Part shown: positions 1-42,424 of the stretch, piece by piece
How positions within the stretch are numbered: the first letter of the stretch is position 1
Layout of the letters: the number at the start of each line of letters is the position of its first letter
DNA from: Coriobacteriales bacterium
GTDB taxonomy: Bacteria > Actinomycetota > Coriobacteriia > Coriobacteriales > Atopobiaceae
Direction of reading: 5' to 3'
Assembly (NCBI GenBank): GCA_030533135.1
Contig: JAUNJR010000003.1
Location: forward strand, 1 to 42,424
DNA length: 42,424 nucleotides
Notes under the pieces: model-generated
Seen by the model: only the letters and a program-made list of their open reading frames with translations
Database searches by the model: none
What the model was told of the DNA's origin: nothing
Program-made: the position numbers and the translations under genes

Positions 1-35
1 TACTGCTTGCCACCAGTGGAAACGATAGCGTACAT
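1..35 (-). CDS. rplU: 50S ribosomal protein L21, N-terminal fragment
   Basis: Only the first eleven codons lie in the window; the gene runs off the left edge. The minus strand reads ATG at 35-33 and translates to MYAIVSTGGKQ, the characteristic start of bacterial L21, a 23S rRNA-binding protein of the large subunit. A GAAGGG ribosome-binding site sits six bases upstream. It follows the DUF2344 gene after 56 bases. The order radical SAM/DUF2344 then rplU (usually followed by rpmA and obg) is common in Gram-positive genomes and supports the call despite the short length. Confidence 0.85.
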   Translation of the reverse strand, partial: MYAIVSTGGKQ

Positions 36-91
36 AGTAAACCCTTCATTGCTGATTGACTGCAACAGTTCGCAATCTTACTCCGACGTTC

Positions 92-820
92 CTATTGCGT
101 CAATGACCACGTAAAAGTCTTATCAAATGGCTCCACAAGACGCCCATCTTCGTCTTCGTGCCACTGCCTCGAACGGCAGACGCGCTGCGAGATTCGCACG
201 GCATCAGCCATTGTAGCCTCAGAAAACGCCGCGTCAAGCAGTATGGCAGGACGAAGCGCGCCGAGGTTCGAGGAGCGCGTCTCAAGCGAAAGGCCAATCC
301 CCCATGGTTCCTGAATGGCTTTCCATGAAACCAGTGTCGTCAGGAGCTCGATAGTTCGAGGCTTGTCCCCGCGCATGAAGTCAATCTTTCCCTGCTTGCG
401 CACGGCGCTGAGCGCCTCATCAAGTGCATCGGCTGAAAGATGATCGCCTCTGATCTCGATATCCCAGAGTGCACGATTGAGCCATGCCTCCAGAGCGGGT
501 GTACGGCGCTCAATGTAAGCCGCACGATACGGGCCAAGCGCTCGAGGAGCTGCCTTCTCGAGCAGGCGGAGGGCTTCGCCGGTGTCAACCTCTTCCGTCA
601 AGCGCACATCAAAGTACTCCCCTTCGGAAAACGCCCCCACCGGTAGGGCCTGAGAAAACTGCACACGCATGCGTCGAGCAAACCCGTTGCCGACTGAATA
701 TGGCAAGCCAGAACGACGAATGGAGCGCTCAACCGTATTGATGACCTCAAGATGGCCAAGGTACGCAAGGCGCCCATCCTTGCGATATGCCACGCGAAGA
801 CGGAACAGCTCATCGGCCAT
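92..820 (-). CDS. TIGR03936/DUF2344 radical-SAM-associated protein
   Basis: A 242-residue protein of the DUF2344 family. It begins MADELFRLRVAYRKDGRLAY and continues with the family's GHLE and RRSGLPYSVGNGFARRMRV stretches. The family is almost always fused to, or encoded next to, the TIGR03960 radical SAM protein, as here; the joint function is unknown (a role in RNA modification or maturation is often guessed). I chose the ATG at 820 because AGGTGA precedes it by five bases; a GTG nine bases upstream is also possible. It overlaps the end of the radical SAM gene by 11 bases, implying translational coupling. No catalytic motif is visible. Confidence 0.85.
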   Translation of the reverse strand: MADELFRLRVAYRKDGRLAYLGHLEVINTVERSIRRSGLPYSVGNGFARRMRVQFSQALPVGAFSEGEYFDVRLTEEVDTGEALRLLEKAAPRALGPYRAAYIERRTPALEAWLNRALWDIEIRGDHLSADALDEALSAVRKQGKIDFMRGDKPRTIELLTTLVSWKAIQEPWGIGLSLETRSSNLGALRPAILLDAAFSEATMADAVRISQRVCRSRQWHEDEDGRLVEPFDKTFTWSLTQ

Positions 821-2693
821 GGCGATCACCTGCTATGTTGTTGTCGACGCCGAGGGTTGGGCAGACACCGCAACCCGCACAGCTTGTCATCGTGCAGTCT
901 GACGTCGTGACGCCTTCCGCAGCACGGCGCCACTCACGCTTGAGGAATCCCTTTGAGACACCTGGAGAGGTGTGATCCCACGGCAAATGTGCGTCAAGAG
1001 AGGTTTCCTCAGCGGCAAGCTCTTCGAGGTCGATTCCCATGTCCCGGCCAGCTTCGAGCCATTGGTCGTACTTGAACTGGTCGGTCCAGGCGTCAAATCT
1101 GCATCCGCGCTTCCACGCACCATAGACAAGATCGAAGCCCGCACGGCCCATCTTGGAGAGTGCCCCCTCCACCACGGAGAGCTGCGCGTCGTGATAGGAG
1201 ATGTGGATGTCACGGTCGTGGTTGGACTTAATCATGAGGTCTTGACGACGGCGCACCTCAGAGATGGGCAGCTGTCCGCACCATTGGAAGGGCGTGAAGC
1301 ACTTCGGAACAAAGACGGCCACGCTGATTGAGACGCTCACGCCGCTCTTGTATCCACGTCCGACAACCTCGCGGCCAATCTGCAGCACGCGACGGGCGGC
1401 TGCCGTGATGGCCAAGACATCCTCGTCCGTCTCTGTTGGAAGACCCATCATGAAGTAAAGCTTCATGCGACGCCACCCAAGCTTGAAGGCATTGCGCGCC
1501 GCATTCTCGAGGTCCTCTTCCGTCACGTTCTTGTTTATGACGTCACGCAAGCGCTGCGTTCCTGCCTCTGGTGCAAACGTCAAGCCTCCACGCCTCGATC
1601 CGCTAACCGCGGCAGCCATGTCCACGCCAAAGGAGTCCAAACGCTGCGATGGAATCGATACGCGCACGCCCTTGCCGCGCAGTCGCTCGTCAAGACGCAA
1701 CAGAATCTTCTCGCACTGAGAATGGTCCGTGGTGGAAAGCGACGAGAGCGACACCTCGTCATAACCAGTCGCAAAGAGGCCCTGCTCACAGGCATCGACA
1801 ACCTGCTCTGCCGGTCGTTCGCGCACGGGACGATACGTCATCCCGGCCTGGCAGAACCTGCAGCCACGCGCACAGCCACGCAACACCTCGATCGCAAGAC
1901 GGTCCTGCACAATGCCCATATACGGGACCATCTTTTGCGGAACGGGATCTGTGACCGAGAGGTCAGGAATGCAGCGCTTATACACGACCTCAGGCACCCC
2001 TGAACCTGGTTTGGGAACGGCGTAGCCCCAGGCAGTCGACGTGTCATCGACCACCACGTCATACAGAGAGGGAACGTATACGCCCTGTACCGTTGAAAGC
2101 GCCTTCAGCACCTCGGCACGCGTAGCTCCCGCATCGCGCGCGTCACGTACCGCTTGCGCCGCTTCGACGATCTCACCTTCGCCATCCCCCAAAAGCACAG
2201 CGTCAAACATCGCGCAAAGTGGCTCACAGTTCCATGCAGACGGACCGCCAGCAAAGATGATGGGATCATCCTCGTCACGGTCTTCCGCGCGGATGGGAAT
2301 CCCCGCCAGATCAAGTGTCTCGACGATGTTGGTCGCGATCATCTCATGCGCCAGGGTGAAACCCACCACGTCAAACGAGGCCACCGGAGATGAGGTCTCG
2401 AGCGAAAGAAGCGGGACCCCCGCCTCGCGCATCAAGGCAGACATGTCAACCCACGGCAGGTAGCAACGTTCACATGATATGCCCTCAGCTGCATTAAGCT
2501 CGTTATAGAGGATGGCGATTCCCAGGTTGGGCTGCCCGACCTCGTAGGTGTCGGCATAGATCATGCACACGTGGAAAGGGCCGTCCTGATCTTCGACAGC
2601 ACCCCACTCATGATCAAGGTACCGGGCAGGATGCTCAACCTTGGCAAGGAGCGGCTCGAGTTCGTGATAGCGATCCTCACGGGCAAGTCTCAC
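810..2693 (-). CDS. TIGR03960-family B12-binding-like radical SAM protein
   Basis: A 627-residue radical SAM enzyme. The N-terminal third resembles a cobalamin-binding-like Rossmann domain (YADTYEVGQPNLGIAILYN, then IIFAGGPSAWN). The radical SAM core follows, with the 4Fe-4S motif CARGCRFC (CxxxCxxC) inside EVLRGCARGCRFCQAG and FAPEAGTQRLRDVINK downstream. The C-terminus has a second cysteine cluster (CAGCGVC) that could hold another metal site. The substrate is unknown. The start is a GTG overlapping the TGA of the upstream gene (GTGA), preceded by GAGGAGG at good spacing. It forms a pair with the DUF2344 gene, which some genomes encode as one fused protein. Confidence 0.88.
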   Translation of the reverse strand: MRLAREDRYHELEPLLAKVEHPARYLDHEWGAVEDQDGPFHVCMIYADTYEVGQPNLGIAILYNELNAAEGISCERCYLPWVDMSALMREAGVPLLSLETSSPVASFDVVGFTLAHEMIATNIVETLDLAGIPIRAEDRDEDDPIIFAGGPSAWNCEPLCAMFDAVLLGDGEGEIVEAAQAVRDARDAGATRAEVLKALSTVQGVYVPSLYDVVVDDTSTAWGYAVPKPGSGVPEVVYKRCIPDLSVTDPVPQKMVPYMGIVQDRLAIEVLRGCARGCRFCQAGMTYRPVRERPAEQVVDACEQGLFATGYDEVSLSSLSTTDHSQCEKILLRLDERLRGKGVRVSIPSQRLDSFGVDMAAAVSGSRRGGLTFAPEAGTQRLRDVINKNVTEEDLENAARNAFKLGWRRMKLYFMMGLPTETDEDVLAITAAARRVLQIGREVVGRGYKSGVSVSISVAVFVPKCFTPFQWCGQLPISEVRRRQDLMIKSNHDRDIHISYHDAQLSVVEGALSKMGRAGFDLVYGAWKRGCRFDAWTDQFKYDQWLEAGRDMGIDLEELAAEETSLDAHLPWDHTSPGVSKGFLKREWRRAAEGVTTSDCTMTSCAGCGVCPTLGVDNNIAGDRHGR

Positions 2694-3676
2694 GCTTGGT
2701 CCTCCTCACCATCAAGTGATGCCTCAGGCAATGCGGCCACGCGTTTGATGATGCCCGCACCTCGCTGTATCGCAGAGCCTGCCACTGGCAGCGCCTTTGC
2801 AACGGATCCCACTAAGGCCCTGACACGTGGGAGAGGCAAGACGCCTGCGTCCTGTCGCTCAAAGTGCGAGGCGATTGCGTTTGCCGTAGCCAAGGTGCCT
2901 GCATACCCGACGCCTGCCTTGAAAGCCCATCCGATGCCGGGAATGGCACTCGAAACGGCTCGTGCGACGCCGCGATACCCGACACCGGCACCATATACGG
3001 CCACAAGCTCCTGTGCCCGCGCCAGCGTGAGTGGCCGGCCGTACGCAGCCGCAATGTCAAGTGCAAGCTTTGCCTGATTTGAGGTCATGGAAGCCATGTC
3101 ATGTCCGCTTTTGCTCCCCATGGCACCCACAGCGGCATTCTGGCTTGCAGACGCCTTCACGAGCTGCGAAACCTTGGCTCTCCGACAGAACGGGAAATTC
3201 GCCGCCAGCGCCGTACTCTTCTCGCAGGCGGACACCATCCAATGTGCCAGCGCAGAAAGCGCCGTGGGATAGTCTGTCGAGACACAGATGCCCACCAGAT
3301 GCTCAAGGCTCATGGGAAGGTCGGGCAGCGGTGCATCGAGCAGAGACTCGGCAACGATGGCTACCGGCGTTCCCATTTGAACATACGTGTGGGCAACGGA
3401 GCGTACATGCTCATCTGAGCCACCACCAATGATGACGCAGAGGTCCGGACGGGCATAGGGCGCCTTTATCGGCCCTTCAATAAGGTGCGCGGTAACAACG
3501 GATGTCGGTTGCACGGGCAAGAAGGCATCGCGAACGGCAATCACAAGCTCTTGTGGGGCAGCAGTATCCACCCATATGTCGACGCTCACGGGCTGGATAC
3601 GCTGATGATCAGCATCCATCCCCGCGTTGTAGATGTCCATAACCTTGTTCATGGACCTCTGCGTGTTTCCCGCCAT
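2690..3676 (-). CDS. DUF697-like membrane-associated protein
   Basis: A 328-residue protein of uncertain function. Residues about 28-150 look like a nucleotide-binding-type alpha/beta fold without a clear Walker A (VVTAHLIEGPIKAPYARPDL, then CVIIGGGSDEHVRS). Residues about 195-300 resemble DUF697/YcjF-type hydrophobic helices (SNQAKLALDIAAAYGRPL, then the Gly/Ala-rich VGYRGVARAVSSAIPGIGW). In relatives, DUF697 sits behind GTPase domains and is thought to contact membranes. It lies between rodA and the radical SAM gene and overlaps the latter by four bases. AAGGGAG precedes the ATG by eight bases. The family assignment is by eye only. Confidence 0.6.
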   Translation of the reverse strand: MAGNTQRSMNKVMDIYNAGMDADHQRIQPVSVDIWVDTAAPQELVIAVRDAFLPVQPTSVVTAHLIEGPIKAPYARPDLCVIIGGGSDEHVRSVAHTYVQMGTPVAIVAESLLDAPLPDLPMSLEHLVGICVSTDYPTALSALAHWMVSACEKSTALAANFPFCRRAKVSQLVKASASQNAAVGAMGSKSGHDMASMTSNQAKLALDIAAAYGRPLTLARAQELVAVYGAGVGYRGVARAVSSAIPGIGWAFKAGVGYAGTLATANAIASHFERQDAGVLPLPRVRALVGSVAKALPVAGSAIQRGAGIIKRVAALPEASLDGEEDQA

Positions 3677-3717
3677 GTATGAAGCTCCCTTTTGGGTTAG
3701 GGCTCTGAACTGAGTCG

Positions 3718-4926
3718 TTATGCGGCCTTAGTTCGATGATGCCAGACGGACTGGACGATGCCAACCGCCGTACAGTGAATGACCATGGAGGTGGAACCGT
3801 AGCTGATGAATGGCAACGGGATGCCCGTAATGGGCATGATGCCGATGCACATCCCCGCCTCCTGCAGGACTTGGAACGACCACATGGTGGCAACGCCTGC
3901 CAACACGAGCTTTGCGAACGGCGAATCCATCCGCTGAGCCAAGGAGATGGTGGCAAAGATCATCCAGCCGAAGAGCAAAAGGACGCCTGCAGATCCCACA
4001 AAACCAAACTCTTCCGAGAGAAGTGCAAAGACGAAGTCCGTCTGTGCCTCGGGCAGGAAGCCCGTGCCAGACTGGCTTGCGTTGCCAATCCCCTTGCCGA
4101 AGAGCCCGCCTGAACCAACGGCAATCTTTGCTTGCTGAAGGTTGTAACCACTGCCGCCCGGATCGACCGAGGGGTCAACGAAGACGATCAGTCGGTTGAG
4201 CTGGTACTCCTTAAGCACATGTGGCACGCCATCCATCATTGACGTCGCAATGGCGAGTGCTGCCACCGCCACGATCATGCCGATGGTCACCCAGACCCAG
4301 CTCGGCTTAGCCCCTGACACGATGATGATTGAGGCGCCAACGACTAGCACGATGAGGCCCGTTCCAAGGTCCGGCTGAACCAAGATGAGCAAGAACGGCA
4401 CGCACAGGATGGCACAAAGCTTCACGTAGTCGCGTAGTGTCTCGATGCGCCCGTTGTATTGGGCTCCCAGCGATGAGATGAGGAAGATAGTCACAATCTT
4501 CGAAATCTCGGATGGCTGGAACGAGATTGGTATAAAGGGTACCCTGACCCAACCGGTAATGCCGTTCTCCGACAGGCCCAATCCCGGAATTCGTGGTAGC
4601 ACCATGAGTATGCAGTCGAACACAAAGAGAGCTGTGCTCATGTTGGCAAATGCGCGGTAGTCATACGAGCGCACAAACCACATGACGATCAGGCCCAAGA
4701 CGATGCCGATCATATGGCGTTTGAAGTCTGCCGCTGCAATGTTGAGCGACGCTGACCACATCACGACCGCGCCGAAGGAAATGAGCAGGAGTGCGGGAAC
4801 AAGCTGTGGAAGATAGAATGACTGGCCAATGCCCGTCTTTGAACGCCGTTGAACCTGCGCCTCTCCTTGGCTTCTGCCCGTAGTGAGAGGACGCTGTGCT
4901 GGCGCGCTCCCAATATCTGCTGCCAT
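3718..4926 (-). CDS. rodA: Rod-shape peptidoglycan glycosyltransferase RodA (SEDS)
   Basis: A 402-residue SEDS-family polytopic membrane protein that polymerises lipid II into glycan strands during side-wall growth, paired with PBP2. A cytoplasmic N-tail of about 38 residues is followed by roughly ten membrane segments. Family landmarks are FQPSEISKI (136-144), QPDLGTG (184-190), DPGGSGYNLQQAKIAVGSGG (255-274, with the probable catalytic Asp255), and the C-terminal GIMPITGIPLPFISYGSTSM. An AGGGGAGGGG site precedes the ATG. It sits 17 bases after mrdA, the usual PBP2-RodA pairing, which argues for RodA over FtsW. Confidence 0.95.
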   Translation of the reverse strand: MAADIGSAPAQRPLTTGRSQGEAQVQRRSKTGIGQSFYLPQLVPALLLISFGAVVMWSASLNIAAADFKRHMIGIVLGLIVMWFVRSYDYRAFANMSTALFVFDCILMVLPRIPGLGLSENGITGWVRVPFIPISFQPSEISKIVTIFLISSLGAQYNGRIETLRDYVKLCAILCVPFLLILVQPDLGTGLIVLVVGASIIIVSGAKPSWVWVTIGMIVAVAALAIATSMMDGVPHVLKEYQLNRLIVFVDPSVDPGGSGYNLQQAKIAVGSGGLFGKGIGNASQSGTGFLPEAQTDFVFALLSEEFGFVGSAGVLLLFGWMIFATISLAQRMDSPFAKLVLAGVATMWSFQVLQEAGMCIGIMPITGIPLPFISYGSTSMVIHCTAVGIVQSVWHHRTKAA

Positions 4927-4943
4927 CGTTGCCCCCTCCCCTC

Positions 4944-6971
4944 TTATCGAGCGCCGGTCTCGTCGACCGCGTCGGACGTGTCGGGCTCATCGTAAATAGC
5001 GCCCATGATGTCACGAACTACGTACATTGCAGATTGGCTACCGTACCCGCCCTGTTCCACCAAAGATGCAACGGCATACTTTGGATTGTCAGTCGGAACG
5101 AAGGCAATAAACCAACCAGTCGGCTCGCGCCCCGCACGTTCTGCGGTTCCCGTCTTTCCCGCCACCGTCTCGACCATGTTGGTGAAGTGCGCTGCCTGAG
5201 CAGGCGATTCCTCGTAGATAACGCCCTTAAGCCCCCGCTCGACCAGCTCATACGAGGTCTTGGGCTCCGTCACAGAACGATTAATCTCAGGGCTGTGCTC
5301 GATGACCGTGCCCGAGCCCGTCGCGGAACGGATGCTTTTCAGCACGTGCGGCTTCCACATGGTGCCACGTGTGGCCAATCCCGCATAGACGCAGCACATC
5401 TGCAGCGGTGTGACCAAGATGTCGCCCTGGCCGATGGAGAGGTTGGTGCTGTCACCACCCTGCCACTGGCGCACATCATCGGGCGAGGTGTCCCAATAGT
5501 TCCACTTCCACTCGGCGTCTGGCACGCGGCCCGGTTCTTCCGAGGGCAGGTCAACGCCCGTCTCGGTGCCAAGGCCCCAGTTGCGATACGTCTCTTGGAG
5601 ACCCTCGCTATCTGCGACGTAGAACCCTTTGCCAATCTCGTAGAAGACGATGTCGCAGGAGTAGGTGATGCCGGACTGCAGGTTCATCCCACCATGACCG
5701 TAATGGTCCCAGCAGTACTGGCCAGCATCCTCGCCAAAGCCCGTCCAGAATCCCGAGCAATAGAAGCTTGTCTCGGGCGTTGCGATATTGTAGTCGAGGG
5801 CTGCCAGCACACCCAGCGGCTTGATGGTGGACGCCGATGGGTACAAGCCGGAGACGACACGGTTCATCAGGGGGCTGGCGCTGTCTTCGGAACTCAGACG
5901 TGCCCAGTCATCATACGAGATGCCGCCTGTGAAGACGCTTGGGTTATAGGTGGGAGCGCTTGCAAGAGCGATGATCTCACCATTTGTGACGTCCATGGCC
6001 ACCGCACAGCCAGCATTGCATTCCTTGTTTCCGCTGGCACGGATCTGATTGATAACGCGTGCCAAAGATTCCTCTGCGGTACGCTGCACCTTCGCGTCGA
6101 TGGTCAGCACCACGTCCGAGCCGCTCTGAGGGTCGATCGACGCCGAGCTGTCCAACACGCTGCCGTAGGCATCGACGTAAACCACCTGCTCGCCGCGTAT
6201 GCCCTGGAGCACGCTCTCGTATTGGTACTCAATGCCTGCCTGGCCGACAATGTCACCCGCACTGTATTTGATTCCCTCATGGTTGCGCGGGTCCTCGCTC
6301 CATTCGAGAGCCTCTTGGCTGATAGTCCCCGTGTAGCCAAGCACATGCGCGGCAAGGCTTCCGTTGGGATAGAGACGCTCCGTTCTCTCCTCAACCGCAA
6401 CGCCATTGAAGAGGTAGGGATGCTCGTCGATAAAGGCCACCACGCGTCGAGACACGTCGACGGCCACCGTGCGCTTGTTCTGGGCACCTTCGTTCTGGTT
6501 CTGAATCTTACGGCGCACGGCGTAATATGGCATGCCGATAAGGTTGGCGAGGAGCATCATCTCGACCTCGTCATCCACCACATCAGGCTCTGCCGCTACG
6601 GCAAGGCAAGAACGATTGGCAACAAGTTCAACGCCGTTGCGGTCCAAGATGCGCCCTCGTGGAGCGGACGTCGTCAGAGTGCGGGTTCGGTTTGATTCTG
6701 CCTGCTTGGAATACTCATCAGAGCTCACGAGCTGCATGGACCAAAGCCTTGCGATAAGCACACCGATGATGGTGCCCGAGAAGATTCGCAGGCCATTCAA
6801 ACGTCGATGAAACCCTGTTTCCGTCGAGGTGTCGGAACCGCCTGCCGCCTTAGGAACGGCGTTGCCAATATCGAGCTTGAAGGTCTCACGAAGCTCGCGA
6901 CGACGTGCGTAGAGCACCAGGCAAAACGCTACGAACAGCGCGCAGATGACGATAATGAGGACGATACGCAT
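4944..6971 (-). CDS. mrdA: Penicillin-binding protein 2, elongasome transpeptidase
   Basis: A 675-residue class B PBP that cross-links peptidoglycan with RodA. The pedestal domain runs from about residue 85 to 270 and the transpeptidase domain from about 310 to 660. The catalytic signatures are S381-T-I-K384 (SxxK), S438-C-D440 (SxN position, with Asp as is usual in PBP2), and K606-T-G608. The canonical membrane anchor is at about 61-82 (LRIFSGTIIGVLIARLW). A second hydrophobic segment at residues 2-22 precedes it, which is unusual. The gene is followed by rodA and preceded by mreD, six bases away. Confidence 0.96.
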   Translation of the reverse strand: MRIVLIIVICALFVAFCLVLYARRRELRETFKLDIGNAVPKAAGGSDTSTETGFHRRLNGLRIFSGTIIGVLIARLWSMQLVSSDEYSKQAESNRTRTLTTSAPRGRILDRNGVELVANRSCLAVAAEPDVVDDEVEMMLLANLIGMPYYAVRRKIQNQNEGAQNKRTVAVDVSRRVVAFIDEHPYLFNGVAVEERTERLYPNGSLAAHVLGYTGTISQEALEWSEDPRNHEGIKYSAGDIVGQAGIEYQYESVLQGIRGEQVVYVDAYGSVLDSSASIDPQSGSDVVLTIDAKVQRTAEESLARVINQIRASGNKECNAGCAVAMDVTNGEIIALASAPTYNPSVFTGGISYDDWARLSSEDSASPLMNRVVSGLYPSASTIKPLGVLAALDYNIATPETSFYCSGFWTGFGEDAGQYCWDHYGHGGMNLQSGITYSCDIVFYEIGKGFYVADSEGLQETYRNWGLGTETGVDLPSEEPGRVPDAEWKWNYWDTSPDDVRQWQGGDSTNLSIGQGDILVTPLQMCCVYAGLATRGTMWKPHVLKSIRSATGSGTVIEHSPEINRSVTEPKTSYELVERGLKGVIYEESPAQAAHFTNMVETVAGKTGTAERAGREPTGWFIAFVPTDNPKYAVASLVEQGGYGSQSAMYVVRDIMGAIYDEPDTSDAVDETGAR

Positions 6972-6977
6972 AGGAGC

Positions 6978-7532
6978 CTACCGATTGCCCAGCGTATAAC
7001 GAGAGCGATGCTTGCCGGAGGAGCCACCCACCCTGATTCCACCGTGGGCGCGGCCAAGGATAAAGAGGAAGGGCAGGTACGCAAGAAACGTCAAAAACGT
7101 CGTGGGAAGAGCGCGGAACACCAGTGCATCGAAGAACGAATCGGTCACGCCGTATAGGAGCATGGCGATGTTGTAGCAAACCGCAACGCAAAAAGCCGCA
7201 ATGACAAACGGAATGATGGTCATAACGGGCTCTTCGGCAATGCGGTCACGAACTTCGATACCAAGCGCATATGCCGCAATGGGAAACAGAAGTGCCATGA
7301 GGCCAATGGGGCCAGTTGACGAGAGGTCAAAGACCAAGCCAGCGAAAAAGGCAGCTAAAACGCCCGTCTCCCCGCCAATGGTGAAGGCCACGACGGCAAC
7401 GAACACGAAGGCGAAGTCAGGATGACCGTTTCCAAGCGCGATTGCCGGAGCAATTCCGAGCTGGCACAGAAGCGAGACGACCGCAAGAACACCGATGCTC
7501 CTTCGATCCCGATTCCTATCGTTTACCTGCAT
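6978..7532 (-). CDS. mreD: Rod shape-determining membrane protein MreD
   Basis: A 184-residue integral membrane protein with five or six predicted helices (for example LAVVSLLCQLGIAPAIAL and VLAAFFAGLVFDLSSTGPIG). The F/L-G-L-x-x-D-L-S/x-x-x-x-x-G pattern is typical of MreD. It links MreC and the cytoskeleton to the PBP2/RodA machinery. Sequence conservation in this family is low, so the call rests mostly on topology and on its position between mreC and mrdA. The C-terminus is a short basic tail (GKHRSRYTLGNR). Its stop lies six bases from the PBP2 start. Confidence 0.92.
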   Translation of the reverse strand: MQVNDRNRDRRSIGVLAVVSLLCQLGIAPAIALGNGHPDFAFVFVAVVAFTIGGETGVLAAFFAGLVFDLSSTGPIGLMALLFPIAAYALGIEVRDRIAEEPVMTIIPFVIAAFCVAVCYNIAMLLYGVTDSFFDALVFRALPTTFLTFLAYLPFLFILGRAHGGIRVGGSSGKHRSRYTLGNR

Positions 7533-7550
7533 GTACTATCTCGCCCCCCA

Positions 7551-8546
7551 TCACCAATCGTAGTCAGTTGACTCTTCATCATCTTCTGAGGAAATCTCAA
7601 GCGGCTCAAGAGCGTCATCCTTGGTCAGGCCCGAGGTCTCCTGCTTATCGGCTTCTGCAATGTCTTCAGCGGTCGCACGCTGCGCATCATTGATGGCCGT
7701 AATGACCAGGACCTCTTCCAAACTCTCCGCTGAAGACAGCGGCTCGACGACGATCTCGTAATACAGGGCACCTGGGGACTTCTCCACACTCACCACTTTG
7801 CCCAACGGGAGACCCTTGGGAAAGACACCGCCCAATCCACTGGTGATGACCGTGTTGCCGGCCTCAACCGTCTGGTCAGTCCTAATGAGGGTGAGCCTGA
7901 GCGAGCCAGTGGCGGTACCTTTGAGTACGCCCTGTGCACGACTTTGCTGAACCATCGCAGAGACGCCAGAGTTCTCATCGGTAATCAGACGCACGAGCGA
8001 TGTGTTGAGACCGCAATCGATAATCTGTCCGATGACGCCGGCGCCATCCGTGACCGGCATGCCAACGGCTACGCCTGACGAAGTTCCCTTGTCGATGATG
8101 ACGGTTGCCGCCCACGAATCAGACGACCCCGAGATGATGCGTGCGCCTGTCGAAGTCAACGAGTAAGAGCTCTGCAAGGCCAGAAGCGCCTCGAGACGCT
8201 CAGTCGACATCGCTGCCTCTTCAAGCTCGGCATTACGAGCAAGAAGGCGTTGGTTTTCCGCCTTGAGCTCAGAGAGGGTCTCTTGGTCAGAGGTCAGGTT
8301 GGCCATGATGTTTCCCGCGGCGGTAAACGGGGCCGTCATGAGCGACCCAACATAGCGTACGGGCATGGTGACGGTCTGGAACGCCGTGCGAACGCGACCA
8401 AGAACTGCCGCGGGAGCTTCTCGCGTACCAATCGTCATAAGAGCAAGGGAAATCACCACTACGATGAGCAGCGTCTTTCCCCCAGTCTTTTTCTCACCCC
8501 GGCGCAATCCGGAGCGTGTATTAGTTCCTTTGCCTGTCAGCGGCAT
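7551..8546 (-). CDS. mreC: Rod shape-determining protein MreC
   Basis: 331 residues. A short basic N-terminus and one membrane segment (KTLLIVVVISLALMTIG) are followed by a coiled coil (about residues 83-120, ELKAENQRLLARNAELEEA). The beta-domain pair typical of MreC comes next (DKGTSSGVAVGMPVTDGAGV, IGQI, ITSGLGGVFPKGLPLGKV). MreC scaffolds PBP2 and RodA on the outer face of the membrane. The C-terminal 35 residues are acidic and look disordered. I chose the ATG at 8546 because AGGAGA lies eight bases upstream; an in-frame start 39 bases earlier would overlap mreB. Confidence 0.94.
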   Translation of the reverse strand: MPLTGKGTNTRSGLRRGEKKTGGKTLLIVVVISLALMTIGTREAPAAVLGRVRTAFQTVTMPVRYVGSLMTAPFTAAGNIMANLTSDQETLSELKAENQRLLARNAELEEAAMSTERLEALLALQSSYSLTSTGARIISGSSDSWAATVIIDKGTSSGVAVGMPVTDGAGVIGQIIDCGLNTSLVRLITDENSGVSAMVQQSRAQGVLKGTATGSLRLTLIRTDQTVEAGNTVITSGLGGVFPKGLPLGKVVSVEKSPGALYYEIVVEPLSSAESLEEVLVITAINDAQRATAEDIAEADKQETSGLTKDDALEPLEISSEDDEESTDYDW

Positions 8547-8559
8547 GCAAAAACGTCTC

Positions 8560-9603
8560 CTATGAGGCCGACTGCACGAAGCCACCCGAGAGCGCGTTGG
8601 CCTCGAGTACCTTCCAGCAGCCGATAACGACGTTCTCGAGTGCCGTGGGGCTGACGTTCACGGGAACGCCCGTCTCCTCGCGAAGACGCTGGTCCAAACC
8701 GCGAAGCAGTCCGCCGCCACCAGTCAGCAGAACGCCGTAATACATAAGGTCAGAAGCAAGATCGGGCGGCGTCACGTCAAGCGCATCCTTGACGGCCTTG
8801 GTGACGGCATCAAGCGGCTTGTCAAGAGCGCGGCGAATCTCCTCGCTCTCGATGCGCACCGTCTTTGGCAGACCGCTCATGACGTCACGGCCATTGACCT
8901 CGACGTCGAGCTCTTCTGCCAGTGGTGCTGCGGAGCCAACCTTGATCTTGATGTCCTCAGCCGTGCGCTCGCCAATAGAGAGGTTGTAGGCCTCACGCAC
9001 GTGCTCGAGAATAGTCTGGTCAAACTCGTCGCCAGCAGTACGGATGGACTGAGAAACGACGATGCCACCCATGGCGATAACGGCAACCTCAGTCGTACCA
9101 CCACCGATATCCACAACCATCGATCCAGTCGGGTCCTCAATGGGGAGGTCAGCGCCAATGGCTGCAGCCATGGGCTCTTCAATGAGGTATGCCTGTCGAG
9201 CGCCTGCCGAGATGGTGGCCTCGAAGACCGCGCGCTTCTCCACGGACGTTACGCCAGAAGGGACGCATACAACCACGCGCGGGCGCGGAGACCATGGATA
9301 GCGACGGCCACCACGGGCCTTCTCGATGAAGTAGCGGAGCATGACCTCGGTCACGTCGAAGTCGGCGATGACGCCGTCCTTCAGCGGACGCTCCGCAATA
9401 ATCGAGCCAGGAGTACGGCCGATCATGCGCTTTGCGTCAGCGCCGACTGCAAGAACACGGTCCTCGCTCTTGTCGATGGCGACGACTGAAGGCTCGTTGA
9501 GCACGATGCCCTGGCCACGTGCCGCGACCAACGTGTTTGCTGTTCCCAGATCGATGGCAAGGTCGCCATCGTATTCTCCAAAGAGCGTATCAAGAAGTGA
9601 CAT
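8560..9603 (-). CDS. mreB: Rod shape-determining actin homologue MreB
   Basis: 347 residues of the MreB/Mbl family. Landmarks are the phosphate-1 motif DLGTANTLV, GADAKRMIGRTPGSI, VCVPSGVTSVEKRAV, the phosphate-2 motif VVDIGGGTTEVAVI, and the adenosine region LLTGGGGLLRGLDQRL. It polymerises with ATP beneath the membrane and directs the elongasome. I chose the ATG at 9603 (MSLLDTLFGEYDGDLAIDLG), preceded by AGGA with nine-base spacing; a GTG at 9621 is the alternative. First gene of mreBCD-mrdA-rodA. An 83-base gap separates it from the TPR gene, so an internal promoter is possible, though none is convincing by eye. Confidence 0.96.
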   Translation of the reverse strand: MSLLDTLFGEYDGDLAIDLGTANTLVAARGQGIVLNEPSVVAIDKSEDRVLAVGADAKRMIGRTPGSIIAERPLKDGVIADFDVTEVMLRYFIEKARGGRRYPWSPRPRVVVCVPSGVTSVEKRAVFEATISAGARQAYLIEEPMAAAIGADLPIEDPTGSMVVDIGGGTTEVAVIAMGGIVVSQSIRTAGDEFDQTILEHVREAYNLSIGERTAEDIKIKVGSAAPLAEELDVEVNGRDVMSGLPKTVRIESEEIRRALDKPLDAVTKAVKDALDVTPPDLASDLMYYGVLLTGGGGLLRGLDQRLREETGVPVNVSPTALENVVIGCWKVLEANALSGGFVQSAS

Positions 9604-9685
9604 GGCTTCCAATCCTGTCACGAAGGCGCTAGGCGCCTAATCCTGCGATTTCGTTCAGATATGGTCTGTTTGTACTGTCTCGAGA

Positions 9686-11176
9686 TTATTCTTCGACGGT
9701 GCCTTCAGTAGTCGTCGAGCCGTCCTCGGAATACGCTTCCGTATTCTCGGTAGTCTGCTCACCCTCAGCAGCTGCACCATCAGTCGTAGCGGCTCCGGCG
9801 TCAGCAGCCGCGGCCTGATCGGCCTCGGTTGCCGTTTCCTCACCCTCAGCAACGGTCTCATTCGGGTCATCAAGTGCCGGTGTCACGCCGCCCTGCGAAG
9901 GATACACAGCGGCAACCGAGGCGACCTTCCAGCTGATGCCGTCACGCAGGAGGTGAACCTCATAGCTCTGCTCGCCACCTGCAGAGAGCGTAGCCGTGCA
10001 GAAGACAGTTGTCTCGGTCATGGTGCGATCAACGCCCGTGACCTTGATGTTCGTAGACGAGGAGGGTAGCACGTTCTTGATCTGCTGCTGCGCGTCAGCC
10101 TCAACGGTCTCATCCAGGAGATCAGCGATGTCCTCCCCTGCCGACTTACGCGTGAACAGCTGCTCGACGACGGCTTCCTGCGTCGGCCAACCATAGCCAC
10201 TGTAATAGCCATAGCCGCAAACACCAGCAGCGATGAGTGCAAGCAGGAGAAGGAAAATGAAGATCTTCCTTCCGGTATGACGATGCTTGCGCTTCATGCG
10301 GCGGTTACGGCGGTCCTGCTCCACCATTTCCTTCTCGGTGATGGAGAAGAAGCCCGTGTCCTCGGGGGACGGCATGAACTCGCCGGACTCGCCCAGCGGA
10401 TCAAGCGGGTCATAGCTGCCAGTGCCATAACCAGCGGCAGCAAGGAACTGATCGGTCTCGGAGGGGCTTCCGCCAGAGATGGCCGCTGCAGCACGCTTGG
10501 CAGCCTCGTACGCAACAGTCGCCTCAACCGAAAGCAGATAGGTGCCGTCAGCCGTCGCGTGCGAGAAGGCGTCAACTGCCTCGCTCATACGGTTTGCGGC
10601 AACATACGCCATGCCCAGGTCGGCATAGATAGCGTTCTGGTCAGCCTGCGGAGAGGAGAAGTCGAGAGCCGTGCGATACGCCTCAACGGCATCCACTGGA
10701 CGACCCATCTGGACAAAGCAGGATCCAAGGCTACGGAGCGCCGAGGACGGATCAGGGTTGCTCTCGTCGATAGCCGCATTGCGGAATGCAACACCAGCGT
10801 CACGAGCGTTTCCTACCTTCAGGTAAGCATTGCCAAGAGCAATCTGCACCTTGTACGGCGTCGGATAGGAGGTGTCCTTGGTTGCCATCGTAAGGGATGC
10901 AATGGCCTCCTGCGGCTTGCCTGCCGCCAAGAGGGCACGGCCACGATTGCACGCAAGCGCTCCCGCGTTACCATACGACGCATCGCGCAGCGCATCACCA
11001 TAGCACGCGGCTGCCTCGTCGTAGCGACCAAGCTTCATGAGGCAGTTGCCCAGCAGGTGATCAACACTGCCGGAGACCTCGCCAGGCTGCTTTGCCTGAG
11101 AGAGCGCCTCGATAGCACCCATGACGTTACCCTGTCGATATGCTGTCTTTCCCGCTTCAAATGCCTGTTGGTTCAC
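9686..11176 (-). CDS. TPR-repeat single-pass membrane protein
   Basis: 496 residues of unknown specific function. Residues 1-230 hold about six tetratricopeptide units, recognisable by repeats such as LLGNCLMKLGRYDEAAACYG and DLGMAYVAANRMSEAVDAFS. A basic stretch (RRNRRMKRKHRHTGRK, about 289-304) precedes one transmembrane helix (about 305-323), which places the TPR part in the cytosol. The outside part (about 330-430) looks like a small alpha+beta domain. The last 60 residues are Ala/Thr/Glu-rich and low complexity. It starts at GTG with GAGGAG five bases upstream. It lies between the cyclophilin gene and mreB, suggesting an envelope-linked role. Confidence 0.75.
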   Translation of the reverse strand: MNQQAFEAGKTAYRQGNVMGAIEALSQAKQPGEVSGSVDHLLGNCLMKLGRYDEAAACYGDALRDASYGNAGALACNRGRALLAAGKPQEAIASLTMATKDTSYPTPYKVQIALGNAYLKVGNARDAGVAFRNAAIDESNPDPSSALRSLGSCFVQMGRPVDAVEAYRTALDFSSPQADQNAIYADLGMAYVAANRMSEAVDAFSHATADGTYLLSVEATVAYEAAKRAAAAISGGSPSETDQFLAAAGYGTGSYDPLDPLGESGEFMPSPEDTGFFSITEKEMVEQDRRNRRMKRKHRHTGRKIFIFLLLLALIAAGVCGYGYYSGYGWPTQEAVVEQLFTRKSAGEDIADLLDETVEADAQQQIKNVLPSSSTNIKVTGVDRTMTETTVFCTATLSAGGEQSYEVHLLRDGISWKVASVAAVYPSQGGVTPALDDPNETVAEGEETATEADQAAAADAGAATTDGAAAEGEQTTENTEAYSEDGSTTTEGTVEE

Positions 11177-11230
11177 GTGTGCTCCTCATGTCGTCGCGCG
11201 GTGCGAATATAGCTTTCTGACCAGATGGCA

Positions 11231-11773
11231 CTATGCGTGCTCGATGCGGACGGACTCAATGACATCGCCAGCACGAAGAGCTGCGATGACATCCATGCCT
11301 TCCACAGTTGTTCCAAAGACGGTATACCCAGAATCAAGACCGTGCTGTGGGCCGAGGCAGAAATAGAACTGCGATCCGGCACTGTCCGGGTTCTGGCTAC
11401 GCGCCATAGCAAGCGCGCCGTCAACGTGGCTATTGTTGGGGTTGGTGGTGTACTCCTGACGGATACGATACCCTGGGCCACCTGTACCAGGTCGTCCATA
11501 GGGGCCCGGACGTCCAGAGGCGACCTCAGCGGGAGTCATATCGCGCGTGTTGGGGCACCCACCCTGAATAACGAAGCCGGGGACATAACGGTGGAACTTC
11601 AGGCCATCGTAGTATCCAGACTCGGCAAGTTCGCACAGGTTGGCAACGTGACGCGGAGCGCCTACGCCATCAAGCTTCACGCGAATAGTGCCCTTACTCG
11701 TCGTGAAGACCGCAATCTCGTCACCCTTGACTGCATATTTGGGCTCATACAGTGGGTCAGGGAAAAAGCCCAT
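11231..11773 (-). CDS. Peptidyl-prolyl cis-trans isomerase, cyclophilin type
   Basis: 180 residues with the cyclophilin fold signature: LKFHRYVPGFVIQGGCPN (active-site FHR), ALAMARSQNPDSAGSQFYFC (with the GSQFY hallmark) and LDSGYTVFGTTVEGMDVI. It catalyses prolyl bond isomerisation in protein folding. No signal peptide is evident, so it is probably cytosolic. AAGGAG lies eight bases before the ATG. It is the first gene of the minus-strand run into the TPR gene (54-base gap) and probably has its own promoter in the 290-base space upstream. Confidence 0.93.
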   Translation of the reverse strand: MGFFPDPLYEPKYAVKGDEIAVFTTSKGTIRVKLDGVGAPRHVANLCELAESGYYDGLKFHRYVPGFVIQGGCPNTRDMTPAEVASGRPGPYGRPGTGGPGYRIRQEYTTNPNNSHVDGALAMARSQNPDSAGSQFYFCLGPQHGLDSGYTVFGTTVEGMDVIAALRAGDVIESVRIEHA

Positions 11774-11967
11774 GTGTTTTGCTCCTTAATGCGTTGCTCG
11801 CCGTAAAGCGGGCAATTCACTCACATACCTAGTTGGAACATTTTAGCAGTACGAACATGCTTTCACATATTCGGCAGAGTGCTTATCATTCCCGTTCGCC
11901 GATGCTCCACGTGGGCAACACGAACACAATAACACGAAGTGGCAACCATAGAGCTGTATTGCGCGTG

Positions 11968-12030
11968 TGGCTCAAAGGGGACGCCCCTTCCGATTCACAC
12001 AAAATCGGAAGGGGCGTCCCCTTTGAGCCA
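11968..12030. repeat. 28-bp perfect inverted repeat with nested palindrome
   Basis: The arms at 11968-11995 and 12003-12030 are exact reverse complements, separated by seven bases (CACACAA). Each arm also contains a smaller dyad, AAGGGG-ACG-CCCCTT, so the element can form a cruciform. It lies in the 292-base gene-free gap between the end of acnA and the start of the cyclophilin gene; nothing else is evident there beyond the cyclophilin ribosome-binding site. No T-run follows on either strand, so a simple Rho-independent terminator is not a good fit. A REP-like or other miniature mobile palindrome is plausible. Confidence 0.9.
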
Positions 12031-12065
12031 TCTTCTACATTTCGCCCTGAACAGCACCGCTTTCG

Positions 12066-14744
12066 TTAGCCCAAGTGGTCCAGAACATATGGCAGGATGC
12101 CGCTCGAAGCCATGAAGTTTGCCTCCATGGGCGTATCAATGCGCACGATCGCCTCAAAGCTTATCGTCGTTCCGTCTGACTTATGGGCCGTTACCGTCGT
12201 GGTACGTGAGGAAGGAAGCCCATTCGACACATCAACCGCTGCGATATCGTACGTCTCCGTGCCATCCAAGCCAAGCGATGCAGCCGTCTGGCCTTCTGGG
12301 AGCTGCAGTGGCAACACACCCATCTGTACGAGGTTCGAACGATGGATGCGCTCGAAGCTCTCTGCGATTACCGCCTGGACACCAAGCAACGCGGGGCCCT
12401 TGCCAGCCCAGTCGCGGCTCGATCCAGAACCATACATCTTGCCAGCCACGATAATGAGCGGCACTCCTGCCGTACGATAGGCCTCAGAGGCGTCAAAGAC
12501 GCTCTTGACCTCGCCGTCAAGCTGGTCAAGCGTCCAACCGCCCTTCTTGCCCCCAGCAAGCAGGTTCTCAAGACGCACGTTGGCAAAGGTGCCCCGCATC
12601 ATGACCTCGTGATTGCCACGACGCGCACCGTAGGTGTTGAAGTCCTCGTCTGCCACACCACGCTCACGCAGGTAACGAGCGGCCGGAGACGTCTTCGCAA
12701 TGGATCCTGCCGGGGAGATGTGATCGGTAGTGACAAAGTCACCCAGGTATGCGAGGGCACGGCCTGCGACTACACCAACCGACTCTTGCTTCTTTGCGAG
12801 GTCAAAGTACGGCGCGCGACGTACGTAGGTCGAATCCTCATCCCACAGGAAGGTGGGAGACTCGCTCGACTCAATCTCCTGCCAGGCAGCTGAACCCTCA
12901 ATCCCCTCTTTTTGAGCGGTCGCAAACAATTCGGGCGTAAGGACGTCTGCCAGAATTGCGGACACCTCTTCCTCGGTTGCCATGAGGTCAGCCAAATAGA
13001 CCGGCTGACCATCGGCTCCTATACCGACGGGCTCGGTGCTAAAGTCAACGTCCATGGTGCCTGCGATAGAGTAGGCAACCACCAGCTGCGGTTGGCAGAG
13101 GAAGTTCTGCGCGACGTCCGGGCTGATGCGGCCATCAAAGTTGCGGTTGCCCGAGAGGACGCTCGTGAGCTCCATCTTTCCGGAAAGCTCATGAAGGGCT
13201 GGATGAACCTCGCCAGAGTTGCCGATGCAGCTCATGCAGCCAAAGCCACACGTAAAGAACCCGAGCTTAAAGAGTGCGTCCGTAAGGCCGGCGCGCTTAA
13301 GGATAAGCTCCGTCGCACGACTTCCCGGCGCCAGAATGGTCTTGACCCAGGGCTTGGGGGTCAATCCGCGCTCAGCCGCGTTACGGGCCAGAATGCCCGC
13401 CGCAACCATCATCGCAGGATCCGTTGCCGTCGTGCAGCTCGTAATGGCAGCAATGGCAAGCGCGCCATGCGCAAGCTCGACAGAGCCGGAGGGCAGCGTA
13501 ACGGTAAAACGCTCAGACAGGTCCTTGCCATGATCGGTGGCCACAGAGCGGAAGCGTTTCTTAAGGCCCGCCGGCACTACGTGGTTATGCGGACGAGACG
13601 GACCAGCGAGGCTTGTCTCGACGCTTGCGAGATCAAGCGTGACAGTATGTGCGTACACACGCTCCGCGCCTTCAACCCAAACGCCCTGCGTCTTGAGGTA
13701 TTCCTTCGCAAAGGCAAGCTCAGCGGCATCGCGACCTACCAACGACAGGTAATCCATGATGACGTCGTCCGCCGGGAACAGCGTGGTGGTGCTGCCATAC
13801 TCGGGCGTCATGTTGGCAACACAGGCACGCTGCGTGGCAGAAAGCGTTGCGACGCCAGGACCCGTTACTTCGACAAGGGTACCCACAACACCCTCAGCGC
13901 GCAGCAGCTTGCATACGGTAAGGGCCAAGTCCATACCCGAGATACCTGGACGAAGCGCTCCCTCAAGACGGAGCTCAATCACTGGAGGGACCAGCATAGA
14001 GATGGGCTGACCAAGCGCAGCAGCCTCCGCCTCGATACCGCCGACTCCCCAGCCAAGTACACCCACGCCATTAGCCGTAGTGGTATGAGAATCGGTGCCC
14101 ACCAACGTGTCGAAGCATGCGGTCTCGACCTCTCCTGTCGCAAGAGCATCCTTCATGACCACGTTACAGAAGCGCTCGATGTTCAGCTGGTGGCAGATAC
14201 CTACGCCAGGAGGAACGATCTCGACGTTGTCAAAGGAGCGAGACGACCACTTCAGGAACGCAAAACGTTCGCGGTTGCGACGGGCCTCAAGGCGTTCGTT
14301 GATGTCGGCACATCCCGCGCATCCAGCCTCGTCGGCAATGACCGAGTGATCAATGACCAGCGTGCACGGAATGCGAGGGTTCACCAGCGACGGGTCTCCC
14401 CCACGCTCGACCATGGCATCACGCATGGCCGCAAAGTCGACAAACACCGGAACGCCCGTAAAGTCCTGGAAAAGGACGCGTGCCGGCATGAACTCGATCT
14501 CATCACCCTGTTTCCCTGCCAACCCTGCAGACACGATGGCGTGGGCCTGAGCGACGCGACGGTCCTCGTCGTCGACACGGCGCACGACATTCTCCAGCAG
14601 CGTCACGAGCGCACGCGGAAGACGTGAGGCGCCCGGGATCTTAGAAACGTCATACACCAGACGCGTCACACCAGATGCCGTAAGCTCTACAGGACGTGAA
14701 GCCGCAAGCACTGCCTCGCGGAACTCGTGGGTAACCTGTGTCAT
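12066..14744 (-). CDS. acnA: Aconitate hydratase AcnA
   Basis: 892 residues, the length of bacterial AcnA/IRP1-type enzymes. It interconverts citrate and isocitrate via cis-aconitate with a 4Fe-4S cluster. Visible landmarks are LVGTDSHTTTANGVGVLGWG, the first cluster cysteine in AITSCTTATDP, the cysteine pair in CGFGCMSCIGNSGEV, and the C-terminal swivel-domain motif KMYGSGSSRDWAGKGPALLG. I chose the ATG at 14744 (MTQVTHEF) because GGAGGG lies just upstream; a GTG at 14771 directly abuts the previous stop. It follows the P-type ATPase after 27 bases and is probably cotranscribed. In anaerobes of this kind it likely feeds 2-oxoglutarate synthesis. Confidence 0.96.
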   Translation of the reverse strand: MTQVTHEFREAVLAASRPVELTASGVTRLVYDVSKIPGASRLPRALVTLLENVVRRVDDEDRRVAQAHAIVSAGLAGKQGDEIEFMPARVLFQDFTGVPVFVDFAAMRDAMVERGGDPSLVNPRIPCTLVIDHSVIADEAGCAGCADINERLEARRNRERFAFLKWSSRSFDNVEIVPPGVGICHQLNIERFCNVVMKDALATGEVETACFDTLVGTDSHTTTANGVGVLGWGVGGIEAEAAALGQPISMLVPPVIELRLEGALRPGISGMDLALTVCKLLRAEGVVGTLVEVTGPGVATLSATQRACVANMTPEYGSTTTLFPADDVIMDYLSLVGRDAAELAFAKEYLKTQGVWVEGAERVYAHTVTLDLASVETSLAGPSRPHNHVVPAGLKKRFRSVATDHGKDLSERFTVTLPSGSVELAHGALAIAAITSCTTATDPAMMVAAGILARNAAERGLTPKPWVKTILAPGSRATELILKRAGLTDALFKLGFFTCGFGCMSCIGNSGEVHPALHELSGKMELTSVLSGNRNFDGRISPDVAQNFLCQPQLVVAYSIAGTMDVDFSTEPVGIGADGQPVYLADLMATEEEVSAILADVLTPELFATAQKEGIEGSAAWQEIESSESPTFLWDEDSTYVRRAPYFDLAKKQESVGVVAGRALAYLGDFVTTDHISPAGSIAKTSPAARYLRERGVADEDFNTYGARRGNHEVMMRGTFANVRLENLLAGGKKGGWTLDQLDGEVKSVFDASEAYRTAGVPLIIVAGKMYGSGSSRDWAGKGPALLGVQAVIAESFERIHRSNLVQMGVLPLQLPEGQTAASLGLDGTETYDIAAVDVSNGLPSSRTTTVTAHKSDGTTISFEAIVRIDTPMEANFMASSGILPYVLDHLG

Positions 14745-14771
14745 TAAACCCTCCTCTATCAGGGAAGACAC

Positions 14772-17183
14772 CTATTTCTTTCGGTGTCTGCGTTCATAGC
14801 TTCGTTCAAGCCACCACACGAAGTAGCTCAGGCGATCGCCGTCCTCACCCTCGTCGTGCGGCCGATTGAGCCGTTCATACAGCATATGGAAGAGCGCCAG
14901 GGAAGCGATGGCGCATGCCACGAGAAATAACGCCATGGTAACCGTGGGGCGCTCAAGTGAGAAAAACTCTGGGAAGCCTAGACACCCTACCAGCAGGATA
15001 CCCATCACCGACACAAGCAGCGCGGCGCGTAGCGGAGTAAGCGGACGTGAGATGCGTACGATGAGCGCGACGCCAACCGCTGCCGAGAGATACAGAGCGC
15101 ATGTCGAGCGTTGCGCGAAGTCCATGCCAAAGGACCCGCCCAGCACCTGCACGGCAAATACCGCCGCAACAATCGCAGCCGATGCAGGCAATGACCTTCT
15201 GAGCACGTTTGCGAGGAAACCACCGGTCACGCGGTCGTGGTTTGGCTCCATCGAGAGTGCAAATGAAGGCCAGCCAATCACCGCACTTGCCAACAGTGTC
15301 ATCTGTACGGGAATGAAGGGGTAGGGTGGCAGGAAAATGCAGATAAAGGTAAGTACCGCCGAGAACACCGTCTTCACCAAAAAAAGCGAGGCACTGCGCT
15401 GCAGGTTGTTGATAGAACGACGTCCCTCGGCTACCACTTCGGGCATATGCGCAAAGTCATTGTCAACGAGCACGATCTCACTTACATTGCGAGCGGCTGC
15501 AGAGCCAGAAGCCATCGAGACCGAGCAATCCGCTTCCTTGAGAGCAAGTACGTCGTTGACACCATCGCCCGTCATGGCAACCGTATGACCAGCCGAATGC
15601 AGCGTGCGCACGATGGTACGTTTCTGCTGTGGTGTGACGCGACCAAAGACATTCTTGGTGAGTGCCGCACTCATGACCTGTTCTTCCGTGGAGAGCGTTG
15701 ATGCGTCCACATACGAATCGGCGCCCTTGATACCCACGGCTTTGGCAATGGACGACACCGTGCGCGGATCGTCACCAGAGATGACCTTGAGGTTGACTCC
15801 TTGGTCATGGAAGTAAGAGATGGTATCAGCTGCAGTAGGCCGAATCTCATCTCTCAGGGCGACAAAACCCAGTACGCGCCGAGCGCCAAGAATCGCACCG
15901 TTTTGCTCAAAACCCTCTGCTTCGGCGACCGTCAGCACACGCTCGCGCTCGCCAAACGACGAGATGGCATCGCACCACTCTACAGCCGTGGACCCGAGCA
16001 CAAACTGTGCGGCACCAAGGACTATTGACCTTCCGCTTTCGGTGACACAGCCAGAGTACTTTCGTGCGGAACTGAACGGTATGACACGGCTCACAGATTC
16101 TGCCTGAGCTCCATGCTGCTCGGCATAGGTAATGAGTGCTCGCGCGGTTTCGTTTGCATCGTTCGCATTCGCCTTAGTCACCGTATAGAATGCGCCTATG
16201 GCCTCCTCAGGAGACGTCTCCCCCACACCACGGACCTGCGTGACCTCCATCTGGCCGCTCGTGATGGTGCCCGTCTTGTCAAGGCACAGGATGTCTACGC
16301 GCGCAAGCGTCTCAACGCAGTAGCTTTGCTGTACGAGCACGTTTCTCATGCCAAGCCTTGTGGTGGCGATGGCGAGCACGCCCGAGGTCAGCAGCACAAG
16401 CCCTTGCGGAATCATGCCCACCATAGCAGCGACCGTCGAGAGCATTGCATCTACAAGCGGCGTCCCCTCGATCACATAGGTCCGCAGGAAAAGCCCGGCC
16501 CCAAGCGGAATGAGCACGATTGACGCAAACTCGATAATCATCGAGAGCGTCCGCATGATCTCCGAGTTCACCGGCTTGACGTAATGTGCTTCGGCATTGA
16601 TCTTTGCCGCATAGCCCGCTGCACCCACACGCGTCACGCGATACGCAACCTCACCGGCAACGACAAAGCTTCCAGAGAAGAGCTCGTCGCCCACGTGCTT
16701 CTCTACCGACTCGCTCTCACCGGTAAGCAGGCTCTCGTCCATGAGTGGCTCGCCACGCACAACCACGCCATCCGCAGGCACTTGATCGCCATGTCTCAGT
16801 AAGACGATGTCGTCTTGCACGACACTTTCGACCGGCAGTTCTACCTGCTGTCCACTTCGGACTACCACGACTTGCTTTGCGGTGAGAATAGTAAGGCGGT
16901 CAACCATCTGCTTGGCGCGCACTTCCTGCACGATACCCACGGCCATGTTGAAGAACACGACGCCCATGAAAGCCATGTTGCGTAGCCGACCCGTGAATAG
17001 CACGAGGATAGCCAGGAATAGGTTGATGCCATTGAACAAGGTGAACGTGTGCTCGGCAAAGATTTGTCGTATGGACTTCGTCTTGAGGTCGGTATTGGCA
17101 TTGGTGAGACCAGCCGCGACACGCTGGGCCACCTGCTCATCGTTCAATCCGAACAGCGCCGATGTTTGTGCCTCTGGCTCCAT
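14772..17183 (-). CDS. P-type cation-transporting ATPase (CtpE-like)
   Basis: 803 residues. Domain order: two N-terminal membrane helices, an actuator domain with TGES (154-157), two helices with IPQGLVLLTS in place of the usual PEGL, the phosphorylation site D302-KTGT, a nucleotide domain, the hinge motif TGDGVND (538-544), then six C-terminal helices. A mainly hydrophobic path with no CPx motif argues against heavy-metal pumps. The overall look is closest to the CtpE group, linked to calcium in mycobacteria; the ion here is inferred. GGGAGGG precedes the ATG. A TACAAT-like -10 lies at 17214-17219 on the minus strand without a good -35. Confidence 0.85.
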   Translation of the reverse strand: MEPEAQTSALFGLNDEQVAQRVAAGLTNANTDLKTKSIRQIFAEHTFTLFNGINLFLAILVLFTGRLRNMAFMGVVFFNMAVGIVQEVRAKQMVDRLTILTAKQVVVVRSGQQVELPVESVVQDDIVLLRHGDQVPADGVVVRGEPLMDESLLTGESESVEKHVGDELFSGSFVVAGEVAYRVTRVGAAGYAAKINAEAHYVKPVNSEIMRTLSMIIEFASIVLIPLGAGLFLRTYVIEGTPLVDAMLSTVAAMVGMIPQGLVLLTSGVLAIATTRLGMRNVLVQQSYCVETLARVDILCLDKTGTITSGQMEVTQVRGVGETSPEEAIGAFYTVTKANANDANETARALITYAEQHGAQAESVSRVIPFSSARKYSGCVTESGRSIVLGAAQFVLGSTAVEWCDAISSFGERERVLTVAEAEGFEQNGAILGARRVLGFVALRDEIRPTAADTISYFHDQGVNLKVISGDDPRTVSSIAKAVGIKGADSYVDASTLSTEEQVMSAALTKNVFGRVTPQQKRTIVRTLHSAGHTVAMTGDGVNDVLALKEADCSVSMASGSAAARNVSEIVLVDNDFAHMPEVVAEGRRSINNLQRSASLFLVKTVFSAVLTFICIFLPPYPFIPVQMTLLASAVIGWPSFALSMEPNHDRVTGGFLANVLRRSLPASAAIVAAVFAVQVLGGSFGMDFAQRSTCALYLSAAVGVALIVRISRPLTPLRAALLVSVMGILLVGCLGFPEFFSLERPTVTMALFLVACAIASLALFHMLYERLNRPHDEGEDGDRLSYFVWWLERSYERRHRKK

Positions 17184-17268
17184 GTATCCCTCCCCGTGCG
17201 TTGGTCCTCAGTGATTGTAAGCGATTGGGGACGGCTCCACAGCATGTGCGTCTTGAACCTCACGTCAG

Positions 17269-17298
17269 AAAAGAGCCCACCGTATTGGCGGGCTCTTT
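17269..17298 (-). terminator. Rho-independent terminator of the aldolase gene
   Basis: Read on the minus strand, AAAGAGCCCGCC and GGTGGGCTCTTTT form a GC-rich hairpin with a short loop, ending in a T-run. It begins about 28 bases past the aldolase stop codon. The rest of 17184-17325 holds only the leader of the P-type ATPase gene. Confidence 0.85.
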
Positions 17299-17325
17299 CG
17301 TTATCTCTGGTTGTTTCAACACGAC

Positions 17326-18297
17326 CTATCTGTAGAGGACCGCTTTCCCGGTGCAGTTGAAGAGGTCAATCTTCTGCGCGGCAACCTCCTGCATGGCTTT
17401 GATGCACGGCGGCTCGATCTCGTTGGGTTCACGCAGGCCCTGGTTGGTCAGGACCTCACGCATCTTGTTGTAGAACGCTGCCTTGATGTCAGATGAGATG
17501 TTGATCTTCGCGATGCCAATGCGAGCGGCCTCTGCGATCTCGTCATCGGGATTGTTGGACCCGCCGTGCAGGACAAGCTTGGTGTCAAGGCCCGCGGTCA
17601 TCAATGCCGCCTTGATCTCGCGCAGCAGGTCGAGCTTGAGTTCCGGCACGTATCCCTTCGGATAGAGACCGTGGCACGTGCCGATGGCGATGGCCAGGGT
17701 GTCGATACCGGTCTGCTTCACGAACTCAACAGCCTCTTCGGGCTGCGTGTAGTGAATGACCTGCCCAAATGCTTTGTCGGCGTCGGTCACACCGATGTTG
17801 CCAAGCTCGGCTTCAACGGAGATGTCACGCACGAAAAGCGATGGAACGTAGGAGAAGTTGTCACCCGCGGGAATCTCTGATGCACGTGGATCGCTTTTAT
17901 CGGTGCACACTTGCCACATCTGCGTCATGTGGGCTAGTTCGACCACCTTTTTAGTAATGGCTACATTTTCCTCGAACGACAGGCTCGAGGCGTCAATCAT
18001 TACCGAGGTATACCCGCAGCGTATAGCGGCCATCACCGAACGCAGATCCGGACCATGATCAAGGTGAATAACTGCTGGTACGGGTGAGGCTTGTATGCGC
18101 TGACGAATCGAAGCGATGACGTCAGAGCCAAGGTGCTTCAGCTCGTCAGGATGAATCTCGATAATGACTGGTGCATGCTTCTGCTCCGTAATGTCCATGA
18201 TGCCGTTGAACATCGCGTAGCTCGAGATGTTGAATGCGGGAATGGCAAACTGGTGCTCGTCTGTTGGGGCGAGCAACTCCTTCATGTTCATCAGCAT
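17326..18297 (-). CDS. Class II ketose-bisphosphate aldolase (FbaA/GatY-like)
   Basis: 323 residues of the zinc-dependent class II aldolase family. Landmarks are HLDHG (zinc-ligand histidine region), SVMIDASSLSFEENV, VEAELGNIG, IGTCHGLYPKG (zinc/phosphate loop) and LVLHGGSNN, then KINISSDIKAAF. The likely reaction is reversible cleavage of fructose-1,6-bisphosphate or a related ketose bisphosphate such as tagatose-1,6-bisphosphate; the sequence does not settle which. AAGGAG lies seven bases before the ATG. It has its own terminator and stands alone between the ATPase and tRNA-Arg. Confidence 0.88.
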   Translation of the reverse strand: MLMNMKELLAPTDEHQFAIPAFNISSYAMFNGIMDITEQKHAPVIIEIHPDELKHLGSDVIASIRQRIQASPVPAVIHLDHGPDLRSVMAAIRCGYTSVMIDASSLSFEENVAITKKVVELAHMTQMWQVCTDKSDPRASEIPAGDNFSYVPSLFVRDISVEAELGNIGVTDADKAFGQVIHYTQPEEAVEFVKQTGIDTLAIAIGTCHGLYPKGYVPELKLDLLREIKAALMTAGLDTKLVLHGGSNNPDDEIAEAARIGIAKINISSDIKAAFYNKMREVLTNQGLREPNEIEPPCIKAMQEVAAQKIDLFNCTGKAVLYR

Positions 18298-18457
18298 GGC
18301 GTAACTCCTTTAATGACTTAGCGAACGATTCTTATCACAACGCCAGAATACACCCGGTTGCAGACAACAATTCTGTTGTACATGAGTTCAATGAGGTAAA
18401 CATGAATTGCGGTGAGCGTTTTTTGTTCGAGTCCCGGTGGGCCGGACACACAGGAAA

Positions 18458-18477
18458 GGCCACCCGCATGGGTGGCC
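18458..18477 (-). terminator. Hairpin downstream of tRNA-Arg
   Basis: GGCCACCC and GGGTGGCC form an 8-bp perfect stem with a four-base loop. On the minus strand it starts 13 bases past the tRNA CCA end and is followed by TTTCCT, a weak T-run. It is best read as the tRNA transcript terminator. Confidence 0.6.
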
Positions 18478-18489
18478 CTCAGCACTCCG

Positions 18490-18566
18490 TGGTGCCCCCA
18501 GGGGGACTCGAACCCTCGACCTTCTGCTCCGGAGGCAGACGCTCTAATCCGCTGAGCTATAGGGGC
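18490..18566 (-). tRNA. tRNA-Arg (anticodon CCG)
   Basis: The minus strand folds as a complete 77-nt tRNA. The acceptor stem GCCCCTA pairs with TGGGGGC. The D-arm has AGCTCAGCGGATTAGAGC, the anticodon loop contains CTCCGGA with anticodon CCG (reads CGG), and the T-arm has GGTTCGAGTCC. The discriminator base is A, and the CCA end (complement of 18490-18492) is encoded. It stands alone, without neighbouring tRNAs. Confidence 0.95.
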
Positions 18567-18674
18567 ATTGCGTCTCAGGAGTATAACGCAATTGACGCGC
18601 GGCATGGCGACTCTACACATCATCTAACTGAGAGCATACAACCTTGCTCCGTAATGAAATCTGATCACTTGCTT

Positions 18675-18983
18675 TTCACGCGAAGTGCCAATTTGACTCT
18701 CTATTAGGCTTCTGATGACACTTCGCGTGAAGTCTTACTGGGAGAATGCCTCAATAACTTCACGTGAAGTGGCTAATTCGCACTCGTCGATGCCCTTGGC
18801 GCCATTTCGCGTGAAGTCGTACGGGGAGAATGCCTCCTGGAATTCACGCGAAGTGCCTTTCGCAAGCTCCTAAAGGTACGCAATCCCACTTCGCGTGAAG
18901 TTGTACGTGGAGAACGCCTCCCGAGGTTCACGCGAAGTGCAAATTTGGCTCTCCCGGAGACCCCCGACACCACTTCGCGTGAA
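18675..18983. repeat. Array of eight alternating inverted 13-mers, 84-bp period
   Basis: Four copies of TTCACGCGAAGTG start at 18675, 18759, 18843 and 18927. Four reverse-complement copies (CACTTCGCGTGAA) start at 18719, 18803, 18887 and 18971. Distances alternate exactly 44 and 40 bases, giving an 84-bp period (about eight helical turns). Two copies carry one mismatch each (18759 and 18803). The 27-base segments between a reverse and the next forward copy are conserved (pattern GTcgTACgGGGAGAAtGCCTC). The 31-base segments between a forward and the next reverse copy are mostly variable. The array occupies the gene-free stretch 18567-19132 between tRNA-Arg and aroF. Function unknown. Confidence 0.97.
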
Positions 18984-18988
18984 ACCAC

Positions 18989-19008
18989 GTGACAGCAAGC
19001 CCTGTCAC
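18989..19008. promoter_or_regulatory. Inverted repeat upstream of the aroF promoter
   Basis: GTGACAG and CTGTCAC are perfect 7-base arms around a six-base centre (CAAGCC). The element lies between the repeat array and the proposed -35 box, about 32 bases upstream of the latter. It could be an operator for the aromatic operon; nothing identifies the regulator. Confidence 0.4.
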
Positions 19009-19040
19009 AAAACATTTGGGTTACAGGTAGCCACTGCAAC

Positions 19041-19069
19041 TTGCGACGCTTCATCACAACTCGTACTAT
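19041..19069 (+). promoter_or_regulatory. Candidate sigma-70-type promoter for the aro operon
   Basis: TTGCGA (19041-19046) and TACTAT (19064-19069) are separated by 17 bases, each matching four of six consensus positions. Transcription would begin near 19076, leaving a leader of about 57 bases before aroF. No T-box, leader peptide or attenuator hairpin is visible in that leader. Confidence 0.45.
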
Positions 19070-19132
19070 GACCCGTTATGAAATCTGCAGCGTAGGCCAT
19101 AGGCATACGCACCGTCGATAAAGGAGAGGTCC

Positions 19133-20152
19133 ATGATTGCCATCATCAAGTCATCCTGCACCCCCGAACAGTTACAACACTTTGTCCGCTGGATTGAAGG
19201 GCGAGGCTTCTCCACCAATGTCAGCCGTGGTGACAACGAGACCATCGTCGGCATCATCGGTGACACGACGCAAATCGACCCGTTCCTGCTCGAATCAATG
19301 GACATCATTGAGCGGGTTCAGCGCGTTTCCGAGCCTTTCAAGAAGGCCAATCGCAAGTTCCATCCTGAAGATACGATTGTGGACTGCGGGCACGGCGTCC
19401 TTGTTGGTGGCGGACATTTCCAGGTTATGGCTGGCCCCTGCTCGGTTGAGGGCAAAAACCTCATCCAAATAGCCCGAGCCGTCAAGGAAGCTGGCGCAAC
19501 CATGCTTCGCGGCGGCGCATTCAAGCCACGCACTTCGCCTTATGCCTACCAGGGCATGGGCGAGAAAGGCCTTGATCTGCTGCTCGAGGCTTCCGCAGAA
19601 CTTGACATGCCCATCGTGACCGAGGTCATGGATGTTCGTGACGTCGCGCTTTTCGTTGACAAAGGCATCGACGTCATGCAGATTGGCGCTCGCAATGCCC
19701 AGAACTTCAACCTCCTCAAAGAAGTTGGTAAGACCAACATTCCCGTGCTGCTCAAGCGTGGTCTGTCCGGCACTATTGACGAGCTGCTCATGGCTGCTGA
19801 ATACATCATGAGCGAGGGTAACGAGAAGGTCATGCTCTGCGAGCGTGGCATTCGCACGTTTGAGACAAGAACGCGCAACACCTTTGACGTAAATGCGATT
19901 CCAGTGCTGCATTACCTCACTCACCTGCCGGTCATAGCCGATCCAAGCCATGCCACAGGCTACACCCGATACGTGCGATCGATTGCTTATGCGGCTACCG
20001 CAGCCGGTGCAGACGGACTCGAAATCGAAGTCCACAACTGCCCCTCTGAGGCGTGGTCTGACGGCGCCCAAGCACTTACCCCTGCCCAGTTTGACGACGC
20101 CATGCGCCGTATCGCGCTGATCCGTGAGGCCATTACGGCGGAGGTGGCCTAA
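19133..20152 (+). CDS. aroF: 3-deoxy-7-phosphoheptulonate (DAHP) synthase
   Basis: 339 residues. It condenses phosphoenolpyruvate with erythrose-4-phosphate, the first shikimate step. An N-terminal ferredoxin-like regulatory domain (about 1-70) precedes the catalytic barrel, as in Thermotoga-type type I enzymes, where it confers feedback control. Active-site landmarks are VMAGPCSVEG, RGGAFKPRTSPYAYQG, QIGARNAQNF, LLKRGLSGT, CERGIRTFE, IADPSHATG and EVHNCPSEAWSDGAQAL. AAGGAGAGG precedes the ATG. It is the first gene of the aromatic cluster, and its stop overlaps the tyrA start by one base (TAATG). Confidence 0.95.
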   Translation: MIAIIKSSCTPEQLQHFVRWIEGRGFSTNVSRGDNETIVGIIGDTTQIDPFLLESMDIIERVQRVSEPFKKANRKFHPEDTIVDCGHGVLVGGGHFQVMAGPCSVEGKNLIQIARAVKEAGATMLRGGAFKPRTSPYAYQGMGEKGLDLLLEASAELDMPIVTEVMDVRDVALFVDKGIDVMQIGARNAQNFNLLKEVGKTNIPVLLKRGLSGTIDELLMAAEYIMSEGNEKVMLCERGIRTFETRTRNTFDVNAIPVLHYLTHLPVIADPSHATGYTRYVRSIAYAATAAGADGLEIEVHNCPSEAWSDGAQALTPAQFDDAMRRIALIREAITAEVA

Positions 20153-21036
20153 TGCCAGACGCACTGAACACCGCGGTTGAGTCCACTTTCGTCCGGGGCC
20201 GTGTGGGCGTCGTTGGATTAGGTCTCATAGGCGGGTCGTTTGCCAAAGCTATGCATGCGGGTGGAACCGAGATCTACGCATGGAATCGCACGCGTTCAAC
20301 CCTAGAGCTCTCTATGATTGACACCGTTGACGGCGAGCTTGACGATGCGACCATCCCCACGTGTGAACTCATCATCTTGGCAAGCTACCCTGCATCTAGC
20401 ATTGCATGGCTTGCTGAAAAAGCCGATCTCATCAGCGCAGGCGCCATAGTCATTGACGCTATTGGTGTGAAGCGCGCCATTTGCGATGCGTGCTTTGCCA
20501 TCGCAAAGCAGCACGACTGGACGTTTGTCGGATGTCACCCCATGGCGGGAACTCAGTTCTCGGGTTATGCGCACTCCCGTGCCACTATGTTCAAGGGTGC
20601 CCCCCTGGTGGTGGTTCCACCCGCAATGGATGACTTTGAGCGCGTAGGCATCCTGGAGCGTCTTCAGCAGCTTCTTAAACCCTGTGGATTTGGCTCTTTC
20701 ACGCTCTCAACCGCAGCCCATCATGACGAAGTCATCGCCTTCACCTCTCAGCTGGCGCATGTGGTGTCCAATGCATACGTCAAGAGCCCACGTGCAACGA
20801 TACACAAGGGTTTTTCTGCCGGTAGCTACAAGGATCTCACGAGAGTAGCGCGCCTCAACGCTGACATGTGGACCGAGCTCTTCTTGGATAACGCTGATTA
20901 TCTCGGAGAAGAAATCGGCATCCTCATCGATAACCTCCAGCAATACAAAGACGCCATCGATGCCCATGACGCAGATCGTCTCCATAGCCTGCTGGTAGAG
21001 GGCGACCGTCGCAAGCGAGAGGTCGAGGGACGATGA
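20152..21036 (+). CDS. tyrA: Prephenate dehydrogenase
   Basis: 294 residues. It oxidatively decarboxylates prephenate to 4-hydroxyphenylpyruvate for tyrosine synthesis. The N-terminal dinucleotide-binding motif GVVGLGLIGGSFAKAM is followed by GCHPMAGTQFSGYAHS, the conserved TyrA substrate-site segment, then an all-helical dimerisation region (FTSQLAHVVSNAYVKSP, SAGSYKDLTRVA). There is no C-terminal ACT domain and no fused chorismate mutase, so mutase activity must come from pheA. GGAGG lies about eight bases before the ATG. Its stop overlaps the aroB start by four bases (ATGA). Confidence 0.92.
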   Translation: MPDALNTAVESTFVRGRVGVVGLGLIGGSFAKAMHAGGTEIYAWNRTRSTLELSMIDTVDGELDDATIPTCELIILASYPASSIAWLAEKADLISAGAIVIDAIGVKRAICDACFAIAKQHDWTFVGCHPMAGTQFSGYAHSRATMFKGAPLVVVPPAMDDFERVGILERLQQLLKPCGFGSFTLSTAAHHDEVIAFTSQLAHVVSNAYVKSPRATIHKGFSAGSYKDLTRVARLNADMWTELFLDNADYLGEEIGILIDNLQQYKDAIDAHDADRLHSLLVEGDRRKREVEGR

Positions 21037-22124
21037 GCGACGTCATTACCGTTCACGTACCTACGCCCTCCCGCACGTATGACGTGATTGTCGGCTCGGG
21101 CATATTGGATTCCCTTGGCGATCGCGTCGCCTCGACCTGTCATCCAGACGCGGTCCTCGTAGTGACTGACTCCAACGTTGGCCCTCTCTACCTACAACGC
21201 GTTGTTACGTCACTCGAGAAGGCAGGTCTTAGAACCGCCACGCTGACCATCCCAGCCGGAGAGCAGTACAAGCGCCTTGTCACTTTCGGCGCCATCCTTG
21301 AGGCAGCTGCTCAAGCATCGCTCACACGAGACGGTGTCATCGTTGCCCTTGGCGGAGGAGTCGTGGGTGACATGGCGGGCTTTGCGGCTGCCAGCTACAT
21401 GCGCGGTATCGAGGTCGTTCAGGTGCCCACCACCCTCCTCGCAATGGTTGATTCGTCCGTAGGCGGAAAGACCGCCATCGATCTCGAGTCGGGTAAGAAC
21501 CTTGTTGGCGCCTTCCTACAGCCTTCATTGGTCCTAGCTGACGTCGCTTGCCTCGCCACGTTGCAGCCTGACGTCTTCGTTGACGGCATTGGGGAGATTG
21601 TCAAGCACGGAATCCTTGCAGATGCAAAACTCTTTGATGAGTTGGCGGAGCATCCCCTTACGCAATACTCCGACGCTTCCTACCTTGCCCGAATCGTGGC
21701 GCGAAACGTCGAAATCAAGCGTGACGTCGTGAGCACTGACGAAAAGGAGCGCGGCCTGCGCCAGACGCTCAACCTCGGACACACCATTGGGCATGCCGTC
21801 GAGGCCGCCTCAGGCTTCACCCTTGGACATGGTCATTGCGTCGCCATTGGCCTGTGCTGCGTCGCACGTGCGGCCGAGGCTCTCGGTTGGGCCGAAGATG
21901 GACTCTCCTCGCGCATCGAATCTTGCATCACGGCTCAGGGTCTCCCCATAGACACCACAATTGCTTCCGATGACATCATAAAATACGCCACACATGACAA
22001 GAAACGACACGGAGATGTCGTAAACCTCGTAATTCCGAGTACCATAGGGGGTGTTGGGATCAGGCTTGTTTCTCTTGACGACTTCAGGCATATCGTTTGC
22101 CTGGGATGTGGAGTAACACGATGA
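21033..22124 (+). CDS. aroB: 3-dehydroquinate synthase
   Basis: 363 residues. It cyclises DAHP to 3-dehydroquinate using NAD and a divalent metal, the second shikimate step. Landmarks are GGGVVGDMAGFAAASYMRG (NAD-binding glycine loop), VPTTLLAMVDSSVGGKTAID, GIGEIVKHG with metal-ligand Glu188, LNLGHTIGHAVE with His250, and LGHGHCVAIG with His266. The common HGE triplet is HGH here. The start overlaps the tyrA stop (ATGA) and has GAGGG upstream. The last residues (CLGCGVTR) overlap the aroA start. Confidence 0.95.
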   Translation: MSDVITVHVPTPSRTYDVIVGSGILDSLGDRVASTCHPDAVLVVTDSNVGPLYLQRVVTSLEKAGLRTATLTIPAGEQYKRLVTFGAILEAAAQASLTRDGVIVALGGGVVGDMAGFAAASYMRGIEVVQVPTTLLAMVDSSVGGKTAIDLESGKNLVGAFLQPSLVLADVACLATLQPDVFVDGIGEIVKHGILADAKLFDELAEHPLTQYSDASYLARIVARNVEIKRDVVSTDEKERGLRQTLNLGHTIGHAVEAASGFTLGHGHCVAIGLCCVARAAEALGWAEDGLSSRIESCITAQGLPIDTTIASDDIIKYATHDKKRHGDVVNLVIPSTIGGVGIRLVSLDDFRHIVCLGCGVTR

Positions 22125-23434
22125 GCATGAAGGTGACCGTAAACCCGGTCCAGCTCGCAGGTACCATCGCTTCCATTGCATCAAAGTCCGTAGCGCACCG
22201 CCTCATTCTGTTGGCGGCGCTTACTAATGCTCGTACAGAAATTGACTGCACCACGACCTCCCAAGATATCGAGGCAACCATTGCGTGCGCCGAAGCCCTT
22301 GGAGCGCGCATTGTCCGCACGCGGCTTGGTTTTCGAATCGTGGGCATTCCTCATGATATTTGGGGTGAACGGCCTCGGCCAACCCGCCTCCTTGACTGCG
22401 GAGAAAGTGGCACGACCCTGCGCTTCATGTTACCCATCGTGGCCGCCTTGGGTTGTGGCGGCTCGCTTGTTGGTCATGGTCGCCTCAAGGATCGCCCGCT
22501 CTCGCCCTTGTATGAGCAGCTCGTAGAACACGGGGCAGTTCTTTCACCGCAAGGTTCGTTCCCGCTTGAGGTTTCGGGCCAGCTCCGCGGTGGCACCTTC
22601 GTGCTGCCCGGCAACGTCTCATCTCAGTTCGTGAGCGGACTGCTCATGGCTGCGCCACTGATATATGACCCCGTCCGCATCTTTGTAAAAGAACCCGTCG
22701 AATCGGCTCCCTACATCACCATGACGGTACGAGCGCTCGCGGCGTTTGGCGTCCGCGTCACGCAAAGCCATGAAACCATCGATGACCGTTCCTACCTTCT
22801 TCTGGGAATTCCCCACGTAAAGCTCACGTCACCCCAAGCGATTCCCGTAGAGGGTGACTGGTCCAACGCCGCATTCTGGCTTGCTGCAGGCGCCGTGTCT
22901 GAACGAGGAGTTGAGGTCACGGGACTGGACAGTATGTCAACACAGGGAGATCGGGCCATATTGCCCTCGCTCGCCCTCTTTGGAACCCGCGTTTCCCGTA
23001 CACGTGGCTCTGCGGCGACCTATCGTGAACACCTCCACTCCATAGAGCTGGATGTTTCCAACATCCCAGACCTCGTACCCCCACTTGCAGCCGTAGCGGC
23101 TCAGGCAGAAGGAACGACCTGCCTGCACAACGTGAGCCGTCTGCGTTACAAGGAATCCGATCGTCTCAAAAGCATTTGCTCTGCCATTCAAGCGCTTGGC
23201 GGAAATGCCTATGTGCAAGGAGACGACCTTTTCATTGAGGGGGCTTCACTCGTTGGAGGAACGGTCGACGCAGCCAACGACCACCGCATTGCTATGATGG
23301 CAGCTGTCATGGCATGTGGAGCTTCGGGGCCCGTCACCATCCTTGGTGCCGACTGCGTCTCGAAGTCCTACCCGTCCTTCTGGGAGGACTACGCCCTTCT
23401 GGGGGGAGACATCGAGTGCGTCAGAACGGAGTAG
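22121..23434 (+). CDS. aroA: 3-phosphoshikimate 1-carboxyvinyltransferase (EPSP synthase)
   Basis: 437 residues. It transfers the enolpyruvyl group of PEP to shikimate-3-phosphate, the sixth step. Landmarks are IASKSVAHRLILLAAL (where PGSKS is more usual), LLDCGESGTTLRFMLPI, HGRLKDRPLSPL, SSQFVSGLLMAAPL, RYKESDRLKSI and DHRIAMMAAVMACGA. The CGESGTTLRF form is Gram-positive-like. I chose the ATG at 22121, which overlaps the aroB TGA as ATGA and has GGAG eight bases upstream; an ATG at 22127 is also possible. aroC begins three bases after its stop. Confidence 0.94.
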   Translation: MSMKVTVNPVQLAGTIASIASKSVAHRLILLAALTNARTEIDCTTTSQDIEATIACAEALGARIVRTRLGFRIVGIPHDIWGERPRPTRLLDCGESGTTLRFMLPIVAALGCGGSLVGHGRLKDRPLSPLYEQLVEHGAVLSPQGSFPLEVSGQLRGGTFVLPGNVSSQFVSGLLMAAPLIYDPVRIFVKEPVESAPYITMTVRALAAFGVRVTQSHETIDDRSYLLLGIPHVKLTSPQAIPVEGDWSNAAFWLAAGAVSERGVEVTGLDSMSTQGDRAILPSLALFGTRVSRTRGSAATYREHLHSIELDVSNIPDLVPPLAAVAAQAEGTTCLHNVSRLRYKESDRLKSICSAIQALGGNAYVQGDDLFIEGASLVGGTVDAANDHRIAMMAAVMACGASGPVTILGADCVSKSYPSFWEDYALLGGDIECVRTE

Positions 23435-23437
23435 TGC

Positions 23438-24556
23438 ATGCCCTCCTCCTTTGGCAACGCCTTGCGCGTCACCATCTTTGGACAATCCCATTCATCAGCA
23501 ATCGGCTGCGTCGCCGAGGGATTCCCGTCTGGATTCCAAATTGACCAGGAAGAGCTTGCGCGCTTCATGGCACGGCGAGCCCCTGGTCGCAGCGCCTGGA
23601 GCACCCCGCGAGCAGAAGCCGACGCCGTGAAGTTTCTCTCCGGACTCAACCCTACAGGAGAAACCTGCGGGGCACCCATCACCTGTGTTATTGAGAACAC
23701 CAATACGCGGAGCCGCGATTATGACGAGCTCAAGCGCGTTCCCCGCCCCGGTCATGCCGACTATACGGCCCAAGCAAAATGGCATGGGGCTCAAGACGTT
23801 GCTGGTGGCGGCCACTTCTCGGGGCGCCTCACAGCACCCCTGTGCGCAGCGGGTGGCATTGCGTTGCAGATGCTCGAGGAGCGAGGCGTACGGATCGGCG
23901 CCCATCTAGCAGAAGTGGCTGGCATTACCGACGAGCCGTTCGCCGCTCGCCGTGGTGACATAGCCGCCCTTGCGGCACAGTTTGACGTCCTTTCGGACGG
24001 CCGCGCATTCCCCACACTTTCCGATGAGGTGGGTACGGCCATGCGAGAGACCATCGAAGCCGCTCGCTCTGAGGCGGATTCCGTCGGTGGAATCATAGAG
24101 TGTGCCGCTTATGGCCTCCCAGCTGGTATCGGGTCTCCCCTCTTTGATGGAATTGAGTCCACAATCGCACGCATTGCCTTCGGGGTGCCTGCGGTGAAGG
24201 GCATCGAGTTTGGCGCGGGTTTCGAGGCGGCGCGCCTTCGCGGAAGCCAAAACAACGACCCCTATGACATAGCTCCTGACGGTTCGGTTGTGGTAACCAA
24301 AAACGATGCCGGTGGCAACCTTGGCGGCATCTCCTCGGGTGCGCCAGTTGTCTTTCGTATGGCTCTGAAGCCCACACCTTCCATTGGACGCGAGCAAACC
24401 TCCGTTGACCTTGCATCGGGAGCCCAAGCGGCACTCAATATAAAGGGGCGGCATGATCCGTGCATAGCTCCACGCGCCGTTCCCGTTGCCGAGGCGGTCA
24501 TGGCGCTTGCCCTCCTTGACCTGTGGTTGGCCTATCCTCCAGACCCCACGATATGA
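23438..24556 (+). CDS. aroC: Chorismate synthase
   Basis: 372 residues. It eliminates phosphate from EPSP to give chorismate and needs reduced FMN. Landmarks are FGNALRVTIFGQSHSSAIGC, ARRAPGRSAWSTPRAEADAV, RPGHADYTAQAKWHGAQDV, GGGHFSGRLTAPLCAAGGIA (FMN region), SQNNDPYD, DAGGNLGGISSGAPVVFR and RHDPCIAPRAVPVAEA. GGAG lies seven bases before the ATG. It is the last gene of the tightly overlapping aroF-tyrA-aroB-aroA-aroC run; a 121-base gap follows. Confidence 0.95.
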   Translation: MPSSFGNALRVTIFGQSHSSAIGCVAEGFPSGFQIDQEELARFMARRAPGRSAWSTPRAEADAVKFLSGLNPTGETCGAPITCVIENTNTRSRDYDELKRVPRPGHADYTAQAKWHGAQDVAGGGHFSGRLTAPLCAAGGIALQMLEERGVRIGAHLAEVAGITDEPFAARRGDIAALAAQFDVLSDGRAFPTLSDEVGTAMRETIEAARSEADSVGGIIECAAYGLPAGIGSPLFDGIESTIARIAFGVPAVKGIEFGAGFEAARLRGSQNNDPYDIAPDGSVVVTKNDAGGNLGGISSGAPVVFRMALKPTPSIGREQTSVDLASGAQAALNIKGRHDPCIAPRAVPVAEAVMALALLDLWLAYPPDPTI

Positions 24557-24677
24557 AGTAGCTGCGAGTCATTCGTTACACAACCTGTACGTAAATGTCT
24601 CTATTTGCGAAACTCTCTGCCGTGTCGAACCGCAACCGCCACAATGAGACGGATTGCAACAACACGATAGGAATGCC

Positions 24678-25823
24678 ATGCAGGATCTCAGCGTAATTCG
24701 TGAACGCATCAATCGCATAGACACGCAGATCTCCGAGCTCTTCTTGGAGCGAATGGATGCTGCAGCCGATGTTGCTGAATACAAGCGCGCGACGGGAAAG
24801 CCTGTTTTTGATCGCGCGCGTGAACGTGAGAACATCGTGCGCGCCTCTGAGCGCGTACCGGAAAATCTCGCAAGCTATGCGGCGGTCCTCGAATCACTTC
24901 TCATGGAAGCTTCTCGAGAGGCTCAATATCGACGCCTCGGGCTCAAAAGCGCAGCTTCACTAGACGTCACGGCCGCCCTTGATAACCAGCCGCGCCTCTT
25001 TCCGCAGCAGGCCTACGTTGCCTGCCAGGGCGTAGAGGGTGCCTATCAGCAGATAGCATGTGACCGCATGTTTAAGCGGGCACAAATCAGCTACTTCAAC
25101 ACGTTTGACGGGGTATTCCGTGCCGTTGACCAAGGCTTTTGCCAGTTTGGCGTGCTTCCCATCGAAAACTCAACGGCGGGTTCGGTCAACCGCGTGTATG
25201 ACCTCATGATGAGCTACGACTTCTATATCGTACGTACCTGCCGCCTGAAGATCGACCACAACCTGCTCGTAAACCCGGGCACCAAGCTCGAAGACGTACG
25301 CATCGTCTATAGCCATGAGCAAGCTATCAACCAGTGCGCCAATTACCTCTCCAACATGCCCAACGCTCGCGTGCATGTTTGCGAGAACACCGCGATTGCC
25401 TCGCAGCGCGTTGCTGAGTCTGGCGAGCATACTGTTGCTGCCATCGCCTCGCGAGACTGCGCTGCGCTTTATAGCCTCGAAATCGCAGGTCAGAGCATTC
25501 AGGACCAGCAAAACAACTACACACGCTTTGCCTGCATCGCCAAGGACCTTACCATCTATCCAGGCGCTGACCGAACCTCACTTATGGCCGTGCTGCCTCA
25601 TGAGCCCGGTTCGCTCTACAAAGTGCTGGGGCGGCTATATGCGCTGGGCATCAACCTTCTCAAGCTGGAAAGTCGCCCCATCCCCGATCGCGACTTTGAG
25701 TTCATGTTCTACTTTGATGTAGCGTGCCCCGCTACGGCCCCTGAGTTCCAAACCCTCTTGAATTCCTTGTCTGACGTCTGTGATGAGCTGCGCTATCTTG
25801 GCAGCTATTCCGAGGTTATCTAA
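24678..25823 (+). CDS. pheA: Bifunctional chorismate mutase / prephenate dehydratase
   Basis: 381 residues, close to the 386 of E. coli PheA. Residues 1-85 are an AroQ-type chorismate mutase; likely catalytic residues by alignment are Arg8, Arg25, Lys36, Asp45 and Glu49. Residues about 110-290 are the prephenate dehydratase (VLPIENSTAGSV, then Y281-TRF with the catalytic Thr282). Residues about 300-381 form an ACT domain with GSLYKVL and ESRP (331-334), the phenylalanine-binding motif, so feedback by Phe is expected. The ATG at 24678 has AGGA six bases upstream; the in-frame TTG at 24654 is less likely. The aroE-aroK fusion begins two bases after the stop codon. Confidence 0.93.
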   Translation: MQDLSVIRERINRIDTQISELFLERMDAAADVAEYKRATGKPVFDRARERENIVRASERVPENLASYAAVLESLLMEASREAQYRRLGLKSAASLDVTAALDNQPRLFPQQAYVACQGVEGAYQQIACDRMFKRAQISYFNTFDGVFRAVDQGFCQFGVLPIENSTAGSVNRVYDLMMSYDFYIVRTCRLKIDHNLLVNPGTKLEDVRIVYSHEQAINQCANYLSNMPNARVHVCENTAIASQRVAESGEHTVAAIASRDCAALYSLEIAGQSIQDQQNNYTRFACIAKDLTIYPGADRTSLMAVLPHEPGSLYKVLGRLYALGINLLKLESRPIPDRDFEFMFYFDVACPATAPEFQTLLNSLSDVCDELRYLGSYSEVI

Positions 25824-25824
25824 C

Positions 25825-27105
25825 GTGGCGCCGGTACGTGAGGTGACTTACGGCCTGCTGGGTCGTACGCTTGGTCACAGCTGGAGTCCCAAAATTCACG
25901 CAGCGCTCGGAAGCGCGCCCTACCAGCTCATCGAACTTGAGCCCGATGAGGTCACGCCTTACATCCGCTCAGGGAACTGGAAGGGGCTTAATATCACTAT
26001 TCCCTACAAACGTGTCGCAGCGGAGGCCGCCGACGTCCGTTCGCCCCGCGTCGAGGCCCTGGGGGTGGCAAACGCACTCGTTCATCTCGACGACGGTCGT
26101 ATCTTCGCTGACAATACCGACGTTCTGGGTTTTAGCGCCTTGCTTGAGTACTTCTGCCGGGAGCGGCTCGAAACCACTCCGCGTGCCATGTTTGCGGGAA
26201 AGAAGGCTCTCGTTCTTGGTACTGGTGGAGCGGCACAAGCAGTGTCATATGCGTTACGCGAAATGGTCGGCTGCGAGGTCGCATTCATCTCGCGATCAGG
26301 GGCATCAACCTATGAAAACCTGCTTGAGTTGCATGCGGATGCGGCGCTCATTGTCAACACGACACCAGTAGGCATGTATCCCAATTGCCCCGCCTCTCCC
26401 CTTAAGGATGGCGTCTTGGAGCAGCTCCCCCAGCTGCAGGGAGTGCTTGACGTTATATACAACCCCACCCGCACGGGGCTCTGTCAGCAGGCGGAGCGCG
26501 TGGGCATCCCTGCGGAAAGTGGCCTTGCCATGCTCGTGTGGCAGGCGGTGTACGCAAGCGAGCTCTTCCAAGGTAAGGACCTCGATGGCAGCCTTGCGGC
26601 GCGTATCATCGCCGACATCACCCTCGAGACGGGCAACGTTGTGCTCATTGGTATGCCGGGCGCAGGAAAGACGAGCTCTGGCAGGGCGCTTGCTCGCATG
26701 ACAAGACGTCCCTTCATTGACCTGGATGATGCCTTTAGCGTCGAGACCGGCATTGATCCCGCGACCTTCATTAAAACGTATGGTGAGGACGCCTTCCGTG
26801 AGCAGGAAACTGCGATTCTGAAAGGGTACGCCTCTCGTGCCGGACTGGTCATCGCCTGTGGTGGCGGCGTCGTGACGCGTCCAGAAAACTATGCCCCGCT
26901 TCACCAGAACGGGACGATCGTAATGATTGACCGAAACCTTTCGGAGCTCTCGTCAAAGAATCGCCCCATCTCACAGACACGAGGCATCCTCAAGCTCGCT
27001 GAAGAGCGCATGGCGCTTTATCGTGACTGGGCTGACGTTGTGCTCCCCTGCACGGGCTCCCCCGCTGGTGACGCTGAACTCATCCGCCGTTCGCTGGGGT
27101 TGTAG
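25825..27105 (+). CDS. Shikimate dehydrogenase - shikimate kinase fusion (AroE-AroK)
   Basis: 426 residues catalysing the fourth and fifth shikimate steps in one chain. AroE part, about 1-265: LGHSWSPKIHAAL, NITIPYK with catalytic Lys62, NTD with Asp99, the nucleotide loop GTGGAAQAV, NTTPVGMYP and DVIYNPTRTGL. AroK part, about 270-426: P-loop GMPGAGKT (276-283), DLDDAFSVETG, FREQE, CGGGVVTRPE and NRPIS. The frame is continuous across the junction. I chose a GTG at 25825, one base after the pheA stop, with GAGG ten bases upstream; earlier in-frame starts would overlap pheA by up to 44 bases. Confidence 0.93.
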   Translation: MAPVREVTYGLLGRTLGHSWSPKIHAALGSAPYQLIELEPDEVTPYIRSGNWKGLNITIPYKRVAAEAADVRSPRVEALGVANALVHLDDGRIFADNTDVLGFSALLEYFCRERLETTPRAMFAGKKALVLGTGGAAQAVSYALREMVGCEVAFISRSGASTYENLLELHADAALIVNTTPVGMYPNCPASPLKDGVLEQLPQLQGVLDVIYNPTRTGLCQQAERVGIPAESGLAMLVWQAVYASELFQGKDLDGSLAARIIADITLETGNVVLIGMPGAGKTSSGRALARMTRRPFIDLDDAFSVETGIDPATFIKTYGEDAFREQETAILKGYASRAGLVIACGGGVVTRPENYAPLHQNGTIVMIDRNLSELSSKNRPISQTRGILKLAEERMALYRDWADVVLPCTGSPAGDAELIRRSLGL

Positions 27106-27209
27106 GAGCATGCTGGCCCAGAGCAATGAGCACGAATATTCGGTTCCTCACGAGATTTGACCACTTGTCGATACCATAAAACATGGTGCAACAAGCCCGT
27201 GCACGTGGT

Positions 27210-27236
27210 CCGTATACTTGTGTGCTGTGTATACGG
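27210..27236. promoter_or_regulatory. Inverted repeat overlapping the EIIB-AroQ ribosome-binding site
   Basis: CCGTATAC (27210-27217) and GTATACGG (27229-27236) are perfect 8-base arms with an 11-base centre. The right arm runs into the Shine-Dalgarno GGAGGAGG (27235-27242), and the left arm contains TATACT, a plausible -10. The element could therefore be an operator at the promoter or a hairpin that masks the ribosome-binding site. Confidence 0.5.
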
Positions 27237-27247
27237 AGGAGGCACGT

Positions 27248-28168
27248 ATGTCGGATCGTGAGATAGCAAGCGCCGTCTTGGGATGCGTAGGCGGAGCAGG
27301 TAACGTCATGGCCAATTCGCTGTGCATGACGCGCCTACGAATCACGGTTGCCAATCCGACGGCAGTGAATCGCGCCTCTCTCGATCTCATAGAAGGCGTA
27401 CTGGGAACGGCTACGCGTGGCACCAATGGCATCGAGGTCGTTTTTGGTCCCAAGGCCGTTCGTGGGGTCTTTACCGAGTTCACCAAGCTCACGGGCATCT
27501 CTGAGGACTACGACCCGCAGGCTGGCGTCCGCGCACATTCCTCCAACCTGCACATTCACATCTCTCCTGGTCGCCGCAAGTCATATGTCGCGCAGGCAGA
27601 CGCACAGGATGAGCGTAGGCTCTCCTTTGACGACCTCTCCGTATCAGACAGTGGTGTACTCGACCTCAAGGGACTTCTAGAGGATGACCCACTGCCTGAG
27701 GAGGACGAAGCATTAGACGAATTCCCTGCTCGGAGGCTGCTCGTCATCAATGGGCCAAACATCAACATGCTCGGCATTCGTGAGCCCGATGTCTATGGCA
27801 AGCAGGATTACATTGCGCTGCTTACCTTGTGCAAGGAAGCTGCTCACGATGCGGGTTTTGTCGACTGTCGCTGCTTCCAATCCAACTATGAGGGTGCCAT
27901 TGTTGACGAGATTCAGGATGCCTATGGCGTCTTTGATGGACTTGTCATTAACCCAGGAGCGTTTACGCACACTTCCGTCGCAATCCTAGATGCCATTAAG
28001 GCCATTGGTATCCCAACGATTGAGGTGCACATTTCAAAGGTCGAGGAGCGTGAGGACTTCCGTCAAGTCTCCTATATCCGCCAGGCATGCCTGGAAACCA
28101 TTACTGGCCTCGGCATCGAGGGTTATCGGGTAGCCATCAATCATCTTGCTGAGCATCTTGGCCTGTAG
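27248..28168 (+). CDS. PTS EIIB-domain - type II 3-dehydroquinate dehydratase fusion
   Basis: 306 residues. Residues 1-80 match a glucose-family PTS EIIB domain: VLGCVGGAGNVMANSLCMTR with Cys26 at the phospho-cysteine position, then LRITV and GIEVVFGPKAV. An acidic linker (about 81-160) leads to a full AroQ (161-306): VINGPNINMLGIREPDVYG with Arg178 and catalytic Tyr183, CFQSNYEGAIVDEIQDA, INPGAFTHTS, EVHISKVEEREDFRQVS with His261 (HISN is more usual). AroQ dehydrates 3-dehydroquinate, the third step, completing the pathway. I chose the ATG at 27248, with GGAGGAGG upstream. No other PTS gene is nearby, so the role of the EIIB part is open. Confidence 0.9.
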   Translation: MSDREIASAVLGCVGGAGNVMANSLCMTRLRITVANPTAVNRASLDLIEGVLGTATRGTNGIEVVFGPKAVRGVFTEFTKLTGISEDYDPQAGVRAHSSNLHIHISPGRRKSYVAQADAQDERRLSFDDLSVSDSGVLDLKGLLEDDPLPEEDEALDEFPARRLLVINGPNINMLGIREPDVYGKQDYIALLTLCKEAAHDAGFVDCRCFQSNYEGAIVDEIQDAYGVFDGLVINPGAFTHTSVAILDAIKAIGIPTIEVHISKVEEREDFRQVSYIRQACLETITGLGIEGYRVAINHLAEHLGL

Positions 28169-28187
28169 TCATCTGTCCGCACATCAC

Positions 28188-28224
28188 AAGGCCCTTGCTC
28201 GCAATCGCGAGCAAGGGCCTTTTT
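28188..28224 (+). terminator. Strong Rho-independent terminator after EIIB-aroQ
   Basis: AAGGCCCTTGCTCGC and GCGAGCAAGGGCCTT are perfect 15-bp arms with a four-base loop, followed by a T-run on the plus strand. It sits between convergent genes and may also stop transcription from the minus-strand cyclo-ligase gene, though the T-run on that side is weak. Confidence 0.93.
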
Positions 28225-28242
28225 ACGTGCTGATACAAATCG

Positions 28243-28785
28243 CTACTTACGACAACGCCAGACAGCGCCATCACTAACGAGTACGTCCACCGCAACATCA
28301 TGTGCGTCGCGCGGCAAGGGGTTGCTGCTGATCTGAACCGTACGGGCAAGGGCCACCTTGCATCCAGGGTAGGTGTTCAGGAAGTTATCGATGTATCCCG
28401 CGTTGTAAGCCACACGATAGCCCTCGGCATCAAAGATGAGGCCAGGGACCAGGCACACCGAGGCAGCGATGGCATCGTGATCCATAGCGAGCGTAGACCC
28501 GTCATCCAACGCAAACGTGATCGTACCATCCTTATCAAAGGTAGGAACTGCGACGGTCTTGCCATCCTTGCGTGCCTGTTTGATGGCGCCGAGGGTATCT
28601 CCCTCTTCGCGCTGGGACGGGAATGCAAGTACCAAGTCACAGGAGCGGTATTCCTTGAGCATCTTGAGGTGCAGAAGTATATCTCCATCAAGACGCGCTT
28701 TATGTGACGGCGATAAGGTGGGAAGCTCCATATATGCCGACCTCAAAGCCTGCTTGCTGGCGTCCTCACCGTAAGAACTCGCCAT
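28243..28785 (-). CDS. 5-formyltetrahydrofolate cyclo-ligase
   Basis: 180 residues. It converts 5-formyl-THF to 5,10-methenyl-THF with ATP, recycling folate. The signature LVPGLIFDAEGYRVAYNAGY followed by IDNFL matches the family pattern LVPGxAFDxxGxRxGxGxGYYDxFL, with some glycines replaced (AYNAGY). Lys11 and Arg15 in KQALRSAY and SQREEGDT fit the ATP and substrate sites. GGGAGGGG lies five bases before the ATG. It is transcribed alone and converges on the EIIB-aroQ gene. The family (YgfA/FAU1-like) is fairly sure; the degenerate glycine motif lowers certainty slightly. Confidence 0.85.
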   Translation of the reverse strand: MASSYGEDASKQALRSAYMELPTLSPSHKARLDGDILLHLKMLKEYRSCDLVLAFPSQREEGDTLGAIKQARKDGKTVAVPTFDKDGTITFALDDGSTLAMDHDAIAASVCLVPGLIFDAEGYRVAYNAGYIDNFLNTYPGCKVALARTVQISSNPLPRDAHDVAVDVLVSDGAVWRCRK

Positions 28786-28886
28786 ACGAACCCCTCCCCG
28801 CTCTCATACCATGTGCCGTACAATTGGATACCCTAGTCGGTATATTTTCTTCCCCTCAGACTCGACAACAGAGTAGAAAATTTCAT

Positions 28887-29618
28887 ATGAAACGAGAAGC
28901 ACGTAAAACCCATTTTTCAGCTCATGGCATCGATTATGTCCTTGAGCGTAAACAGGTGAAGAACATCAATTTGCGCGTACGACAAGACGGAACCGTCTAC
29001 GTCAGCGCTCCGCCCTGGGTGTCCCAGGAAAGCGTGGATCGCTTTGTCTTGTCACGGTCCGACTGGATTGAGCAAAAGCAATCGATGCTGCAAAGGAGAT
29101 CAGACCTTGTTCCGAAAGCGTGGAATAACGGAGAACAGGTCTTCGTATGGGGAGAACCGTTGACCATCCGTCTCGAAACGTCCACCTCGCCTCGAACGAC
29201 ATCCTGTCGCCAGGATGGCACTTCCCTTGTTGTCGTTATTCCCACCTCTTGGCAGGACAATTCCCAGGAATCCGTTTCGCACCGGCAGAAACTCATTGCC
29301 ACCTGGCTTGCACAACAGCTCTCTGAAGAGCTTCCCGAGCTCTTTGCGCATTATGAGGCACTTATGGGCGTGCATGCCTCACAGATACGCCTTCGAACCA
29401 TGAAGACACGCTGGGGCTCTTGCAACGTGAAAACGGGAGCTATCACCCTTAACACGCAGCTGACATCCTATCCGCAATGCTGCCTTGAGTCCGTAGTGGT
29501 TCACGAACTGTGCCACTTGCTTGAGCCAAGTCATAACCAGCGGTTTTACGCATTCATGGACCAGTTTTATCCTTCATGGCGGGAAGCACGCAAGCTTTTG
29601 AAGGAGGGAGCGCTCTGA
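28887..29618 (+). CDS. YgjP-type (M48-like) metal-dependent hydrolase
   Basis: 243 residues of the YgjP/DUF45 family, predicted zinc metallopeptidases whose cellular substrates are unknown. The zinc motif is H206-E207-L-C-H210 with a third ligand His216 in LLEPSHNQRF; KTRWGSCN just before it is the other family hallmark. The N-terminal half (DYVLERKQVKNINLRVRQDG, then VYVSAPP) is the usual beta-rich domain. No signal peptide, so cytosolic. I chose the ATG at 28887 because the protein aligns from MKREARKTHF; a longer reading frame upstream overlaps the divergent cyclo-ligase gene. The ribosome-binding site is weak. Confidence 0.88.
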   Translation: MKREARKTHFSAHGIDYVLERKQVKNINLRVRQDGTVYVSAPPWVSQESVDRFVLSRSDWIEQKQSMLQRRSDLVPKAWNNGEQVFVWGEPLTIRLETSTSPRTTSCRQDGTSLVVVIPTSWQDNSQESVSHRQKLIATWLAQQLSEELPELFAHYEALMGVHASQIRLRTMKTRWGSCNVKTGAITLNTQLTSYPQCCLESVVVHELCHLLEPSHNQRFYAFMDQFYPSWREARKLLKEGAL

Positions 29619-29712
29619 TTCGTAATCATCGATAATCTGTGCGTTACCAGACTTGCGCTACCATAGGAACGTTGACTATCAGACGCGCCTACGCGCAACG
29701 AGAGGAACCACC

Positions 29713-30762
29713 ATGCCCAACGAGGGAAGCTACGAAGCGGCACTGCGCCGCAGCAACGAGATTCAGGCAGACCTTGCTATTCATCCCGGCAAGTACACCA
29801 TGCTCACGGGTGACCGTCCTACTGGCCGCCTTCATCTTGGCCACTACTTTGGCACGCTCGTTGAGCGCGTTCGCCTTCAGGATATGGGCATCCGCACGAA
29901 CGTCATCATTGCCGACTACCAGGTCATCACCGACCGTGACACCACCGAGCACATTGCCGACAACGTGTACAACATGGTCATCGACTACCTTGCCTGCGGT
30001 ATCGACCCCGCCAAGACGATGATCTTCACGCACTCCGCCGTGCCTGCGCTGAACCAGCTCATGCTGCCGTTCCTGTCGCTTGTCACCGAGTCCGAGCTCG
30101 AGCGTAACCCGACCGTGAAAGCCGAGCAGGAAGCTTCTGGCCACGCCCTGACGGGACTGCTCCTCACCTACCCGGTGCACCAGGCGTGCGACATCCTGTT
30201 CTGCAAGGGCAACATCGTCCCCGTCGGCCGTGACCAGCTGCCCCACATCGAGCAGACGCGTCAGATTGCCCGCCGCTTCAACGAGCGTTACGCAAAGGTG
30301 TTCCCGTCGGTGGACGGCCTGCTGACTTCCACCCCGCTCATCCCTGGCCTCGATGGTCGCAAGATGAGCAAAAGCTACGGCAACGCCATCTCCATCTCGA
30401 TGACCGACGCCGAGACCGCCAAGCTCATCAAGAAGTCGAAGACCGACTCCGAACGCAACATCACCTTCGATCCCGAGAACCGCCCCGGCGTATCAGCACT
30501 GCTCACCACCGCAGGTATCTGCACCGGCCGCGATCCCAAGGAGATTGCTGACGAGATTGGCATGGGTGGCGCTGGCCAGCTCAAGCGCTACGTCACCGAG
30601 GCAGTCAACGGCTACTTTGCCCCCATCCGTGAGCGCCGCCAGGAGCTCGTCAAGGACATGGACTACATCGTCGACGTCCTGCACGACGGTAACGCCCGTG
30701 CCAACGCCATCGCCAACAAGACCCTCGACGAGGTCCGCGCTGCCATGGGCATGGTGTACTAG
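29713..30762 (+). CDS. trpS: Tryptophanyl-tRNA synthetase
   Basis: 349 residues, class I aminoacyl-tRNA synthetase charging tRNA-Trp. The HIGH-type motif is HLGH (41-44) within TGDRPTGRLHLGHYFGTL, and KMSKS is at 217-221 (GRKMSKSYGN). YPVHQACDILFCKG and VGRDQLPHIEQTRQIARRFN complete the catalytic domain, followed by a helical anticodon-binding region. GAGAGG lies seven bases before the ATG at 29713. No T-box or Trp-rich leader peptide lies in the 94 bases upstream. A strong hairpin terminator follows. Confidence 0.95.
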   Translation: MPNEGSYEAALRRSNEIQADLAIHPGKYTMLTGDRPTGRLHLGHYFGTLVERVRLQDMGIRTNVIIADYQVITDRDTTEHIADNVYNMVIDYLACGIDPAKTMIFTHSAVPALNQLMLPFLSLVTESELERNPTVKAEQEASGHALTGLLLTYPVHQACDILFCKGNIVPVGRDQLPHIEQTRQIARRFNERYAKVFPSVDGLLTSTPLIPGLDGRKMSKSYGNAISISMTDAETAKLIKKSKTDSERNITFDPENRPGVSALLTTAGICTGRDPKEIADEIGMGGAGQLKRYVTEAVNGYFAPIRERRQELVKDMDYIVDVLHDGNARANAIANKTLDEVRAAMGMVY

Positions 30763-30857
30763 CAAGCTTGCCCTGATCCTTTAGCGGTTACCTGGCGTTA
30801 TGCGGCTTCGAAGGCTTAGTGGAGCAATTTAGCATCTTTCAGAAAAGATGTGCTCAC

Positions 30858-30900
30858 AGAAAAGCCGGCCTGTTGATGAAGCCAACAGGCCGGCTTTTCT
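30858..30900 (+). terminator. Bidirectional terminator between trpS and the GNAT gene
   Basis: AGAAAAGCCGGCCTGTTG and its exact reverse complement form an 18-bp stem with a seven-base loop. The stem ends in AAAA/TTTT on both strands, so it can stop trpS from the left and the minus-strand GNAT gene from the right. Confidence 0.9.
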
Positions 30901-30958
30901 CAGGGCGTAAACATAGCAAGGTTTTATCTGCGTCACCAGCTAAGCCAGCCTTTACCAC

Positions 30959-31951
30959 TCACCCTTTTCGATAGAAAACGTAATGCTGCGTCTTTACAAA
31001 GCCGAGCTTCTCGTAAAACGGAAGATCCGAAATCACATAAGCTTTCTTTGCTCCTAGCGCTTCTGCGCGTGAAAACGCTTCTGAGAGAAGTGCGGAGGCG
31101 ATGCCTTTGCTGCGCCAGCACGGAATCGTACAGACTGGCTCAACATAGGCATAATCCGTGTCAGGATGAAACCAGAGGGAGCAGTGAGATACTGGCTCTC
31201 CCGAAGAATCTACAGCCGCGAGGCTCAAGGTTCGGTTGAAGTGCTTTCGGACATGTGGAACATGGTCCAACGAGCGTTCAAACGCTTCCCGGTCATCCCC
31301 ATGATCAAAACCCTGCCAGAAGAGCCACTCCAGAGCCTCCCGGTCCGCGACCTGGTCCATTTCCCGTAGCAGCAGTCCCTCCGGAAGACTTGATGAGAAG
31401 CTTCTTTCCAGAGAGAGCTCCATGATTGTCTCATCCTGATTGATCTGCTCAAATCCGGCCTTTATGACCGCGGTTATTTCCGCCGCGTTTTCCTGATTGA
31501 CCGCAACAGCCAACCCGGAATCATCTTTCAGCTCTCGAAATGCGTAGTCCAGGATTTCCGGGTACAACGATTGATACTCCGGTAACACCCCACAAAAGGC
31601 TTCTCCGAAGTACATATCGTAGATGGCCGCACCGACAACCATGCCTTCAGACCACCAGAGCCCAATCGAGGATCTGGTGGTCTTGTCAAACTCAGGGTGT
31701 TCCATCATCCATTCAAAACGTGCCCAGTTCCAGTTGACATGCGTTCTGTCGTCTTGGTTCAGCGCAATTAAGAAGTCGCAGACAGCTTCATAATCCTCGT
31801 CCCGATAGGTGTGGAAATGTACGTTAGGCATCAAATACTGAATTCCCCAATGCTCAAAGCCCCATTGCTCGCTCTGTTCATTGCGTTCGTAATCAGCCAT
31901 CTCATCAGGCGTTTCGTCAATTGTTCTCTCACGAAAGGCTGGGCATCTCAT
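30959..31951 (-). CDS. GNAT-family N-acetyltransferase, two-domain
   Basis: About 330 residues. The C-terminal half is a recognisable GNAT domain: AYVEPVCTIPCWRSKGIASA with the acetyl-CoA loop RSKGIA, then LLSEAFSRAEALGAKKAYV and FYEKLGFVKTQHYVFYRK. The N-terminal half (FHTYRDEDYEAVCDFLIALN and EITAVIKAGFEQINQDETIM) looks like a second, degenerate GNAT domain. The acceptor substrate is unknown. The start is uncertain. I give the ATG at 31951, which overlaps the upstream TGA as ATGA; ATGs at 31900 and 31831 are alternatives, and none has a strong ribosome-binding site. The gene looks lower in GC than its neighbours, hinting at later acquisition. Confidence 0.75.
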   Translation of the reverse strand: MRCPAFRERTIDETPDEMADYERNEQSEQWGFEHWGIQYLMPNVHFHTYRDEDYEAVCDFLIALNQDDRTHVNWNWARFEWMMEHPEFDKTTRSSIGLWWSEGMVVGAAIYDMYFGEAFCGVLPEYQSLYPEILDYAFRELKDDSGLAVAVNQENAAEITAVIKAGFEQINQDETIMELSLERSFSSSLPEGLLLREMDQVADREALEWLFWQGFDHGDDREAFERSLDHVPHVRKHFNRTLSLAAVDSSGEPVSHCSLWFHPDTDYAYVEPVCTIPCWRSKGIASALLSEAFSRAEALGAKKAYVISDLPFYEKLGFVKTQHYVFYRKG

Positions 31952-32853
31952 TCGTCGGCCACATTGCACCAGAGGTAGGCCTGGCCGATACGCATCTCAG
32001 AGAGATACTCGATGTCGTGCTCGTATTCTACGAAGCCAAGCTCATAGAGCCCATCTCTTGGCTCTTCATCAGTGTGAATCACAACAAGGGAAGTCTCTGG
32101 CTCAAAGTAGGCAAGCGTCCCCGCGACACCAGTGGCTAGGGGCGCATTGTTCACATCAATAGCCTCATCCAGACGCAAAACTTTCTCGTTCGGTGCGCCG
32201 TCCTCGAGCTCGCCCTCAAGCGGGCATCTCGCAGCAAGGTCATGTGCCGCAGTGCTGTCATTGAGATAAAACCGGTATTGGTATCCAGAGACGCTTACGG
32301 TCAGCAGGATGGGCTCGAGGTACGGGACCCCGACACTTGCCTGAGCAAGCTCGGCAAGTGCCGTGGTCACCGCGCGCCAACCATCCCGGTCGCGCTCGGT
32401 CAGTTCTTGCTCGCTGCTGATGGTGAATGACGCATCAAGATCCCAATCACCATCTTCCGTCATGAGGTCATACGAAAGGTGGCTTGTGGGGGCATCAAGC
32501 GCTTGGTATTCGCTCATCTTGCGCTTTGATGCACCACGCAAGTCATACTCATTTGCAATCTCGGCAAAGCGGTCAAACGCGCTGGCGTCAACCACGTAGT
32601 CCATGCCCGTCTCACGCGAGTTATGCCACTCCTTGCTGCGTGTGGTCAGCGTGACGGACCCGTCCTTGTTTCGCCTCAGCTCCGTCGAGTCTCCACCGCC
32701 GGTCATGCCCCCACCGCTTGTATAGCGGACGGCCCTGATGCGTGACCCCTCAAGCTCACCCGAGGAGCCACGATCATGGCAGCCGAAAAGCCCCATGAGG
32801 CTGATGAGTCCGGACCCTGCCGTCAAAGCTGCGAAGGCACGACGCGTCAGCAT
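31948..32853 (-). CDS. Cyclophilin-fold lipoprotein with twin-arginine-like signal
   Basis: 301 residues, not assigned to a characterised protein. The N-terminus has paired arginines (MLTRRAFAA), a hydrophobic core and a lipobox-like LFGC with Cys25, so it is probably an exported lipoprotein. Residues about 45-190 are a beta-rich domain of unknown type. Residues about 195-290 resemble the bacterial cyclophilin-like fold (VSVSGYQYRFYLNDSTAAHD, NNAPLATGVAGTLAYFEPET, SLVVIH, YELGFVEY), which lacks proven isomerase activity. It starts ten bases after arcB, so it probably belongs to the arc transcript, and overlaps the GNAT gene. Confidence 0.65.
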   Translation of the reverse strand: MLTRRAFAALTAGSGLISLMGLFGCHDRGSSGELEGSRIRAVRYTSGGGMTGGGDSTELRRNKDGSVTLTTRSKEWHNSRETGMDYVVDASAFDRFAEIANEYDLRGASKRKMSEYQALDAPTSHLSYDLMTEDGDWDLDASFTISSEQELTERDRDGWRAVTTALAELAQASVGVPYLEPILLTVSVSGYQYRFYLNDSTAAHDLAARCPLEGELEDGAPNEKVLRLDEAIDVNNAPLATGVAGTLAYFEPETSLVVIHTDEEPRDGLYELGFVEYEHDIEYLSEMRIGQAYLWCNVADE

Positions 32854-32863
32854 CTCTGAGGCC

Positions 32864-33859
32864 TTACTTCAAGGTGGCGTACATGACCGCCTTGATGGTG
32901 TGCATGCGGTTTTCCGCCTCGTCAAAGACCTTGGACTTCTTGCTCTCGAAGACCGCGTCCTCCACTTCCATCTCGGTAACGCCAAAGCGCTCGGCGATAT
33001 CGGAACCCACGGTGGTGTTGGTATCGTGGACGCTCGGCAGGCAATGCAGGAAGATGGAGTCCTTGGCCGTATGTGACATGAGCTCCTCGGTCACGCGGTA
33101 CGGAGACAGCTGCTCGATGCGCTCGGCCCACACCTCGTCGGGCTCGCCCATCGACACCCACACGTCGGTGTATACCACGTGCGCACCCGTGACACCAGCC
33201 ACGGGATCGTCAGTCAGGGTAATGGTGCAGCCATTCTCCTCGGCAATGGGCTTGCAGGCATCCACCACGTCGTCGGCAGGCCAGCAGCTCTTCGGGCCGC
33301 ACGCCACGAAGTTCATGCCCAGCTTTGCGCAAACGACCATGAGCGAGCGGGCTACGTTGTTCTTGGCGTCGCCCATGAAGACGAGCGTCTTGCCCTTGAT
33401 GTCGTAGTTGAAGTTCTCCTGTACGGTCAGAATGTCGGCGAGCATCTGGGTGGGATGCCAGAGGTCGGTGAGGCCGTTCCATACGGGAACACCGGACTTC
33501 TCGGCCAGTTCCTCGACGTCCGCCTGCTCGAAGCCGCGGAACTCGATGCCGTCGTACATGCGGCCAAGCACGCGCGCGGTGTCCTCGATGGACTCCTTCT
33601 TGCCCATCTGCGACGAGCCGGGATCAAGGTAGGTCACACCCATGCCGAGGTCCATGCCACCCACCTCGAAGGAGCAGCGGGTACGCGTGGAGGTCTTCTG
33701 GAAGAGCAGCACGATGTTCTTGCCCTCGAGGTAGCGGTGCGGGGTGCCCGTGCGCTTGAGGTCCTTGAAGTTCTTGGACAGGGCCAGCAGATACTCAATC
33801 TCCTCGGTAGAGAAGTCAAGCAGGCGCAGGAAGCTGCGGCCAGAGAGGTTGACGCCCAT
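32864..33859 (-). CDS. arcB: Ornithine carbamoyltransferase, probably catabolic
   Basis: 331 residues. Carbamoyl-phosphate motif STRTR (57-61), [24 protein letters not shown] in [23 protein letters not shown] and the ornithine/catalytic motif HCLP ([11 protein letters not shown]). Next to arcA it most likely runs as citrulline phosphorolysis, giving ornithine and carbamoyl phosphate, although the sequence alone does not exclude the anabolic role (argF). AAAGGA precedes the ATG. The 133-base gap from arcA contains a weak minus-strand promoter candidate (TTGGCG, 16 bases, TAGACT) and nothing else I can identify. Confidence 0.93.
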
Positions 33860-33992
33860 GGTGGTTCCTTTCTACGTGCAAGGTAATGCTCTGTCAGTCT
33901 AGCAGTGTTACTACACGCGCCAAGGTATCAGCTTTTAAAGTAGGAACAGAACGATGAAAGCCACATCTGTGGGCAAACTCATCCAACGCCGT

Positions 33993-35246
33993 CTAAACCG
34001 CATCACGTGCAAATGGCATGCTCATGCAGTGTGGGCCGCCGCGTCCGCGCGAGAGCTCACCAGAGGGAATCTCAAGAAGCTCAAAGCCCTCCTTGTAGAG
34101 GATGTCATTCGTCACCTGGTTGCGCTGGTACACAAAGACACGTCCCGGCGAGACTGCAAGGGTGTTGGATCCGTCATTCCACTGCTCGCGCGTTGCTGCA
34201 ATCGCGTCGTCGCCACCACATTTGATGAGGCGTACGCCGTCAAGACCGAGCGCCTGTGCGAGTACCTCGGCGATCGTATCCTCACGCTGACGAATGACCA
34301 CCTCTCCCGTTTGAGCCCCACGCGTGAGCTCAAACACGCGCAACGTCCCCAAAATGGCGGGATGCATGGTGAAGGTGTCAACGTCAAGCTGCGTGAAAAC
34401 GGTATCCAGATGCATGAAGGCGCGTTTCCGCGGGATGAGCAGGGCAAACACACGATCGATGTCCGACTGCTCCCCTCCCCAGAGCACTGTCTTGGCAAGG
34501 ACATCAACGGCTGCTGACTGTGTGCGCTCCGATATGCCTACCGCAAGGGTGTGGTTGCCCAGGATCAGGATGTCACCGCCCTCGATGTGATAGGGCAAGT
34601 CGCGACTGTACCATCGCTGCGTTTCCTTATATGCGGGATGGTACGTAAAGACCGTCTCGCCAAGAAGCGTCTCGCGACGACGGGTTACGGAAAGCATGCG
34701 ATTGATGCTCACGCCTGATCCAAGAACCGTAAAGGAGTCCCGCGTAAAGTAAATGTTGGGAATCGGATCGACGAGCAGCCCATCCTCCTCGCTACCGTTG
34801 GCATTAAGCCTGTCTGCGAGCGAGCGCATACGCGACGGCGAGACACCCGCCTCGTCGGCACGGATGCCCGTTATTGCCTTGCGCACGAGGTCTTCCGTTG
34901 TCGGCTGACTCAGCAACACCTCTCGTACCAGGTCTTGCAGCGCGTCGCAACCATCTAGGCCACATTCGTCAACGTAACGGTCAACAAAGAGCTCGCGTCC
35001 CTCAGGGCATGCGTCTATGGCCTCTGCCGTCAGCTTGTCGAGGTAGAGCACCTCGACACCCTCATCCCTCAACATTTGTGCAAAAGCATCATGCTCACGC
35101 TGAGCTTCCGCAAGGTAGGGGATGTCGTCAAAGAGTAGCCTACCGAGGCTGTCCGGAGAAAGGTTGAGTAGCTCCTCGCCCGGTCGATGGAGCATCACCG
35201 TGCGTAGCGTCCCAATCTCGCTGTGAACTGAGAGTTCGTGTAGCAT
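33993..35246 (-). CDS. arcA: Arginine deiminase
   Basis: 417 residues. It hydrolyses arginine to citrulline and ammonia, the first step of the arginine deiminase pathway. Catalytic landmarks are FTRD with Asp170, HIEGGD with Glu222, H279-L-D281 in FMHLDTVF, and the nucleophile Cys407 in GGPHCMSMPFARD. I chose the ATG at 35246, which has AGGAGG four bases upstream; an earlier ATG at 35267 lies on the other side of that site. Divergent from ppk1. Neither carbamate kinase (arcC) nor the arginine/ornithine exchanger (arcD) is in the window. Confidence 0.95.
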   Translation of the reverse strand: MLHELSVHSEIGTLRTVMLHRPGEELLNLSPDSLGRLLFDDIPYLAEAQREHDAFAQMLRDEGVEVLYLDKLTAEAIDACPEGRELFVDRYVDECGLDGCDALQDLVREVLLSQPTTEDLVRKAITGIRADEAGVSPSRMRSLADRLNANGSEEDGLLVDPIPNIYFTRDSFTVLGSGVSINRMLSVTRRRETLLGETVFTYHPAYKETQRWYSRDLPYHIEGGDILILGNHTLAVGISERTQSAAVDVLAKTVLWGGEQSDIDRVFALLIPRKRAFMHLDTVFTQLDVDTFTMHPAILGTLRVFELTRGAQTGEVVIRQREDTIAEVLAQALGLDGVRLIKCGGDDAIAATREQWNDGSNTLAVSPGRVFVYQRNQVTNDILYKEGFELLEIPSGELSRGRGGPHCMSMPFARDAV

Positions 35247-35270
35247 GCGTCCTCCTTGTAACGTCATGTA

Positions 35271-35279
35271 CTTATATCA
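35271..35279 (-). promoter_or_regulatory. Candidate extended -10 promoter for arcA
   Basis: The minus strand reads TGATATAAG, an extended -10 (TGn followed by TATAAG, five of six matches). No clear -35 lies at the right distance. Transcription would start about 18 bases before the arcA ATG. Confidence 0.4.
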
Positions 35280-35295
35280 ATCTTACGCCATATGC

Positions 35296-35337
35296 ACGAG
35301 TTTCGGCTTACTCGTAAACCGCTTGGTCAAATGACCA
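35296..35337. promoter_or_regulatory. Two dyads between arcA and ppk1
   Basis: ACGAGT (35296-35301) pairs with ACTCGT (35310-35315) around eight bases, and TGGTCAAATGACCA (35324-35337) is a 14-base palindrome with a two-base centre. Both lie between the divergent promoter candidates and could be operators. Neither matches an ARG box or CRP/FNR site convincingly. Confidence 0.4.
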
Positions 35338-35356
35338 GCTTACCCGCAGACAACAC

Positions 35357-35365
35357 TGTTAGAAT
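35357..35365 (+). promoter_or_regulatory. Candidate extended -10 promoter for ppk1
   Basis: TGTTAGAAT contains TGn plus TAGAAT (five of six matches to TATAAT). Transcription near 35372 would leave too short a leader for the ATG at 35376, which favours the ppk1 start at 35409. Confidence 0.4.
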
Positions 35366-35408
35366 GGATAGGCTTATGCAGTCTACACAAGAGGTGGTGC
35401 AATCCATC

Positions 35409-38075
35409 ATGGCCAAGAAAAAGCGTGTCAAGAAGGAACAGCGTAAGGAGAGGCGTGCTGCAGAGGCGGCGCGCCTCTCCAAGGCTAAGCTCCGTCTTGG
35501 CAAGAGTCGTAAGCGTTCGCTCCCCAAGCCGCAGGATGCTGAGGGACGTGACCTCGACTTTTCGTACACGCAAGGCCGTGAGGTCAGCTGGCTGCGTTTT
35601 GACGAGCGCGTGCTGGACGAGGCGCTTGACGAAACGGTACCGCTGTTTGAACGCATGAAGTTCGTCTCCATCTTTGGCAGCAACCTGGACGAGTGGTTCA
35701 TGGTGCGCATCGGGTCGCTTTCCGACCTTGCGCGCCTTAAGCGCCAGCCGAGGGACATCCGCTCCAATGAGACACCCAGCGAGCAGATTGACCACGCTCT
35801 TTCCATTCTCCCCACGCTCCTGCGCAAGCAAGCCGCTGCCTTCTCTGGCATCGAGGCCAATCTGGCTGGCGCCGGACTCACGCGCGTCCAGACCGGCGAC
35901 CTCACCGACATCGACCTTCGCCAGATCGCACAGTACTACAAGCACAACATCGCCCCTATCATCTCGCCGATGATCATTGACCCGCGCCACCCCTTCCCCA
36001 ACTTGAAGAACGGCCGGCTGTACGCCATCTGCTCGCTGGATGGCACGGAAGAAGAGGGCCTTCTGGGCATCGTGGAGGTTCCCCATTCGCTTCCGCGTGT
36101 CATCGAGCTCCCCTCCACACCACGTAACTGGCGTTATGTCCTGCTCGAGGACATCGTGCTGTCTCGTCTGGGCGAGTGCTTTGGCGCATATGAGCCCACC
36201 AGCTCCGCTGTCATACGCGTTACACGAAACGCGGACGTGGACCCGGACGAGGGCTCCGACGTTGACGAGGATTACCGTCAGCACATGAAGGCGGTGCTGA
36301 AGCGGAGGCTCCGCCTGCAGGCCGTACGCCTTGAGATTGACCGTGACCTGGACGATGACGTCGAGGCGTTCATCACTGACGCCCTGCGGCTTGAGTCGAG
36401 CCATGTCTTCCACACCAACATGCCGCTCGACCTGGGCTACGTCTTCGGCCTTGAGGACCACATCCCTCTCGAGAGCAAGGATCGCCTGCTCTATGAGCCC
36501 ACGGAGCCCCAAGAGTCCCCCATGGTCGATCCCGACCTCCCCATGCGTCAGCAGGTCGAGGACCGCGACATCCTGCTCTTCTATCCGTACGAGGCCATGA
36601 CTCCGTTGCTGCGTCTGCTGCGTGAGGCCTCATCCGACGAGTCCTGCATCTCCATCAAGATCACGCTCTATCGCGTGGCCAGGCAGTCGCGTCTGTGCGA
36701 GAGCTTGATTGCCGCCGTTGAGAACGGCAAGGAAGTCACCGTCCTGATGGAGCTCCGCGCTCGCTTCGACGAGGCAAACAACATCGCATGGGCCGAGCGT
36801 CTTGAGAGCGCTGGCTGCACGGTCATCTACGGCACCGAGGGCTTCAAGTGCCACTCCAAGATCTGCCAGATTACCTATCGCGATCACAAGCACATCCAGC
36901 GCATCACCTGCCTTGGTACGGGCAACTTCAACGAGAAGACCGCGCGCACCTACTCTGACTTCATGCTGCTCACCGCTCATGAGGGCATCGGCGATGATGG
37001 CAACCGCTTCTTCCGCAACCTCTCGCTTGGTAACCTCTATGGCACGTACCAGCACCTTGGCGTTGCGCCGTCCAGCTTGAAGCCGCTGGTCATGCGCGGC
37101 CTTGACCGCGAGATTGACCGCGCACGAAAGGGCGAGCCTGCTCAGGTCTTCATGAAGATGAACTCGCTCACTGACCGTGACGTCATCGACAAGATCTCCG
37201 AGGCGTGCCAGGCCGGCGTGACCGTCGTCATGATCATCCGCGGCATCACATGCATCCGCGCCAACGTTCCCGGCCGCACCGAAGGACTTATCATTCGTCA
37301 GATCGTGGGCCGCTTCCTTGAGCATGCGCGTGTCTATGCCTTTGGCGTGGACACCGACGTGGTTTACCTCTCCTCTGCTGACATGATGACCCGCAACACC
37401 GAGCATCGCGTCGAGATTGCCTACCCGGTGCTTGATGACCATTGTCGCTCGCTGGTCATCCAGTACGTCAACCTTCAGTTGGCTGACAACGCCAAGGCCC
37501 GTCAGCTTACCGAGGATGGCACCTGGGAGAAGGTCGTTCCAGAGCCTGGCGAGCCTTCCATCAACGCTCAAGAACTGCTCATCTCCGTTGCCGAGATGCG
37601 TGCCGAGGCCGATGAGTCCGAGCTTGCCCCGATGACTCCGTTTACGCGCATCATCCCTGACCTGACGCTTGATCAGCTGCGCCGCGTGTCCTCCATCCCA
37701 AGCCACATGTTTGACGATGGTACTGAAGAGGAAGCCGAAGAGGTCCTTGATGAGACCGTCGAGACCACTGGGACGGCCGAGGAACATGAGGACGCGTCTG
37801 AGGATGCTACTGAGAACATCTTTGATATCGAAGCCCAGGCGGAGCAGGCATGGTCAACGCCCGAGCACGTAGAGGCACATATCATTGAGGAAGAGGAGCC
37901 CGAGGAAGAGCAAGCGGCACCTCAGGAGGAGTCTCAGACGAGGTCCATGCCACAGGACGAGCCCAAGGTCATCGCCAAGCGCCAACCTGGTCGTTTTGCC
38001 GTTGGTTTCAAGCTCATCGCCATGGGGCTCAAGGCCATCTTTACCGGTCGGGTAACTGATCGTAAGGACCAGTAG
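35409..38075 (+). CDS. ppk1: Polyphosphate kinase 1 with charged terminal extensions
   Basis: 888 residues from the chosen ATG. It makes long-chain polyphosphate from ATP. The core (about 50-755) follows the PPK1 plan: REVSWLRFDERVLDEA, GSNLDEWFMVRIGSL, FYPYEAMTPLLRLLREA, IKITLYRVA, FKCHSK with the probable phospho-His482, GTGNFNEKTARTYSDF, and MTRNTEHRVEIAYPV. The first 43 residues are strongly basic (about half Lys/Arg). The last 130 hold a long Glu-rich stretch (771-850) and end in a basic amphipathic segment. GAGGTGG precedes the ATG at 35409; an in-frame ATG at 35376 is possible. The rRNA methyltransferase gene follows after four bases. Confidence 0.94.
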   Translation: MAKKKRVKKEQRKERRAAEAARLSKAKLRLGKSRKRSLPKPQDAEGRDLDFSYTQGREVSWLRFDERVLDEALDETVPLFERMKFVSIFGSNLDEWFMVRIGSLSDLARLKRQPRDIRSNETPSEQIDHALSILPTLLRKQAAAFSGIEANLAGAGLTRVQTGDLTDIDLRQIAQYYKHNIAPIISPMIIDPRHPFPNLKNGRLYAICSLDGTEEEGLLGIVEVPHSLPRVIELPSTPRNWRYVLLEDIVLSRLGECFGAYEPTSSAVIRVTRNADVDPDEGSDVDEDYRQHMKAVLKRRLRLQAVRLEIDRDLDDDVEAFITDALRLESSHVFHTNMPLDLGYVFGLEDHIPLESKDRLLYEPTEPQESPMVDPDLPMRQQVEDRDILLFYPYEAMTPLLRLLREASSDESCISIKITLYRVARQSRLCESLIAAVENGKEVTVLMELRARFDEANNIAWAERLESAGCTVIYGTEGFKCHSKICQITYRDHKHIQRITCLGTGNFNEKTARTYSDFMLLTAHEGIGDDGNRFFRNLSLGNLYGTYQHLGVAPSSLKPLVMRGLDREIDRARKGEPAQVFMKMNSLTDRDVIDKISEACQAGVTVVMIIRGITCIRANVPGRTEGLIIRQIVGRFLEHARVYAFGVDTDVVYLSSADMMTRNTEHRVEIAYPVLDDHCRSLVIQYVNLQLADNAKARQLTEDGTWEKVVPEPGEPSINAQELLISVAEMRAEADESELAPMTPFTRIIPDLTLDQLRRVSSIPSHMFDDGTEEEAEEVLDETVETTGTAEEHEDASEDATENIFDIEAQAEQAWSTPEHVEAHIIEEEEPEEEQAAPQEESQTRSMPQDEPKVIAKRQPGRFAVGFKLIAMGLKAIFTGRVTDRKDQ

Positions 38076-38079
38076 CACG

Positions 38080-39426
38080 ATGCCTGAATCCACTGGCACG
38101 GTTCTCTCCCTTCGCATCGAGCGCATGTCATATGGCGCCGATGCCATTGCACATACCGATGAGGGCAAGACCGTTTTCGTGAGCGGAGGCGCTGTCCCTG
38201 GTGACCTGGTCGAAGCGGAAGTAACGCGTTCAAAAGACTCCTTCGTAAACGCTCGCTTTGTACGCGTGATCGAGCCCTCGGATAAGCGTGTTGCCGCCCC
38301 TTGCCCCTATGCCGACATCTGCGGAGGCTGTCCGTGGGCGCACCTTTCACGTGAAGCGCAGCTTGCCGAGAAACGTGACAACGTGGTGAACTCATTGGTC
38401 CGCATCGGTCGCCTTGAACCTTCCCGTGCCGAGAGCTTGGTTGCCCAGACAGAGCGCCCAAGCGATGACTGGGGATACCGTAACAAGGTTGAGCTTGCGC
38501 TCTCTACGACTCGAGGACGCACGTCAGTCGGCATGCATGCCCAAGACGGTACAACCGTCATCAAGGTTGATCGCTGCCCGCTGCTTGATACGAGATACCA
38601 GAAGGTCGTGAAGGCAGTCTCTGGCGCACTGAGCTATCTCTCCAACTCGCACGACCTTGGCATCGAACGCGTAGGCATTCGCGCGTCGCGTCGCACGAAG
38701 GATCTCGAGATTGCCCTGTGGACTTCCCCTGGCAGCTTCCCGCGTGCACAGGTAGCCAAAGTGCTCCAAGACGCCACCAAGGCGACGTCAATCGTCCGTG
38801 TGATGACCAAGGGTCCTCAGAAGGCACGCAAGGTCACAGGCGTGGAACGCCTTTCCGGCAAGGGGTGCTGGGAAGAACGCATTGCTGGTGGCCAGATGCT
38901 CCTATCTGCGCCGTCCTTCTTCCAGGTCAACACCGTAGGTGCGCAACGGCTTGTGGAGCTCGTGCTCGATGGCCTTGCCCCTGACGAAGACGACGAGGCT
39001 ATGGACCTCTATTGTGGTGCGGGCACATTCACGCTCCCGCTTGCACGTGCCTGCAACTACGTATCGGCCGTGGAGAGCTATGGTCCTGCAGTGCGCGACT
39101 TGCGGCGTAACCTCGAAAAGGCCCAGCTTGACAATGTTGATGCCATTGGTGGAGACGCGGGCCGCGAGTTCCCCGACACGGACGCCGACATCATCGTCGT
39201 AGACCCGCCGCGTGCAGGCCTTGCAGAAGACGTTGTGCGGCAGCTCTCTGAGCAGCCGGCACGTGCTATCGCATACGTCAGTTGTGACCCGGCCACACTC
39301 GCACGCGATATCGCGCGATTCGAGGATATTGGGGTCTTCTCTCCCACCCGCATCACACCGGTTGACCTCTTCCCCCAGACCTTCCACGTCGAGACCGTAA
39401 CCCTCTTGTCAAGGAAAGATACATAG
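38080..39426 (+). CDS. 23S rRNA (uracil-5-)-methyltransferase, RlmD/RlmCD type
   Basis: 448 residues of the TrmA/RumA family, which methylates C5 of uridines in rRNA with SAM. An N-terminal TRAM domain (1-60) precedes a 4Fe-4S site formed by Cys75, Cys81, Cys84 (CPYADICGGC) and Cys166. The methyltransferase domain has DLYCGAGTFTLPLA (SAM loop), VVDPPRAGL and the catalytic Cys402 in YVSCDPATLARD. The iron-sulfur cysteines and TRAM domain fit the rRNA enzymes rather than tRNA TrmA. AAGGA lies ten bases before the ATG. Cotranscribed with ppk1 by spacing. Confidence 0.9.
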   Translation: MPESTGTVLSLRIERMSYGADAIAHTDEGKTVFVSGGAVPGDLVEAEVTRSKDSFVNARFVRVIEPSDKRVAAPCPYADICGGCPWAHLSREAQLAEKRDNVVNSLVRIGRLEPSRAESLVAQTERPSDDWGYRNKVELALSTTRGRTSVGMHAQDGTTVIKVDRCPLLDTRYQKVVKAVSGALSYLSNSHDLGIERVGIRASRRTKDLEIALWTSPGSFPRAQVAKVLQDATKATSIVRVMTKGPQKARKVTGVERLSGKGCWEERIAGGQMLLSAPSFFQVNTVGAQRLVELVLDGLAPDEDDEAMDLYCGAGTFTLPLARACNYVSAVESYGPAVRDLRRNLEKAQLDNVDAIGGDAGREFPDTDADIIVVDPPRAGLAEDVVRQLSEQPARAIAYVSCDPATLARDIARFEDIGVFSPTRITPVDLFPQTFHVETVTLLSRKDT

Positions 39427-39516
39427 CCTGCGATAAGGCGCTCGAGACCGTACGGTCCTGCGCACATGATTGACTTTGCGGAAAGCGAATTCGTCCACCC
39501 GCTAGAGGAAACTGGT

Positions 39517-39705
39517 ATGACTCGCAAGCAAGCCCATATCGCATTGACGCTCATCCTCATGCTGGTTGTGACCCGATTTGTCATACGAATCGTCGACGCA
39601 ACCGTGCAGATTGAAGATGACATCGGCATGCTGCTTGCCTTGCTGGTGATAGTAAACGCCGCAATCGGGGTGGTTAGCTACAAGCTCTACAAAACTAAGT
39701 TCTAA
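39517..39705 (+). CDS. Small two-helix membrane protein, unknown
   Basis: 62 residues. Two hydrophobic helices (about 9-27, IALTLILMLVVTRFVIRIV, and about 37-54, MLLALLVIVNAAIGVVSY) are joined by a short acidic loop (QIEDD), with a basic C-terminus (KLYKTKF). The ATG at 39517 has AGAGGA seven bases upstream; an ATG at 39466 lacks one. Not assigned to a family. It stands between the rRNA methyltransferase gene and the P-loop kinase gene. Confidence 0.65.
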   Translation: MTRKQAHIALTLILMLVVTRFVIRIVDATVQIEDDIGMLLALLVIVNAAIGVVSYKLYKTKF

Positions 39706-39740
39706 CTTCGGATAGCCCTGGCCTTGCAAAGGGGGTTCTT

Positions 39741-40238
39741 GTGGAGCACCAGAAACTGCTGGTCATTGGAAGCCCGGGGTCGGGCAAGAGCACCTTTGCC
39801 CGGAAGCTGAGGGACAAGACTGGGCTGCCCCTCCATTACCTTGATATGCTCTTCCACAACCCTGACAGAACCACGGTCAGTCGAGAGGTGTTTGACGATA
39901 GGCTGTCACAGATACTTGCGTCTGAATGCTGGATCATTGATGGCAACTACCGAAGGACGCTGCCGCTCAGATTTGAGAGATGCACTGGTGTCTTCTTCTT
40001 TGATGTGCCTGTTAAGCAGTGCCTGAGAGGCGTAGAAGCACGAATTGGGCACGCAAGAGAAGACATGCCTTGGATTGAGACTGAGTTTGACCCAGAGTTC
40101 AGACAGTATATTCTTGATTTCAAGCGGGACCAGGTTCCCTCAATCACTGAGCTCATCGAGGAGTATCGGGAGTACAAAGAGATAACGATCTTCCATTCCA
40201 GGGAGGAAGCGGACAGCTGGTTGGACGAACGCATGTGA
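39741..40238 (+). CDS. P-loop adenylate-kinase-like protein (FlaR/topology modulation type)
   Basis: 165 residues. Walker A GSPGSGKST (10-18), LPLHYLDMLFH, then WIIDGNYRRTLPLRFE and VFFFDVPVKQCL match the family often named 'topology modulation protein FlaR' or adenylate-kinase-related. The substrate is not known. It starts at GTG with GGGGG just upstream. The composition appears less GC-rich than flanking genes. It is followed after 12 bases by the dipeptidase gene, so the two are probably cotranscribed. Confidence 0.85.
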   Translation: MEHQKLLVIGSPGSGKSTFARKLRDKTGLPLHYLDMLFHNPDRTTVSREVFDDRLSQILASECWIIDGNYRRTLPLRFERCTGVFFFDVPVKQCLRGVEARIGHAREDMPWIETEFDPEFRQYILDFKRDQVPSITELIEEYREYKEITIFHSREEADSWLDERM

Positions 40239-40250
40239 AAGGCGCTATCC

Positions 40251-40904
40251 ATGGACTACAAGCGAACGGTAACGATGGATCCCTCAGGATTTGTGGTGTT
40301 GGCTGATTACGTTCCCGCCATCGTGCAGGAGATTCGCTATTACTCAACGTACAACTTCATTGGTGACCGCATTGACGGATACGAGGATCCCGTGGCCTTG
40401 CTCACCAAGGAAGCCGCCCGAGCGCTGAAGTCTGTAAGCAACGAGATGATCGTACAGGGGTATCGGCTGAAGATATTTGACGCTTATCGCCCAACCACCG
40501 CGGTAAAGCATTTCGTGCTCTGGGGTATAGAGGACCTCGACCTGCGCATGAAGCCCTTCTTCTATCCCGACCTCGATAAGGAAGACCTCTTCGTGAAGGG
40601 CTACATCGCAAAGCGCTCGAGCCACAGTAGGGGTAGCACCGTTGATCTCACGCTCCTTGACATGCAAACGGGCAAGGAGGTCGACATGGGAAGCCCCTTC
40701 GACCTTTTCAGCGAGGTGTCGCACCCGGATTATCGCGGCGTCACAGACGAGCAGTACGAGAATCGCATGCTGCTTCAAAGCACCATGGTGCGGAACGGCT
40801 TCGTGCCCATCGATTGCGAATGGTGGCACTTCACACTAGCTGACGAACCGTATCCCGATACCTACTTTGACTTCCCCGTATCTGCGGATTACCTCAAACG
40901 GTGA
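40251..40904 (+). CDS. D-alanyl-D-alanine dipeptidase, VanX/DdpX family
   Basis: 217 residues. All VanX active-site residues are present at a constant offset of nine: Arg80 (DAYRP), zinc ligands His125 and Asp132 (SSHSRGSTVD), base Glu190 and zinc ligand His193 (EWWHF). VDMGSPFDLFSE is also conserved. The enzyme hydrolyses free D-Ala-D-Ala in the cytosol; no signal peptide is seen. No vanH, vanA-type ligase or two-component regulator is near, so a housekeeping peptide-recycling role is at least as likely as glycopeptide resistance. It converges on the MscS-family gene. Confidence 0.9.
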   Translation: MDYKRTVTMDPSGFVVLADYVPAIVQEIRYYSTYNFIGDRIDGYEDPVALLTKEAARALKSVSNEMIVQGYRLKIFDAYRPTTAVKHFVLWGIEDLDLRMKPFFYPDLDKEDLFVKGYIAKRSSHSRGSTVDLTLLDMQTGKEVDMGSPFDLFSEVSHPDYRGVTDEQYENRMLLQSTMVRNGFVPIDCEWWHFTLADEPYPDTYFDFPVSADYLKR

Positions 40905-40922
40905 CGTCTCGACTCACATAAA

Positions 40923-40960
40923 AAGCCCGACCCAATTGGTGTTCACCATGGGTCGGACTT
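40923..40960 (-). terminator. Terminator of the MscS-family gene
   Basis: Read on the minus strand, AAGTCCGACCCA and TGGGTCGGGCTT pair (one mismatch), with an inner GGTG/CACC pairing, followed by TTTTT. The plus-strand side has only a broken T-run, so it mainly serves the minus-strand gene. Confidence 0.85.
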
Positions 40961-40981
40961 CGTTTGCAAAGGTATTACCTG

Positions 40982-42424
40982 TTATTTGATCTCAATACCC
41001 GCGCTACGCAAGACGTTCTGGACCTCACCGTTGAGGATTCGACCCACTTTGTGATAATCCTCTTCCCTGCACTCCGCAAGAATCGAGAGCGTCATGCTGC
41101 CTGCCAGGATAAGCAAGACACCCTTAAAGTATGGGCCACCAATGATGACGTCCTCGTACCGCTTTCCAATCTCGGGAAGCGCCCGCCCGAGCACCTCCTC
41201 TATCTTCTCGAGAGACTCGTTTGCGGAAACCTTAACCTCGAGTGGGTACCACGAGTTGAGACGCGAGAGATTGAGAACGTTCTTGATGACGTTGTTATTA
41301 ATGATTTTTATGTTGTCACCCCGACCAAGCAGCTTGGTCGTACGAACGCCAATCTCCTGCACGGTACCGCGATAGCCCTCGATCTCGACAATATCGCCCA
41401 CCTTAAATGAGCCCTCGAATACAATCGAGATGCCCGAGATGACGTCAGCCACAAGCGCTTGGGCACCAAACGAAAGGGCAAGAGAAACAATACCCAAGGA
41501 TGTTAAGCGTGTCCGAGCATCAAATCCGAGATATCCAAAAACAAAATAGACTGCACACAAGACAATACCGTATCGCAGCAGGCTATAGATCAAACGTAAG
41601 ACTGTCTCCGACTTGTCATCAAGTACCTTGGCGAGCAACTGGAATACTTCCCTCGTAAAGATGATAAGTATGGTAGCCATGGCGCATACGATAAGAATGG
41701 CACAGAGGGCAAAGAGGTTGAATCCCCTCATCCAATCACCTTGGAGAATGTACTGAGTGAGGGAGTCGCCTCCCAAATCAGTTCCCATTTCCTCGACAAA
41801 TTTAAACACGAGAATGATAAGCACCGCTAGGCAAATCACACAGACCATTCTGGCTTTGTCAAACGGCATCATGTTTGACCAGTTAGATAAGCCAAACTTC
41901 CATTTTCTTGAAGGATCCGTAGTACGTCTGATTCTCTTGTCACGTGAAACGACTTCTACCCGTCCCTCATCAGTGACTTCATCGCCCACGTCAGACCATG
42001 TATCAAACAGGCTCTGATCATAGCCAAACAGAAGGATAACAAGCATAACGATGCATATAACAACGTAGCAAAATGCAGCAAATGTTGCATAGAGCGGAAC
42101 GCTCTTGAAGATGTCAGCTTGATCTGCGGCGTAATAGTACACAGTATCATTGCGCTCGACAGTCTTTACAAAGAGATGTTTGCCCTGTATCCAGTCGAAG
42201 TCCATGTACCCGTCCTGAAGGCTGGCTTCGGAGAATCCAAGGCCAAACACAGATTCATTTAGATAGGACTCGTCGCTTGAATAACGAACTATACCTGTCT
42301 CCTTGTCAACGGCAAGCAGCATCTCATCCTTTGGTGTCACCATCGCAAGCATTTCATTGATACTAACGGCAAAATCGGCGTCATGTCCTATTTTCTCAGG
42401 CACCGCAAGTATGAGTGCCCCGTG
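40982..42424 (-). CDS. MscS-family mechanosensitive channel, 5' end missing
   Basis: At least 480 residues; the frame is open to the window edge (upstream codons read HGALILAVPEK), so the true start lies outside. An N-terminal region of about 100 residues with a sensor-like look (DEMLLAVDKETGIVRYSSDE) is followed by a membrane helix, a charged loop and four more helices. The pore-lining helix and MscS beta domain match the family: SLGIVSLALSFGAQALVADV, FKVGDIVEIEGYRGTVQEIG, VRTTKL, NNNVIKNVLN. It releases solutes on hypo-osmotic shock. The predicted order is a sensor-like domain, probably outside, then a five-helix channel. Confidence 0.88.
   Translation of the reverse strand, partial: HGALILAVPEKIGHDADFAVSINEMLAMVTPKDEMLLAVDKETGIVRYSSDESYLNESVFGLGFSEASLQDGYMDFDWIQGKHLFVKTVERNDTVYYYAADQADIFKSVPLYATFAAFCYVVICIVMLVILLFGYDQSLFDTWSDVGDEVTDEGRVEVVSRDKRIRRTTDPSRKWKFGLSNWSNMMPFDKARMVCVICLAVLIILVFKFVEEMGTDLGGDSLTQYILQGDWMRGFNLFALCAILIVCAMATILIIFTREVFQLLAKVLDDKSETVLRLIYSLLRYGIVLCAVYFVFGYLGFDARTRLTSLGIVSLALSFGAQALVADVISGISIVFEGSFKVGDIVEIEGYRGTVQEIGVRTTKLLGRGDNIKIINNNVIKNVLNLSRLNSWYPLEVKVSANESLEKIEEVLGRALPEIGKRYEDVIIGGPYFKGVLLILAGSMTLSILAECREEDYHKVGRILNGEVQNVLRSAGIEIK

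Follow-up and report, generated by a model that had tools for sequence, protein, structure and literature searches.

Whether alternating repeat arrays owe their upkeep to a selected function is an old question. It is raised directly by a locus in an uncultured gut-type actinobacterium (Coriobacteriales, Atopobiaceae) whose intergenic regions contain arrays of a short 13-letter word and its mirror image, alternating at fixed distances, and these arrays now make the question directly testable. We know of no cultured representative of this species. The window analysed here is the first 42,424 bp of contig JAUNJR010000003.1 (assembly GCA_030533135.1), and one of the arrays lies between a tRNA-Arg gene and the aro operon (Table 1).

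Organization of the window array

The eight 13-mers of the window array follow one another at start-to-start distances of 44, 40, 44, 40, 44, 40 and 44 bp; six are exact, and the copies at 18759 and 18803 have one mismatch each, just as first described. One of these mismatches, a C7T change in the left arm of A unit 2 (TTCACGTGAAGTG), makes the core of that copy fully symmetric. The 84 bp repeat corresponds arithmetically to eight turns at 10.5 bp per turn. Tandem Repeats Finder does not report the array in the window because its spacers are too diverged, and in an Rfam scan the tRNA alone scores above threshold, with no further family passing.

Table 1. Coordinates of the array and its neighbours in the window, and of fold-back elements in the congener G128 (locus:position).
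Feature	Position	Strand	Description
13-mer copies	18675+, 18719-, 18759+, 18803-, 18843+, 18887-, 18927+, 18971-		Start coordinates of TTCACGCGAAGTG or its complement
Whole array	18675..18983	.	Four 57-bp inverted-pair A units with three 27-bp B linkers between them
A unit 1	18675..18731	.	TTCACGCGAAGTG + 31 nt + CACTTCGCGTGAA; both arms exact
A unit 2	18759..18815	.	Left arm TTCACGTGAAGTG, right arm CATTTCGCGTGAA
A unit 3	18843..18899	.	Both arms exact
A unit 4	18927..18983	.	Both arms exact
B linker 1	18732..18758	.	27 nt
B linker 2	18816..18842	.	27 nt
B linker 3	18900..18926	.	27 nt
tRNA-Arg(ccg)	18490..18566	-	On the left; transcription points away from the array
DAHP synthase	19133..20152	+	Right neighbour; first gene of the aro operon
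Presumed aro promoter block	18999..19082	+	Kept upstream of aro in four congeners (alignment)
G128 fold-back elements	L114:1616-1712, 3715-3810, 6327-6515, 10873-10968; L121:1478-1574; L123:5981-6046

The position just upstream of the aro operon, to which the original prediction drew attention, is accurate, but it is incidental to the array. A conserved block upstream of aro (CAAAACGATTCGGTTAC ... TACCAT ... TTATGAA), presumed to be the aro promoter, starts approximately 16 bp to the right of the array end, and the array therefore lies outside the presumed aro transcript. A promoter consensus scan upstream of aro gave no 9-of-12 match and no strong consensus. At 18425-18441 of the window is GTTCGAGTCCCGGTGGG, which has 88% complementarity with the 3' portion of the adjoining tRNA-Arg gene; it may be left over from a tRNA end or be an attachment site.

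A dispersed family of arrays

The genome is available as a fragmented metagenome-assembled genome of 2.15 Mb in 251 contigs, 87% complete. A search of the whole assembly with TTCRCGYGAAGTG at up to one mismatch finds 104 sites compared with 12 for a reversed control pattern, and exact copies of the 13-mer are essentially confined to arrays with the 44/40 geometry, which lie on ten or more contigs; together these results exclude chance. The genome thus contains at least ten arrays and probably 11 (contigs C27, C44, C79, which holds the window array, C89, C142, C143, C163, C198, C208 and C236, while C186 opens with a single exact copy), so that the initial report of eight alternating 13-mers was correct and an understatement. 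Contig ends cut C89, C163, C186 and C236.

The geometry is uniform across the family. Among 77 sites in the arrays read, each with two mismatches or fewer and 13 standing isolated, there are 53 neighbour pairs, and all 53 are in opposite orientation. The forward-to-reverse step is 44 bp (27 cases) or 43 bp (3) in all 30 instances, and the reverse-to-forward step is 40 bp (20) or 39 bp (2) in 22 of 23, the other being 50 bp. Five of the seven intact arrays are built of whole 57-bp inverted pairs and 27-bp linkers; those on C27 and C143 have one extra site each. No solitary inverted pair was seen among the 13 isolated sites. The flanking genes are ordinary, including DAHP synthase with tRNA-Arg, a HAD phosphatase, MgsA/RarA, a DUF4256 protein, carB (identified by eye) and others, and the settings are divergent, convergent and co-directional.

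Conservation of sites and distances

The 13-mers depart from consensus at 2.4% of positions, a figure somewhat biased by the arrays having been found through the 13-mer, although copies within arrays were accepted with as many as three mismatches. Spacer divergence from consensus is 40% for the 31-nt and 45% for the 27-nt segments. The contrast first drawn between conserved 27-base and variable 31-base segments accordingly holds within the window array, where the former are more alike, but genome-wide both diverge between arrays. In 52 intervals the spacers show 507 or more departures from consensus but just five 1-bp indels, a count that treats related copies as independent, and length is therefore far more conserved than sequence. 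Together with the unbroken alternation, this supports the suggestion that geometry is under selection, although lengths would also stay constant if units were copied and moved as wholes. Neighbouring units are identical in C142, C143 and C27, indicating growth by 84-bp tandem duplication.

Only two of 34 changed arm positions are compensated, the other 32 being uncompensated, and the spacers are no more stably folded than their shuffled versions (mean z 0.2 and -0.5). The constraint is thus on words and distances and not on base pairing, and points to recognition of the sequence itself. Negative pairing covariation was seen in the spacers and set aside as a product of mixed array orientation. 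Each 13-mer holds an imperfect dyad, TTCRCGYGAA, which in a few copies becomes the fully symmetric core TTCACGTGAA; distances between core centres, computed from the coordinates, are 47 and 37 bp.

A second family of period 52 in the genus

Further copies had been proposed as a test, and there are many in the genome itself but no 13-mer array in relatives; instead an analogous array with another motif is found. The 57-bp pair has no match in 139 other genomes of the family, 17 congeners included, and the 13-mer pair pattern has none in GTDB contigs and viral contigs. A looser search of the class with the core gave, among the matches listed outside the genome itself, canonical parS and near variants.

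In 400 kb of the congener G134 (RUG13402), inspected without a preset motif, ATGTCGGAAGTGC alternates with its complement at steps of 25/27 and a period of 52, at six or more loci. A genus-wide search for the exact motif TTCCGACA-N-TGTCGGAA, permitting gaps of 6-36 nt, finds it at 45 places in five species with a gap of 16 nt in every case (45/45); outside the genus there are few matches, with other gaps of 11 to 30 nt. With one mismatch permitted the gap is 20 nt in 85 of 93 and 16 nt in 78 of 83 occurrences, and the enclosed sequences are 48% (20-nt) and 34% (16-nt) identical between loci. The array architecture is therefore present a second time in the genus, built from a different word and with a different period. 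In both of these independent families the sites and their precise distances are preserved while all else drifts, as would be expected of a functional multi-site nucleoprotein array. The motif of the 52-bp family (TGTCGGAA/TTCCGACA) is not a dyad, so a common mode of action for the two families need not be assumed. An array of this sister family is also present on CAMBBY010000306.1 (L256), binned as Prevotella but probably a misbinned Coriobacteriia contig.

A proposed role as protein-binding arrays

Fixed-distance arrays here and arrays of another word in sister species suggest a putative DNA-binding protein that needs exact distances. The window array would then be one of a dispersed, species-specific intergenic family serving as double-stranded DNA-binding sites, each 13-mer, with its imperfect dyad, being recognised by a putative sequence-specific protein. 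Adjacent protein units may touch one another in alternating orientation; through such contact selection would hold the order and distances of the sites (47/37 bp from one core centre to the next, repeating every 84 bp) but leave the intervening DNA free to drift, and arrays would lengthen and shorten through tandem duplication of the 84-bp unit. A role in aro regulation is not expected, and the likely one is architectural in the manner of BIMEs: shaping the nucleoid locally, forming a barrier, or anchoring supercoils or gyrase.

As such, we read the family tentatively, from its sequences, as BIME-like arrays of binding sites for a putative species-specific protein with a fixed geometry under selection, and put the probability of this at roughly 0.45. 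Dispersed binding-site arrays with selection on both site identity and distance are the most economical account of the data, while the protein, its cooperativity and the role of the arrays are what we infer from them. The cooperative protein-binding array of the original prediction remains the most likely mechanism, but the protein was not found. That the arrays represent a new class of nucleoprotein array, with fast-evolving species-specific sites at a fixed repeat length near a whole number of helical turns (84 bp, 52 bp), a co-evolving putative protein and a function as dispersed architectural anchors of the chromosome, is a further step that we consider unlikely.

Comparison with other repeat systems

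The usual account treats BIMEs as remnants of transposition whose roles are secondary. The arrays could be such a REPIN/BIME-type non-autonomous element, a hairpin pair once spread by an HUH (Y1) REP transposase and now present in tandem copies with no present role, which is possible if somewhat doubtful. Like REPINs (PMC3116915) and BIMEs (PMC2817692) the inverted pairs are intergenic, dispersed and species-specific, and have conserved end motifs at a fixed distance around a variable middle; like BIME-2 and Xanthomonas-type REP clusters (PMC2817692) they are short motifs in strict alternation and regular spacing, duplicated in tandem. The genome also encodes one Y1 transposase, but this sole Y1 gene has another palindrome at its flanks (TGGACAAAAGGGAC...) and not the 13-mer, and a RAYT link to the arrays was rejected on these grounds. 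No RAYT gene with flanking 13-mers is present in the 87%-complete assembly, from which one could be missing, and the array-rich congener G134 has no Y1 match. The tetranucleotide tag GTAG is beside none of the 52 intervals and CGTC beside three. Complementary changes preserve the 20-60 bp palindromes of BIMEs, and inter-REP lengths vary (PMC2817692); the 13-mer arrays are the opposite, with a 10-14 bp imperfect dyad lacking compensation and spacers of constant length and diverged sequence at unrelated loci. REPINs of Pseudomonas are mostly single (PMC3116915), whereas these arrays are few in loci but long and no solitary unit occurs in the DNA examined. The label BIME-like, which had been offered from the outset, fits the architecture, and is used here for layout and not for origin.

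Wrapping of phased, bendable DNA around gyrase, as a candidate, or another wrapping protein, as at E. coli BIME-2, is quite improbable. In E. coli, gyrase cuts are concentrated in BIME-2 and the gyrase motif has a GC content periodic at 10.75 bp (PMC6379681), and here purine and pyrimidine runs alternate in the 31-nt spacers, and A/T and G/C runs in the 27-nt spacers, with periods near 10.5 bp. This strong 10-10.5 bp alternation within single spacers is limited to one family, however; other periods are equally strong over the full 84-bp unit and the 10.4-bp signal is absent from the 52-bp family, so that helical bending was demoted as a general rule. The purine/pyrimidine conservation of the 31-nt spacers is roughly that expected from shared ancestry and a normal excess of transitions, and a wrapping enzyme would have no need of invariant 13-mers. 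RNA hairpins acting as terminators, mRNA stabilisers or switches, the last of which had been suggested earlier, are disfavoured and highly improbable: complementarity of the arms and strong folding of the array as RNA speak for them, but the lack of compensation, the shuffle-level spacers and the absence of any Rfam family other than tRNA argue against them, as do arrays between divergent genes and the promoter-like aro block downstream of the window array. Least probable is a centromere-like or ParB-type array, also among the initial suggestions, which the parS-like core prompts and which is favoured by the identity of the two cores in some copies (TTCACGTGAA). ParB sites would be expected to cluster near parAB/oriC, but the two canonical parS sites of the genome and its single ParB are together on C247, which excludes ParB/parS as a dedicated partner, and the arrays are scattered over at least ten other contigs; nor is the sister-family motif parS-like.

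Repeated ParB-family sites are found in sopC of the F plasmid, with a period of about 43 bp. This is near the mean site spacing of 42 bp in the arrays, and the core of parS resembles that of the 13-mer, but the array sites are alternately inverted and dispersed at many loci. Canonical parS (GTTTCACGTGAAAC) occurs in many Coriobacteriia as doublets approximately 40-49 bp apart (e.g. L078, L079, L095 and L098), as seen through a search gap of 30-40 nt that limits the visible spacings. CRISPR arrays likewise alternate constant and variable segments of fixed length, but the constant part here is an inverted pair and the variable segments share a consensus across arrays, unlike those of CRISPR, for which reason CRISPR is disfavoured; no cas gene is present among the neighbour proteins scanned, and the 57-bp inverted pair is on no viral contig. 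A coding repeat was also rejected: although 84 is a multiple of 3, steps of 43 and 39 bp shift the reading frame, and 52, the period of the sister family, is not divisible by 3.

Other repeats in these genomes

The Y1/HUH RAYT-like transposase of 253 aa is encoded at L149:1093-2008 (C217), with TGGACA..AGGGAC.GTCCCTTTTGTCCA palindromes on both sides that are likely REP-like sites of that gene. The congener G128 has a dispersed fold-back family of the form TGCGAATGTTGAC-18 nt-GTCAACATCAGCA-about 9 nt-TGCTGATGTTGAC-18 nt-GTCAACATTCGCA (Table 1). The 18-nt parts differ between elements and are complementary across the arms within any one element, so pairing seems to be maintained there. A further repeat type, with a period of about 121 bp and containing palindromes GGTTTGACTGTCTTTGTTCAGTCAAACC, is present in G134 at L129:2174-2387.
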